48,223 bases of DNA from the NCBI GenBank assembly GCA_015064525.1, contig SVSC01000005.1, positions 1 to 48,223 on the forward strand. Direction: 5' to 3'. Under the pieces are notes generated by a model that worked only from the letters and a program-made list of their open reading frames with translations, made no database searches and was not told the origin of the DNA. Below, in pieces: positions 1 to 48,223 of the stretch. Every line of letters starts with the position of its first letter. The first letter of the stretch is position 1. The translations under genes were made by a program, and so were the position numbers. The DNA is from Oscillospiraceae bacterium (lineage in GTDB: Bacteria > Bacillota > Clostridia > Oscillospirales > CAG-272).

Positions 1-1066
1 CCAGGGTTTCCTCGAAATCCTCCTCGGTCTCCCCCGGAAAGCCTACGATGATATCCGAGGTAAGCGTGACGTCGGGCATCCGACGGCGCATATAGTCCAC
101 CGTTTCCAGATATTTTTCCCGATCGTATCTCCGATTCATGCGACGCAGGATCTCGTCGCTTCCCGACTGCATGGGCAGGTGGAACTGGTGCGCCACGTGC
201 TGAGACTCTGCCATCACGTCGATCAAACGGTGGCTCGCGTCCTTGGGGTGGCTGGTCATAAAGCGCAGCACGTAGTCGCCGGGGATCTGATCCAGCAGCG
301 CCAGAAGCTCGGCAAAATCCGCAGGCTCCTCTAAGTCCTTGCCGTAGGAGTTCACGTTCTGCCCCAACAGGGTGATATCGCGGTAGCCCTCCGCCACCAG
401 CTCCCGCACCTCCCGAAGGATTGCCTCCTTCTCGCGACTCCGCTCTCTGCCCCGCACGTAGGGAACAATGCAGTAGGAGCAGAAATTGTTGCAGCCGTAC
501 ATAATCGACACCCACGCGCGATACCTGCTTCCGCGGCGCACGGGCATTCCCTCCGCCACAGGGCAGGAACGCTCCTCGGGATAGAACATCCGTTTTCCAC
601 CCTCCAAGCGGCGGCAAAGCAGCTCGGGAAAGCGATGAACCGCGGAGGTTCCAAGGGTGAAATCCACGTAGGGGTAGCTTTTTTTGACCTGCTCGGAGCG
701 ATGCTCCTGGGTGACCATACAGCCGCAAACGCCGATCACCATGCCCGCCCGCTTCTGCTTGAGGTGCTTGAGCTGACCAATGATCGAAAGGGCGCGCTTT
801 TCGGCATGCTCGCGGATGGCACAGGTGTTCACAAGAATCAAATCCGCCTCCTCGGGAGAGGCTGTGATCCGATAGCCCATTGCCTCCGCCATACCCGCCA
901 GACGCTCGCTGTCAGCTTCGTTTTGCTGACATCCGAAGGTTAACATATGCGCCATGGGGCGTCTGCCCGTTTCCTGCGCCACACGGTCATTTTTCAGCCG
1001 CACGCGATCGAGATACGCCTTTTGCGCGGCGATCTCCTCGGGAGTTAAGCTGTTGTTGGTTCTCAT
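1..1066 (-). CDS. miaB: tRNA-2-methylthio-N6-dimethylallyladenosine synthase (radical SAM methylthiotransferase), C-terminus cut by window edge
   Basis: Manual translation of the minus strand from ATG at 1066: MRTNNSLTPEEIAAQKAYLDRVRLKNDR...HMLTFGCQQNEADSERLAGM...LVNTCAIREHAEKRALSIIGQLK...VSIMYGCNNFCSYCIVPYVRGRERSR; CxxxCxxC radical-SAM motif and UPF0004 cysteines. The ORF runs off the window edge and is not in the ORF track. Confidence 0.95.
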   Translation of the reverse strand, partial: MRTNNSLTPEEIAAQKAYLDRVRLKNDRVAQETGRRPMAHMLTFGCQQNEADSERLAGMAEAMGYRITASPEEADLILVNTCAIREHAEKRALSIIGQLKHLKQKRAGMVIGVCGCMVTQEHRSEQVKKSYPYVDFTLGTSAVHRFPELLCRRLEGGKRMFYPEERSCPVAEGMPVRRGSRYRAWVSIMYGCNNFCSYCIVPYVRGRERSREKEAILREVRELVAEGYRDITLLGQNVNSYGKDLEEPADFAELLALLDQIPGDYVLRFMTSHPKDASHRLIDVMAESQHVAHQFHLPMQSGSDEILRRMNRRYDREKYLETVDYMRRRMPDVTLTSDIIVGFPGETEEDFEETL

Positions 1067-1105
1067 TTTGTTCGTCTCCGATAATTTTGGATTTTACATT
1101 CTTTT

Positions 1106-1134
1106 ATTATACAATATTTTTCTCAAAAAGTCAA
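1106..1134 (-). promoter_or_regulatory. SigA-type promoter for miaB
   Basis: Minus strand TTGACT-N17-TATAAT (-35 at 1129-1134, -10 at 1106-1111). Confidence 0.75.
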
Positions 1135-1203
1135 GTTTTTAGCCTCAAAACTCCAAAAAACAGCTCTCAATGACAAGAAAAAAGAAAAAATGTATTTTTC
1201 CCA

Positions 1204-1232
1204 TTGACAAAAGGAATTCTATGTTATATAAT
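1204..1232 (+). promoter_or_regulatory. SigA-type promoter for the MarR/acyl-CoA ligase operon
   Basis: Perfect consensus TTGACA-N17-TATAAT upstream of 1279. Confidence 0.85.
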
Positions 1233-1246
1233 GGTATCATCAGTTT

Positions 1247-1260
1247 GTTGATCAATCAAC
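1247..1260. promoter_or_regulatory. Candidate MarR operator (dyad GTTGAT-CA-ATCAAC)
   Basis: Perfect 6-bp inverted arms just downstream of the -10 box and upstream of the marR start. Confidence 0.55.
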
Positions 1261-1278
1261 ATTAAACAAAGGAGCATT

Positions 1279-1731
1279 ATGAGTACCGAACGGTTTATCA
1301 CCTTTTATCAGACCTTCGACAGAGTTATCAAAAACATTAAGAGGATCGCCATGCCCGTGATGCAGTCTTACGGTCTGCGAAGCGTACACACCACCGTGGT
1401 TCTCACCCTCCGCAATTACCCCGAGGGGCTCACGGTCACCGAGCTTGCCCGAGAATGCTTCATTGACAAGGCCCTCTCCTCCCGCATCATCAAGGAGCTT
1501 CTTTCCTCAGGCTATATCGTTGCAAATCCTGATTTCGCCGAGAAAAGCTACAACAAGAAATTCATTCTCACCGCCAACAGCCGAAAAATCCTTGCCGAAT
1601 TGAACTGCAGGATCGCCGAGTTTGTCAGCGAGGCGGGGAAAAATATTTCCACCGAGGAGCTGATGGGCTTCTACCGCGTGTTGGCGGAGCTGGATACCAA
1701 CATTGATCTCATTTTCAAATCTCAATCCTAA
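1279..1731 (+). CDS. MarR family winged-helix transcriptional regulator
   Basis: 150 aa; NYPEGLTVTELARECFIDKALSSRIIKELLSSGYI wHTH pattern; precedes an acyl-CoA ligase in the same operon. Confidence 0.8.
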   Translation: MSTERFITFYQTFDRVIKNIKRIAMPVMQSYGLRSVHTTVVLTLRNYPEGLTVTELARECFIDKALSSRIIKELLSSGYIVANPDFAEKSYNKKFILTANSRKILAELNCRIAEFVSEAGKNISTEELMGFYRVLAELDTNIDLIFKSQS

Positions 1732-1749
1732 AATCAGAAGGGAATCTCT

Positions 1750-3447
1750 ATGGAATCGAAAAAAACCTTAAACGTCAGATCTCTGCACCACCTGCTTGCC
1801 ATCGGCGCAACCGAATTTCCCTCCAAGGAGCTGTTTCGGTTTGAGCGGGAGGGCGTGGACTACAGCATCACCTACGCCGATTTCTACAGCTACGTGAAAT
1901 CCATTGCCAGAGGCTTTTCCCGCAACGGCTTGGGCGGTCGCCGCGTGGCAATCATTGGGGAGACCTCCGTGGAGTGGATCGCCACCTATCTTGCCACCGT
2001 GATCTCCGGCGGTGAAATCGTTCCTCTGGACGCCTCCCTTGATCGGGAGCAGATCGCGAATTTCATCAACCTTGCCAATTGCGAGCTGTTCTTCTATTCC
2101 AATACCCATGGCGATTGGATTGAGGAGAATATTGAAAAAATGCCCAACGTGAAGGCGTTCGGTCGGCTTACCGACAGCGTTTTCGCCCCCTTCCTTGCGG
2201 AGGAACGCCCCATGGAGCGGATTGGCAAGCTCTCCGACTTTGCAAAAACAGGCGCCGCCAACCCGGAGATTCCACTTTCAGACACCGATCCCGAAAAAAT
2301 GTGCGCCCTGCTCTTCACCTCCGGCACCACGGGCAGCAGCAAGGGCGTTATGCTCTCTCAAAAGAACATCTGCGCCGTTCTCAATTCCGCCTATAAGATC
2401 CTCCATCAGATCAGCTACGACGACGTTCTGCTCTCGGTTCTGCCCATTCACCACACCTATGAAATGTCCTGCGGTGTGCTGGCACCCATGATGTTCGGCG
2501 CCACCGTTTGCATCAACGATTCCATCAAGCATATCTCCAAAAATCTCAAGAAGTACCGCCCCACCGTGATGGCGCTGGTACCCCTGTTTTTAGAGCAGTT
2601 TGAAAAGAAAATCCGCTCCAGTGTGGAGCGCCAGGGAAAAGTCAAGAGCTTTTCCGCGGGGATGCGCTTAAGCCATCTTCTCATGAAGCTCCGCATCGAC
2701 CTCCGCCAAAAAATCTTTGCCCAGGTGCGCGAGGCGTTTGGCGGCAGACTCCGCTACGTGGTTTGCGGCGCCGCGGCGTTGAAGCCCGAGCTGGTGGACT
2801 TTTTCGGAGATCTCGGCATCACCGTGTCTCAGGGCTACGGCATCACCGAATGCGCGCCGCTGATCTCGGTGGTTCCCTTCGACGTTTACAACCCCAAGTC
2901 CTGCGGAAAGGTGATCGACTCCATGCAGGTCTTCATTGACAAAAAAAGCGCCTCCGACACCTACGGTGAGATCGTTGTGAAGGGCGACAACGTGATGCTG
3001 GGCTACTATCAGAATCAAGAAGCAACCGATGAGGTGCTGGCAAGAGGCTGGTTCTACACCGGTGACTACGGCTATCTTGATGCCAACGGATATCTTTATA
3101 TCACGGGGCGCAAAAAGAACGTGATCGTTCTCCCCGGCGGCAAAAACGTGTTCCCCGAGGAGATTGAGGAGTACCTTGCCCGCGTGGAGCTGATTGAGGA
3201 ATGCGTGGTTCTGGGACGGGAAAAGGACGGAGACGTGATCATTACCGCGCTGATCTACCCCAACCGCACTCTTGCCGCCGAGCAGGGGCTTGGCGACGAG
3301 GAGGCTCTGCAAGCCAAGCTGAAGGAGGAGGTTCGACTGATCAACCGCAGTCTTGCCGGCTTCAAGCAGATCCGCCGCGTGGAGTTCCGCAACGAGCCCT
3401 TTGAAAAAACCTCCACAAGAAAGATCAAAAGATATAAGCTGTCATAA
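1750..3447 (+). CDS. AMP-dependent synthetase / long-chain fatty acid-CoA ligase family
   Basis: 565 aa; LLFTSGTTGSSKGVMLSQKN (A3), QGYGITECAPLIS (A5), YTGDYGYLDANGYLYITGRKKNVIVLPGGKNVFPEEIEE (A7/A8), C-terminal STRKIKRYK. Confidence 0.92.
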   Translation: MESKKTLNVRSLHHLLAIGATEFPSKELFRFEREGVDYSITYADFYSYVKSIARGFSRNGLGGRRVAIIGETSVEWIATYLATVISGGEIVPLDASLDREQIANFINLANCELFFYSNTHGDWIEENIEKMPNVKAFGRLTDSVFAPFLAEERPMERIGKLSDFAKTGAANPEIPLSDTDPEKMCALLFTSGTTGSSKGVMLSQKNICAVLNSAYKILHQISYDDVLLSVLPIHHTYEMSCGVLAPMMFGATVCINDSIKHISKNLKKYRPTVMALVPLFLEQFEKKIRSSVERQGKVKSFSAGMRLSHLLMKLRIDLRQKIFAQVREAFGGRLRYVVCGAAALKPELVDFFGDLGITVSQGYGITECAPLISVVPFDVYNPKSCGKVIDSMQVFIDKKSASDTYGEIVVKGDNVMLGYYQNQEATDEVLARGWFYTGDYGYLDANGYLYITGRKKNVIVLPGGKNVFPEEIEEYLARVELIEECVVLGREKDGDVIITALIYPNRTLAAEQGLGDEEALQAKLKEEVRLINRSLAGFKQIRRVEFRNEPFEKTSTRKIKRYKLS

Positions 3448-3475
3448 ATTTCATGATCACATCATTTATCCATGG

Positions 3476-3519
3476 AAGCGGATCGGTGTAGCAAATGAGG
3501 AAAAAGCACCGATCCGCTT
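3476..3519 (+). terminator. Stem-loop terminator after the ligase gene
   Basis: AAGCGGATCGGTG ... CACCGATCCGCTT, 13-bp perfect stem. Confidence 0.6.
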
Positions 3520-3558
3520 TATCAATCAGAACAAAGCTTTTCAGATAGGAGACACACC

Positions 3559-4278
3559 ATGCCGTTTTTAATTGCAATTATCGTTTTATTAAGTATCGCC
3601 CTTGCTTTTTTGAAAACTCCCCAAGGAAAAGGCTGGATAGGAGAATTTCAAGTCAAGCTGATAATCGGAAAAACCAAGCCCGAATTACAATATGTCATCA
3701 ACAATCTTGTGCTTGAAATTGACGAAGGCAAAACAAGCCAAATCGATCACGTTGTCATAAACCGTAGTGGAGTTTTTGTTATAGAAACCAAGAACTATTC
3801 CGGAAGAATTTACGGTCAAGAAAATCATTTGGAATGGACTCAGGTTTTGAACTACGGAAAAGTGAAAAACAAACTATACAACCCCATTAAGCAAAATAAA
3901 ACCCATATATACCATATTTCAAACATTCTAACCGAAAACATCCCCATCACATCAGCAGTCGTTTTTATTCAAGGCAATACTCAATATATCAATGCAAGCG
4001 GTGTTTATACCTTGTGGCAATTAAAATCGTTGCTTAACAATTCCGCCGAGGTGCTGACTGTTGAGCAAATGGAAAAAGCCTTTCAAGAACTTTCCGAAGC
4101 CAACAACCAAAAAATAAGCACTCTTCAACATATTCAAAACATCCATGCAATGAAATCCAATATTGAAAACAATATTTGTCCTCGATGCGGAAAATCACTC
4201 ATTTTGCGGAATGGCAAAAAAGGTTCCTTTTACGGATGCTCAGGCTATCCAAACTGCAAATTCACAAAAAAAGCTTGA
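3559..4278 (+). CDS. NERD domain protein with C-terminal topoisomerase-type zinc finger
   Basis: 239 aa; N-terminal TM; GKTSQIDHVVINRSGVFVIETKNYSGRIYG (NERD core), C-terminal CPRCGKSLILRNGKKGSFYGCSGYPNCKFTKKA. Confidence 0.88.
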   Translation: MPFLIAIIVLLSIALAFLKTPQGKGWIGEFQVKLIIGKTKPELQYVINNLVLEIDEGKTSQIDHVVINRSGVFVIETKNYSGRIYGQENHLEWTQVLNYGKVKNKLYNPIKQNKTHIYHISNILTENIPITSAVVFIQGNTQYINASGVYTLWQLKSLLNNSAEVLTVEQMEKAFQELSEANNQKISTLQHIQNIHAMKSNIENNICPRCGKSLILRNGKKGSFYGCSGYPNCKFTKKA

Positions 4279-4300
4279 TTTTGAAGATATTACTTATCAA

Positions 4301-4332
4301 GAGGGCTCCGCCGAATTTTCGGCGGAGCCCTC
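4301..4332. terminator. Bidirectional stem-loop between convergent genes
   Basis: GAGGGCTCCGCCG AATTTT CGGCGGAGCCCTC, 13-bp stem. Confidence 0.65.
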
Positions 4333-4345
4333 AGTTATATACGGA

Positions 4346-5623
4346 TCAATGTCTGTCCTGCCCACGGGCGCTGGTCTTGCCCTCTGCCTTGATGTCGCCC
4401 GCCTTGGTGAGCGCGATCTTGGTGAGGAAGGGACCGATCAGCTCGTAAACCAGAACCGCAAACAGCGTAATATTTCTCACAATGGCTCCCTGCTCGCCCA
4501 ATTCCATTGCCTTGATCGCCATGCCAAGCGCCACGCCTGCCTGCGGCAAGAGCGTGATGCCCAGATATTTCACGATCTCGGGCGTGCATTTCGTCATACG
4601 GGAGCTGATGCCCGCGCCGAAATATTTTCCCACCGAGCGCGCAAGAATATAAACCACACCCGTTAGCACAACCGCTCCCTGCGCGAACACCGAAAGCTCC
4701 AGCTCGGCGCCGCTGATCACGAAGAAAAGAATCAGAACGGGCGCTGTCCAACGGTCGGCTCTGTCCATCAGCTCCTCGGAAACGTCGCAAAGATTGCAGA
4801 ACACCGTTCCCAGCATCATGCAAGACAGCAAGGAGGAGAACCCGATGTGAATGCCCCCTACCTCAAAGGAAATGCCGGAGAGCGCAACCGTCATCATCAC
4901 GAAGGTGACCGACATTGCCATACGCTTGGAGCGGGAATGGAAGAACTGCTCGCAGAAGGTGAACAAAACGCCCATCACAAAGCCCAAAAGCAGGGAGAGA
5001 ACAACCTCCAGCAGAGGCTCCAGAACAATCGCGAGAATTTCCACGTCGCCCGAGCCCAGCGCCTTGGCAACGCCAAAGGAAACCGCGAACACCACAAGTC
5101 CCACAGCGTCGTCCAGCGCAACCACGGGAAGCAGAATATCGGTGAGAGGTCCCTTCGCCTTATACTGGCGAACCACCATCAGGGTGGCGGCGGGGGCGGT
5201 TGCGGTTGCAACGGCACCCAGCACGATGGCAGCGGGCAAAGGCAACTGATCGGGAATTAAAAAATGAAGACCGATCAGCGCGGCATCCACAACGACGGTG
5301 GTGAACACAGCCTGAAAAATACCGATGATCGTTGCCTGACGTCCAATTTTTTTCAGCTGCGCCAAACGGAACTCGTTGCCCATGGAAAAGGCAATGAAGC
5401 CCAGCGCCAGATCCGCGATAATGCCAAAGCCCTCCAATTGCTCCTTGGCAATACCGATTCCGGGCACTCCCAGGCGCCCCAGCAAAAAGGGACCGATCAG
5501 CACGCCCGCAACCAGATAAGCCGTGACGGCGGGAAGCTGCACGCGCTTAGCAAGGCGGGAAAGCAACAATCCCGCAAGAAGCGCAATGGAGAGACTCAAC
5601 AAGATTTGCACAGTGGATGACAT
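4346..5623 (-). CDS. Cation:proton antiporter (CPA2 / Na+/H+ exchanger family)
   Basis: 425 aa polytopic membrane protein; YLVAGVLIGPFLLG..., LGFIAFSMGNEFRL..., TAPAATLMVVRQYKAKGPLTD. Confidence 0.87.
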   Translation of the reverse strand: MSSTVQILLSLSIALLAGLLLSRLAKRVQLPAVTAYLVAGVLIGPFLLGRLGVPGIGIAKEQLEGFGIIADLALGFIAFSMGNEFRLAQLKKIGRQATIIGIFQAVFTTVVVDAALIGLHFLIPDQLPLPAAIVLGAVATATAPAATLMVVRQYKAKGPLTDILLPVVALDDAVGLVVFAVSFGVAKALGSGDVEILAIVLEPLLEVVLSLLLGFVMGVLFTFCEQFFHSRSKRMAMSVTFVMMTVALSGISFEVGGIHIGFSSLLSCMMLGTVFCNLCDVSEELMDRADRWTAPVLILFFVISGAELELSVFAQGAVVLTGVVYILARSVGKYFGAGISSRMTKCTPEIVKYLGITLLPQAGVALGMAIKAMELGEQGAIVRNITLFAVLVYELIGPFLTKIALTKAGDIKAEGKTSARGQDRH

Positions 5624-5880
5624 AAAAAAGCCTTCTTTCCTACATAATAAGGTAGCTCCGAGGAGCCCGCCAAAAGAACAACTCCTGCATTATATCATTT
5701 TCCACGCAAAATGTCAAGCGCTTTTCTCAACTTTCTTTCCGAAAACTCGGCATTTTCCCCCCTTCGTCAAATGCTCCGATCAACGGTCAGGAAACGAATG
5801 GGATCAGGATCATCAGGAAAGCACCGCGCGCATCAGCGCCGACAACATTCCTCCTGTGATGAAAATCCGCACGCTCGCCT

Positions 5881-8800
5881 TCAGATCCGCACCGCAACCA
5901 CGCCATGCCCGCCTTCGGTGTAGAGCAAAAGAATGCCATTGGAAAGGAGACGTGCGGAGGTGGCATAGTAATCCAAGCGTTGGAGGGTTCCGTCCGCCAT
6001 TTTTACCAGAAGATACACCGTCCCCTTCACGTCGCAGCAGAGGGTCACATTGCAGCGGTCGGTTTTCAGAACCGTGGAGCAAAGCCTCTCTCGGTTGCTG
6101 AGAGTCAGCTCCACCGCGCTGACCGTGGGAGGATTTTTCAGAAGCTTACCGTCGAGATCGTAGTAGGTGGGAGAGCTTCTCGCCTTCGTGACATACGGAA
6201 AATCATCCATCCACGGAAATTCGGGAGACATCATATGGGAGGTAATGCACTCCGCTGTTTCGGTATTCACAAACGTGGTGTAGATGGGGGAGTTGACCGT
6301 TCCGTAAACCACCATGCGATGGAGGGAGCGGTTCACGTTCATGTTGGGCTTATTCGCGGTGAGAAGCTTGACGGTGTTGCCGCTTGACAGCTCTCTGGCG
6401 TAAACGGTGTATTCATTGCAGAAGTAAAGGTATCCGTCCATCAGCACCATGCGCCGCACAGCAACCGTTGCGTCGGTGAAGGGCAGGAAGGAGAATTCCA
6501 ACGCTCCGCTTGCCTGACTGTAGAAATACACCTCGCCGCCGTTGCCCGACAGCGCCAAGCGTCCGCCCCAGGCGTCAATGGTAACGATCTCAAACGCAAC
6601 GGTGATCTCGGAGAGAAGGGAAAAATCGGTACTGCTGTACACCCGCGCCGTCTGCTTGCCGTCGGCAAAGGCGCCAAGAATCACCACCGTTCCCGCTTCG
6701 GTATCCTCCATCAAGCGGGTGACGATACCGCTGTCCATCGCCCACGCGCCGTTGGCCTCCGCAAAGGCTTGCGCCGCCTCCTGGCTTTCGGTCTTCTTTT
6801 TCGCCGCCTCCAGCGCCGCCGTCTTTTTCTCCTCGGTGAAAAGACCTTGGAAGGCTGTCTCGGGCGTTACGCCGTCGGGGCAGAAAATGATATCCAGGTT
6901 TTTCCATTCGTCGCGGTATCTGCCCAGCTTCAACGCGTTCCATTGCTCCTCTGTGCCGTGATAATAAACGGTGTGAAGCATTGGCATATTGGCAAGGGCG
7001 CCCGATTCAATTTGGGTCAGGCTTGCGGGCAGGATCAGCACCTGCAGGGTGTTGAGATAGGTAAAGGAGTTCAGCGTGACCCGACTGACTCCCTCGGGGA
7101 TACGGATCAGATGATAGCTGCTTCCCTCCTCCAGCCGAAGCGAATCCAAAGACAATTCCTTGGCAAGAGCATCGGGAACCGAAAAATGAGAGCTGTTGCG
7201 AGCAGCCACGTAATCCGCGATACGAAGCCCGGTAAAGCCCGGCTCCACGTAGAAGGTGCAATAGCCGTCGATATCCACCTGGAAGCAATCACCGCAATTT
7301 TTGCAGGATGCCCAGTGGGCATTTCTGGCAACACCGTCATCGGTAACCACACTCATGGAATTTTCAACGTACCGATGCTCGATCTTCTCCAGCGTGACCG
7401 AATAGGTTTTGCCGCAATCGGCGCAACGGTAGATCTGCTTGCCCTCCTGAACGCAGGTGGGCGCCACCCGCTCCGCCTTTTCCACGTGATGCACCGAAAG
7501 CGCGTTGCCAATGAGAACCGCCTCATGGTAGCCCGTGATCTGCGCCTCGTTCAAGGCTTCCGCGTAGGTTACGGTCACCTTTACACTCGATTTCTGATCC
7601 AGCAAAAAGTAAACGCCGATCCCCTCATGAAAGATGCGGATCTTTTTCACGGGGAGATTTTTGCCGTCCTCATGAGATCCGTTGTACTGCCTGAAAAGAT
7701 CGCTGTAGTGCATGGCAAGCCGTTCCGCCTCGGGGGGCATGGGAACGCCCTCTTGGCTGAACGCAAGCTCCAAGGATTCACCCGTGACCTCCAGCACAAG
7801 GGCTTGCAGGCTTTTCAGGGGCAATTGACGGTAGAACGCCAGCAGGCTCTCGCCCGACATGGCAAGGAGCGCCTCGCCCTCGGAAAGAGTCTCCTCGCCC
7901 AGCGCGCGGAGAGAAAGCACCGCCGCGGAGGTCTCCAAAAGCGTTTCGCCGTCCTCCTGCCATTTGGAGATTCCAAAGCGAAGCATACCCTCGTCGGTGT
8001 TCAGCTCCCACACGCCCTCCATCAGGCTTTCGCTGTCCCATTCGGGTGCCTTATAGCGGTAAACAAAGGTCTTGTCGGTTTTGCTGTAGGAAAGAGAATG
8101 GGTTTCCTTAGAGGAATAGCTCTCGCTCATGTCCTCGTTTCCCAGTCGGCTTCTCCCCTCCACGGTGAAAAGAAGCTCCACGCCGCTGTCGGTGGAGGTT
8201 TTTTTGTAGACGTATTCGATCTCCTCGGTGGTGGAAACACCCTCGAGGGTGACGGTGTTGGAGACCGTCAGGGTAAAGCCCGCCGACGCATCATCCGAGT
8301 TGACGGTAAAGGTACAGAGGGTAGCGTAGGCAATCTTTTCCTTGTCGGTGGCATGATCGGTGAGGGTGAAGCCCGTCAGCCTTCCCGCCACAACGGTGTA
8401 GGAAAGGGTGATCTTTCGATCGGTGTAGAACTCGGTCAACTGTCGCTCGGACGTCGCCAAAAGGGCATCCAGCGTGCCGCCCGTGTTTTCCCACTCCGAG
8501 GGCTTGATCATGGAGAAATCCTTCAGAATACCGTTGAGCTCGCCGTTCTTCTTCAATTCCTCGGCAACCACCCTCAAAAGCTCCGCCAAAAGGGGAAGAT
8601 CTGCCTCGCAGGTTACGGTCTTTTCCAAGGCAAAGCGCCCCTTTGCCAAGCGATATTCCACCTGCGGAGTCAGCTTTTCGGAAACCGCATTCAGAATGTC
8701 CTCTATTGTTTTTTCGATTCCATCCGCCGAAAGAGAACCCTCGGGCTCCTTTTCCAGCGTTTCGAGGATCGACAGCAGCTCCTGATACTGCGCATGACTC

Positions 8801-9636
8801 AGCGCCATGGGAGAGCCGCTTTGGGGATGGAAGGCGGATGCCTCCATTGCCGCCTTCACATTCTGCCGCGGCAGGCTCACGGGAGCGGAGGAAAGGCCTC
8901 CAACGGTAACGGCGGTATCATCCACCTTCACCTTGAGGGCAAGCTTACTCTCGCCCTCGCCCAGCGTCAGCTCCACGCCCTCCGCCTCCCAGCGTTCCGT
9001 CATGTGCGCCACGCTCTCGGCATCAAAAAACAGCTCATTCAGCACCGTGTCCACGGGGGATCCCAGCGCCATGGGAAGACTCAGAATGGCGCCAACCGTA
9101 ATAACCGCCAAAAGCAATGAAAGAGTTGGGATCAGCACAAGAGGGAGCCATTTTTTTCGCCGCGCCAGGGGGCCGAAGGGGGCTTGTTCCTCCCCCGTGG
9201 GGACAGGCGGCAGAAGCTTTGAGAGATCGGTGTTCAGCACCCGCGCCAGATCCAACAGCAGCTCGGTTTTGGGAATCGCCGCGCCGTTCTCCCATTTGGA
9301 AACAGACTGTCGGGAAACGCCCAAAAGCTCGGCAAGCTGCTCCTGACCGATGTCGCGAGCGATGCGAAGATTGCGGATGCAGTTGCCCAACGATGAAAAA
9401 TCAATCGGATAAGATCCTTCCTCCGCGCCCTCCGGCGCACGGGCATCATTCAGCAGCAGATCGGGAGAAATCTCAAAAAAATCGCAAAGCGTTTGCAGAT
9501 TTTTCAGGTCCGGATACGCCGTTCCCGACTCCCATTTCGACACGGTCTGACGGCTCACGCCGATGCGAGCGGCAAATTCGTCCTGCGTAAGGTCAACAGC
9601 TCTCCGAAGCTGATAGATCTTTTCATAAAATACCAT
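5881..9636 (-). CDS. Large membrane-anchored protein: two N-terminal XRE HTH domains, one TM helix, Cys-pair zinc-ribbon-like segment, BspA-type LRR and C-terminal propeller-like region
   Basis: Start assigned to ATG at 9636 (MVFYEKIYQLRRAVDLTQDEFAARIGVSRQTVSKWESG...). Second HTH: IRNLRIARDIGQEQLAELLGVSRQSVSKWENG. TM: WLPLVLIPTLSLLLAVITVGAIL. LRR_5-like: IPEGVSRVTLNSFTYLNTLQVLILPASLTQIESGALANMPMLHTVYYHGTEEQWNAL. The track ORF (to 9987) extends upstream of the likely start. Confidence 0.85.
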   Translation of the reverse strand: MVFYEKIYQLRRAVDLTQDEFAARIGVSRQTVSKWESGTAYPDLKNLQTLCDFFEISPDLLLNDARAPEGAEEGSYPIDFSSLGNCIRNLRIARDIGQEQLAELLGVSRQSVSKWENGAAIPKTELLLDLARVLNTDLSKLLPPVPTGEEQAPFGPLARRKKWLPLVLIPTLSLLLAVITVGAILSLPMALGSPVDTVLNELFFDAESVAHMTERWEAEGVELTLGEGESKLALKVKVDDTAVTVGGLSSAPVSLPRQNVKAAMEASAFHPQSGSPMALSHAQYQELLSILETLEKEPEGSLSADGIEKTIEDILNAVSEKLTPQVEYRLAKGRFALEKTVTCEADLPLLAELLRVVAEELKKNGELNGILKDFSMIKPSEWENTGGTLDALLATSERQLTEFYTDRKITLSYTVVAGRLTGFTLTDHATDKEKIAYATLCTFTVNSDDASAGFTLTVSNTVTLEGVSTTEEIEYVYKKTSTDSGVELLFTVEGRSRLGNEDMSESYSSKETHSLSYSKTDKTFVYRYKAPEWDSESLMEGVWELNTDEGMLRFGISKWQEDGETLLETSAAVLSLRALGEETLSEGEALLAMSGESLLAFYRQLPLKSLQALVLEVTGESLELAFSQEGVPMPPEAERLAMHYSDLFRQYNGSHEDGKNLPVKKIRIFHEGIGVYFLLDQKSSVKVTVTYAEALNEAQITGYHEAVLIGNALSVHHVEKAERVAPTCVQEGKQIYRCADCGKTYSVTLEKIEHRYVENSMSVVTDDGVARNAHWASCKNCGDCFQVDIDGYCTFYVEPGFTGLRIADYVAARNSSHFSVPDALAKELSLDSLRLEEGSSYHLIRIPEGVSRVTLNSFTYLNTLQVLILPASLTQIESGALANMPMLHTVYYHGTEEQWNALKLGRYRDEWKNLDIIFCPDGVTPETAFQGLFTEEKKTAALEAAKKKTESQEAAQAFAEANGAWAMDSGIVTRLMEDTEAGTVVILGAFADGKQTARVYSSTDFSLLSEITVAFEIVTIDAWGGRLALSGNGGEVYFYSQASGALEFSFLPFTDATVAVRRMVLMDGYLYFCNEYTVYARELSSGNTVKLLTANKPNMNVNRSLHRMVVYGTVNSPIYTTFVNTETAECITSHMMSPEFPWMDDFPYVTKARSSPTYYDLDGKLLKNPPTVSAVELTLSNRERLCSTVLKTDRCNVTLCCDVKGTVYLLVKMADGTLQRLDYYATSARLLSNGILLLYTEGGHGVVAVRI

Positions 9637-9835
9637 AGATAATTCCTTTCTGTGCGGTATGCGGCGGAAGGCGTTGCATTTGTTGACTTGATTATAACAC
9701 ATCTTCCCGCCGAAAACAAGCAATTTGACTTGAAATTTTGTAAACACTCGGTTGCTTTTTTCGATTAGTCCCTCTTTTTTTGCAATACGTATGACAAAAT
9801 ACGGAAAAGATACAAAAAACGCCTGCGGTTCTCGG

Positions 9836-9864
9836 TTGACAAAGAAACAAATCTGTGGTATAAT
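9836..9864 (+). promoter_or_regulatory. SigA-type promoter for coaX
   Basis: Perfect TTGACA-N17-TATAAT 34 bp upstream of the coaX ATG. Confidence 0.85.
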
Positions 9865-9897
9865 ATAGGGTAACGAAAAGAACGGGAGGCGTGCGCT

Positions 9898-10668
9898 ATG
9901 CTGTTGGCTGTTGACATTGGAAATTCCAGCATTACCGTTGGGGTGTTCCATGAGGAAGGACGGTTGCTTTCGGAAAACCGACTGCAAACCGTTGTTGGAA
10001 AAAGCGCCGACGAATATGCGATCCTTTTGCAGGGACTCTTCTCGCTCTACGGAATTGATCGCGGGGCATTAACCGAGAGCATTGTTTCCTCGGTTGTTCC
10101 CTCCCTCACCCACGCGGTCTGCGCCGCCGTGGAGCAATTGCTGGGCGCGCCCCCAAAGGTGGTAGGCCCCGGAATCAAAACGGGCTTGAACATCCGCATC
10201 GACGCGCAAGCCCAGCTGGGCGCGGATCTGGTTGCGAACGCGGTGGGAGCATTGGAATGCTGTCAGCCCCCCATGGTGATTGCGGATCTTGGAACCGCCA
10301 CCACCCTCACGGTAATCGGAAAGAGCGGCGCGCTGGAGGGCGTGGTGATCGCCCCGGGCGTTCGCCTCTCCCTGAATGCCCTCTCCAACCACGGTGCCGA
10401 GCTTCCCGACAGCGACGTGGCATCCCCCAAGCGCCTCATCGCCAAAAATACGGGCGACTCCATGCGGGCAGGGGTTGTGATCGGACACGCAGCCATGCTG
10501 GAGGGGCTTCTGGAACGGATCGAGGAGGAATTGGGCTCCCCCGTTACGGTGCCGATCACGGGAGGACTTGCCGAGGCAGTGCTTCCCCATTGCCGCCGCG
10601 CCTATCTTCACCGCCCCCACCTGACCCTGGAGGGGCTCTGCGCCATCGCGCGAAAAAACAGGAAATAA
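9898..10668 (+). CDS. coaX: Type III pantothenate kinase
   Basis: MLLAVDIGNSSITVGVF ... GADLVANAVGALE ... VIADLGTATTLTVI ... IAPGVRLSLNAL ... ITGGLAEAV. Confidence 0.95.
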   Translation: MLLAVDIGNSSITVGVFHEEGRLLSENRLQTVVGKSADEYAILLQGLFSLYGIDRGALTESIVSSVVPSLTHAVCAAVEQLLGAPPKVVGPGIKTGLNIRIDAQAQLGADLVANAVGALECCQPPMVIADLGTATTLTVIGKSGALEGVVIAPGVRLSLNALSNHGAELPDSDVASPKRLIAKNTGDSMRAGVVIGHAAMLEGLLERIEEELGSPVTVPITGGLAEAVLPHCRRAYLHRPHLTLEGLCAIARKNRK

Positions 10669-10740
10669 AGATCTCACGGTCTTTATAATAAAAAAGCGTT
10701 GCATCCGTTTGGACGGAGCGACAGCGGAAAGAGGAAAAAA

Positions 10741-11346
10741 ATGAAAGCAAAAGCCACGAAAATGTCCACCCAAACACTAACCCTCGGCGCGGTTCTCACC
10801 GCAATGGTAGTGATCCTGCAATTTCTCGCCCTTGGAATCAAGGCAGTGATGCCCTTCCTCCCCTTCACCGTTTCTCTGGTGCTGATTCCCATTGTGATCG
10901 GCGCCGCCAAATGCGGTCCCTATATGGGCGCGTGGCTGGGCTTTGTGTTCGGCGTGATCGTGCTGCTCAGCGGCGATGCCGCGGCGTTTCTCACCATTGA
11001 TCCCTTCGGTACCGTTCTCACCGTGCTGGTGAAGGGTACCCTTTGCGGACTGGCGTCGGGTCTTGTTTACCGTCTCCTCTCCGAGAAAAACAAAACGGCA
11101 GGGGTGTACGTTGCCGCCGCCGTTTGCCCCATTGTGAACACGGGACTCTTCTTCGTTGGATGCCTGCTGTTCTTCATGGACACGGTTTCGGCTTGGGCGG
11201 CATCCTTTGGCTATGAGAACGTGGCGCTCTATATGTTCGTGGGTCTGGCAGGCTTCAACTTCGTGTTTGAGCTGATTGTGAATCTGGTGCTGAGCCCCAT
11301 GATCCTGCGAGCGCTGAATCTGAAAACGAACGGAAGAACAACATGA
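10741..11346 (+). CDS. ECF transporter S component (substrate possibly pantothenate by adjacency to coaX)
   Basis: 201 aa hydrophobic; TLGAVLTAMVVILQFLALG...PFTVSLVLIPIVIGAAKCGPYMGAWLGFVFGVIVLL; internal ATG at 10741 with the track ORF starting at 10699. Confidence 0.8.
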   Translation: MKAKATKMSTQTLTLGAVLTAMVVILQFLALGIKAVMPFLPFTVSLVLIPIVIGAAKCGPYMGAWLGFVFGVIVLLSGDAAAFLTIDPFGTVLTVLVKGTLCGLASGLVYRLLSEKNKTAGVYVAAAVCPIVNTGLFFVGCLLFFMDTVSAWAASFGYENVALYMFVGLAGFNFVFELIVNLVLSPMILRALNLKTNGRTT

Positions 11347-12308
11347 CAGTAACCCGAAAGCAAGGGCTGATCGCCGTTGTTGGTTCCACGGCGAGCGGCA
11401 AAAGCCAACTGGCGGTCTTGCTGGCACAAAGGCTGGGAGGCGAGGTGGTTTCCTGCGACTCCATGCAGATCTACCGCCGCATGACCGTTGGCACCGCCAA
11501 GCCCACTCCCAACGATATGGGGGGGATTCCTCACCATCTGATCGACTTTATCGAACCCGACCTTCCCTACTCCTGCGCCGATTACGTGCGGGACGCCAAG
11601 GAAACGCTTGCCTCTCTTGATCGGCGGGGCGTGCTTCCCGTGGTCTGCGGCGGAACGGGGCTCTATCTCGACCGTTTGCTCTGCGGCACCACCACAGAGG
11701 AGCTTCCCCAACGGAATCACACCCTGCGGGAGCAATATGAGGCGGTGCGCCTGACCAACGGCAACCAAGCGCTCCACGATCGCTTGCGAGCGGTGGATCC
11801 CGAGAGCGCCGATACCATTCATCCCAATAACTATCCCCGCGTGATGCGGGCGTTGGAAATTTTTGAGCTGACGGGAGTGCCAAAATCTCAATGGGACAAA
11901 CGCTCCCTCGCTGTCGAATCCCCCTACCGCGCCGCCGTGATCGGTCTGCGCTACTGTGACCGTCAATTGCTTTACCGCCGCATCGACGCGCGTGTGGACA
12001 CCATGCTGAAAGCGGGGCTTCTGGAGGAAACCTCGGCTCTTTTGGCAGAGGGCGTGTTTGAACGGAACACCACCGCCGCGCAAGCCATTGGCTACAAAGA
12101 GCTGTTGCGCCATCTGCGAGGGGAGGAATCTCTCGCCGAGGCGGTGGAGCGGCTCAAGCTGGCAACCAGACACTACGCCAAGCGACAAATAACCTGGTTT
12201 GGCGCCAAGAATTACGTGCATTGGATCAACGCCGACCGAAACGGCGAGCCGCGCCCCTCAGGGGAGCTTTTGGAGGAAGCCCTCACCATTGCCGAAAAAG
12301 TGCTTTGA
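11343..12308 (+). CDS. miaA: tRNA dimethylallyltransferase
   Basis: AVVGSTASGKSQLAVLLAQRLGGEVVSCDSMQIYRRMTVGTAKPT; HHLIDFIEP; ATRHYAKRQITWF. Overlaps the upstream stop (ATGA). Confidence 0.96.
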   Translation: MTVTRKQGLIAVVGSTASGKSQLAVLLAQRLGGEVVSCDSMQIYRRMTVGTAKPTPNDMGGIPHHLIDFIEPDLPYSCADYVRDAKETLASLDRRGVLPVVCGGTGLYLDRLLCGTTTEELPQRNHTLREQYEAVRLTNGNQALHDRLRAVDPESADTIHPNNYPRVMRALEIFELTGVPKSQWDKRSLAVESPYRAAVIGLRYCDRQLLYRRIDARVDTMLKAGLLEETSALLAEGVFERNTTAAQAIGYKELLRHLRGEESLAEAVERLKLATRHYAKRQITWFGAKNYVHWINADRNGEPRPSGELLEEALTIAEKVL

Positions 12309-12322
12309 GAAAGGAGAACCAA

Positions 12323-13612
12323 GTGAAGCGCAGGACCTTTTTGCAAGAATACCTGGGCAGATTCGCCCTGACGTTTCTGTTGCTCTGTCTCATTGTTTAC
12401 ACGGTTTTTCACGCCTTGGGCAACTCCTCGGGAGATCTGCTCACCACCCCCGCAAAAACCATTTCCGACACACAGCTTCTGCGAGGAACGGCTTGGATCT
12501 TTCGCGACGAAACCCTTCTGACGGTACCTCAGGCGGGGCTGGTGCATCCTCTGGTGGAGGACGGCGCCAAGGTTGGAAAAAACGCCCCGATTACTGAAAT
12601 CTACGTTGGCACGCCGCAGGATGAGCTGGAGGCGGCGCAGCGGCAGCTGGATCTGTTAAACCGCACCGTGAAGCTGCTGGAGGAAAGCATCCTCCCCGAG
12701 GGCACCTCCACCTCAAAGGCGGAGGGCTACCGCTCCAACGCGCTGAACTCCCTTCATGAGATCCGCCTGGCAATCCGCAACGGGGATTGGAGCCTGCTCT
12801 CGGAGCTGGAGGCAGATCTTTTGGTCAACCTCAATCGCTACGGCGCCCTCTCGGATAGCCCCGCCGTCCTGCAATCGGCGTTGGAGCAGGCAAAAGCCGA
12901 CCGCGACGCCTGCCTGACGGGCGAAAAAACCACCATCACCAACGAGCTTTCCTCCGCCTACTACTACGGCGTCTCCTGCGTAGACGGTCTTGAACAAACG
13001 TTCACCGAGGCGGCGCTCTCCAATCTCACCCCCGAAAGCTTCGCGGCGCTGAAAGCGACGTCTCCCGCAACAGCTGCCGAGGGCTTTGTGGCAGGGAAGC
13101 TTTGCTACAGCTACTCCTGGCACATGGCGGTGGAATTCGCCAACGGCGGCGAGCTGTTTGAGGTGGGCGTGAATTATCGGATCCGCTTCCCCGAAAACGA
13201 CGGCATTGAGTTAGTCCTCCTCTGTGAGCGACTTCTGCAGGGCGAAAACGGCGGCACCATCGTGGTGTTCCGATCGGACGCCACCTCTCTCTCCTTCCGC
13301 TATCTCCGCAGTCAGATCGCGGAAATCACCGTGGGTTCCATGGAAGGGCTCTACGTTCCCGAGCAGGCGTTCACAAGCCTCAACGGCATGGACGGCGTTT
13401 ATATTTTCGAGGAAAGCGTAGTCCGCTTCCGCCGCGCCAGGGCGCTTTATCACGGAGAGGGATACTATATCGTTTCTGTCACCGATCCCGAACCCCATCT
13501 CTGTCCCGACCCCAAGAACCCCACCAGCGAGCCCCGATATCACTACGTTTCCATCAACGATCTGATCGTTGTTTCGGGGAACGACGTTTACGAAGGAAAG
13601 GTATATCAATGA
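12323..13612 (+). CDS. HlyD-like single-pass membrane protein of the ylm cluster
   Basis: GTG at 12323 after AAGGAG; VKRRTFLQEYLGRFALTFLLLCLIVYTVFHAL TM, then lipoyl/coiled-coil hairpin-like VPQAGLVHPLVEDGAKVGKNAPI ... DELEAAQRQLDLLNRTVKLLEES. Confidence 0.7.
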   Translation: MKRRTFLQEYLGRFALTFLLLCLIVYTVFHALGNSSGDLLTTPAKTISDTQLLRGTAWIFRDETLLTVPQAGLVHPLVEDGAKVGKNAPITEIYVGTPQDELEAAQRQLDLLNRTVKLLEESILPEGTSTSKAEGYRSNALNSLHEIRLAIRNGDWSLLSELEADLLVNLNRYGALSDSPAVLQSALEQAKADRDACLTGEKTTITNELSSAYYYGVSCVDGLEQTFTEAALSNLTPESFAALKATSPATAAEGFVAGKLCYSYSWHMAVEFANGGELFEVGVNYRIRFPENDGIELVLLCERLLQGENGGTIVVFRSDATSLSFRYLRSQIAEITVGSMEGLYVPEQAFTSLNGMDGVYIFEESVVRFRRARALYHGEGYYIVSVTDPEPHLCPDPKNPTSEPRYHYVSINDLIVVSGNDVYEGKVYQ

Positions 13613-14319
13613 ACCCTCTTGCATATATGGATCGCGCCTACGGAACGATCCGAGAAAAAATCCGCGCGGCAGAGGAAAAGGCGAACCGAAGCGTTCTGAT
13701 GGTTGCCGCCGTGAAGTACACCGATGCCGCTCATATCAACTATCTGCACCGTCAGCTGGGCGTGTGCGACGTTGGCGAAAACCGTGTGCAACAGCTTTTG
13801 GAGCATTGGGACGCTCTGGAGGATCGTGGGGGGCTCCGCTTTCATTTTATCGGAAAGCTTCAAACCAACAAGGTCAAGTATATTGCCGACAAGGTGGCTA
13901 TGATCCACTCGCTGGACTCCCTCAGGCTGGCGGAGGAGATTGAGCGACAAGCGGCAAAGCATGGCAGAGTGATCGACGTTCTGGTGGAAATCAACAGCGG
14001 AAACGAGGAAAACAAGAGCGGTGTGCGCCGCGAGGAGGCGGAAGCGCTTTGCCTCGCCCTGCAAGCGCTTCCCCACGTAAATCTCCGCGGATTTATGACA
14101 ATGGCGCCAAAATGTGAAAAAAATGAGGATTATCGAAAATATTTTCGAGAAACTTTTGATTTGGGTATTGACATTTGGGAGAAAAAACTTCATAATATAG
14201 GTAGACCCGTTTTTTCCATGGGTATGTCGGGCAATTTTGAGATTGCCATAGAAGAGGGAGCCGACATCGTTCGCATCGGACGGGCGCTGTTTGCGGAGCC
14301 CTCGGCTGAGGAAGGTTAA
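13609..14319 (+). CDS. yggS: YggS family pyridoxal phosphate homeostasis protein
   Basis: VLMVAAVKYTDA...DVGENRVQQLLEHWD...FHFIGKLQTNKVKYI...MGMSGNFEIAIEEGADIVRIGRALF. Confidence 0.94.
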   Translation: MNPLAYMDRAYGTIREKIRAAEEKANRSVLMVAAVKYTDAAHINYLHRQLGVCDVGENRVQQLLEHWDALEDRGGLRFHFIGKLQTNKVKYIADKVAMIHSLDSLRLAEEIERQAAKHGRVIDVLVEINSGNEENKSGVRREEAEALCLALQALPHVNLRGFMTMAPKCEKNEDYRKYFRETFDLGIDIWEKKLHNIGRPVFSMGMSGNFEIAIEEGADIVRIGRALFAEPSAEEG

Positions 14320-14373
14320 AAAATTTCTACATAGAACGCGGTGGTGGAGCCACCGAGATAACGGAGGAAAATT

Positions 14374-14883
14374 ATGAATTTGTTGAAGAAATTTATCAGA
14401 GATACAGGAATCGACAGCCCCGATATGGGTGGTGACGACTACAGCGATCTCTATGAGCCCGATGATCTGGTAACCACCGACATTGAGGAGGAGGTTGCCT
14501 CTCTGGATAGCCCCACCCGCAAGGATCCCGAATTCCATCCCGCCACGGCGGATAAGGTTTCCTTGAAGTTGCTTCAGCCCAAGAGCCACACCGAGGCAAC
14601 CAAAATTGCCGACAAGCTCAAGGACGGTTGCATCGTGCTTCTGGACATCAGCTACCTCACCAAGGAGCAGGCGCTCCGCTTGGTGGATTTCGTGGCAGGC
14701 GTTGCCTACGTTCTCGGTGGCGAAATGATCAAGACCAACAAGAACACCATTGTGGTTTCTCCCTCCGGCGTTGACATTTCCGGCTTTGCTCAGGAGGAGC
14801 CCGCCTCGGAGGAGGCACCCGTTGCCGAAGAGGAATACGTGGAAGCAGAGGAGCTTTCCGAGGAGGAATACGAGGAGCTTTGA
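14374..14883 (+). CDS. sepF: Cell division protein SepF
   Basis: VSLKLLQPKSHTEATKIADKLKDGCIVLLDISYLTKEQALRLVDFVAGVAYVLGGEMIKTNKNTIVVSPSGVDIS. Confidence 0.93.
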   Translation: MNLLKKFIRDTGIDSPDMGGDDYSDLYEPDDLVTTDIEEEVASLDSPTRKDPEFHPATADKVSLKLLQPKSHTEATKIADKLKDGCIVLLDISYLTKEQALRLVDFVAGVAYVLGGEMIKTNKNTIVVSPSGVDISGFAQEEPASEEAPVAEEEYVEAEELSEEEYEEL

Positions 14884-14986
14884 TCGGTTCCCGTCCGCAA
14901 AGGTCAAGACCCATCGGTGCAACGTCACCGAGGGTCTTGCTTTCTTTTGAACATTGCAAGGATACCGAAACAGGAGGTCATCACTT

Positions 14987-15262
14987 TTGGATATTGTATT
15001 CTACCTACTGAAAAACACGGCGCTATGGATCCTGAGCATTCTGGATCTTGCCATGCTCCTGCGGGCGATCATGAGCTGGATCCTGCAAGGAGAGGAAAAT
15101 CGGTTTTCGATGTTTCTTTATATGATCACCGAGCCCTTGATTCATCCCATCCGTCAGCTGTGCTACAAAAAAAATTGGTTCCAGCAAACCCCGTTGGATA
15201 TTCCCTTTCTCATCACCGTTCTGCTCATCATGGTGGTTGAGATGATCATTCGTTCCCTATGA
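14987..15262 (+). CDS. YggT family membrane protein
   Basis: LDIVFYLLKNTALWILSILDLAMLLRAIMSWI...FLYMITEPLIHPIRQL...LDIPFLITVLLIMVV; TTG start at 14987 after AGGAGG. Confidence 0.85.
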   Translation: MDIVFYLLKNTALWILSILDLAMLLRAIMSWILQGEENRFSMFLYMITEPLIHPIRQLCYKKNWFQQTPLDIPFLITVLLIMVVEMIIRSL

Positions 15263-16074
15263 GCGGCGGCAATCATCGCGGGCTTCTTCCCGAGGAGGCA
15301 CGGCTGGAGGACTATCTGGCGCAGAGCGATCGGGGTGAGATCGCCGTAAGTCCCTTTCTCACCCCCGGGGAGCAGCTCCGCGCGGCGCGCTATCTCACCC
15401 ACAAGGGAGCATCCCAAAGGCTTCGTCTTTGGGGCGGCTATCCCGATGCCGAGCGACGTCGGCTCTACCTCTTTCCCGATTTCTATGCCGACGTTCCCGA
15501 GCTGATGCCCGAGGACGGCACAGACCCCGCGCTGCTTGCCGAGGTTGGCGACGGCGGCGTTTGCGCGGTACGGATACAGGGCAGCGGCTTTCGCAAGCTC
15601 TCCCATCGGGACTATCTCGGTTCCCTTCTGGGGCTGGGGCTGGAGCGGGACGCGTTAGGTGACGTTGCCGTGCAAAGCGACAGCTGTGCCGTGGTGTTTT
15701 GCGGCCCCCGAACCGCCGATTTTCTCCGCGCCTCCCTGGAAAAGGTGGCAAGCGACACGGTGAAATGCGCGGTATGGCTGCCCGACGACAGCTTTACCGA
15801 CGGCAGAAATTACCGTCCCATTCACGATACCGTTGCCTCTCCTCGCTTGGATTGCGTGGTGGCGGCACTCACCAATCTTTCCCGCGAGTCGGCACAGAAC
15901 GCCATTCGCGGCGGCACGGTGGAGGTGGATTTTGAGGGTGAGGAGCGCACCGATCGCATTCTCACGCCTCCCGCGACCATTTCGATCCGCGGCTACGGGC
16001 GCTACGTTCTCCGTGGCTTCGACGGCGAAACAAAAAAGGGGCGACTTCGCCTCCGCGCCGATCAATTGATCTGA
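15259..16074 (+). CDS. YlmH-type RNA-binding (S4 domain) protein
   Basis: FYADVPEL...VRIQGSGFRKLSHRDYLGSLLGLGLERDALGDVAVQ...FEGEERTDRILTPPATISIRGYGRYVLRGFDGETKKGRLRLRADQLI; ATGA overlap with the YggT stop. Confidence 0.88.
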   Translation: MSGGNHRGLLPEEARLEDYLAQSDRGEIAVSPFLTPGEQLRAARYLTHKGASQRLRLWGGYPDAERRRLYLFPDFYADVPELMPEDGTDPALLAEVGDGGVCAVRIQGSGFRKLSHRDYLGSLLGLGLERDALGDVAVQSDSCAVVFCGPRTADFLRASLEKVASDTVKCAVWLPDDSFTDGRNYRPIHDTVASPRLDCVVAALTNLSRESAQNAIRGGTVEVDFEGEERTDRILTPPATISIRGYGRYVLRGFDGETKKGRLRLRADQLI

Positions 16075-16090
16075 CCGATAGAAATATGAA

Positions 16091-16127
16091 AGCGGAGGGC
16101 TGTCTCGTAGCGAGACAGCCCTCCGCT
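16091..16127 (+). terminator. Strong stem-loop at the end of the ylm cluster
   Basis: AGCGGAGGGCTGTCTCG TAG CGAGACAGCCCTCCGCT, 17-bp perfect stem. Confidence 0.75.
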
Positions 16128-16147
16128 TGCTGACAAAGGGGTTAGCA
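16125..16147 (+). repeat. 23-bp dispersed repeat GCTTGCTGACAAAGGGGTTAGCA, copy 1
   Basis: Exact match to 36977-36999. Confidence 0.85.
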
Positions 16148-16205
16148 CTATCATTTTGACGAAAAGTTTTCGCCCGCCTTTTGAGAAAAGGAAACGCGCA
16201 AGCCC

Positions 16206-16239
16206 GTTGACGAAAACTTTCATCAACCCGACGAAACTC
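16206..16239 (-). repeat. Dispersed repeat (GAGTTTCGTCGGGTTGATGAAAGTTTTCGTCAAC on minus strand)
   Basis: Near-identical to 24640-24673 on the plus strand (GAGTTTCGTCAGTTTGATGAAAGTTTTGGTCAAG). Confidence 0.75.
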
Positions 16240-16264
16240 GTTTGTTTTGTCGGGCTCCTGCTTT

Positions 16265-17077
16265 TTAGTTCTGCTTCACGTGAACGTCCAGCTGGTTGAA
16301 GGGAATTTCGATTCCGTTGGCGTCGAAGGCGGACTTCACCTGCTCCAGCAGATCGAAATGCACCGTCCAATAGTCCTCGTTTTTCACCCATACCCGCGCC
16401 ACCAAATCCACGCTGCTGGCATTGTGCGCCTTTACGCGCACCATGGGAACGGGATCCTTCAGAACCAGCTCATGGGCTTCGCAAAGCTCCAACACCAGCT
16501 GCTTCGCCTTTTCAAAATCGTTGGCGTAGGAAATGGAGAACACATGCTCCACGCGGCGCTCCGCCTTTTCCGAGTAGTTGATCACCTCGGAAGAGGAGAG
16601 GGTTCCATTGGGAATATACACCACGCGGTTGTCGCCCGTTCTCAGCTTGGTTTGGGTAATTCTGATCTCCTCCACCGTTCCGCTCTGACCGCACGCCTCG
16701 ATATAGTCGTCAATCTTGAAGGGACGGGTGATGATCAGCATAATTCCTCCCGCCAGATTGGAAAGCGCTCCGTTCACCGCCAAGCCAACGCAAACGCCCA
16801 GAGAGGTAATCAGCGCCGCAAGACCGCTGGTGTCGATGCCAACGTAGCCCACAAGGCAAATGGCGATCACAATTTTTGCGCTCAGGCGGAACGCATAGAT
16901 CAAGGTGCGGGAGATGGTTTTATCCAAATGTCGCTTCTCCGCGTTCTTTTCCAGTCTCCTTGCGATGGCATCCACAATCTTGAAGGTAACGAACAGCAAT
17001 ATCACGGCGATTAACAGCTTCACTCCAACGTTCAAAGCCCATCCGCTCACCGTATTCCAAACAGTTGTCCAATCCAT
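16265..17077 (-). CDS. mscS: MscS family small-conductance mechanosensitive channel
   Basis: LITSLGVCVGLAVNGALSNLAGGIMLIITRPFKIDDYIEACGQSGTVEEIRITQTKLRTGDNRVVYIPNGTL. Confidence 0.94.
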   Translation of the reverse strand: MDWTTVWNTVSGWALNVGVKLLIAVILLFVTFKIVDAIARRLEKNAEKRHLDKTISRTLIYAFRLSAKIVIAICLVGYVGIDTSGLAALITSLGVCVGLAVNGALSNLAGGIMLIITRPFKIDDYIEACGQSGTVEEIRITQTKLRTGDNRVVYIPNGTLSSSEVINYSEKAERRVEHVFSISYANDFEKAKQLVLELCEAHELVLKDPVPMVRVKAHNASSVDLVARVWVKNEDYWTVHFDLLEQVKSAFDANGIEIPFNQLDVHVKQN

Positions 17078-17105
17078 TTTTCAATCTCCTTTTTTTGATT
17101 TAGAT

Positions 17106-17879
17106 TTACTTCAACAATGCCCCAACTCCGCTCACCACGTAGGTGGGACGGTAGGGGTAGCTTTCAATTTCTTCCTCCGAGGTCACCCCCGAAAGCACCA
17201 GCACGGTTTCCACGTTGGATTCGATTCCCGCAATGATATCGGTATCCATGCGATCCCCGATAAAGGCGATGTCCGCGCTGTGACAGCCAATGAGCTTCAG
17301 CCCGTGTCTCAGCATCAGCGGATTGGGCTTTCCAACAAAATACGCCTTCTTTCCCGTGGCGATCTCAATGGGAGCGATCAAGGCGCCCGTTGCGGGCATA
17401 ATGCCGTTTTCGGTAACTCCAACGGTATCGGGATTGGCTCCGATCAGCTTGGCGCCGCCGTTCACCAAGGCGATCGCCTTTTCCAGCTTTTCAAAGCTGT
17501 AGCTTCTCGTCTCCCCCAGCACCACGTAGTCGGGATTGATATCGTTCATATAGATCCGTTTATCGTACATCGCCTTGATCAAGGCACCCTCACCGATCAC
17601 GTAGGCGGTGCAGCCCGGCTTTTGGGAATGAAGGAACTCGGCGGTTGCCATGGCGCTGGTGTAGAAATGGTCGGGAGACACCTTCAGCCCCATCCGCTCC
17701 AGCTTCATGGAAAGCTCATGGGGGGTACGCTCCGAGCTGTTGGTGAGAAACACAAACTTCTTGTTGTTCTCCACCATCCAGTTCACGAACTCCCGAACGC
17801 CGTCCAGAATCCGATTGCCGTGGTAGATCACCCCGTCCATGTCGCAGATAAAGCCTTGCTTACTTGTAATTTCGTGCAT
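17106..17879 (-). CDS. HAD-IIA family hydrolase (NagD/AraL-like)
   Basis: GFICDMDGVIYHGNRILDG ... VFLTNSSERTPHEL ... VGKPNPLMLRHGL ... IAFIGDRMDTDIIAGIESNVETVLVLSGVT; ATG at 17879. Confidence 0.92.
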   Translation of the reverse strand: MHEITSKQGFICDMDGVIYHGNRILDGVREFVNWMVENNKKFVFLTNSSERTPHELSMKLERMGLKVSPDHFYTSAMATAEFLHSQKPGCTAYVIGEGALIKAMYDKRIYMNDINPDYVVLGETRSYSFEKLEKAIALVNGGAKLIGANPDTVGVTENGIMPATGALIAPIEIATGKKAYFVGKPNPLMLRHGLKLIGCHSADIAFIGDRMDTDIIAGIESNVETVLVLSGVTSEEEIESYPYRPTYVVSGVGALLK

Positions 17880-17881
17880 CT

Positions 17882-18433
17882 TTATTCTCCTTTCTTTTGA
17901 AATCGCTGAACTGTCAGGGCAATCACGGGAATCAGAATCAGCTGCAAAACGATTCCCGGAATGGCATCCAGAAAGCCTCCCGCCCAGAACATTGCCCAGG
18001 TAAAGGGCTTGTCCGCGACTCCCAGCAGGAGCGCCTTCGCTACTCCCCACACCGCTCTGCCCGCCAGCATGGCGGAGAGCAGCGCAAAATAGATTCGCCC
18101 AACCGTGTGTTTGTTTCCAAGCAGAGCGCTCACAAGACCGATCACCAAGCCGTAGGTTCCCAGCTCCGCCGCCATCCAGACCGCGTTGGGATAGAGGGGC
18201 GGCATTCCAAAGCTGACGCTCCGCAAAAACGGCGTGAGAAGCCCCGCCGTCAGCCCCCAGCCACCGCCGCAGAGCAAGCCGCAGAGCAGGATCGGCAGGT
18301 GCATGGGGAGCAGAGAGTCACCGATCTCCTTGATCTGACCCGTAAGCAGGGGCAGGATCATGCCCATGGCAACGAACATGGCGGTTAACACCAGCTTCAT
18401 GGTTCGCGCCCGTTGCGTTTGTCGTTTTTTCAT
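17882..18433 (-). CDS. ECF transporter S component (unassigned substrate)
   Basis: LVLTAMFVAMGMILPLLTG...LLPMHLPILLCGLLCGGGWGLTAGLLTPFLRSVSFGMPPLYPNAVWMAAELGTYGLVIGL; ATG at 18433. Confidence 0.8.
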   Translation of the reverse strand: MKKRQTQRARTMKLVLTAMFVAMGMILPLLTGQIKEIGDSLLPMHLPILLCGLLCGGGWGLTAGLLTPFLRSVSFGMPPLYPNAVWMAAELGTYGLVIGLVSALLGNKHTVGRIYFALLSAMLAGRAVWGVAKALLLGVADKPFTWAMFWAGGFLDAIPGIVLQLILIPVIALTVQRFQKKGE

Positions 18434-18453
18434 ACTTTTTTCCTTTATCGTTA

Positions 18454-19386
18454 TCATAATACCTTTTGCAAAAATTCCCGCACCTCCGCCTCGTAGGCAT
18501 CGGGCGCCTTCAGGTAGCTGAGTCCGTGTCCCGCGCCCGCAAAGGTTTTCAAGCGCACGCGTTCGGGATTGGCGCGTTGAATCTCTCGGCTCATCTCGCA
18601 GGGAACAAACCGATCGTCCTCGCCGTGGAGAATGAGAATGGGAACATCTCCCCGCTTCACCGCCTCCACCGCGCCGCACTTGGGATCCAAACGAAATCCG
18701 CCGTAGAGTCTTGCGCCCAGCCGCAAAAAGGGATGGAGCAAGCCGAAGGGCAGCCGCATATCCTCTCTGCAAACCTTTCCGATAATCGAAACGGGCGAGG
18801 AATAGGGACAATCGGCAATGATGGCGCGCACGTTGCGGGGCAGCGCCTCACCGCCTGCCATCAGCACCGTGGCGGCACCCATGGAAACTCCATAGAGACA
18901 AATTGGCGTTTCCTCCCCGAAGCGCTCCAGGGCGTAATTCACCCACGCAAGACAATCCAATCTCTCCAGAATCCCAAACGTTATCGTTCTGCCGTCGCTT
19001 TCCGCATGGGCTCTCTGCTCGGGCAGAAGCAAATTATGCCCCATGGCAAAGGAGATCCGACTCCCGCCGCAAAAATCTCTGACGGGATGGCTCTTGTAGC
19101 CGTGAAAGCCGATATCCAGAGGAGCGCCGTTGGCGGAATGATAGTATCTTGCCCACAGCCGCTTTCCGTCATCCGACCGAATGCACACACGCTCATAGGG
19201 ACGCGCGCTCAGGTCATCTATGTAGGAAAGCATCGTTTCCCGCACCTCGTTGTATTGGTCGGTGTTTGGGAGCTTGCGGGAGATCTCGCTGCTTTTGGTG
19301 TTGGCATAGAATGCCATGCGATAGGTGATGAAGGAAACAACACCGCAAAGCAGCACAGCCGCCGCAAAAATCAAAGCAATGAGCAT
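18454..19386 (-). CDS. Membrane-anchored alpha/beta hydrolase
   Basis: N-terminal TM; DIGFHGYKSHPVRDF; ICLYGVSMGAATVLMAGG (nucleophile elbow GVSMG); ILILHGEDDRFVP; AGHGLSYL. ATG at 19386 chosen over the longer track ORF. Confidence 0.85.
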   Translation of the reverse strand: MLIALIFAAAVLLCGVVSFITYRMAFYANTKSSEISRKLPNTDQYNEVRETMLSYIDDLSARPYERVCIRSDDGKRLWARYYHSANGAPLDIGFHGYKSHPVRDFCGGSRISFAMGHNLLLPEQRAHAESDGRTITFGILERLDCLAWVNYALERFGEETPICLYGVSMGAATVLMAGGEALPRNVRAIIADCPYSSPVSIIGKVCREDMRLPFGLLHPFLRLGARLYGGFRLDPKCGAVEAVKRGDVPILILHGEDDRFVPCEMSREIQRANPERVRLKTFAGAGHGLSYLKAPDAYEAEVREFLQKVL

Positions 19387-19487
19387 GAACCTTACCTCAC
19401 TTATGGGAATACAGAAACAGTATATCACTTTTTCGATCAAATTTCAATAGTTTTTTGTACAAATGCAAGGAATTTCATGAAACCCTC

Positions 19488-19516
19488 TTGACAAATGAAT
19501 ATTTATACGTTATAAT
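19488..19516 (+). promoter_or_regulatory. SigA-type promoter for the amino-acid ABC transporter operon
   Basis: Perfect TTGACA-N17-TATAAT. Confidence 0.87.
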
Positions 19517-19556
19517 AGCAACACAAAGAAATTTTTTTCATTTTAGGAGGTTTATC

Positions 19557-20414
19557 ATGAAAAAAACAGTTAGTTTCCTGTTGCTGTGCGCCCTGCTCGT
19601 TTGCAGTCTCGCATCCTGCGTGAAGATCACCAAGGAGGGCGTGAAGGTAATCGACATTCCTCTTTCCGAGGAAAAATACGCCTTTGCGGTTTCCAAGGAG
19701 GACACCGAGCTTCTGGCGAAGGTAAACGAGTACCTTACAAAGATCACCACCGACGGCACCTTTGATGCCATCTGCGACCGCTACTTTGGCGAAGGCACTC
19801 CCGTGAAGTTCACCGCTCTTACCGAGGCAGACCCCTCCAAGAATCAGCTGGTGGTTGCAACCAGCACAGGCTTCGCACCCTTTGAAATGGTGGACGAGGG
19901 CGGTCAGTTCTACGGAATCGACCTGGAAATCGCCAAGGGGCTTGCCGAGTATCTTGGCAAGGAGCTGGTGATCATGGATATGAAGTTTGAATCGGTGGTA
20001 ACCTCGGTTCAGAACGGCACCTGCGATATCGGTATGGCAGGCCTCACCATCACCCCCGCCCGCGAGGAAATGGTAACCTTCAGCAATTCCTACTACAACG
20101 CCTCTCAGGTTCTCATTGTGAAGGCGAACGACACCACCTTTGATAATTGCAAGACCGCTGCCGACGTGGAGGCAATTCTCGACACCTTCACCGCCGACAA
20201 GAAGATCGGCTGCCAGAACGGAACCACCGGTGAAACCTACATCGTTGGAGACCTGGATAACCCCGACGGCTACGGCTTCAAGGGGCTTAAGGCAACCAAG
20301 ATGGGCTACGATTACGCCGCACTTGCCGTAACCGCAATGCGTCAGGGTGAGATCGACTACGTAATCCTCGACAACGCCCCCGCAAACGCGATCGCCAAGT
20401 CGATCAACCAATAA
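19557..20414 (+). CDS. Amino-acid ABC transporter substrate-binding lipoprotein, apparently circularly permuted
   Basis: MKKTVSFLLLCALLVCSLASC lipobox; core QLVVATSTGFAPFEMVDEGGQFYGIDLEIAKGLAEYLGKELVIMDMKFESVVTSVQNGTCDIGMAGLTITPAREEMVTFSNSYYNASQVLIVK ... DYVILDNAPANAIAKSINQ-stop. The segment normally C-terminal (VKVIDIPLSEEKYAFAVSKEDTELLAKVNEYLTKITTDGTFDAICDRYFGEG) lies before the core. Confidence 0.88.
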   Translation: MKKTVSFLLLCALLVCSLASCVKITKEGVKVIDIPLSEEKYAFAVSKEDTELLAKVNEYLTKITTDGTFDAICDRYFGEGTPVKFTALTEADPSKNQLVVATSTGFAPFEMVDEGGQFYGIDLEIAKGLAEYLGKELVIMDMKFESVVTSVQNGTCDIGMAGLTITPAREEMVTFSNSYYNASQVLIVKANDTTFDNCKTAADVEAILDTFTADKKIGCQNGTTGETYIVGDLDNPDGYGFKGLKATKMGYDYAALAVTAMRQGEIDYVILDNAPANAIAKSINQ

Positions 20415-20421
20415 AAACCGA

Positions 20422-20456
20422 TAGGGGAAGGAGCCCGCGCGGGTGACCTTCCCCTA
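20422..20456 (+). promoter_or_regulatory. Intercistronic stem-loop between SBP and permease genes
   Basis: TAGGGGAAGG ... CCTTCCCCTA with internal CCCGCGCGGG; no strong T-tract. Confidence 0.6.
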
Positions 20457-20482
20457 CCGCTGTGTTCAGAAAGGATATCAGA

Positions 20483-21190
20483 ATGAGCTTTTTCGACGAA
20501 TGGTCTGCCTTTTGGCGGCTGTTTTACACCAATCAGGGATATAAGCGGGTCTTTTCCGAGGGTCTGAAAAACACCCTCACCATCGCGATTCTGGGTTTGA
20601 TCATCGGCATTGCCATCGGAACCCTGATCGCCGCCGTGAAGGTGATGCCCAAATATAAGCGCCTTCCAAGGATCCTCAACGGCGTTTGCACGGTCTACGT
20701 TGGATTCTTCCGCGGAACCCCCATCGTGGTTCAGCTGCTCCTTGCCTACTACGTTCTCTTCCCCATGATGGGAATTTCCCTGGGATCTCTGAATACCTGT
20801 ATCCTGATCTTCGGTCTCAACAGCGCCGCCTACGTTTCCGAGATCATGCGCGCGGGCATTCAGTCGGTAGACGTTGGTCAAATGGAGGCTGCGCGAGCGC
20901 TGGGGCTGGGCTATGCTCCCGCCATGATCAAGATCGTGGTTCCGCAAGCCGTTAAAAATATTCTGCCCACCCTCGGCAACGAATTCATCGCGCTGGTGAA
21001 GGACACCTCGGTGGTCAGCTTCGTTGCCGCCGTTGATCTCTACAAGGTGTTCACCGAGATCGGCAACGTCAACTACGAATATCTGGCGCCCTATCTGATG
21101 ATGGCGTTGATCTATATCGCGCTGGTTCTCATGATCACGCTGCTGGTGAAGCTGCTGGAGCAGCTGCTCCATCGCGGAGATCGGGCATAA
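20483..21190 (+). CDS. Amino-acid ABC transporter permease (His/Glu/Gln type)
   Basis: [31 protein letters not shown]...[19 protein letters not shown]...[65 protein letters not shown]. Confidence 0.95.
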
Positions 21191-21204
21191 CGGGAGGTGC
21201 AGGA

Positions 21205-22032
21205 ATGAACGATAGCAAGCAAACAACCCAATTGATTCCGCAAAGCGAGAACGACCTGATCGTGATTCAAGGGCTTTGCAAATCCTTCAAAAACGGAAAA
21301 AAGACGCTGGACGTGCTGAAAAGCATCGACACCGTGATCAAAAAGAACGAGCGCGTTGCCATCATCGGCCCCTCCGGCAGCGGAAAAAGCACCTTTTTGC
21401 GCTGCATCAACTGCATGGAGGACCCCACGGGCGGCTCAATCTACTTCAACGGCGAGGATCTTGCCGATATGCGCGTGGACATTAACAAGCACCGCGAAAG
21501 CATTGGCATGGTGTTCCAGCAATTTAACCTTTTCAACAACAAAACCGTCCTGCAGAACATCATGCTGGCTCCCGTGTATCTCCGCACCAAAAAAGCGGGA
21601 GGACTGTTTGCCAAGCCAGCCGTAAAGCGACAGATCCGCGAGGAGGCGCGGGAAACCGCCATGAATCTGCTCCGCAGGATCGGCTTGGAGGACAAGGCAA
21701 ACGCCTACCCCTCCACCCTTTCGGGCGGACAAAAGCAGCGCATCGCCATCATCCGCGCGCTGGCAATGAACCCGCAGGTCATGCTCTTCGACGAGCCCAC
21801 CTCCGCCCTTGATCCCGAAATGGTTGGCGAGGTGCTGGATCTCATCAAGGAGCTTGCCAACGAGGGCATGACCATGGTGATCGTGACCCATGAGATGGGC
21901 TTTGCCAGGGAGGTTGCCGACCGCGTGCTGTTTATGAACGACGGCGTGATTGCGGAGGAGGGCTCTCCCGAGGAGCTGTTCGGCAATCCCCAACACCCCA
22001 GAACCCGCGAATTTCTCAGCAAGGTGCTTTGA
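21205..22032 (+). CDS. Amino-acid ABC transporter ATP-binding protein
   Basis: Walker [10 protein letters not shown]; signature [11 protein letters not shown]; Walker [21 protein letters not shown]. Confidence 0.96.
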
Positions 22033-22091
22033 TTGCCCGATAGCGGGAAAGAATATCAAGCGAAACAACAGAATGATAGGAGACTTTAAAA

Positions 22092-24542
22092 ATGTTCGAA
22101 AAATCCATGCTGACCATCCGAAAAAGGAACGTGATGCTACGGCTGAAATCTATCTGCGCGATCCTGCTGTGCTTGGCAACCTCATTATCCGTGGTGGGCT
22201 GTACTTCCCCGGAGACTCCCAACGCAGAGAGTACGTCGGGCACACAAAACACGCTCCCCCCTCAGCCCGATCATCCCGAGGAGAACCCTCCCACCAATGG
22301 GCTTTCTTTGCGCGAAAGAGAGGATAGAAATATGAGTAATCCCTCCCAGCCGAAAAACCTGACCGAGGAGGAGACGCTTCCCAAGGTTCCAAAGGGAAAG
22401 GCTCTGAAGGTTGGAAAGAACTACGCGCTCCTCTCCGATCAGTTTGATCTGATCTTCACGGATAACGGCGGTCAATACTCCCTGCGACTAAGCGACAGCA
22501 AGGAATCCTATTTTTCCACAGAGCCGATAGCGGTGACCGTTTATACCCCCTCGGAGAAGGAGGATCTCCCCTTTGAAACGGATGAATTAACGTCTGCCTA
22601 CACCTCGGTTAAGCTCACCGAGTACGGTTATCTGGCAACCGCCACGCTTCAAAGCGCAAACGGCAGTCAGATCACCGTGGAGGATCGCTACTATTTCCCC
22701 GAGGAGCTTTCCGAGCGCGCCATCAACGTGCGGCGCACCTTGAAGGTTGACAAAAAGGCAGAGGCAGATTTGGGCTATTCCACGTCCTTTGCTCTCAACG
22801 TCGGTGCCTACGGAGACGACATTCAATGCTTTGTACCCCACAAAATTTACAACGACCCGGAGGTCACCGGTTACTTCGGCACCTACGGGGAAACCGAGCT
22901 GGGATTGCCAATGGCGGCAATGATGACCAAAACCGGCTTCACCCTTTCCCTGGCGCGGTATCAGCCTGTTATCCATCCCATCGGAAACTACACCGCATCA
23001 ATCACCGTGTACAACGATCCCGGTCTGCTGAAGCAATCGGGCATTTCGGTGGAATACCCCTCAAAAATTCTATCCGCGCCCTATTTTGATCTTTCCTCCC
23101 AAAAGCAGGTGGTGTTTGACCTGACCTTCACAGGCAGCAACCGAGAGAGCTACAACGATATGATGGTGGGCGTTTACAACGACCATTTTGTGCTTCAGGA
23201 TCAACGCATTGTGAACACCGATATTAACAAGGTGTGGGAGGTGATCTGCAAGGATTATAAGAGCTTCCTCCTCAGCACCGATAAAAACGGCGTGATCTCC
23301 TACGGTCTGCCTTGGCGAGTTACGATTGAGAACGGACTGCTCGGGCCGAAATCCTATCAGTCCGGCTTCGTGGGACAGCAGGTTCCCGCGGCATATCAAA
23401 TGATGCTTTACGGTATCCAAAGCAATGACGGTGAAAGTCTGCAAAACGGCTTGAACATTCTCAATTTCTGGATCGACAGCGGCATGATGACCGATGCCGG
23501 CGTGCCGAAGATCTGGTACAACGGAGACCACAATTTCTACAACGCCTACCCCACCTTCCTGCGAATGGCGATCGACACGATGGACGGCTATCTGGATGCC
23601 TATCGGTTGGCTCTGCAGAACGGAATCGCGTGTGACAAGTGGAAGGCTGCGCTGGATGCCTTCGGCGGCTTTCTTTTGAACGCGCAGAACGAGGACGGCA
23701 GCTATTACCGTTGCTACAACTGGAGCGGCACCGCATTCAGCGACGGCGACAACGGAATCCCCGAGCCGGCAGGAAACATCTGCCAATCCACCAGCAAGGA
23801 GAATACCGCGATGGCAGTGGCATTCCTGGCGGATCTGTACCTGCTGACGGGCAAGGAGGAATATAAGCAAGCGGCTATCGCGGCGGGTGAGTACGTGTAC
23901 CAAAATCAGTATGCGCGAGGCTACTACATCGGCGGCACCTGCGATAACGCCAACGTGGTGGACAAGGAGGCAGGCGTTTTTGCAATGACCTGCTATGACG
24001 CCATGTATCGCCTCACCAAGGACGAAAAGTGGATCGCCCCCCTGAAGCAGTCCGCGGCATTCGTGATGTCTATGGTGCAATGCTTCAGCTTCCCCGCAGG
24101 GCTCAACAACGACCTCAAGGCAGCAAACGGTGTTCAGTGCGGCTACAATGACGGTAGCAGCTTCATCACGGCTGAAATGAACGGGCTGGACAACTATGCG
24201 GCGGTGATCTACTATCAGCTGTTCCGCATCTACGTGATCACGGGAGACCCCATTTATTTCTACCAGGCAGAGTTCATGCAGCAAAACAGCAAGTCTCTCA
24301 TGGACTGGGACGGTGCATTGGGCTATCCTTATCAAAGCATTCTCCCCGAAGCCTCAACCATTGCCGATTTCCAATTCCGTTCCGCCGCGGACGATCAAGG
24401 AATCGAGGGTGTGTGGTTGCCTTGGCAATCGGTTGTGAATGCCGCTCCCATTTGTGACATGATGTTGACCTTCGGCGTGGCGGACGTGGCAAAGCTTGCC
24501 AACACCCCCATTGAGGATCTGTATCAGCTTCTCTTTCCCTGA
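22092..24542 (+). CDS. Large secreted lipoprotein, C-terminal (alpha/alpha)-barrel glycoside-hydrolase-like
   Basis: 816 aa; LKSICAILLCLATSLSVVGC lipobox; C-terminal helical repeats with FLLNAQNEDGSYYRCYNW, ENTAMAVAFLADLYLLTGKEEYKQAAIAAGEYVYQNQY resembling six-hairpin glycosidases. Family assignment not certain. Confidence 0.6.
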   Translation: MFEKSMLTIRKRNVMLRLKSICAILLCLATSLSVVGCTSPETPNAESTSGTQNTLPPQPDHPEENPPTNGLSLREREDRNMSNPSQPKNLTEEETLPKVPKGKALKVGKNYALLSDQFDLIFTDNGGQYSLRLSDSKESYFSTEPIAVTVYTPSEKEDLPFETDELTSAYTSVKLTEYGYLATATLQSANGSQITVEDRYYFPEELSERAINVRRTLKVDKKAEADLGYSTSFALNVGAYGDDIQCFVPHKIYNDPEVTGYFGTYGETELGLPMAAMMTKTGFTLSLARYQPVIHPIGNYTASITVYNDPGLLKQSGISVEYPSKILSAPYFDLSSQKQVVFDLTFTGSNRESYNDMMVGVYNDHFVLQDQRIVNTDINKVWEVICKDYKSFLLSTDKNGVISYGLPWRVTIENGLLGPKSYQSGFVGQQVPAAYQMMLYGIQSNDGESLQNGLNILNFWIDSGMMTDAGVPKIWYNGDHNFYNAYPTFLRMAIDTMDGYLDAYRLALQNGIACDKWKAALDAFGGFLLNAQNEDGSYYRCYNWSGTAFSDGDNGIPEPAGNICQSTSKENTAMAVAFLADLYLLTGKEEYKQAAIAAGEYVYQNQYARGYYIGGTCDNANVVDKEAGVFAMTCYDAMYRLTKDEKWIAPLKQSAAFVMSMVQCFSFPAGLNNDLKAANGVQCGYNDGSSFITAEMNGLDNYAAVIYYQLFRIYVITGDPIYFYQAEFMQQNSKSLMDWDGALGYPYQSILPEASTIADFQFRSAADDQGIEGVWLPWQSVVNAAPICDMMLTFGVADVAKLANTPIEDLYQLLFP

Positions 24543-24587
24543 GAGGAGCAGGCAAACACAAACCGCCTAACTGTTGCTTGAATAACC

Positions 24588-24617
24588 TGAGCCCCCTGCC
24601 GAACGGCAGGGGGCTCA
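24588..24617 (+). terminator. Stem-loop after the lipoprotein gene
   Basis: TGAGCCCCCTGCCG AA CGGCAGGGGGCTCA. Confidence 0.65.
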
Positions 24618-24639
24618 GCAGACTGTAGACAAAACTATA

Positions 24640-24960
24640 GAGTTTCGTCAGTTTGATGAAAGTTTTGGTCAAGCTTTTTCAAAAGCTTGCGCGGTCAAGG
24701 GCGCGGAGCCCTTGTCGCCCGTCGCAACGGTGCGAAAAACGCGGCGTTTTATTTGGTGCGAACATCGGTTTGCCGCTATACGAATTTGCTACGCAAATTC
24801 CTTTTGAAAGATAAAATTCTTAGCATCGGCGTTTTCTTTTGCGAACCAAATTCGCGAAGCGATTTGCGGCGAGCTTGCGAGCCTCTTTTCATTTTGCGCC
24901 TGCGGTGTCAAAAGAAAGCGGCTAACGCATTTGTGCAATCTAACGATCAGCGCACCTTTG
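24640..24960. repeat. Intergenic repeat-like region with several hairpins
   Basis: Starts with a motif shared with 16206-16239; contains CAAGCTTTT-TC-AAAAGCTTG, CAAGGGC...GCCCTTG and GAATTTGC-TAC-GCAAATTC palindromes; no credible CDS. Confidence 0.5.
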
Positions 24961-24973
24961 GTCAACAATCTCA

Positions 24974-25011
24974 AAAATCTCCCCTCTGCTATGCGGCAGG
25001 GGGGAGATTTT
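24974..25011 (-). terminator. Terminator of the pgk-tpiA operon
   Basis: AAAATCTCCCC ... GGGGAGATTTT with internal CTGC/GCAG extension, just downstream of tpiA. Confidence 0.75.
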
Positions 25012-25022
25012 GTTATTCGCTT

Positions 25023-25790
25023 TTACTGTGCCGCGTCAACGATTGCGGCAAACTTCTCGGGAACGAGAGACGCGCCGCCAATCAGACCGCCATCCACGTT
25101 CACCTTGGAGAGCAGCTCAGCCGCGTTCTTTTCGTTCATGGAGCCACCGTACTGAATGGTAACCGTTTCGGCAACCTCCTCGCCGTACATAGCGGCAAGG
25201 GTCTTGCGGATCACGCCGCAGGTCTCATCTGCCTGCTCGGGAGTTGCGGTGAGACCGGTTCCGATCGCCCAAACGGGCTCATAAGCAATGATCACGTTCT
25301 TCAGCTCCTCGGCGCTCACGTCCTTCAGATCCAGCTTGGTCTGCATAGCAACCACCTCGTCGGTGATGCCGTTGAGACGCTCGTCCTTTACCTCGCCCAA
25401 GCAGAGGATCACCTTCATGCCTGCGGCAAGAGCAGCCTTGGTGCGGAGATTCACGGTTTCGTCGGTCTCTGCAAAATACTGGCGGCGCTCGGAGTGACCG
25501 ATGATCACGTATTCAACGCCGCAAGCGGTCAGCATTTGCGCGGAAACCTCACCGGTGTAGGCGCCTTTTTCAGCAAAATGCACGTTCTCGGCGCCAATCT
25601 TGATATTGGAGCCTGCAGCGGCAGCCTGAGCGGCAGCGATGGTTACGTAGGGAGCGCAGAAAACGATATCGCAATTATCCTTGCCTGCCACCAGAGGCTT
25701 AACGGCGTTGATAAAGGCGGTTGCCTCGGCGGGGGTGAAGTTCATCTTCCAGTTACCCGCGATCACGGTTCTTCTCTTCATGGGATTCAT
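25023..25790 (-). CDS. tpiA: Triosephosphate isomerase
   Basis: RRTVIAGNWKMNFTPAEA ... VIIGHSERRQYFAETDE ... IIAYEPVWAIGTGLTATPEQADE ... IQYGGSMNEKNAAELLSKVNVDGGLIGGASL. Confidence 0.97.
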   Translation of the reverse strand: MNPMKRRTVIAGNWKMNFTPAEATAFINAVKPLVAGKDNCDIVFCAPYVTIAAAQAAAAGSNIKIGAENVHFAEKGAYTGEVSAQMLTACGVEYVIIGHSERRQYFAETDETVNLRTKAALAAGMKVILCLGEVKDERLNGITDEVVAMQTKLDLKDVSAEELKNVIIAYEPVWAIGTGLTATPEQADETCGVIRKTLAAMYGEEVAETVTIQYGGSMNEKNAAELLSKVNVDGGLIGGASLVPEKFAAIVDAAQ

Positions 25791-25862
25791 AGTGTTTCTT
25801 CCTTTCCTATTGATGGGGAAGCCCTCCTCGGAGAGCCTCCCCTATTTTCATTCCTTATGAGA

Positions 25863-27173
25863 TCAGTTGTCCATCAGGCAAGCAATGCCGGGAAGCTCCA
25901 GACCCTCCAGGAACTCCAGGGAAGCGCCGCCGCCGGTGGAGATATGGGTCATCTTGGGGCCAAAGCCCAGTCTTTCCACAGCCTCAGCAGAATCGCCGCC
26001 GCCGATGATGGAAACCGCGCCGGAATTCGCAACAGCCTCAGCCACAGCCTCGGTGCCTGCCGCAAAGTTCTTCCACTCGGAAACGCCCATGGGGCCGTTC
26101 CAAACAACGGTGCCCGCGCTCTTGATCGCCTCAGCATAGATTTCCGCGGTCTTGGGACCAATGTCCAGACCCATCCAGTCTGCGGGGATCGCGGTGGAAT
26201 CCACCAGCTTGTTCTCGGTGTTCTCGTCGTATTCCTTACCGATTCTGTTGTCAACGGGAAGCAGGAACTTCACGCCCTTTGCTTCTGCCTTTGCCATCAT
26301 TTCCTTTGCCAGCTCGATCTTATCGGTCTCGCAAATGGAGGTACCAACGTCATAGCCCTTTGCGGCGAAGAAGGTGTATGCCATGCCGCCGCCGATGATC
26401 AGGGTGTCGCACTTATCCAGCAGGTTCTTGATCACGCCGATCTTATCGGAAACCTTGGCGCCGCCCAGAATGGCAACGAAGGGACGGGCGGGATCAGCCA
26501 ATGCCTTGCCCATCACGCCGATTTCCTTCTGAATCAGATAGCCGCAAACCGCGGGCAGGTAATCCGCAACGCCTGCGGTGGAGGCGTGAGCGCGGTGAGC
26601 GGTGCCGAAGGCATCGTTCACGAACAGACCGCCCTCACCGGCGAGGTCTGCCAGAGCCTTTGCAAATGCGGGATCGTTCTTGGTCTCGCGCGCGTCGAAG
26701 CGAACGTTCTCAATCAGCACGCAGGTGCCGTTTTCCATAGCGGCGATCTTTGCCTGCGCGTCCTCACCGATGATATCGGAGGCGAAGGCAACCTTGCCAT
26801 CCAGCTCCAGGTTGAGGCGGTCGGCAACGGGCTTCAGGGAAAACTTGGTGCCATCGGTTGCCAGCGCCTTTGCCTTCAGCTCGGCGGTAGCAGCCTCGCG
26901 CTGATCCTCGGGAAGCTCGTCAACCTTCTTCTGCTCCTTCTTATCCAGCTTAAAGTTGGGGGTGAAGATGGCATGGGGCTTGCCCATGTGAGAGGAAAGG
27001 ATCACCTTTGCGCCCTTCTCCATCAGGAACTTGATGGTGGGCAGCGCGCCGACAATTCTCTTATCGGAGGTGATCACGCCATCCTTCATGGGAACGTTGA
27101 AGTCGCAACGAACGAAGACCTTTTGACCGGGAACGATCGCAACGTCCTCAATGGATTTCTTGTTGTAAGTCAT
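25863..27173 (-). CDS. pgk: Phosphoglycerate kinase
   Basis: [49 protein letters not shown] ... [16 protein letters not shown]-like ... [16 protein letters not shown] ... [13 protein letters not shown]. Confidence 0.97.
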
Positions 27174-27217
27174 TTTTTCGGTTTCCTTTCAAAAAAATAA
27201 TTTATCTACCGACATAT

Positions 27218-27246
27218 AATATAACACAAAATTGGAAAATTATCAA
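27218..27246 (-). promoter_or_regulatory. SigA-type promoter for pgk-tpiA
   Basis: Minus strand TTGATA-N17-TATATT. Confidence 0.6.
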
Positions 27247-27288
27247 GACCTTTCGTGAAATTTTCGTCAATTTCGGTAATTTTTTCTT

Positions 27289-29193
27289 CTATCTCCGCAC
27301 CAAAACGGCGCAACATCCGGGGGAAAGCAGAAGCTCCTCCCGCAAAACCGCCTCGGAAACGCAGTCGATCCACTCCCCGTTCAAGGGAAACGCCTTGGGC
27401 TCCACCCCAAGGTTCACCGCCACCAGCACGCGGTCCTCCTCCCGCGCGCGCTCAAACAGAAAGCTGCCGCGGGTGTGGGAGAGGAATCGGAAGTCTCCTC
27501 CCCGCAACGCCTTGTGACGCGCTCGCAGAGAGCCCAGCATCCGATAGAACCGCACAAGCTCGGCATTCTCCCTTCCCCACGGATAGGGCATACGGCAGAA
27601 GGGATCGTGATAGCCCTCCAGCCCTGCCTCGTCACCGTAGTAGACGGAGGGAATTCCGTAGACCGTAAACTGCAGCGCGGCGGCAATCTTGAGCAAGCGA
27701 ACCGCTCGGCTCCGTTGCGCGGGCGTTAGTCGCTTGGTAGACAGCGCCCGATTGGAAAGTCCCTCTCCCGCCGTCTCATCTCCCAGAACCGTCAGAATTC
27801 TTTGGGTATCATGAGTTCCCAACAAATTCATCAGGCTGTCGCTGACCTCTCTGGGATAGGAGGCGTAAATTTCATTCAGCGCGTGAACGAAGAATTCGGT
27901 GTCTCCTCTTTGCAAAAGTCCCAACACCGCGTTGCGGAAGGGATAGTTCATCACGCTGTCCAGCTGCCTGCCCCGAAAATAACGACGTCGCTTTCCGTAG
28001 GCGATTTTATCGGCGGCATTTTCCCATACCTCACCAATGATCACCGCCTCCCCGTGGGAAACCGTTTTCACAGTCTCTCTCAGCTCGTCTAAAAAGGCGT
28101 CCGACAATTCATCGGCAACGTCCAGCCGCCAGCCGTCCGCGCCGCGGCGAAGCCATTTGGCGGCAATCCCTTGGGGGGCGGTAAAATACCGTCTGCAGGC
28201 GGGATTTTCATGGTTCAGGCGGGGCAGAATTTCGATTCCCCACCAGCTTTCGTAGTCACCGTCCTCCCGAAAGCGATACCACTCCCGATACGGAGATTTC
28301 GCATCCCCATATGCGCCGCCCTCGCCGTAGGTGCCATAGCGATTGAAGTAACGGCTGTTATCCCCCGTGTGGTTAAAAACGCCGTCCAGAACGATTCGCA
28401 TTCCCCGCCTGTGCGCCTCCTCCACCAAGTGGTCAAACGCCTTCTCGCCGCCCAGATAGGCGTCGATCCGCTCATAGTCGGCGGTATCGTAGCGGTGATT
28501 GGATGCCGCCTCGAAAACGGGAGACAGATAAAGAACCGTGATCCCCATCTGCCGCAGGTAATCCAGCTTCTCGATCACCCCCCACAGATTTCCGCCGAAA
28601 AAGAGATCGTTGGCAAGGGCATCACCGTTCTTTTCGGCAAACTGGGGAATTCCGTTTTCCCAGTCGGTTTCCTCGGTTGCTCCCGAGCGGAGAGCAACCG
28701 CGCCCGCTCCCCTGCAAAAGCGATCCAAAAAGATGTGGTACATGGTTCCCTCTCGAAACCAAGTGGGCGTGTGGAAATCGGCGCGGTAGATCAACAACCG
28801 AAAACGGCTGCCCGACCGCTCCCGCAGTTGAAATTCCAGATTGTCAACGCTGTGAGTGAACAGCGTCTTCTCTCCGCGCAGGAAGAGCAATTCATAGTAG
28901 AAGAGCCCGCCGTCCTCACCGCAAAGCAGCGCGGTGGAAAGGGTGACCGAATAAAGATCCTCCCCTTTGTCGGCAGAGCAAAAGCCGAGGGGCAGATCTC
29001 GCTCCTCGCCACCGTCCTCCGCCAAGCGAAGCACAACGGCAGAGGCACCCAGGCAACGGGGAACGGTAACCTCCAGCGTGAGCTGAGCGCCATGGGGATA
29101 GGCGCCCATTTGGGTGGTGTCCTCACCGTTGCAGAGGCGGCGGATCCGAGGCATTGCCTCGCTCTCCAATTTTTGATACAGTTGCGGAAGCAT
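27289..29193 (-). CDS. Glycoside hydrolase family 13 (neopullulanase/maltogenic amylase-like)
   Basis: GVIEKLDYLRQMGITVLYLSPVFEAASNHRYDTADYERIDAYLG ... MRIVLDGVFNHTG ... DGWRLDVADELSDAF ... AVIIGEVWENA ... LLGTHDTQRI. Confidence 0.93.
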   Translation of the reverse strand: MLPQLYQKLESEAMPRIRRLCNGEDTTQMGAYPHGAQLTLEVTVPRCLGASAVVLRLAEDGGEERDLPLGFCSADKGEDLYSVTLSTALLCGEDGGLFYYELLFLRGEKTLFTHSVDNLEFQLRERSGSRFRLLIYRADFHTPTWFREGTMYHIFLDRFCRGAGAVALRSGATEETDWENGIPQFAEKNGDALANDLFFGGNLWGVIEKLDYLRQMGITVLYLSPVFEAASNHRYDTADYERIDAYLGGEKAFDHLVEEAHRRGMRIVLDGVFNHTGDNSRYFNRYGTYGEGGAYGDAKSPYREWYRFREDGDYESWWGIEILPRLNHENPACRRYFTAPQGIAAKWLRRGADGWRLDVADELSDAFLDELRETVKTVSHGEAVIIGEVWENAADKIAYGKRRRYFRGRQLDSVMNYPFRNAVLGLLQRGDTEFFVHALNEIYASYPREVSDSLMNLLGTHDTQRILTVLGDETAGEGLSNRALSTKRLTPAQRSRAVRLLKIAAALQFTVYGIPSVYYGDEAGLEGYHDPFCRMPYPWGRENAELVRFYRMLGSLRARHKALRGGDFRFLSHTRGSFLFERAREEDRVLVAVNLGVEPKAFPLNGEWIDCVSEAVLREELLLSPGCCAVLVRR

Positions 29194-29246
29194 GAAAAGT
29201 CCTTTCCCGAAAAATCGACGCCTACGTCGGCGCTTGTTCTGCTACC

Positions 29247-29275
29247 ATTATACCACATTTTCGTCGGCTTGCCAA
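29247..29275 (-). promoter_or_regulatory. SigA-type promoter for the GH13 gene
   Basis: Minus strand TTGGCA-N17-TATAAT. Confidence 0.7.
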
Positions 29276-29372
29276 TAGTTTTTTTAAAAAAACGCATGGC
29301 GTCTCCTTTTTCCGTCAACAATTTTCTCAACCCAAACGGCGTTAGCCGCGAAAGGAGAAAGGATGAAGCATC

Positions 29373-30644
29373 ATGAACAAAGCACAGATCAGTAAGTGTT
29401 GCGCGCGGGAAATTCTGGATTCCCGCGGAACCCCCACCGTGGAGGCAACGGTTTGCCTCACCGACGGAACGATTGGAGTTGCAAGCGTTCCCTCAGGCGC
29501 CTCCACGGGAATTTTTGAAGCCTGCGAGCTGCGGGACGGCGACAAAAAACGATATCACGGTCGGGGGGTTCTCGGCGCCGTTTCAAACGTGAACCGACAG
29601 ATCTCGCAGGCGCTCAGCGGCGTGAACGCCGAGGATCAGGCGCAGATCGACCGCATCCTCCTCGATTTAGACGGCACCGAGCAAAAAAGCCGTCTCGGCG
29701 CCAATGCCACTCTTGCCGTTTCCCTTGCCGCCGCCCGCGCCGCCGCCAATCACTACCGTCTCCCTCTCTACCGCTATCTGGGCGGCGCCGCCGCAAGGCG
29801 CCTGCCCGTTCCCATGATGAATATTCTCAACGGCGGCGCTCACGCCTCCAACAACGTGGAAATTCAGGAATTCATGATCGCTCCCGTTGGCGCCGAAACC
29901 TTTGCGGAGGGACTTCGCATGGGAAGCGAAATCTACCGCACCCTCGGAAGCCTGCTGCGCGACAAGGGGCTTTCCACCGCTGTGGGTGACGAAGGCGGCT
30001 ACGCGCCCAGTCTGCCCGGGGACGAGGACGCCCTTCGTCTGATCACCCAAGCCATTACCGAAAGCGGCTACACCACCGATCAGGTGAAAATCGCTCTGGA
30101 TTGCGCCGCAAGCGAATGGTTCAGCGAAAAGGAGGCTTGCTACCGTATGCCCAAGCGAATGCTCACCAAGAGCCGCGCGGAATTGATTGGGGAGTGGGAG
30201 CGTTTGGTGTCCGAGCATCCGATTTTTTCCATTGAGGACGGCTTGGATCAGCGGGATTTCGACGGCTGGCGGGAAATGACCGCCAAGCTCGGAAAAAAGA
30301 TCCTGCTGGTTGGCGACGATCTGTTCGTTACCAACGAAAAGCGCCTGCGCGAGGGAATCCGAACGGGCGCCGCCAACGCCATTTTGGTGAAGCCCAATCA
30401 GATCGGCACGCTCTCCGAGGTGCTGAACGTGATCCGCACCGCCCTTTCCCACGGCTACGGATTTATTCCCTCCCATCGCTCGGGAGAAACCGAGGACACC
30501 ACCCTTGCCGACATTGCCGTTGCCACCAACGCCGCCTATATCAAAACGGGCGCTCCCTGCCGCAGCGAGCGGGTTGCCAAATACAATCGTCTCCTCCGCA
30601 TTGAAGCGGCGCTCGGTGACGGCGCGGTGTACGGCGCTTGTTAA
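29373..30644 (+). CDS. eno: Enolase
   Basis: [47 protein letters not shown] ... [30 protein letters not shown] ... [14 protein letters not shown] ... [13 protein letters not shown] ... [46 protein letters not shown]. Confidence 0.96.
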
Positions 30645-30770
30645 TGGGAGCCGACTGATATTTCCTTCAAAATCGCAACAAAATTCGCCGCTATCCTCAC
30701 GTGTAAGCCACGCGCCGATAGCGGCGTTCCTGTTTCAATCATGACCGCCAACCGTTTCGGCGGTTTCCAT

Positions 30771-31098
30771 AAATCAAAACCACCGGTTGAACCGGTGGTT
30801 TGCACAGCCCCTATAAGGGGCTATTACCGGCTTAACCCCTAAAAGGGGCACCGAAATTTATTATCGCATCACACGCACTGCAACCCGTAAACGGGTAACT
30901 TCAATAGGCTCCCTTGTGTAAAGTGAGCTCCGCCGTAGGCGGTGAGGGATTGTTTTTCTTTTGTTACAAACCTTCCGTCACGCTTCGCGTGCCACCTCGG
31001 CTTTCTTTCGGCTTGTATATAGCTCGCCCAATTTATTTGTAGCCCTGCTCTGTTTTACCGCTCCCCCAGTAGAACTGGGGGTTTATTTTGACCACCAA
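30771..31098. mobile_element. Multi-hairpin dispersed element (putative non-autonomous PATE/REP-like element), complete copy
   Basis: Left 100 bp matches 48124-48223 with 2 differences and flanks diverge at the boundary; right 37 bp matches 36938-36974 in inverted orientation. Hairpins include CCACCGGTTGAACCGGTGG, AGCCCCTATAAGGGGCT, CCCCTAAAAGGGG, ACCCGTAAACGGGT, CCGCCGTAGGCGG, CACGCTTCGCGTG, CCCCCAGTAGAACTGGGGG. No credible CDS inside. Confidence 0.7.
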
Positions 31099-31101
31099 CA
31101 A

Positions 31102-31133
31102 AACGCCCCCGACAGTTTTCTGTCGGGGGCGTT
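31102..31133 (-). terminator. Terminator of the ThuA-Gfo/Idh operon
   Basis: AACGCCCCCGACAG TTTT CTGTCGGGGGCGTT, 14-bp stem. Confidence 0.75.
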
Positions 31134-31149
31134 GGTTATAGGTAAGAGA

Positions 31150-32235
31150 TCAATCGAAGCGATAAATGTCGCCGGTTTTTGCGGAGGTGTAGATGCCCTC
31201 CAGAATACGGGTGACGCAGTATGCCTGCTCGGGGGTGGTAACGGGATCGGTGCCGTTGCGGATGCTCTCGATCCACATCCGCTCCTCGCGATCAGCGGCG
31301 CTTTCGCCCTTGTGCCCTTCATAGAAGGCGGCTCCGCCTGCCTTGAAGTCGGGATTGAAAACGTACTGACGGTTGTGCTTCACGCCGTTGATGCGAACGC
31401 CGCCAACCATGTCGGCTCCCGCCTTGGTGCCGCACAGGGTGGTAACAGCCTCGCGAACGTCCAGCGTGTTCAGCGCCCAGGAGGACTCCAAAACGATGGT
31501 GGCGCCGTTCTCCATCACGATAAATCCAAAGGCGGAATCCTCCACGCTGAATTTCTCGCAATCCCAGTTGCCCCACGCGTTGCCCTGATCGGTCTGATTG
31601 TTCAGCTTGTGGTAGGCGGTTCCAACGCAATACTTGGGCTTGTAGTTGTTCATCATCCAAAGGGTGAGATCCAGCGCGTGGGTTCCAATGTCGATCAGAG
31701 GACCGCCGCCCTGCTCGTATTCATTGAGGAATACGCCCCAGGTGGGAACCGCTCGGCGACGGATCGCCGTTGCCTTTGCATAGTAGATGTCTCCGAAGGT
31801 TCCCTCCTCAGCCTCCTGCTTGAGGAAAACAGAATCGTCGCGGAAGCGGCTCTGATAGCCGATGGAGAGCTTTTTGCCGGTGCGCTTTGCGGCATCCAGC
31901 ATTTTCTTTGCCTCCTCGGAATTGATCGCCATGGGCTTTTCGCACATCACGTGCTTGCCTGCCTCCAGAGCGTCCACGGTGATAAAGCTGTGGGAGCGGT
32001 TGGGGGTGCAAACGTGAACCACCGAAATCTCGGGATCCTTCAACAGCTCGCGGTAGTCGGTGTAGACCTTAGCGTTTTGCACACCGTAGTCCTTTGCCGC
32101 TTTCTCCGCGCGCTCGGGGATAATGTCGCAGAACGCAACCATTTCGGTGTCCTTCACCTTTTTCAGGGAGGGCATATGCTTTCCGTTGGCAATGCCTCCG
32201 CATCCAATAATGCCGATTTTAATGATTTCTGCCAT
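31150..32235 (-). CDS. Gfo/Idh/MocA family oxidoreductase
   Basis: IKIGIIGCGGIANGKHMPSLKKV ... VCTPNRSHSFITVDALEAGKHVMCEKPMAINSEEAKKMLDAA ... DIGTHALDLTLWMM; ATG at 32235 with AAAGGAG upstream. Confidence 0.95.
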   Translation of the reverse strand: MAEIIKIGIIGCGGIANGKHMPSLKKVKDTEMVAFCDIIPERAEKAAKDYGVQNAKVYTDYRELLKDPEISVVHVCTPNRSHSFITVDALEAGKHVMCEKPMAINSEEAKKMLDAAKRTGKKLSIGYQSRFRDDSVFLKQEAEEGTFGDIYYAKATAIRRRAVPTWGVFLNEYEQGGGPLIDIGTHALDLTLWMMNNYKPKYCVGTAYHKLNNQTDQGNAWGNWDCEKFSVEDSAFGFIVMENGATIVLESSWALNTLDVREAVTTLCGTKAGADMVGGVRINGVKHNRQYVFNPDFKAGGAAFYEGHKGESAADREERMWIESIRNGTDPVTTPEQAYCVTRILEGIYTSAKTGDIYRFD

Positions 32236-32273
32236 TTCAGTAACTCCTTTTCTGTGTGATGATGTATTTGAGA

Positions 32274-33011
32274 TCAATGATTTTTCAAAACGTAATCGCC
32301 CTCGTCGGTGATCTTTCTCACGTGGGGGCAGCCGGTGCGGGCGCGGTAGGTGGGCGCCACAAAGCGAACCGCGTTGCGGATCACGGTTTGCACGGGAGCC
32401 TGATAGAAGGTGGGAAAGGTTTCGTGGCCGGGCTGGAAGTAGAAGATCTTTCCGTTTCCTCTCTCAAAGAGGCACCCCGCGCGAAAAACCTCGCCGCCGG
32501 AAAAGCTTCCGATGAACAGCAGCTTATCGGGGGTGGGGATCACAAAGGGCTCTCCGTAGGTTTCCTCATGCTCCAGGGTGAAATAGCGGTCGATGCCCTG
32601 TGTGATGGGATGGGAGGGCTCAATCACCCAAAGCACCTCGCTGTCGCCCGATTCTCTCCAGGTGAGGTGGCAGGAGGTTCCAAGCAGGGCTTTGAAGGGC
32701 TTGGAGTGGTGGGCGGAATGCAGAAAGATCATTCCCATGCCCTCCAGAACGGCGTCGCGCACCAGCTCAACCACCTCGTTGGGAACCAGATTGTGCCGCA
32801 CGTGGCCCCACCAGATCAGAACGTCGGTTTCTGCCAGTACCTCCTTGGTGATGCCGCAATTCTCATCCTCCAGAGTCGCCGTTTTCACTTGAATATCGTC
32901 GCATTGCAGAAAATCCGCAATGGCGCGATGAATTCCGTGGGGATAAATTGCCTTCGCGCGCTCATGGGTTTGCTCATGATAAAATTCATTCCAAACCAAA
33001 ACTCGAAGCAT
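32274..33011 (-). CDS. ThuA-like (trehalose utilization) protein
   Basis: LRVLVWNEFYHEQTHERAKAIYPHGIHRAIADFL ... DVLIWWGHVRHNLV ... GEVFRAGCLFERGNGKIFYFQPGHETFPTFY. Confidence 0.9.
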   Translation of the reverse strand: MLRVLVWNEFYHEQTHERAKAIYPHGIHRAIADFLQCDDIQVKTATLEDENCGITKEVLAETDVLIWWGHVRHNLVPNEVVELVRDAVLEGMGMIFLHSAHHSKPFKALLGTSCHLTWRESGDSEVLWVIEPSHPITQGIDRYFTLEHEETYGEPFVIPTPDKLLFIGSFSGGEVFRAGCLFERGNGKIFYFQPGHETFPTFYQAPVQTVIRNAVRFVAPTYRARTGCPHVRKITDEGDYVLKNH

Positions 33012-33054
33012 GATGGACTCTCCTTTATAAAAAATTTACATCTTTTTCAAAAAA

Positions 33055-33087
33055 ATTATAGCATATTCCCGTTGGATATGCTATAAT
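33055..33087. promoter_or_regulatory. Divergent promoter/operator: perfect 12-bp inverted repeat carrying both -10 boxes
   Basis: ATTATAGCATAT-TCCCGTTGG-ATATGCTATAAT; TATAAT on plus at 33082-33087 (toward AraC) and on minus at 33060-33055 (toward thuA). Confidence 0.75.
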
Positions 33088-33129
33088 GTATTTGTCCAAA
33101 AATATCAATTTTTTGTTGTGTGAGGCTTT

Positions 33130-34041
33130 ATGATCTACCGTGAATCAAGGTTTAAGCGCAACGGTGTGCCCGTTGCCGTGCAATATCTCACCATGTCGCT
33201 GAGCGGTAAGCATGCCGAAATGTCCCATCAGCATTATCACGACTACACCGAATTGCTGTTCGGAATTACGGGGCGTCCCACCGTTGCGATCGGAAATCGG
33301 AGATTTGAGCTGGGAGAGGGGGAAATGATCATTATTCGGAACGAGGAGCCGCACGACGTTTTTTCCTCGGAGCCGTGTACCTATCACGTACTGAAATTTT
33401 TACCGCAGATTCTTTTAACCGAGGAGCAAACCTACTCGGAGTATTCCTACGTGCTGATGCTTTTGGAAAACCTTCCCAGCAAGGAGCTGTTTTTCTGCAA
33501 GGAGGAGCTGGAGAAAACCGAGGTGCCTCAGCTGTTTTCCCGCATTCGCCGGGAGTGGGAGCAGCAGGCGTTTGGCTATGAGCTGAGCCTGCGCGCCGAC
33601 GTGACGCGAATCTTTCTGTTTATTCTCCGCAGCTGGCAGAACCGCGATCCTGCGTGGGCGGGGAGCTTTGTTCCCGCGGCGCAGCAACGGGAGCTGATCA
33701 GCCGAGCCATTGAGCACGTTCGGCAGAATTACGCCGATCTGACCGAGGAGGAAACTGCCGCCGCCTGCGGCGTGAGCCCCGCCTATCTCTCCCGCAGCTT
33801 CCACCGCTGTATGCGGATTTCGTTTTCTGCCTACGTCAACAACCTTCGTTTGCGGGAAAGCGAGCGATTGCTTCTCACCACCAACAACAGCATCACCGAT
33901 ATCGCGCAAGCGGTGGGCTTTTCCACCTCAGCGTATTTTATTGCCAAATTTCGGGAGGCGCACGGCATCACTCCTCACCGCTATCGGCGGCAGCAGGAGG
34001 ATGGAGCAGCTCCCTCGGAATCCGAGAAAAAAACAACGTGA
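33130..34041 (+). CDS. AraC family transcriptional regulator with N-terminal cupin
   Basis: HQHYHDYTELLFGITGRPTVAIGNRRFELGEGEMIIIRNEEPHDVFS; VSPAYLSRSFHRCMRISFSAYVNNLRLRESERLLLTTNNSITDIAQAVGFSTSAYFIAKFREAHGITPHRYR. Confidence 0.94.
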   Translation: MIYRESRFKRNGVPVAVQYLTMSLSGKHAEMSHQHYHDYTELLFGITGRPTVAIGNRRFELGEGEMIIIRNEEPHDVFSSEPCTYHVLKFLPQILLTEEQTYSEYSYVLMLLENLPSKELFFCKEELEKTEVPQLFSRIRREWEQQAFGYELSLRADVTRIFLFILRSWQNRDPAWAGSFVPAAQQRELISRAIEHVRQNYADLTEEETAAACGVSPAYLSRSFHRCMRISFSAYVNNLRLRESERLLLTTNNSITDIAQAVGFSTSAYFIAKFREAHGITPHRYRRQQEDGAAPSESEKKTT

Positions 34042-34072
34042 TCAAGCTGAAAAGCAAGAAAGGAAGGACATC

Positions 34073-35803
34073 ATGAAAAATCAAAAAACGATCCGCAGAC
34101 TGCTTGCCGCGGCGTTGGCGCTTGCCTGCTGCTTTGGCATGACCTCTTGCAGCGCCGAGAGCCTTTTGCGGCTCTTTTGGCAGGAGCCAACCCCCTCCGT
34201 TGGGCAAACCGCCTCGCTCGGCGGAACCCCCACCCATGAGCCCGTTCAAACGGGAGACCCCGATTGCGATCATCAATTTGGGGACTGGAAGGTGGTTGTT
34301 GAGCCAACCTGTGAGGATGAGGGAAGCGCCGTTCGCTTCTGCGCGCTTTGCGGCGCCGCGGATCAAGGCGTTTACCGCGCCCTGGGGCATGCCCCCGTGC
34401 CCATGGAGGACGTTCCCTCCACCTGCACTCAAGGCGGCTCGGTTGGCGGTGTGCGTTGCTCTCGCTGCAAGGAATACTTAACGCCGCCCACGCTGCTTCT
34501 GCCAAAGGGACACGCCAACTATGTGAACGGTCTTTGCTCCGCCTGCGGTACTCCCAAGAACAGCGCCGAGGGCTTGGCTTTTCTGGATCTCTACAACGGC
34601 ACCTACGGCTATACGTATCTCGCCTCCACCTCCAACGGCTCCGCGAAGCAAGCCTTTTACCAAAGGCTGGACGAGGCGGTGAGAGTGTTCCATACCGATC
34701 CGTCGTCGGTTGTGGAGAATTCCATGTCGTTCGCGGCTCTCAATTATGCCGAGTTGGGGCTCAGCTTGGATGAGGCGCTGGCGGTTTGGACCACCTTCCG
34801 CAACGATAACCCGCTCTACTATTGGCTCTCCAATCAGATCAGCTATAATGAGCAAATACTCAACGTAATGACGCTTTCCCAATACGCCAACGGCACCGCC
34901 CGCATGGAACGGAACGCATCTGTTTACAACGGAATCGCCGCTTATCTTTCGGTGGTTCCCGCCGAGGCAACGCCCTATCAGACGGCGTTGACGCTGCATA
35001 ACGCCATTGTTGGAACCGTTGACTATGCCTACAGCAGTTCGGGTGTTCCCGAGTCCGCCGACTGGGCGCATTCCTGCGTTGGCGTGTTTGAGGGACGGGG
35101 AGCTGTTTGCGAGGGCTTTGCCGAGGCATACCAGATTCTGATGAATATTTGCGGCGTGGATTGCCTGATCGTTACGGGGATCGGAAACGGCGAGGCGCAC
35201 GCTTGGAATCTGTTGGAGATTGAGGACGTGTGGTACGGCGTGGATCTCACCTGGGACGATAACAATCAAAGCACCGCGCCCTACCGCTATTTCTGCGTGT
35301 CGGCTTCCGTGATGGCGGAGGATCACACTCCCGACCTGCCCACGGGCGTTGGCATGGACTTTCTCTACGCGCTGCCAGCCGTTTCCGAATACGGCTTGGA
35401 GTGGGTGACTGTCTACAAAAACGGGGAAAAGCAGGGGGTATATTCCAACCCCGACAAGGCGTTTGCGTCCATGACCGATCCGCAAGCGGAGTACACCCTG
35501 CAGTTGGGAACCGACGATCCGCTTCTGCACAGCGCCTCCGCCTACTATGTGCGCGGAGAGCTGCCCGTTGTGAAGAGCTTAACGGTGGTTGGAGCGCACA
35601 CCCTGCTGTCGGGCGGCGGCTTTACGGCAACCACCCTCTACCTCACCGAAAACGTTACCCTGAAGGGGAATCTGATTCTGAAAAGCTTGTTTCTGGATGG
35701 AGTTACCTACGTCAATCTTTACACCAACGGTCATGCGCTCACAGCCAAGGCTGACACCCGCTACTACAGCGCGGTGATGGAGCGTGTGACGGTGGTTCAA
35801 TAA
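34073..35803 (+). CDS. Secreted lipoprotein with Cys-pair zinc-ribbon-like N-terminus and transglutaminase-like domain
   Basis: MKNQKTIRRLLAAALALACCFGMTSC lipobox; repeated CxxC segments (RFCALCGAA, VRCSRCKE, LCSACGTP); GRGAVCEGFAEAYQILMNICGVDCLIVTG...EAHAWNLLEIEDVWYGVDLTWDD (C-H-D triad pattern). Confidence 0.87.
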   Translation: MKNQKTIRRLLAAALALACCFGMTSCSAESLLRLFWQEPTPSVGQTASLGGTPTHEPVQTGDPDCDHQFGDWKVVVEPTCEDEGSAVRFCALCGAADQGVYRALGHAPVPMEDVPSTCTQGGSVGGVRCSRCKEYLTPPTLLLPKGHANYVNGLCSACGTPKNSAEGLAFLDLYNGTYGYTYLASTSNGSAKQAFYQRLDEAVRVFHTDPSSVVENSMSFAALNYAELGLSLDEALAVWTTFRNDNPLYYWLSNQISYNEQILNVMTLSQYANGTARMERNASVYNGIAAYLSVVPAEATPYQTALTLHNAIVGTVDYAYSSSGVPESADWAHSCVGVFEGRGAVCEGFAEAYQILMNICGVDCLIVTGIGNGEAHAWNLLEIEDVWYGVDLTWDDNNQSTAPYRYFCVSASVMAEDHTPDLPTGVGMDFLYALPAVSEYGLEWVTVYKNGEKQGVYSNPDKAFASMTDPQAEYTLQLGTDDPLLHSASAYYVRGELPVVKSLTVVGAHTLLSGGGFTATTLYLTENVTLKGNLILKSLFLDGVTYVNLYTNGHALTAKADTRYYSAVMERVTVVQ

Positions 35804-35820
35804 AAAAAGGAGATCACGGG

Positions 35821-36855
35821 ATGAAAGCATATACAACCTATGCAGTTGATAAAACCCTGGAGCTGCTCGCCATTGACAGCCCCACGGGCTACACGCGCGC
35901 TGCCGCGGAATGGGTGCTGAAGGAATTTCAAGACATGGGCTATAACGCTCGCCTCACCGAAAAGGGCGGCGTGCTTGCCGATCTGGGCGGAGCCGACGAG
36001 CGCAACGGCGTTTTGCTGGAGGCGCATACCGACACGCTTGGCGCCATGGTTGCCGAAATCAAGGGGAACGGCAGACTTCGCGTCACGCCTCTGGGGGGAA
36101 TGCGAGCTGAAAATGCCGAAACCGAAAACCTACGGGTACACACCCGCGGGGGCGGCGTGATGGAAGGAACCCTTCAGCTTTGCAATCCGTCGGTTCACGT
36201 AAACGGGTCCTACGGCGACACCAAACGGAGCTTCGACACCGTGGAGGTGGTGTTGGATGAGGACGTGAAAACAGCGGAGGAGGCGCGTGCTGCGGGCATT
36301 GAGGTGGGGGATCCCGTTTGCTTTGATCCCCGTTCCCGTGTAACAGCATCGGGGTATATCAAGAGCAGATTTCTCGACGATAAGCTGTCTGTCGGAATTC
36401 TTTTGGGGCTGGCGAGGTATTTGAAGGAGGAGGCTGTGGTGCTTCCCCGCCGTACCTACGTTCACGTAACGGTCTACGAGGAGGTGGGGCATGGCGGAAG
36501 CGCCTCGGTTCCCGCAGGCATCACCGAGGCGATCAGCGTGGACATGGGCTGTGTTGGCAACGGCTTGCAATGCACCGAGCGGCAGGTCTCAATTTGCGCC
36601 AAGGATTCGGGCGGACCCTATAGCTATGAGCTGGTTGGAAGGCTGATTGAAGCCGCGAAAAAGAGCGGCGCGGGCTATGCCGTGGACGTTTACCCCTACT
36701 ACGGCTCGGACGTGGAGGCTACTCTTCGCGGCGGCAACGATCTTCGACACGGGCTGATCGGCGCGGGTGTGTTCGCGAGCCACGGCTACGAGCGCAGCCA
36801 CGTGGACGGTGTTCGCAATACGTTGCTGCTTCTCAAAACCTTTTTGGAGGCATGA
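35821..36855 (+). CDS. M42 family aminopeptidase
   Basis: LLAIDSPTGYTRAAAEWVLKEFQDMGYNARLTEKGGVLADLGG...VLLEAHTDTLGAMVAEIKGNGRLRVTPLGG...FLDDKLSVGILLGLARYL...VTVYEEVGHGGSA...RSHVDGVRNTLLLL. Confidence 0.93.
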   Translation: MKAYTTYAVDKTLELLAIDSPTGYTRAAAEWVLKEFQDMGYNARLTEKGGVLADLGGADERNGVLLEAHTDTLGAMVAEIKGNGRLRVTPLGGMRAENAETENLRVHTRGGGVMEGTLQLCNPSVHVNGSYGDTKRSFDTVEVVLDEDVKTAEEARAAGIEVGDPVCFDPRSRVTASGYIKSRFLDDKLSVGILLGLARYLKEEAVVLPRRTYVHVTVYEEVGHGGSASVPAGITEAISVDMGCVGNGLQCTERQVSICAKDSGGPYSYELVGRLIEAAKKSGAGYAVDVYPYYGSDVEATLRGGNDLRHGLIGAGVFASHGYERSHVDGVRNTLLLLKTFLEA

Positions 36856-36901
36856 GAGAAGCTCCGAAATGGGAAATACTGTCAGCACGTTACGGTTTCC
36901 G

Positions 36902-36933
36902 AAAAGCGCCGCGCTCCGAAGCGCGGTGCTTTT
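36902..36933 (+). terminator. Stem-loop after the M42 peptidase gene
   Basis: AAAAGC-G-CCGCGCT ... AGCGCGG-T-GCTTTT. Confidence 0.6.
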
Positions 36934-36937
36934 CATT

Positions 36938-36974
36938 TTGGTGGTCAAAATAAACCCCCAGTTCTACTGGGGGA
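36938..36974 (-). repeat. Solo right end of the multi-hairpin element, inverted
   Basis: Exact reverse complement of 31062-31098 (37 bp). Confidence 0.85.
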
Positions 36975-36976
36975 CA

Positions 36977-36999
36977 GCTTGCTGACAAAGGGGTTAGCA
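36977..36999 (+). repeat. 23-bp dispersed repeat GCTTGCTGACAAAGGGGTTAGCA, copy 2
   Basis: Exact match to 16125-16147. Confidence 0.85.
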
Positions 37000-37033
37000 A
37001 ACAGAAAAGGAGCCTTACGGCTCCTTTTCTGTT
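36999..37033 (-). terminator. Terminator of the tRNA-Arg gene
   Basis: Plus-strand AAACAGAAAAGGAGCC TTAC GGCTCCTTTTCTGTTT, 16-bp stem starting directly at the tRNA 3' end (one-base overlap). Confidence 0.75.
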
Positions 37034-37110
37034 TGGCGCACCATGGCGGACTCGAACCGTCGACACCAAGCGTCGGAGGCTTGTGCTCTATCCATCTGAG
37101 CTAATGGTGC
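37034..37110 (-). tRNA. tRNA-Arg (anticodon CCG), CCA encoded
   Basis: Minus strand GCACCATTAGCTCAGATGGATAGAGCACAAGCCTCCGACGCTTGGTGTCGACGGTTCGAGTCCGCCATGGTGCGCCA: 7-bp acceptor, D arm, anticodon stem CAAGC/GCTTG with loop CTCCGAC, T loop TTCGAGT. Confidence 0.93.
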
Positions 37111-37205
37111 ATATCCAAACGAAAGTATTATAGCATATTTTTCCCTCGATTGCAAGGGCTTTTTCATTTTTTTTCGGGTTGTTGTCTGTTTTTTTTCGTT
37201 GCGCA

Positions 37206-37234
37206 TTGACAAATTGCGATTTTTGGACTATAAT
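37206..37234 (+). promoter_or_regulatory. SigA-type promoter for glutamine synthetase
   Basis: Perfect TTGACA-N17-TATAAT. Confidence 0.85.
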
Positions 37235-37278
37235 AAATTATTCTGTGGAAGAAATCCCCACCAACGAGGAGACAAAAC

Positions 37279-39369
<2,091 letters not shown>

Positions 39370-39380
39370 TCCGTTGTGCC

Positions 39381-40181
39381 ATGAAAAAATTCCAGGGACT
39401 TTTGCTGGTGTCGGATCTGGATGGCACCCTGCTCAACGCTCACAAGGAGATCTCCAAGGAAAACGCGGACGCCATTGAATATTTCACAAGAGAGGGCGGA
39501 CTGTTCACCTTTGTAACGGGGCGGGTTCCCCAAGGCGTTGGTCCCGTGTTCGATCAGCTTCGCCCCACCGTTCCCATCGGCTGCATCAACGGCGCGGGAA
39601 TCTTCGATCCGCAAGCCGAGAGGTACCTTTGGCAGCTGCCTCTGCCGCAGGATGCCGCCCAATTGGTGCGAGACGCGCAGGAGCGCTTTCCCGAGGCGGG
39701 GATTGAGCTTTGCGGCTTCCGCTTCAATTGCTATCAGGTGTTGAACAGCATTCTGGAAAGGCACTTTTGCGACGAAGGGCTGGACGTGACGGAATCTACC
39801 TTCGAGCGCTTTGGCGAGCCCATTGCAAAGGTGCTGTTCGCGGAAAAGCCCGAGCGTCTCGAACCCATCATTCGCTTTCTGAACGCCCATCCTCTGGCAG
39901 AGCGGTTTGATTTTATCCGCTCCTCGGCGGAATACTACGAAATTCTGCCCAAGGGAGCCTCCAAGGGCGATCTTCTTCTGCGGATTGCCGCCATGCTGAA
40001 GATCAAGCGCGGCAAGCTTCTTGCCGTTGGCGACAACGAAAACGATATTTCCATGCTGCGGGCGGCATCGGTTGGCTACGCGGTGGCAAACGCGGTTGAA
40101 GCAACCAAGCAGGCAGCCAACAGACTTCTGCAGTCCACCTGCGATGAGAGCGCCATTGCCGAGCTGATCCACAGTCTTTGA
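39381..40181 (+). CDS. HAD-IIB (Cof-type) phosphatase
   Basis: LLLVSDLDGTLLNAHKEIS ... FTFVTGRVPQGV ... INGAGIFDP ... KGDLLLRIAAMLKIKRGKLLAVGDNENDISMLRAASVGYAVANA. Confidence 0.92.
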   Translation: MKKFQGLLLVSDLDGTLLNAHKEISKENADAIEYFTREGGLFTFVTGRVPQGVGPVFDQLRPTVPIGCINGAGIFDPQAERYLWQLPLPQDAAQLVRDAQERFPEAGIELCGFRFNCYQVLNSILERHFCDEGLDVTESTFERFGEPIAKVLFAEKPERLEPIIRFLNAHPLAERFDFIRSSAEYYEILPKGASKGDLLLRIAAMLKIKRGKLLAVGDNENDISMLRAASVGYAVANAVEATKQAANRLLQSTCDESAIAELIHSL

Positions 40182-40197
40182 GAAAGGAGTCCTTTTT

Positions 40198-40980
40198 ATG
40201 AAGGATTTTCGCATCATTGATTTTCACACCCATCCCTTCCGAAACGATGGGGATAACATCTGCTCCCACAAGTCCGTGATCGAAATGAATGCCATCACCA
40301 CCCTGCAATTGATGGATCGGCTGGGCGTGGACGTGATCTGCGGAAGCGTGATCCGCCGTTTCAAGGAGGGAGAGCAGCCGTGGGAGGCGCTCCGATACAT
40401 GAATGACGAGGCGCTGGCATTGCGGGAGCTTTACGGCAGTCGCTTTATCCCGGGCTTCCACGTTCACCCCGATTTCGTTCGAGAATCCTGCGAGGAGATC
40501 GAGCGGATGCACAGCCTCGGCGTGAATCTGATCGGCGAGCTGGTTCCCTACTATCACGGCTGGAGCGACTACTCCTGCAAGAATTTTTCCGAAATTCTCG
40601 ACCTATGCGAGCAATACGGAACGGTTGTCTCCTTTCATTCCATGGGCAACGACGAAATGGATCGCATGGTGCGCGAGCATCCCAACGTCACCTTTGTGGC
40701 GGCTCATCCCGGTGAGCTTCGGGATTTTAACCGACACATGGAACGAATGCGCCTCAGCGAAAACTACCATTTGGATCTTTCGGGCTACGGTATTTTCCGC
40801 CAGGGAATGCTCCGCCACGCCATTGATCTGTTCGGCGCCGAGCGGTTTCTCTTTGGCTCGGACTACCCCACCTGCAGCATGAGCATGTACATTGGCGGCG
40901 TGCTACTGGATCCCCTGATCACCGACGCCGAAAAGGAAATGATCTTCTCCAAAAATGCCGAGAGGATCTTGAAAATCTAA
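40198..40980 (+). CDS. Amidohydrolase family metal-dependent hydrolase
   Basis: RIIDFHTHPFRNDG ... GFHVHPDF ... LIGELVPYYHGW ... FVAAHPGELRDFNRHM ... RFLFGSDYPTCSM. Confidence 0.88.
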   Translation: MKDFRIIDFHTHPFRNDGDNICSHKSVIEMNAITTLQLMDRLGVDVICGSVIRRFKEGEQPWEALRYMNDEALALRELYGSRFIPGFHVHPDFVRESCEEIERMHSLGVNLIGELVPYYHGWSDYSCKNFSEILDLCEQYGTVVSFHSMGNDEMDRMVREHPNVTFVAAHPGELRDFNRHMERMRLSENYHLDLSGYGIFRQGMLRHAIDLFGAERFLFGSDYPTCSMSMYIGGVLLDPLITDAEKEMIFSKNAERILKI

Positions 40981-40981
40981 T

Positions 40982-41030
40982 AAAAAAGCGTCTGCCTCCA
41001 CCCTTTGTCGGTGTAGGCAGACGCTTTTTT
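40982..41030. terminator. Bidirectional terminator between convergent genes
   Basis: AAAAAAGCGTCTGCCT ... AGGCAGACGCTTTTTT. Confidence 0.85.
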
Positions 41031-41037
41031 CAATTTC

Positions 41038-42369
41038 TCACGCCTTCGGTTGCTCCAAGCTCTTTAACAGGATCTCCCGATCATTGGGCAGCTCCTCGTC
41101 GATCACGGCGTTCAGCAAACGGTTCAGACACGCTCCAAGCTCCTTACCCGGACGGTAGCCCAGCGCGATCAGATCGTTTCCGTTCACCGCTAAATCCTTC
41201 AGAGAAAGGCAGGCGCCCTCCCTGCGAATCTCCTCCCAGATCACGGGGATATCCGCATACCAATCGGGCAATTCGGTATGCCCGATCTGATGGGCAACGC
41301 GGTCGCATCGCTGGATTTCCAAAAGATCGGCAAGTCCTCGCTCGCCAAACCGCAGGATGGCTCTCTTGATATGCTTTTTCTCAGCTTGAATGGGAATGTC
41401 GTGGTACCGCACCAGCTTGAGCATCAGCTCTCTTGTGGCGTTGTCGTAGCGCAGTCTCCGCATGATTTCATCCGTCAAACGAACTCCCGCCTCGGCGTGA
41501 CCCTTGAAATGTCCTCCCTTTTCGTCCTTGGTAAAGCACAAGGGCTTGCCAACGTCATGCAGAAGAATCCCCAGCCGCACGTTCAGCCGTGGGGAATCGG
41601 TTTGCGAAAGGGCAAACAGCGTATGCTCCCAAACGTCGAACCGATGGAAGCGGGACTGCTGATCAAAGCCCACCATGGGGGAAACCTCCGGCAAAAACTC
41701 CGCAATCACGTCCACGTAGTCCCGCAGGATCTCCACCGCGCCTTTTCCGCAGATCAGCTTGTTGAACTCCTCGCGGATGCGCTCGGCGGCAATGTTTTTC
41801 AGCAAATGCTTGCAGGAATGCACCGCTCTTGCCGTTTTCTCCTCCAGGGAGAAGCCCAAAACAGAAGCAAAGCGGATCGCCCGCAGAATGCGAAGACCGT
41901 CCTCATGAAAACGACGCTCCGCATCTCCCACGCAACGGATCAGCCCCGCCGCAAGATCGGCTTGTCCGCCAAAGCGATCCACCAAGCCGCGGTCGGGGTG
42001 GTAAGCCATGGCGTTCACCGTGAAATCTCTTCTGGAAAGGTCGTCCTCCAGACGCCTCGAAAAGGTGACCGAGGCGGGATGGCGGTTATCCTTGTAGTCA
42101 CCGTCCACCCGATAGGTGGTGATCTCCAGCTGCTCGCCCTCGTAAATCACGGTCACGGTACCGTGTTGGAGTCCTGTTTCGATCACCCTACAATCGGGGA
42201 AGCAGGCGAGGGTCTCCCGAGGGGAGGCATTGGTGGTGAGATCCCAATCGTTTGGCGTTCCTTGCAGAAGGGAATCCCGCACACAGCCACCAACGGCGTA
42301 TGCCTCGTATCCCGCCCGCTCCAATCGCTCCATGGCAAACAGCGCCCCCTTCGATGGCTTGATCTCCAT
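41038..42369 (-). CDS. cca: CCA tRNA nucleotidyltransferase with HD domain
   Basis: ERLERAGYEAYAVGGCVRDSLLQGTPNDWDLTTNASPRETLACF ... RRDFTVNAMAYHPDRGLVDRFGGQADLAAGLIRCVGDAERRFHEDGLRILRAIRFA ... LLHDVGKP; ATG at 42369. Confidence 0.95.
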   Translation of the reverse strand: MEIKPSKGALFAMERLERAGYEAYAVGGCVRDSLLQGTPNDWDLTTNASPRETLACFPDCRVIETGLQHGTVTVIYEGEQLEITTYRVDGDYKDNRHPASVTFSRRLEDDLSRRDFTVNAMAYHPDRGLVDRFGGQADLAAGLIRCVGDAERRFHEDGLRILRAIRFASVLGFSLEEKTARAVHSCKHLLKNIAAERIREEFNKLICGKGAVEILRDYVDVIAEFLPEVSPMVGFDQQSRFHRFDVWEHTLFALSQTDSPRLNVRLGILLHDVGKPLCFTKDEKGGHFKGHAEAGVRLTDEIMRRLRYDNATRELMLKLVRYHDIPIQAEKKHIKRAILRFGERGLADLLEIQRCDRVAHQIGHTELPDWYADIPVIWEEIRREGACLSLKDLAVNGNDLIALGYRPGKELGACLNRLLNAVIDEELPNDREILLKSLEQPKA

Positions 42370-42404
42370 TGTGCTACACCTCCTTCGATCTGTTTTTACG
42401 AAGC

Positions 42405-42917
42405 TTATTTCTTCCTTGTTGGAAACAGTCTGTCCGCGTGCTTTTTCAGAACAGACCACAAAAGAATTCCGCAGATATACGCCGACAACAGCTCCCCCAG
42501 CCCCACCGAAAGGAACAAAAACGGCAGTCCCTCCTCGGCATGGTAAACAAAGGCAAGAACGAAGGGAATGATCAGCGTGTTGGAAAGGACCGCGGGCAGC
42601 GGCGACAGCAGTGGAAATTTTTTCAGCAATCGCGTGCCAATCGCGCCCAAAAGGGTTGCCAGCGCGCCAAACACCACGTCCTGCCAGGGGCAAGCCAGAA
42701 GCAGGTTGGAAAGAAAGCAACCAACGGTAAGCCCGGGGATTGCGGCCGGTAAAAAAACGGGAAGGATACACAATGCCTCCGAGAGCCGAAGCTGGATCAC
42801 CCCGTTTGCCAGGCCGAACGAGCCTATCACATAGGTTAGAACGGTGTAAACGGCGGCGATCATTGCGGCGTAGCAGAGATAGCGGATCCTTCCAAGCTGC
42901 GTGTTCGTTCGTTTCAT
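42405..42917 (-). CDS. queT: QueT family queuosine-precursor ECF transporter S component
   Basis: YAAMIAAVYTVLTYVIGSFGLANGVIQLRLSEALCILPVFLPAAIPGLTVGCFLSNLL; preceded by a preQ1-I riboswitch-like element. Confidence 0.92.
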   Translation of the reverse strand: MKRTNTQLGRIRYLCYAAMIAAVYTVLTYVIGSFGLANGVIQLRLSEALCILPVFLPAAIPGLTVGCFLSNLLLACPWQDVVFGALATLLGAIGTRLLKKFPLLSPLPAVLSNTLIIPFVLAFVYHAEEGLPFLFLSVGLGELLSAYICGILLWSVLKKHADRLFPTRKK

Positions 42918-42926
42918 ATCTGATTA

Positions 42927-42968
42927 CTCCTTAGTTTTGTTTAGCGTGAGGATGGTTTCGAACTCACG
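42927..42968 (-). promoter_or_regulatory. preQ1-I riboswitch upstream of queT
   Basis: Minus strand CGTGAGTTCGAAACCATCCTCACGCTAAACAAAACTAAGGAG: P1 CGTGAG/CTCACG, A-rich L3 and CUAAGGAG tail overlapping the RBS. Confidence 0.85.
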
Positions 42969-42977
42969 TTTATTGAA

Positions 42978-43010
42978 GGCAAGCCCCTCGGATCCCCTCG
43001 GGGCTTTGCC
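42978..43010 (-). terminator. Stem-loop after folC
   Basis: GGCAAGCCCC ... GGGGCTTTGCC (one-nt bulge) immediately after the folC stop. Confidence 0.55.
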
Positions 43011-44297
43011 CTAAATTTCCTTCAGCACCTGCTCGATGGCATCGGTCAGCTCGGCATAAAGATAGAGCGAGCCCATGCACACCAAAGGCAGATTTTGCTC
43101 CTTAGAGGAGCGGATTGCGGCACGAACGCCCTCGATGAGAACGTCAAAGCCCTCTGCCTCTACCCCGTGAACGCGGAAATACTTGGCGTATTTTTGCGCG
43201 TTCAGCGCGCGAGGAGTTGCGGGTGCCACGGTGAACGCCTTTGCGGCAACCGGCTTGATCACCTCAATGATCCCGTCGAAGTCCTTGTCTCCCATCACGC
43301 CCGACAGGATATTCACCTGCTGATCTGGGAAATAGGTTTCAATGCTCTTCAGGGCGTTTGCGGCGCCCTCGTGGTTATGAGAGCCGTCGTAAACGATCAC
43401 GGGGTCGGCGCTCAGCAATTCAAAGCGAGCCGCCCAACGAACCGTTTCCAATCCCCTGCGAATCGCATTCTCGGAGATCTCCAGATCGGTTTCGGCGTTC
43501 AGAATTTCAACAGCGGTCAGCACGGTTGCGGCGTTGAGCGGCTGGAAGGTTCCCAGCAGGGGAAGCCGCAGATCCCGCAGCTCTCCGAAATCAAACACCG
43601 TTCCCTCCAGGGAATAGGACTTCACCCGCAGAAGAGAGCGGTCGGTGCTGCGCAATTGAGAATGACGCATGGCGGCGATCGCCGAGAGGGTGCCGCAAGC
43701 GGAGTTGGCGGCGCCTCCGTAGAGAGAAGGAACGCCGTTCTTGATGATACCGCCCTTTTCGGCGGCGATCGACTGCAGGGTGTTGCCCAGTAGCTCGGTG
43801 TGGTCAAAGTCGATTCCCGTGATCACGGAAAGCAGCGGCGTGCGGATCACGTTGGTGGAATCCAGTCGCCCGCCCAAGCCAACCTCCAGCACCACAACGT
43901 CTACCCTTTGGCGGCGGAAAAACTCAAAGGCAATGGCTGTGATCAGCTCAAATTCGGTGGGCTTATCCTCCATGGCATCGGCAATGGGGCGTACCAGCTC
44001 GGTGATCTCCACCAATTCATCATTGGAAATATTCTCTCCGTTCACCCGCATCCGCTCGTTGAAATGCTTAATGAAGGGGGAGGTGTAGAGTCCCGTTTTG
44101 TAGCCTGCCGCCCGCAGGATTGATTCGGTCATGGCGCAGAAGGAGCCTTTGCCGTTGGTTCCCGCAACGTGGATAAAGCGAAGGTCATTTTCGGGATGCC
44201 CCAATCCCTCGCAGAGCGCGCTGATCCGCTCCAGCCCGGGCTTGCAGAAGCATCCGTTCACGGAATGAATGTAATCGAGGGCTTCTTGGTAGTTCAT
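43011..44297 (-). CDS. folC: Bifunctional folylpolyglutamate synthase/dihydrofolate synthase
   Basis: NYQEALDYIHSVNGCFCKPGLERISALCEGLGHPENDLRFIHVAGTNGKGSFCAMTESILRAAGYKTGLYTSPFI ... VVVLEVGLGGRLDSTNVI ... ITGIDFDHTELLGNTLQSIAAEKGGIIK; ATG at 44297 overlapping the folT stop. Confidence 0.95.
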   Translation of the reverse strand: MNYQEALDYIHSVNGCFCKPGLERISALCEGLGHPENDLRFIHVAGTNGKGSFCAMTESILRAAGYKTGLYTSPFIKHFNERMRVNGENISNDELVEITELVRPIADAMEDKPTEFELITAIAFEFFRRQRVDVVVLEVGLGGRLDSTNVIRTPLLSVITGIDFDHTELLGNTLQSIAAEKGGIIKNGVPSLYGGAANSACGTLSAIAAMRHSQLRSTDRSLLRVKSYSLEGTVFDFGELRDLRLPLLGTFQPLNAATVLTAVEILNAETDLEISENAIRRGLETVRWAARFELLSADPVIVYDGSHNHEGAANALKSIETYFPDQQVNILSGVMGDKDFDGIIEVIKPVAAKAFTVAPATPRALNAQKYAKYFRVHGVEAEGFDVLIEGVRAAIRSSKEQNLPLVCMGSLYLYAELTDAIEQVLKEI

Positions 44298-44848
44298 AAC
44301 TTCTCCTGAAAGCTGTATCCGATCAAACGTCCCATCGTTTGACTGCGGAGCAGCCGACATAATAATAGAATTTCCAGAGGCGCAATGATAAAATACAAGG
44401 GAATTCTCCATAGCACCAACACCCCGTAGTAGCTGTACAGCCCAATGGTTTTGATGATCATGGAGCCAACAAGATGCGCTGCCGATCCCGATACAACGAT
44501 CTGCAAATACCCCTTCCGACGGATCAGAAAGCGGGAAACCGCCCCCGAAAGAACGCCGACCGAAAAGGCGCCCAGCGTGACAATCAGGTTGGGCGGATAG
44601 GTTTGAAAGGACAAGAGATAGCTAACCAGATCGGAGGCAATCCCCACCAATCCTCCAACAACGGGACCAAACAGAATTCCCGAGAGAATAATGGGGAAGT
44701 TTTCAAAGGTAACGCGAAACAATCCGTTTCCGAAGTTGAGAAAATTTTTGCAGAAGATCCCGATCACCACGCTCATCGCCGTGAGCATGGCGGCTGTGGT
44801 GAGACCTTTGAGATTGGAAAAAACCGAGCTTCCCTGCTTTTGTTTCAT
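44294..44848 (-). CDS. folT: Folate ECF transporter S component
   Basis: LTTAAMLTAMSVVIGIFCKNFLNFGNGLFRVTFENFPIILSGILFGPVVGGLVGIASDLVSYLLS; overlaps folC; THF riboswitch upstream. Confidence 0.92.
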   Translation of the reverse strand: MKQKQGSSVFSNLKGLTTAAMLTAMSVVIGIFCKNFLNFGNGLFRVTFENFPIILSGILFGPVVGGLVGIASDLVSYLLSFQTYPPNLIVTLGAFSVGVLSGAVSRFLIRRKGYLQIVVSGSAAHLVGSMIIKTIGLYSYYGVLVLWRIPLYFIIAPLEILLLCRLLRSQTMGRLIGYSFQEKL

Positions 44849-44886
44849 AAAAAAAACCTCCTTTTCCACCCATATGGCAGAATAAG

Positions 44887-44929
44887 AGGGCAAAGCCGAT
44901 CGCTCGGCTTCCACTCCGCAAGCAGCCCT
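44887..44929 (-). promoter_or_regulatory. Putative expression platform hairpin of the folT riboswitch
   Basis: Minus strand AGGGC...GCCCT enclosing AAGCCGA-GCGA-TCGGCTT, between the aptamer and the folT RBS. Confidence 0.5.
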
Positions 44930-44930
44930 A

Positions 44931-45046
44931 TGAAGCGGGATGCAAAACACAGACCGCACGCCAAGGCCTTTTCGTCCGCCCGACAACTCCCCGTTCGGTC
45001 GGCACTGCAGGAACTCAAATTCCAACGCCCGTGTTTTTACTCTTCA
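44931..45046 (-). promoter_or_regulatory. THF riboswitch upstream of folT (variant with inserted hairpin)
   Basis: Minus strand TGAAGAGTAAAAACACGGGCGTT[GGAATTTGAGTTCCTGC]AGTGCCGACCGAACGGGGAGTTGTCGGGCGGACGAAAAGGCCTTGGCGTGCGGTCTGTGTTTTGCATCCCGCTTCA; matches THF aptamer landmarks AGAGUA, GCGUU..AGUG, GAA, GCGGU, GCAUCC-GCU. Confidence 0.8.
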
Positions 45047-45109
45047 ACAGTTTTTTGATTGCTTTCTTCGTATTTCCGCAAAAATAGCACAAGTACGGAT
45101 TTTACATTT

Positions 45110-45138
45110 ATTATACCCTATCCGAGGGAAAAAGTCAA
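45110..45138 (-). promoter_or_regulatory. SigA-type promoter for folT-folC
   Basis: Minus strand TTGACT-N17-TATAAT upstream of the riboswitch. Confidence 0.75.
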
Positions 45139-45309
45139 GAACAGAATTGCATATCATTTGAGAGAACCTTCTATCTTTTTTTGGGTATTCTGTCAACCCG
45201 AAAAAATTCAGGAAATCGCCGCGTATCTCTTGCAATTTTTTATTGTTTATGTTACAATAAAAACAGCGGAGCAAAGCAAGGCTCCAGCCTCATCAGAAAG
45301 GATCGGCTC

Positions 45310-46746
45310 ATGGTTTTTTCCAGCTTATTTTTTGTTTTCTTCTTTTTTGTGATCTGCATGACCGTTTGTCTCACCCGCAAGCGCCTGCGAGCGCAGAATA
45401 TTACCCTGCTGATCTTTTCCCTGCTTTTCTACGCTTGGGGAGGTCCGATCCTGCTGCTCCTGCTCTGCACCGTCACCTTCATTTGCTGGCTGGGAGGGCG
45501 GTTACTGGGTACAATTGAATTGCGCTTCCACCGCAAGCTGGTGTTAACGATCACCGTTGCCGCCTGCGTGCTGATCTTTGTGTTCTTTAAATACACCAAT
45601 TTTCTGGCAGATATCCTGAAGCCCATCCTCGGCTTTGAGGGCGTGGTACCGCAGATCGTGCTTCCCATCGGTATCTCCTTCTACACCTTCCAGCTGATCT
45701 CCTACGTTGCCGACGTTTACAAGGGTGACACCGAGGCGCAGCAAAGCTACTGGACGCTTCTGCTCTACGCAGCCCTGTTCCACCAATGCGTGGCGGGCCC
45801 CATCGTTCGCTACAGCGACGTTGCCGAGGAGTTGGCGCATCGGGAGATTACCCTTTCGGATTTCTCCTCGGGCATTTCCCGCTTTGCCGTTGGTCTTGCC
45901 AAAAAATCCCTTCTTGCCAATCCCTGCGGTGCGCTTGCCGCCACAGCCCTTGCCGCGAAAGGCTTGGAAACTGCCTCGGCAGGCACCATTGCGCTGGGAA
46001 CGATTTGCTATATGCTCCAAATCTATCTGGATTTCTCCGCCTACTCCGATATGGCGATCGGCATGGGCAAAATGTGCGGTCTGCACTATTGCGAGAACTT
46101 CAATTATCCCTACGTCTCCCGCTCGGTCACCGAATTCTGGCGGCGCTGGCACATTTCCCTTTCAACCTTTTTCCGAGACTACGTTTACATCCCGCTGGGC
46201 GGCAACCGCCGAGGCTTGAAGCGGCAGATCCTCAATCTGTTCTGTGTCTGGCTTCTCACGGGGCTTTGGCACGGCTCCTCTTGGAACTACGTGCTTTGGG
46301 GACTCTACTATTTCGTCTTCCTTGTGCTGGAAAAATTCTTGCTGAAAAAGGAGACGGCTCCCCCACCCCTTTGGAAGCGACTGCTCCAACACGCAGGGCT
46401 TTTGATTGTGGTGTGGTTTGGCTGGATTCTGTTCTACTTTGAGGACTTCTCTCTTCTCGCCACGGCAGTTTCGGGGCTCTTCTGCGGCAACGGCAATGCC
46501 TTTTGGGATTTGAACGCCCGCCTGACGCTGCTCAACAACGTCTTCTTCCTTGCCGTTTCGATCATCGCTTGTCTCCCCCTCATCCCTTGGCTGAAGGTCA
46601 AGCTCTCCGAGCTTTCCTCCTCCAACAACGCCTGGCGATGGCTGGAGCAAACCACCGATGCGCTCGCTCCCACCGTTCTGCTGTTCCTCTCCTTCCTTTC
46701 CCTCATCGGGAACACCTACAACCCTTTCCTCTACTTCCAGTTCTGA
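45310..46746 (+). CDS. MBOAT family O-acyltransferase (AlgI/DltB-like)
   Basis: LIFSLLFYAWGGP ... IVLPIGISFYTFQLISYVADVYKGDTEAQ ... CVAGPIVRYSDV ... NFNYPYVSRSVTEFWRRWHISLSTFFRDYVYIPLGGNRRG ... WLLTGLWHGSSWNYVLWGLYYFVFLVLEK; ATG at 45310. Confidence 0.95.
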   Translation: MVFSSLFFVFFFFVICMTVCLTRKRLRAQNITLLIFSLLFYAWGGPILLLLLCTVTFICWLGGRLLGTIELRFHRKLVLTITVAACVLIFVFFKYTNFLADILKPILGFEGVVPQIVLPIGISFYTFQLISYVADVYKGDTEAQQSYWTLLLYAALFHQCVAGPIVRYSDVAEELAHREITLSDFSSGISRFAVGLAKKSLLANPCGALAATALAAKGLETASAGTIALGTICYMLQIYLDFSAYSDMAIGMGKMCGLHYCENFNYPYVSRSVTEFWRRWHISLSTFFRDYVYIPLGGNRRGLKRQILNLFCVWLLTGLWHGSSWNYVLWGLYYFVFLVLEKFLLKKETAPPPLWKRLLQHAGLLIVVWFGWILFYFEDFSLLATAVSGLFCGNGNAFWDLNARLTLLNNVFFLAVSIIACLPLIPWLKVKLSELSSSNNAWRWLEQTTDALAPTVLLFLSFLSLIGNTYNPFLYFQF

Positions 46747-46758
46747 TCAGGAGGTTCT

Positions 46759-48114
46759 ATGAATCAAGTATCTCAAGCAACCCCAACCCAAGCGCCACCC
46801 GCGCCGGAGGCTCCGAAAAACAACCGCGCCAATATCAAAAAGGACGCGGTGAAGGTCTATCTGTTCACGGGAGCTTTGCTGGTCTTTTTCGTGATCGGTC
46901 TGCTGTTCTTCCTGCGTCCCACCGTTTCCGAGGAGGAAAAGCGAACCCTCACCGAGTTTCCCCAATTGACATGGGAAGGTCTCCTTTCGGGAGAATGGTT
47001 CTCAGGGGTTTCCACCTGGTATGCCGACACCTTCCCCATGCGGGATGGCTTTATTTCCATAAACCAAGCCATTAAAAATCTCTACGGCATCCGCACCATG
47101 CAGATCGTGCAAAATCCCCAAACGCAAATCGGCAACAACCCAAGCAATCCAACTGCCACCCCGGGCGACGAAAACGACAGCGCCGCGGTGGAAAAATTCG
47201 ACTACGTGTTTGTGAAGGGAAACCGCGCCTTTGAGATCTACTCCTTCTCGGAGGAGGCATCCAACCGCTATGCCTCCATCATTTCCGAGGCGGCGGCAAA
47301 AATGCCCCGACAAAGAGTTTATAATCTGATCGTTCCTCTCTCCTATTCCGTAAACCTGACCGAACGGGAGCAAAAGCAGATCGGCGCCGCCAATATTCCA
47401 AACGCCATCGCCTATATGTACGATCGCATGAGCGACGCGGTAACCACCATTGACCTCTACCCCGATCTGCTCGCCCACAAAAACGAGGAGCTTTACTTCC
47501 GCACCGACCACCACTGGACAGCGCGCGGCGCCTACTATGCCTACGCCGCCTACTGTCGCTCCACGGGTCAGGTTCCCCTGCCGCTGGACGGCTGGCAAAA
47601 GCTGACCTTTGAGGGCTTCCTGGGCAGTCTCTACCGCAGCGCGGGCAAGCCCGCACAGCTGGAAAAGGAACCCGACGTGGTGGAGGCATGGATCCCCAAT
47701 TCCACCAACAAAATGCGCACCTTCCTCAATGACACCAAAAAGTGGACCGATGAATACCCCATTATCCGCAAAAATCCCAACTACTATGCCGCCGCGGGAA
47801 GCAAATACAACACCTTTATCGCGGGTGACCATCCTCTCATTGAGATCACCAACCCCAACCCCGCCGCCACCAACGGCAAAACGCTGATCCTTGTGAAGGA
47901 GTCCTACGGCAACGCGCTTGCCCCCTTCTTTGTGGATCAGTACGCCAAGGTTTGCATTGTGGACTACCGCTTTTTCCGCTCAGCCACGGGCAAGACCCTG
48001 CCCCAGTACGCCGAAGAGGTGGGGGCCGACGAGGTGCTGTTCCTCAACTACATCTACGCCACCGCCCAAGGTCAGCGCCTTGGCAATCTGGAATATCTGG
48101 TTGGCATTGAATAA
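46759..48114 (+). CDS. DHHW/AlgJ-like protein, partner of the MBOAT acyltransferase
   Basis: N-terminal TM; EEEKRTLTEFPQLTWEGLLSGEWFSGVSTWYADTFPMRDGFI; ELYFRTDHHWTARGAYYAYAAYC; LVKESYGNALAPFFVDQYAKVCIVDYR. Confidence 0.93.
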   Translation: MNQVSQATPTQAPPAPEAPKNNRANIKKDAVKVYLFTGALLVFFVIGLLFFLRPTVSEEEKRTLTEFPQLTWEGLLSGEWFSGVSTWYADTFPMRDGFISINQAIKNLYGIRTMQIVQNPQTQIGNNPSNPTATPGDENDSAAVEKFDYVFVKGNRAFEIYSFSEEASNRYASIISEAAAKMPRQRVYNLIVPLSYSVNLTEREQKQIGAANIPNAIAYMYDRMSDAVTTIDLYPDLLAHKNEELYFRTDHHWTARGAYYAYAAYCRSTGQVPLPLDGWQKLTFEGFLGSLYRSAGKPAQLEKEPDVVEAWIPNSTNKMRTFLNDTKKWTDEYPIIRKNPNYYAAAGSKYNTFIAGDHPLIEITNPNPAATNGKTLILVKESYGNALAPFFVDQYAKVCIVDYRFFRSATGKTLPQYAEEVGADEVLFLNYIYATAQGQRLGNLEYLVGIE

Positions 48115-48123
48115 GACCGACAA

Positions 48124-48223
48124 AAATCAAAACCACCGGTTCAACCGGTGGTTTGCACAGCCCCTATAAGGGGCTATTACCGGCTTAACCCCTAAAAGGG
48201 GCATCGAAATTTATTATCGCATC
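48124..48223. mobile_element. Multi-hairpin dispersed element, second copy truncated by window end
   Basis: Matches 30771-30870 with 2 differences over 100 bp, same orientation. Confidence 0.75.

Follow-up and report, generated by a model that had tools for sequence, protein, structure and literature searches.

A multi-hairpin repeat in an Oscillospiraceae genome is very probably a tnpA-less IS200 derivative seated behind an intrinsic terminator

Introduction

PATEs and other tnpA-less relatives of IS200/IS605 elements keep only the ends of the element and are presumed to be mobilised in trans. IS200 elements are also known to carry regulatory RNA features. Placement directly behind intrinsic terminators is a property of group IIC introns, retroelements that insert via RNA with an unrelated enzyme. 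In IS608, the cleavage sites are recognised by pairing with guides located 5' of each hairpin (PMC5934647). REPINs and their RAYT transposases provide a further system for comparison (PMC3116915, PMC8266576).

Here, we analysed a 48,223-nt stretch of contig SVSC01000005.1 from an Oscillospiraceae bacterium (GCA_015064525.1), referred to as the window. An original prediction from the letters alone had singled out positions 30771-31098 as a candidate mobile element or structured RNA. We consider it very probable that 30772-31094 is a non-autonomous, tnpA-less IS200 derivative, with mobilisation in trans and targeting to terminators as proposed below.

Results

A 328-bp unit carries both ends of an IS200-type element

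The source genome (G000) is fragmented, comprising 2.18 Mb in 149 contigs at 82% completeness. The 328-bp unit 30771-31098 sits between two genes of the window:

29373-30644, + strand: enolase gene, window neighbour
31150-32277, - strand: Gfo/Idh-type oxidoreductase gene, window neighbour

The multi-hairpin unit claimed by the original prediction is real. Seven perfect short hairpins were located at 30777-30801, 30806-30822, 30836-30848, 30883-30896, 30930-30942, 30979-30991, and 31063-31081, and a second complete copy is present in the same genome (G000:C88:20523-20864, 342 bp, 94%). The minus-strand fold of 30771-31098 is far more stable than that of shuffled sequences (z = -5.0, 0/100 shuffles). 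As predicted, no protein is encoded in 30771-31098; 14 bases nonetheless match the 3' end of tnpA. The start at 30771 is that of AAATCAAAA, whereas CCACCGGTTGAACCGGTGG, which had been placed there, begins at 30780. The features of the element, whose ends are uncertain by 1-2 nt, are as follows, the minus strand being the tnpA strand:

30772..31094, - strand (tnpA strand): tnpA-less IS200-type element; full copies, and shared ends flanking tnpA in autonomous relatives
30772..30777, - strand: right-end cleavage-site region, TTGATT on the tnpA strand; nearly constant in 21 aligned right ends, columns 4-7 pairing with 28-31
30777..30801, - strand: right-end hairpin AAACCACCGGTTGAACCGGTGGTTT; perfect hairpin, covariation
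30806..30822, - strand: second right-end hairpin AGCCCCTATAAGGGGCT; perfect hairpin, covariation
30836..30848, - strand: third right-end hairpin CCCCTAAAAGGGG; perfect hairpin, present in autonomous relatives
30883..30896, - strand: 3'-end remnant of tnpA, ACCCGTTTACGGGT; 14 bases matching the tnpA end in the autonomous relative L048
30907..31001, no strand assigned: bipartite REPIN-like palindrome in place of tnpA; dispersed repeat in genomes of the family
31063..31081, - strand: left-end hairpin CCCCCAGTTCTACTGGGGG (tnpA strand); perfect hairpin, present in type A elements
31082..31094, - strand: left-end segment that separates the target from the hairpin and carries the putative guide TCAA, a role suggested by analogy with IS608 (PMC5934647)
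31095..31098, - strand: TTGG, presumed target tetranucleotide kept in the left flank; found at nearly all type A 5' ends, where the sequence upstream varies

The hairpins are subterminal and the element lacks terminal inverted repeats. In relatives, both ends recur in the same orientation about 600-700 bp apart and enclose a gene for a 158-aa Y1 TnpA, whose coding strand corresponds to the minus strand of the window (PF01797, E 3e-37; NF033573, E 9e-44). Solved homologues of this protein include the ISHp608 transposase, and its HUH motif is present as HIH in L048. With the IS200C, IS200F, and IS1541C transposases, the TnpA of the autonomous relative shares about 60-62% identity. Independent annotation agrees: on plasmids of Monoglobus and Ruminococcus albus, an annotated tnpA (IS200/IS605) adjoins the same end. 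In another copy (G024:C5, L049:709-1185), the first HUH histidine is replaced by tyrosine (PEYIHML) in an open frame, and its TnpA is probably inactive.

The window unit retains the left-end hairpin and three right-end hairpins of IS200 type. Since both ends and 14 bases of the tnpA 3' end are kept, the unit reads as a tnpA-less IS200 derivative; the main idea of the original prediction, a non-autonomous IS200/IS605-type element with subterminal hairpins, is supported by the Y1 TnpA found between the same ends in relatives and by the recurrence of the full unit in several genomes.

Insertions lie directly behind predicted intrinsic terminators

A strong hairpin, unremarked in the original prediction, lies just outside the element and belongs to the host:

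31102..31133, - strand: intrinsic terminator of the Gfo/Idh-type oxidoreductase gene, host DNA directly 5' of the insertion; perfect 14-bp arms and a T-tract

The sample comprised 63 non-redundant 5' ends from elements of three end types, among them those on contigs C26, C50, C88, and C104 of G000; a site was scored as positive when a hairpin of -12 kcal/mol or better ended at most 14 nt from the element. Sixty of these 63 sites, which come from related elements, some of them with a common ancestor of the element but not of the insertion site, have such a hairpin on the tnpA 5' side; the measure is folding energy, so these are predicted terminators. By the same measure, hairpins were found at 31/150 noncoding TTGG/TTGT control sites from the same loci with element regions excluded (P 7e-26) and at 28 of 144 T-rich control sites. 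An earlier control with a looser cut-off (71/150) was drawn partly from the insertion loci and was replaced by the control that excludes them. On the 3' side of the elements only 11/63 have a hairpin, and the association is therefore one-sided.

Similar hairpins were found in most of 20 further relatives from viral contigs, named plasmids, and phages, including canonical IS200C and IS200F, and a second IS200C was found right behind the end hairpin of another IS200C. An exact empty site exists for the IS200 of phage Lambda_ev058: five other lambda-like phages match its joined flanks with 100% identity across the junction, and the site comes immediately after a hairpin and TTTTTATT. The search for an empty site of the window copy, which the original prediction had advised, returned none: relatives match the coding part of enolase only, and none of the fetched orthologous loci has the downstream gene beside enolase. 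Nor was an empty site found for a Salmonella IS200F carried by a phage-plasmid, the junction not being covered by any record. The terminator association is real and broad.

One alternative is survivorship, in which insertions elsewhere were lost by selection. Convergent intergenic spaces are safe places, and a survey found IS200 over-represented between convergent genes (PMC9208149). Against this, only 31/150 noncoding TTGG/TTGT sites carry hairpins compared with 60/63 insertions, the hairpin lies on the tnpA 5' side within a few bases with only 11/63 on the other side, and one IS200C lies right behind the end hairpin of another. We therefore regard survivorship as an unlikely origin of the pattern; survival bias may add to the association without explaining its short distance and one-sidedness. 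No description of terminator targeting by the IS200/IS605 family was found in the open-access literature searched, outside which the older IS200 literature largely lies, and the novelty of the rule is uncertain.

A dispersed palindrome occupies the place of tnpA

The palindrome in the centre of the element is built from two units of about 45 nt, inverted to each other and separated by a spacer that varies. That of the window (30907-31001) is damaged, with about 15 bp of its right arm deleted, and the window copy may therefore no longer be active. The palindrome is complete in the C88 copy and absent from a tnpA-less relative of 264 bp (G096:C23), which is likely an intermediate that had lost tnpA and had not yet received the palindrome.

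As an independent repeat, the palindrome is dispersed, with >20 matches per genome in some relatives. It also stands where tnpA would be expected in elements with two further IS200 end types, among them copies on contigs C48 (L253) and C1 (L254) of the source genome and copies in G001, G010, and G032 (loci including L215, L216, L268, and L272). Its orientation to the tnpA strand in those two types is opposite to that in the window element, and the acquisitions were therefore independent events. No target duplications were seen around the palindrome on inspection by eye. Its repeated entry is most simply read as neutral nesting of an abundant repeat and, more speculatively, as the supply of a foldable core that would draw the two ends towards each other.

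Further, unclassified repeated units also have the palindrome at their centre. One kind has the inverted ends GTCTCATTA/TAATGAGAC (L225, L260); another runs from GCAGTGCTTGTCAGGAAA to CCGCCCGACAGTACACC (L232, L233, L248, and others), with about nine copies in G009.

The REPIN-like layout of the palindrome, together with a weak match of TnpA to the REP-associated model, would fit a REPIN/RAYT-type system, in which the hairpins are moved by a domesticated REP-associated transposase. The model scores favour IS200, at 138-155 bits compared with only 22-32 bits for RAYT (cut-off 80), and the palindrome-rich genomes G001 and G009 are without a detected Y1 protein, which makes such a system highly improbable. 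No Y1 protein was detected in 31/35 assemblies of the genus, palindrome-rich ones included, and neither a Y1 protein nor a RAYT was detected in the source assembly; these assemblies are incomplete. A RAYT as mover of the palindrome was thus considered and set aside. Of the RAYT/TnpA mobiliser that had been anticipated, the TnpA part is supported, the enzyme between the same ends in relatives being of IS200 type; a RAYT is not needed and none was found.

The end hairpins covary

To return to the tnpA-less IS200 derivative, the covariation analysis that had been recommended gave a clear signal in its end hairpins. Across 21 aligned right ends from different genera and end types, 95.7% of the cells in the terminal and second right-end hairpins are paired, and 9/18 pairs are changed on both sides. 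Cells with changes on both sides number 38 compared with 11.8 in shuffles, and no shuffle reached the covariation score. Slid versions of the pairing are only 25-49% paired.

The foot of the terminal hairpin comprises two invariant pairs and one alternating pair (columns 7-28), which is A-U in 10 sequences and G-C in 9. By analogy, this foot pairing fits recognition of a cleavage site by a guide, as in the IS608 scheme. Type A left ends start behind TTGG, and motifs such as CCAA or TCAA lie close to their hairpin; for guide pairing at the left end this is no more than suggestive.

Covarying hairpins and strong folding could also be marks of a functional RNA product, such as a riboswitch, an sRNA, or a guide RNA, and regulatory RNA features are familiar from IS200 elements. 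Yet no Rfam family reaches its gathering score in the element and none below it is convincing, while the identical right-end structure occurs in tnpA-bearing elements, where transposition explains it. We find an RNA product most improbable. The sub-threshold families are weak, and several overlap the host terminator. The stand-alone RNA that had been suggested is thus not upheld, and the terminator-like hairpin noted at the end of the minus strand is the right-end hairpin of the IS.

Further copies and a likely helper

Two partial copies are present in the window:

48124..48223, - strand: right-end part of another copy, cut by the contig end; 98% over 100 nt
36942..36974, + strand: truncated left-end remnant of the same element family; 100% match to query positions 292-328 (36938-36974, 37 bp)

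Both had been noticed before. The recurrence at 48124 stands, and the sharp divergence reported for its flanks applies to the left flank only, the other side being the contig end at 48223. The single inverted end at 36938-36974 was recovered exactly; it too lies behind a terminator (36890-36941). About 60 bases from this remnant is a tRNA gene (RF00005, window 37037-37110, - strand), and a THF riboswitch (RF01831, 63.6 bits) was identified at 44931-45046 (- strand).

Further partial copies are on contigs C50, C26, and C105 of the source genome. Most partial copies are cut off where a contig stops, which is what a fragmented assembly would be expected to show for an element present in many copies. 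The full unit was found again in several genomes with the same order of parts. The palindrome-bearing derivative occurs in several genera of at least two families and reaches about a dozen copies in genome G013, and most genomes with the same end module are assemblies of Clostridia from the guts of ruminants. Isolated, nearly perfect palindromes that equal or resemble the right-end hairpin together with both of its flanks were observed at the intergenic positions G000:C147:10132-10166 and G000:C35:24387-24420; they may be terminators that arose from the element, or the similarity may be due to chance.

It is scarcely credible that independent REP-like palindromes only lie side by side here without forming one mobile unit: the central palindrome occurs alone in many places and a solo right-end hairpin exists at C147, but the whole unit is repeated in the same order in this genome and its relatives, where its two ends also flank a transposase, and these full-length and tnpA-bearing versions refute it. 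What survives of the composite that had been proposed is its centre, an independent palindromic repeat, and not the composition as a whole, as the full unit recurs in several genomes.

For the tnpA-less IS200 derivative, a source of TnpA was sought by family and protein searches, and no tnpA was found in the source assembly. The end of contig C104 (18048-18209) is 99.4% identical over 160 nt to an autonomous copy in G023, and the start of contig C105 (1-113) is 100% identical to it over 113 nt (L054 and L057 being the C104/C105 loci). Both contigs break at the borders of tnpA, which would explain why the searches for tnpA found nothing. As outer pieces of one such copy, C104 and C105 make it likely that an autonomous IS200 copy exists in this genome, and on the ground of these broken pieces mobilisation in trans may take place within it. 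As G023 belongs to a different species of the genus, the 99-100% identity suggests that the element was recently passed from one species to another.

Discussion

In the mechanism that we propose, TnpA from an autonomous copy would bind both end hairpins once the strand is single-stranded, for example as lagging strand, and would cut at the right-end TTGAT region and 3' of TTGG. A single-stranded circle would form and insert without target duplication. The target would be the T-tract just behind an intrinsic terminator, a preference that the statistics above document. Its probable cause is that a terminator hairpin followed by TTTTTGG resembles the right end of the element itself, a hairpin followed by TTTTGAT; alternatively, the hairpins may help to expose the target as single-stranded DNA.

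Tentatively, and with rather less than even confidence, we extend this to the IS200 group as a whole. Its target choice would be structural, with terminator hairpin and T-tract mimicking the right end for TnpA or for the transposon circle; elements, including tnpA-less derivatives, would thereby settle harmlessly behind gene terminators, by a rule so far undescribed; and in Clostridia, tnpA would have been replaced repeatedly by one and the same palindrome, possibly since a core able to fold would draw the two ends together.

These results account for a repeat that, with its many hairpins, might be taken for a chance cluster or an RNA, and also for the breaks that such assemblies show at these positions. 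If confirmed, the terminator rule would tell where a group of transposons that is the smallest and among the most widespread lands and how it stays harmless; it is also relevant wherever TnpA is to serve as a tool for single-stranded DNA.

Compared with IS200C, IS200F, and IS1541, the element is alike in the TnpA of its autonomous relative (60-62% identical), in its subterminal hairpins, in the lack of terminal inverted repeats, and, in the copies examined, in its placement behind terminators. It differs in that the window copy is without tnpA and that its ends, with three right-end hairpins, belong to a subgroup seen here in Clostridia. It resembles PATEs and other tnpA-less relatives in keeping the ends only and in its presumed mobilisation in trans, whereas here a dispersed palindrome replaces tnpA and the derivative is common to several genera. 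As in REPINs, the palindrome is made of two inverted hairpin units around a spacer; unlike in REPIN/RAYT systems, no RAYT was found and the palindrome rides inside elements with IS200 ends. Placement behind terminators is shared with group IIC introns, although the enzyme is unrelated and the RNA route is theirs only. The element is thus a known kind of IS200 derivative, and what goes beyond the routine is the terminator rule and the repeated replacement of tnpA by one palindrome.
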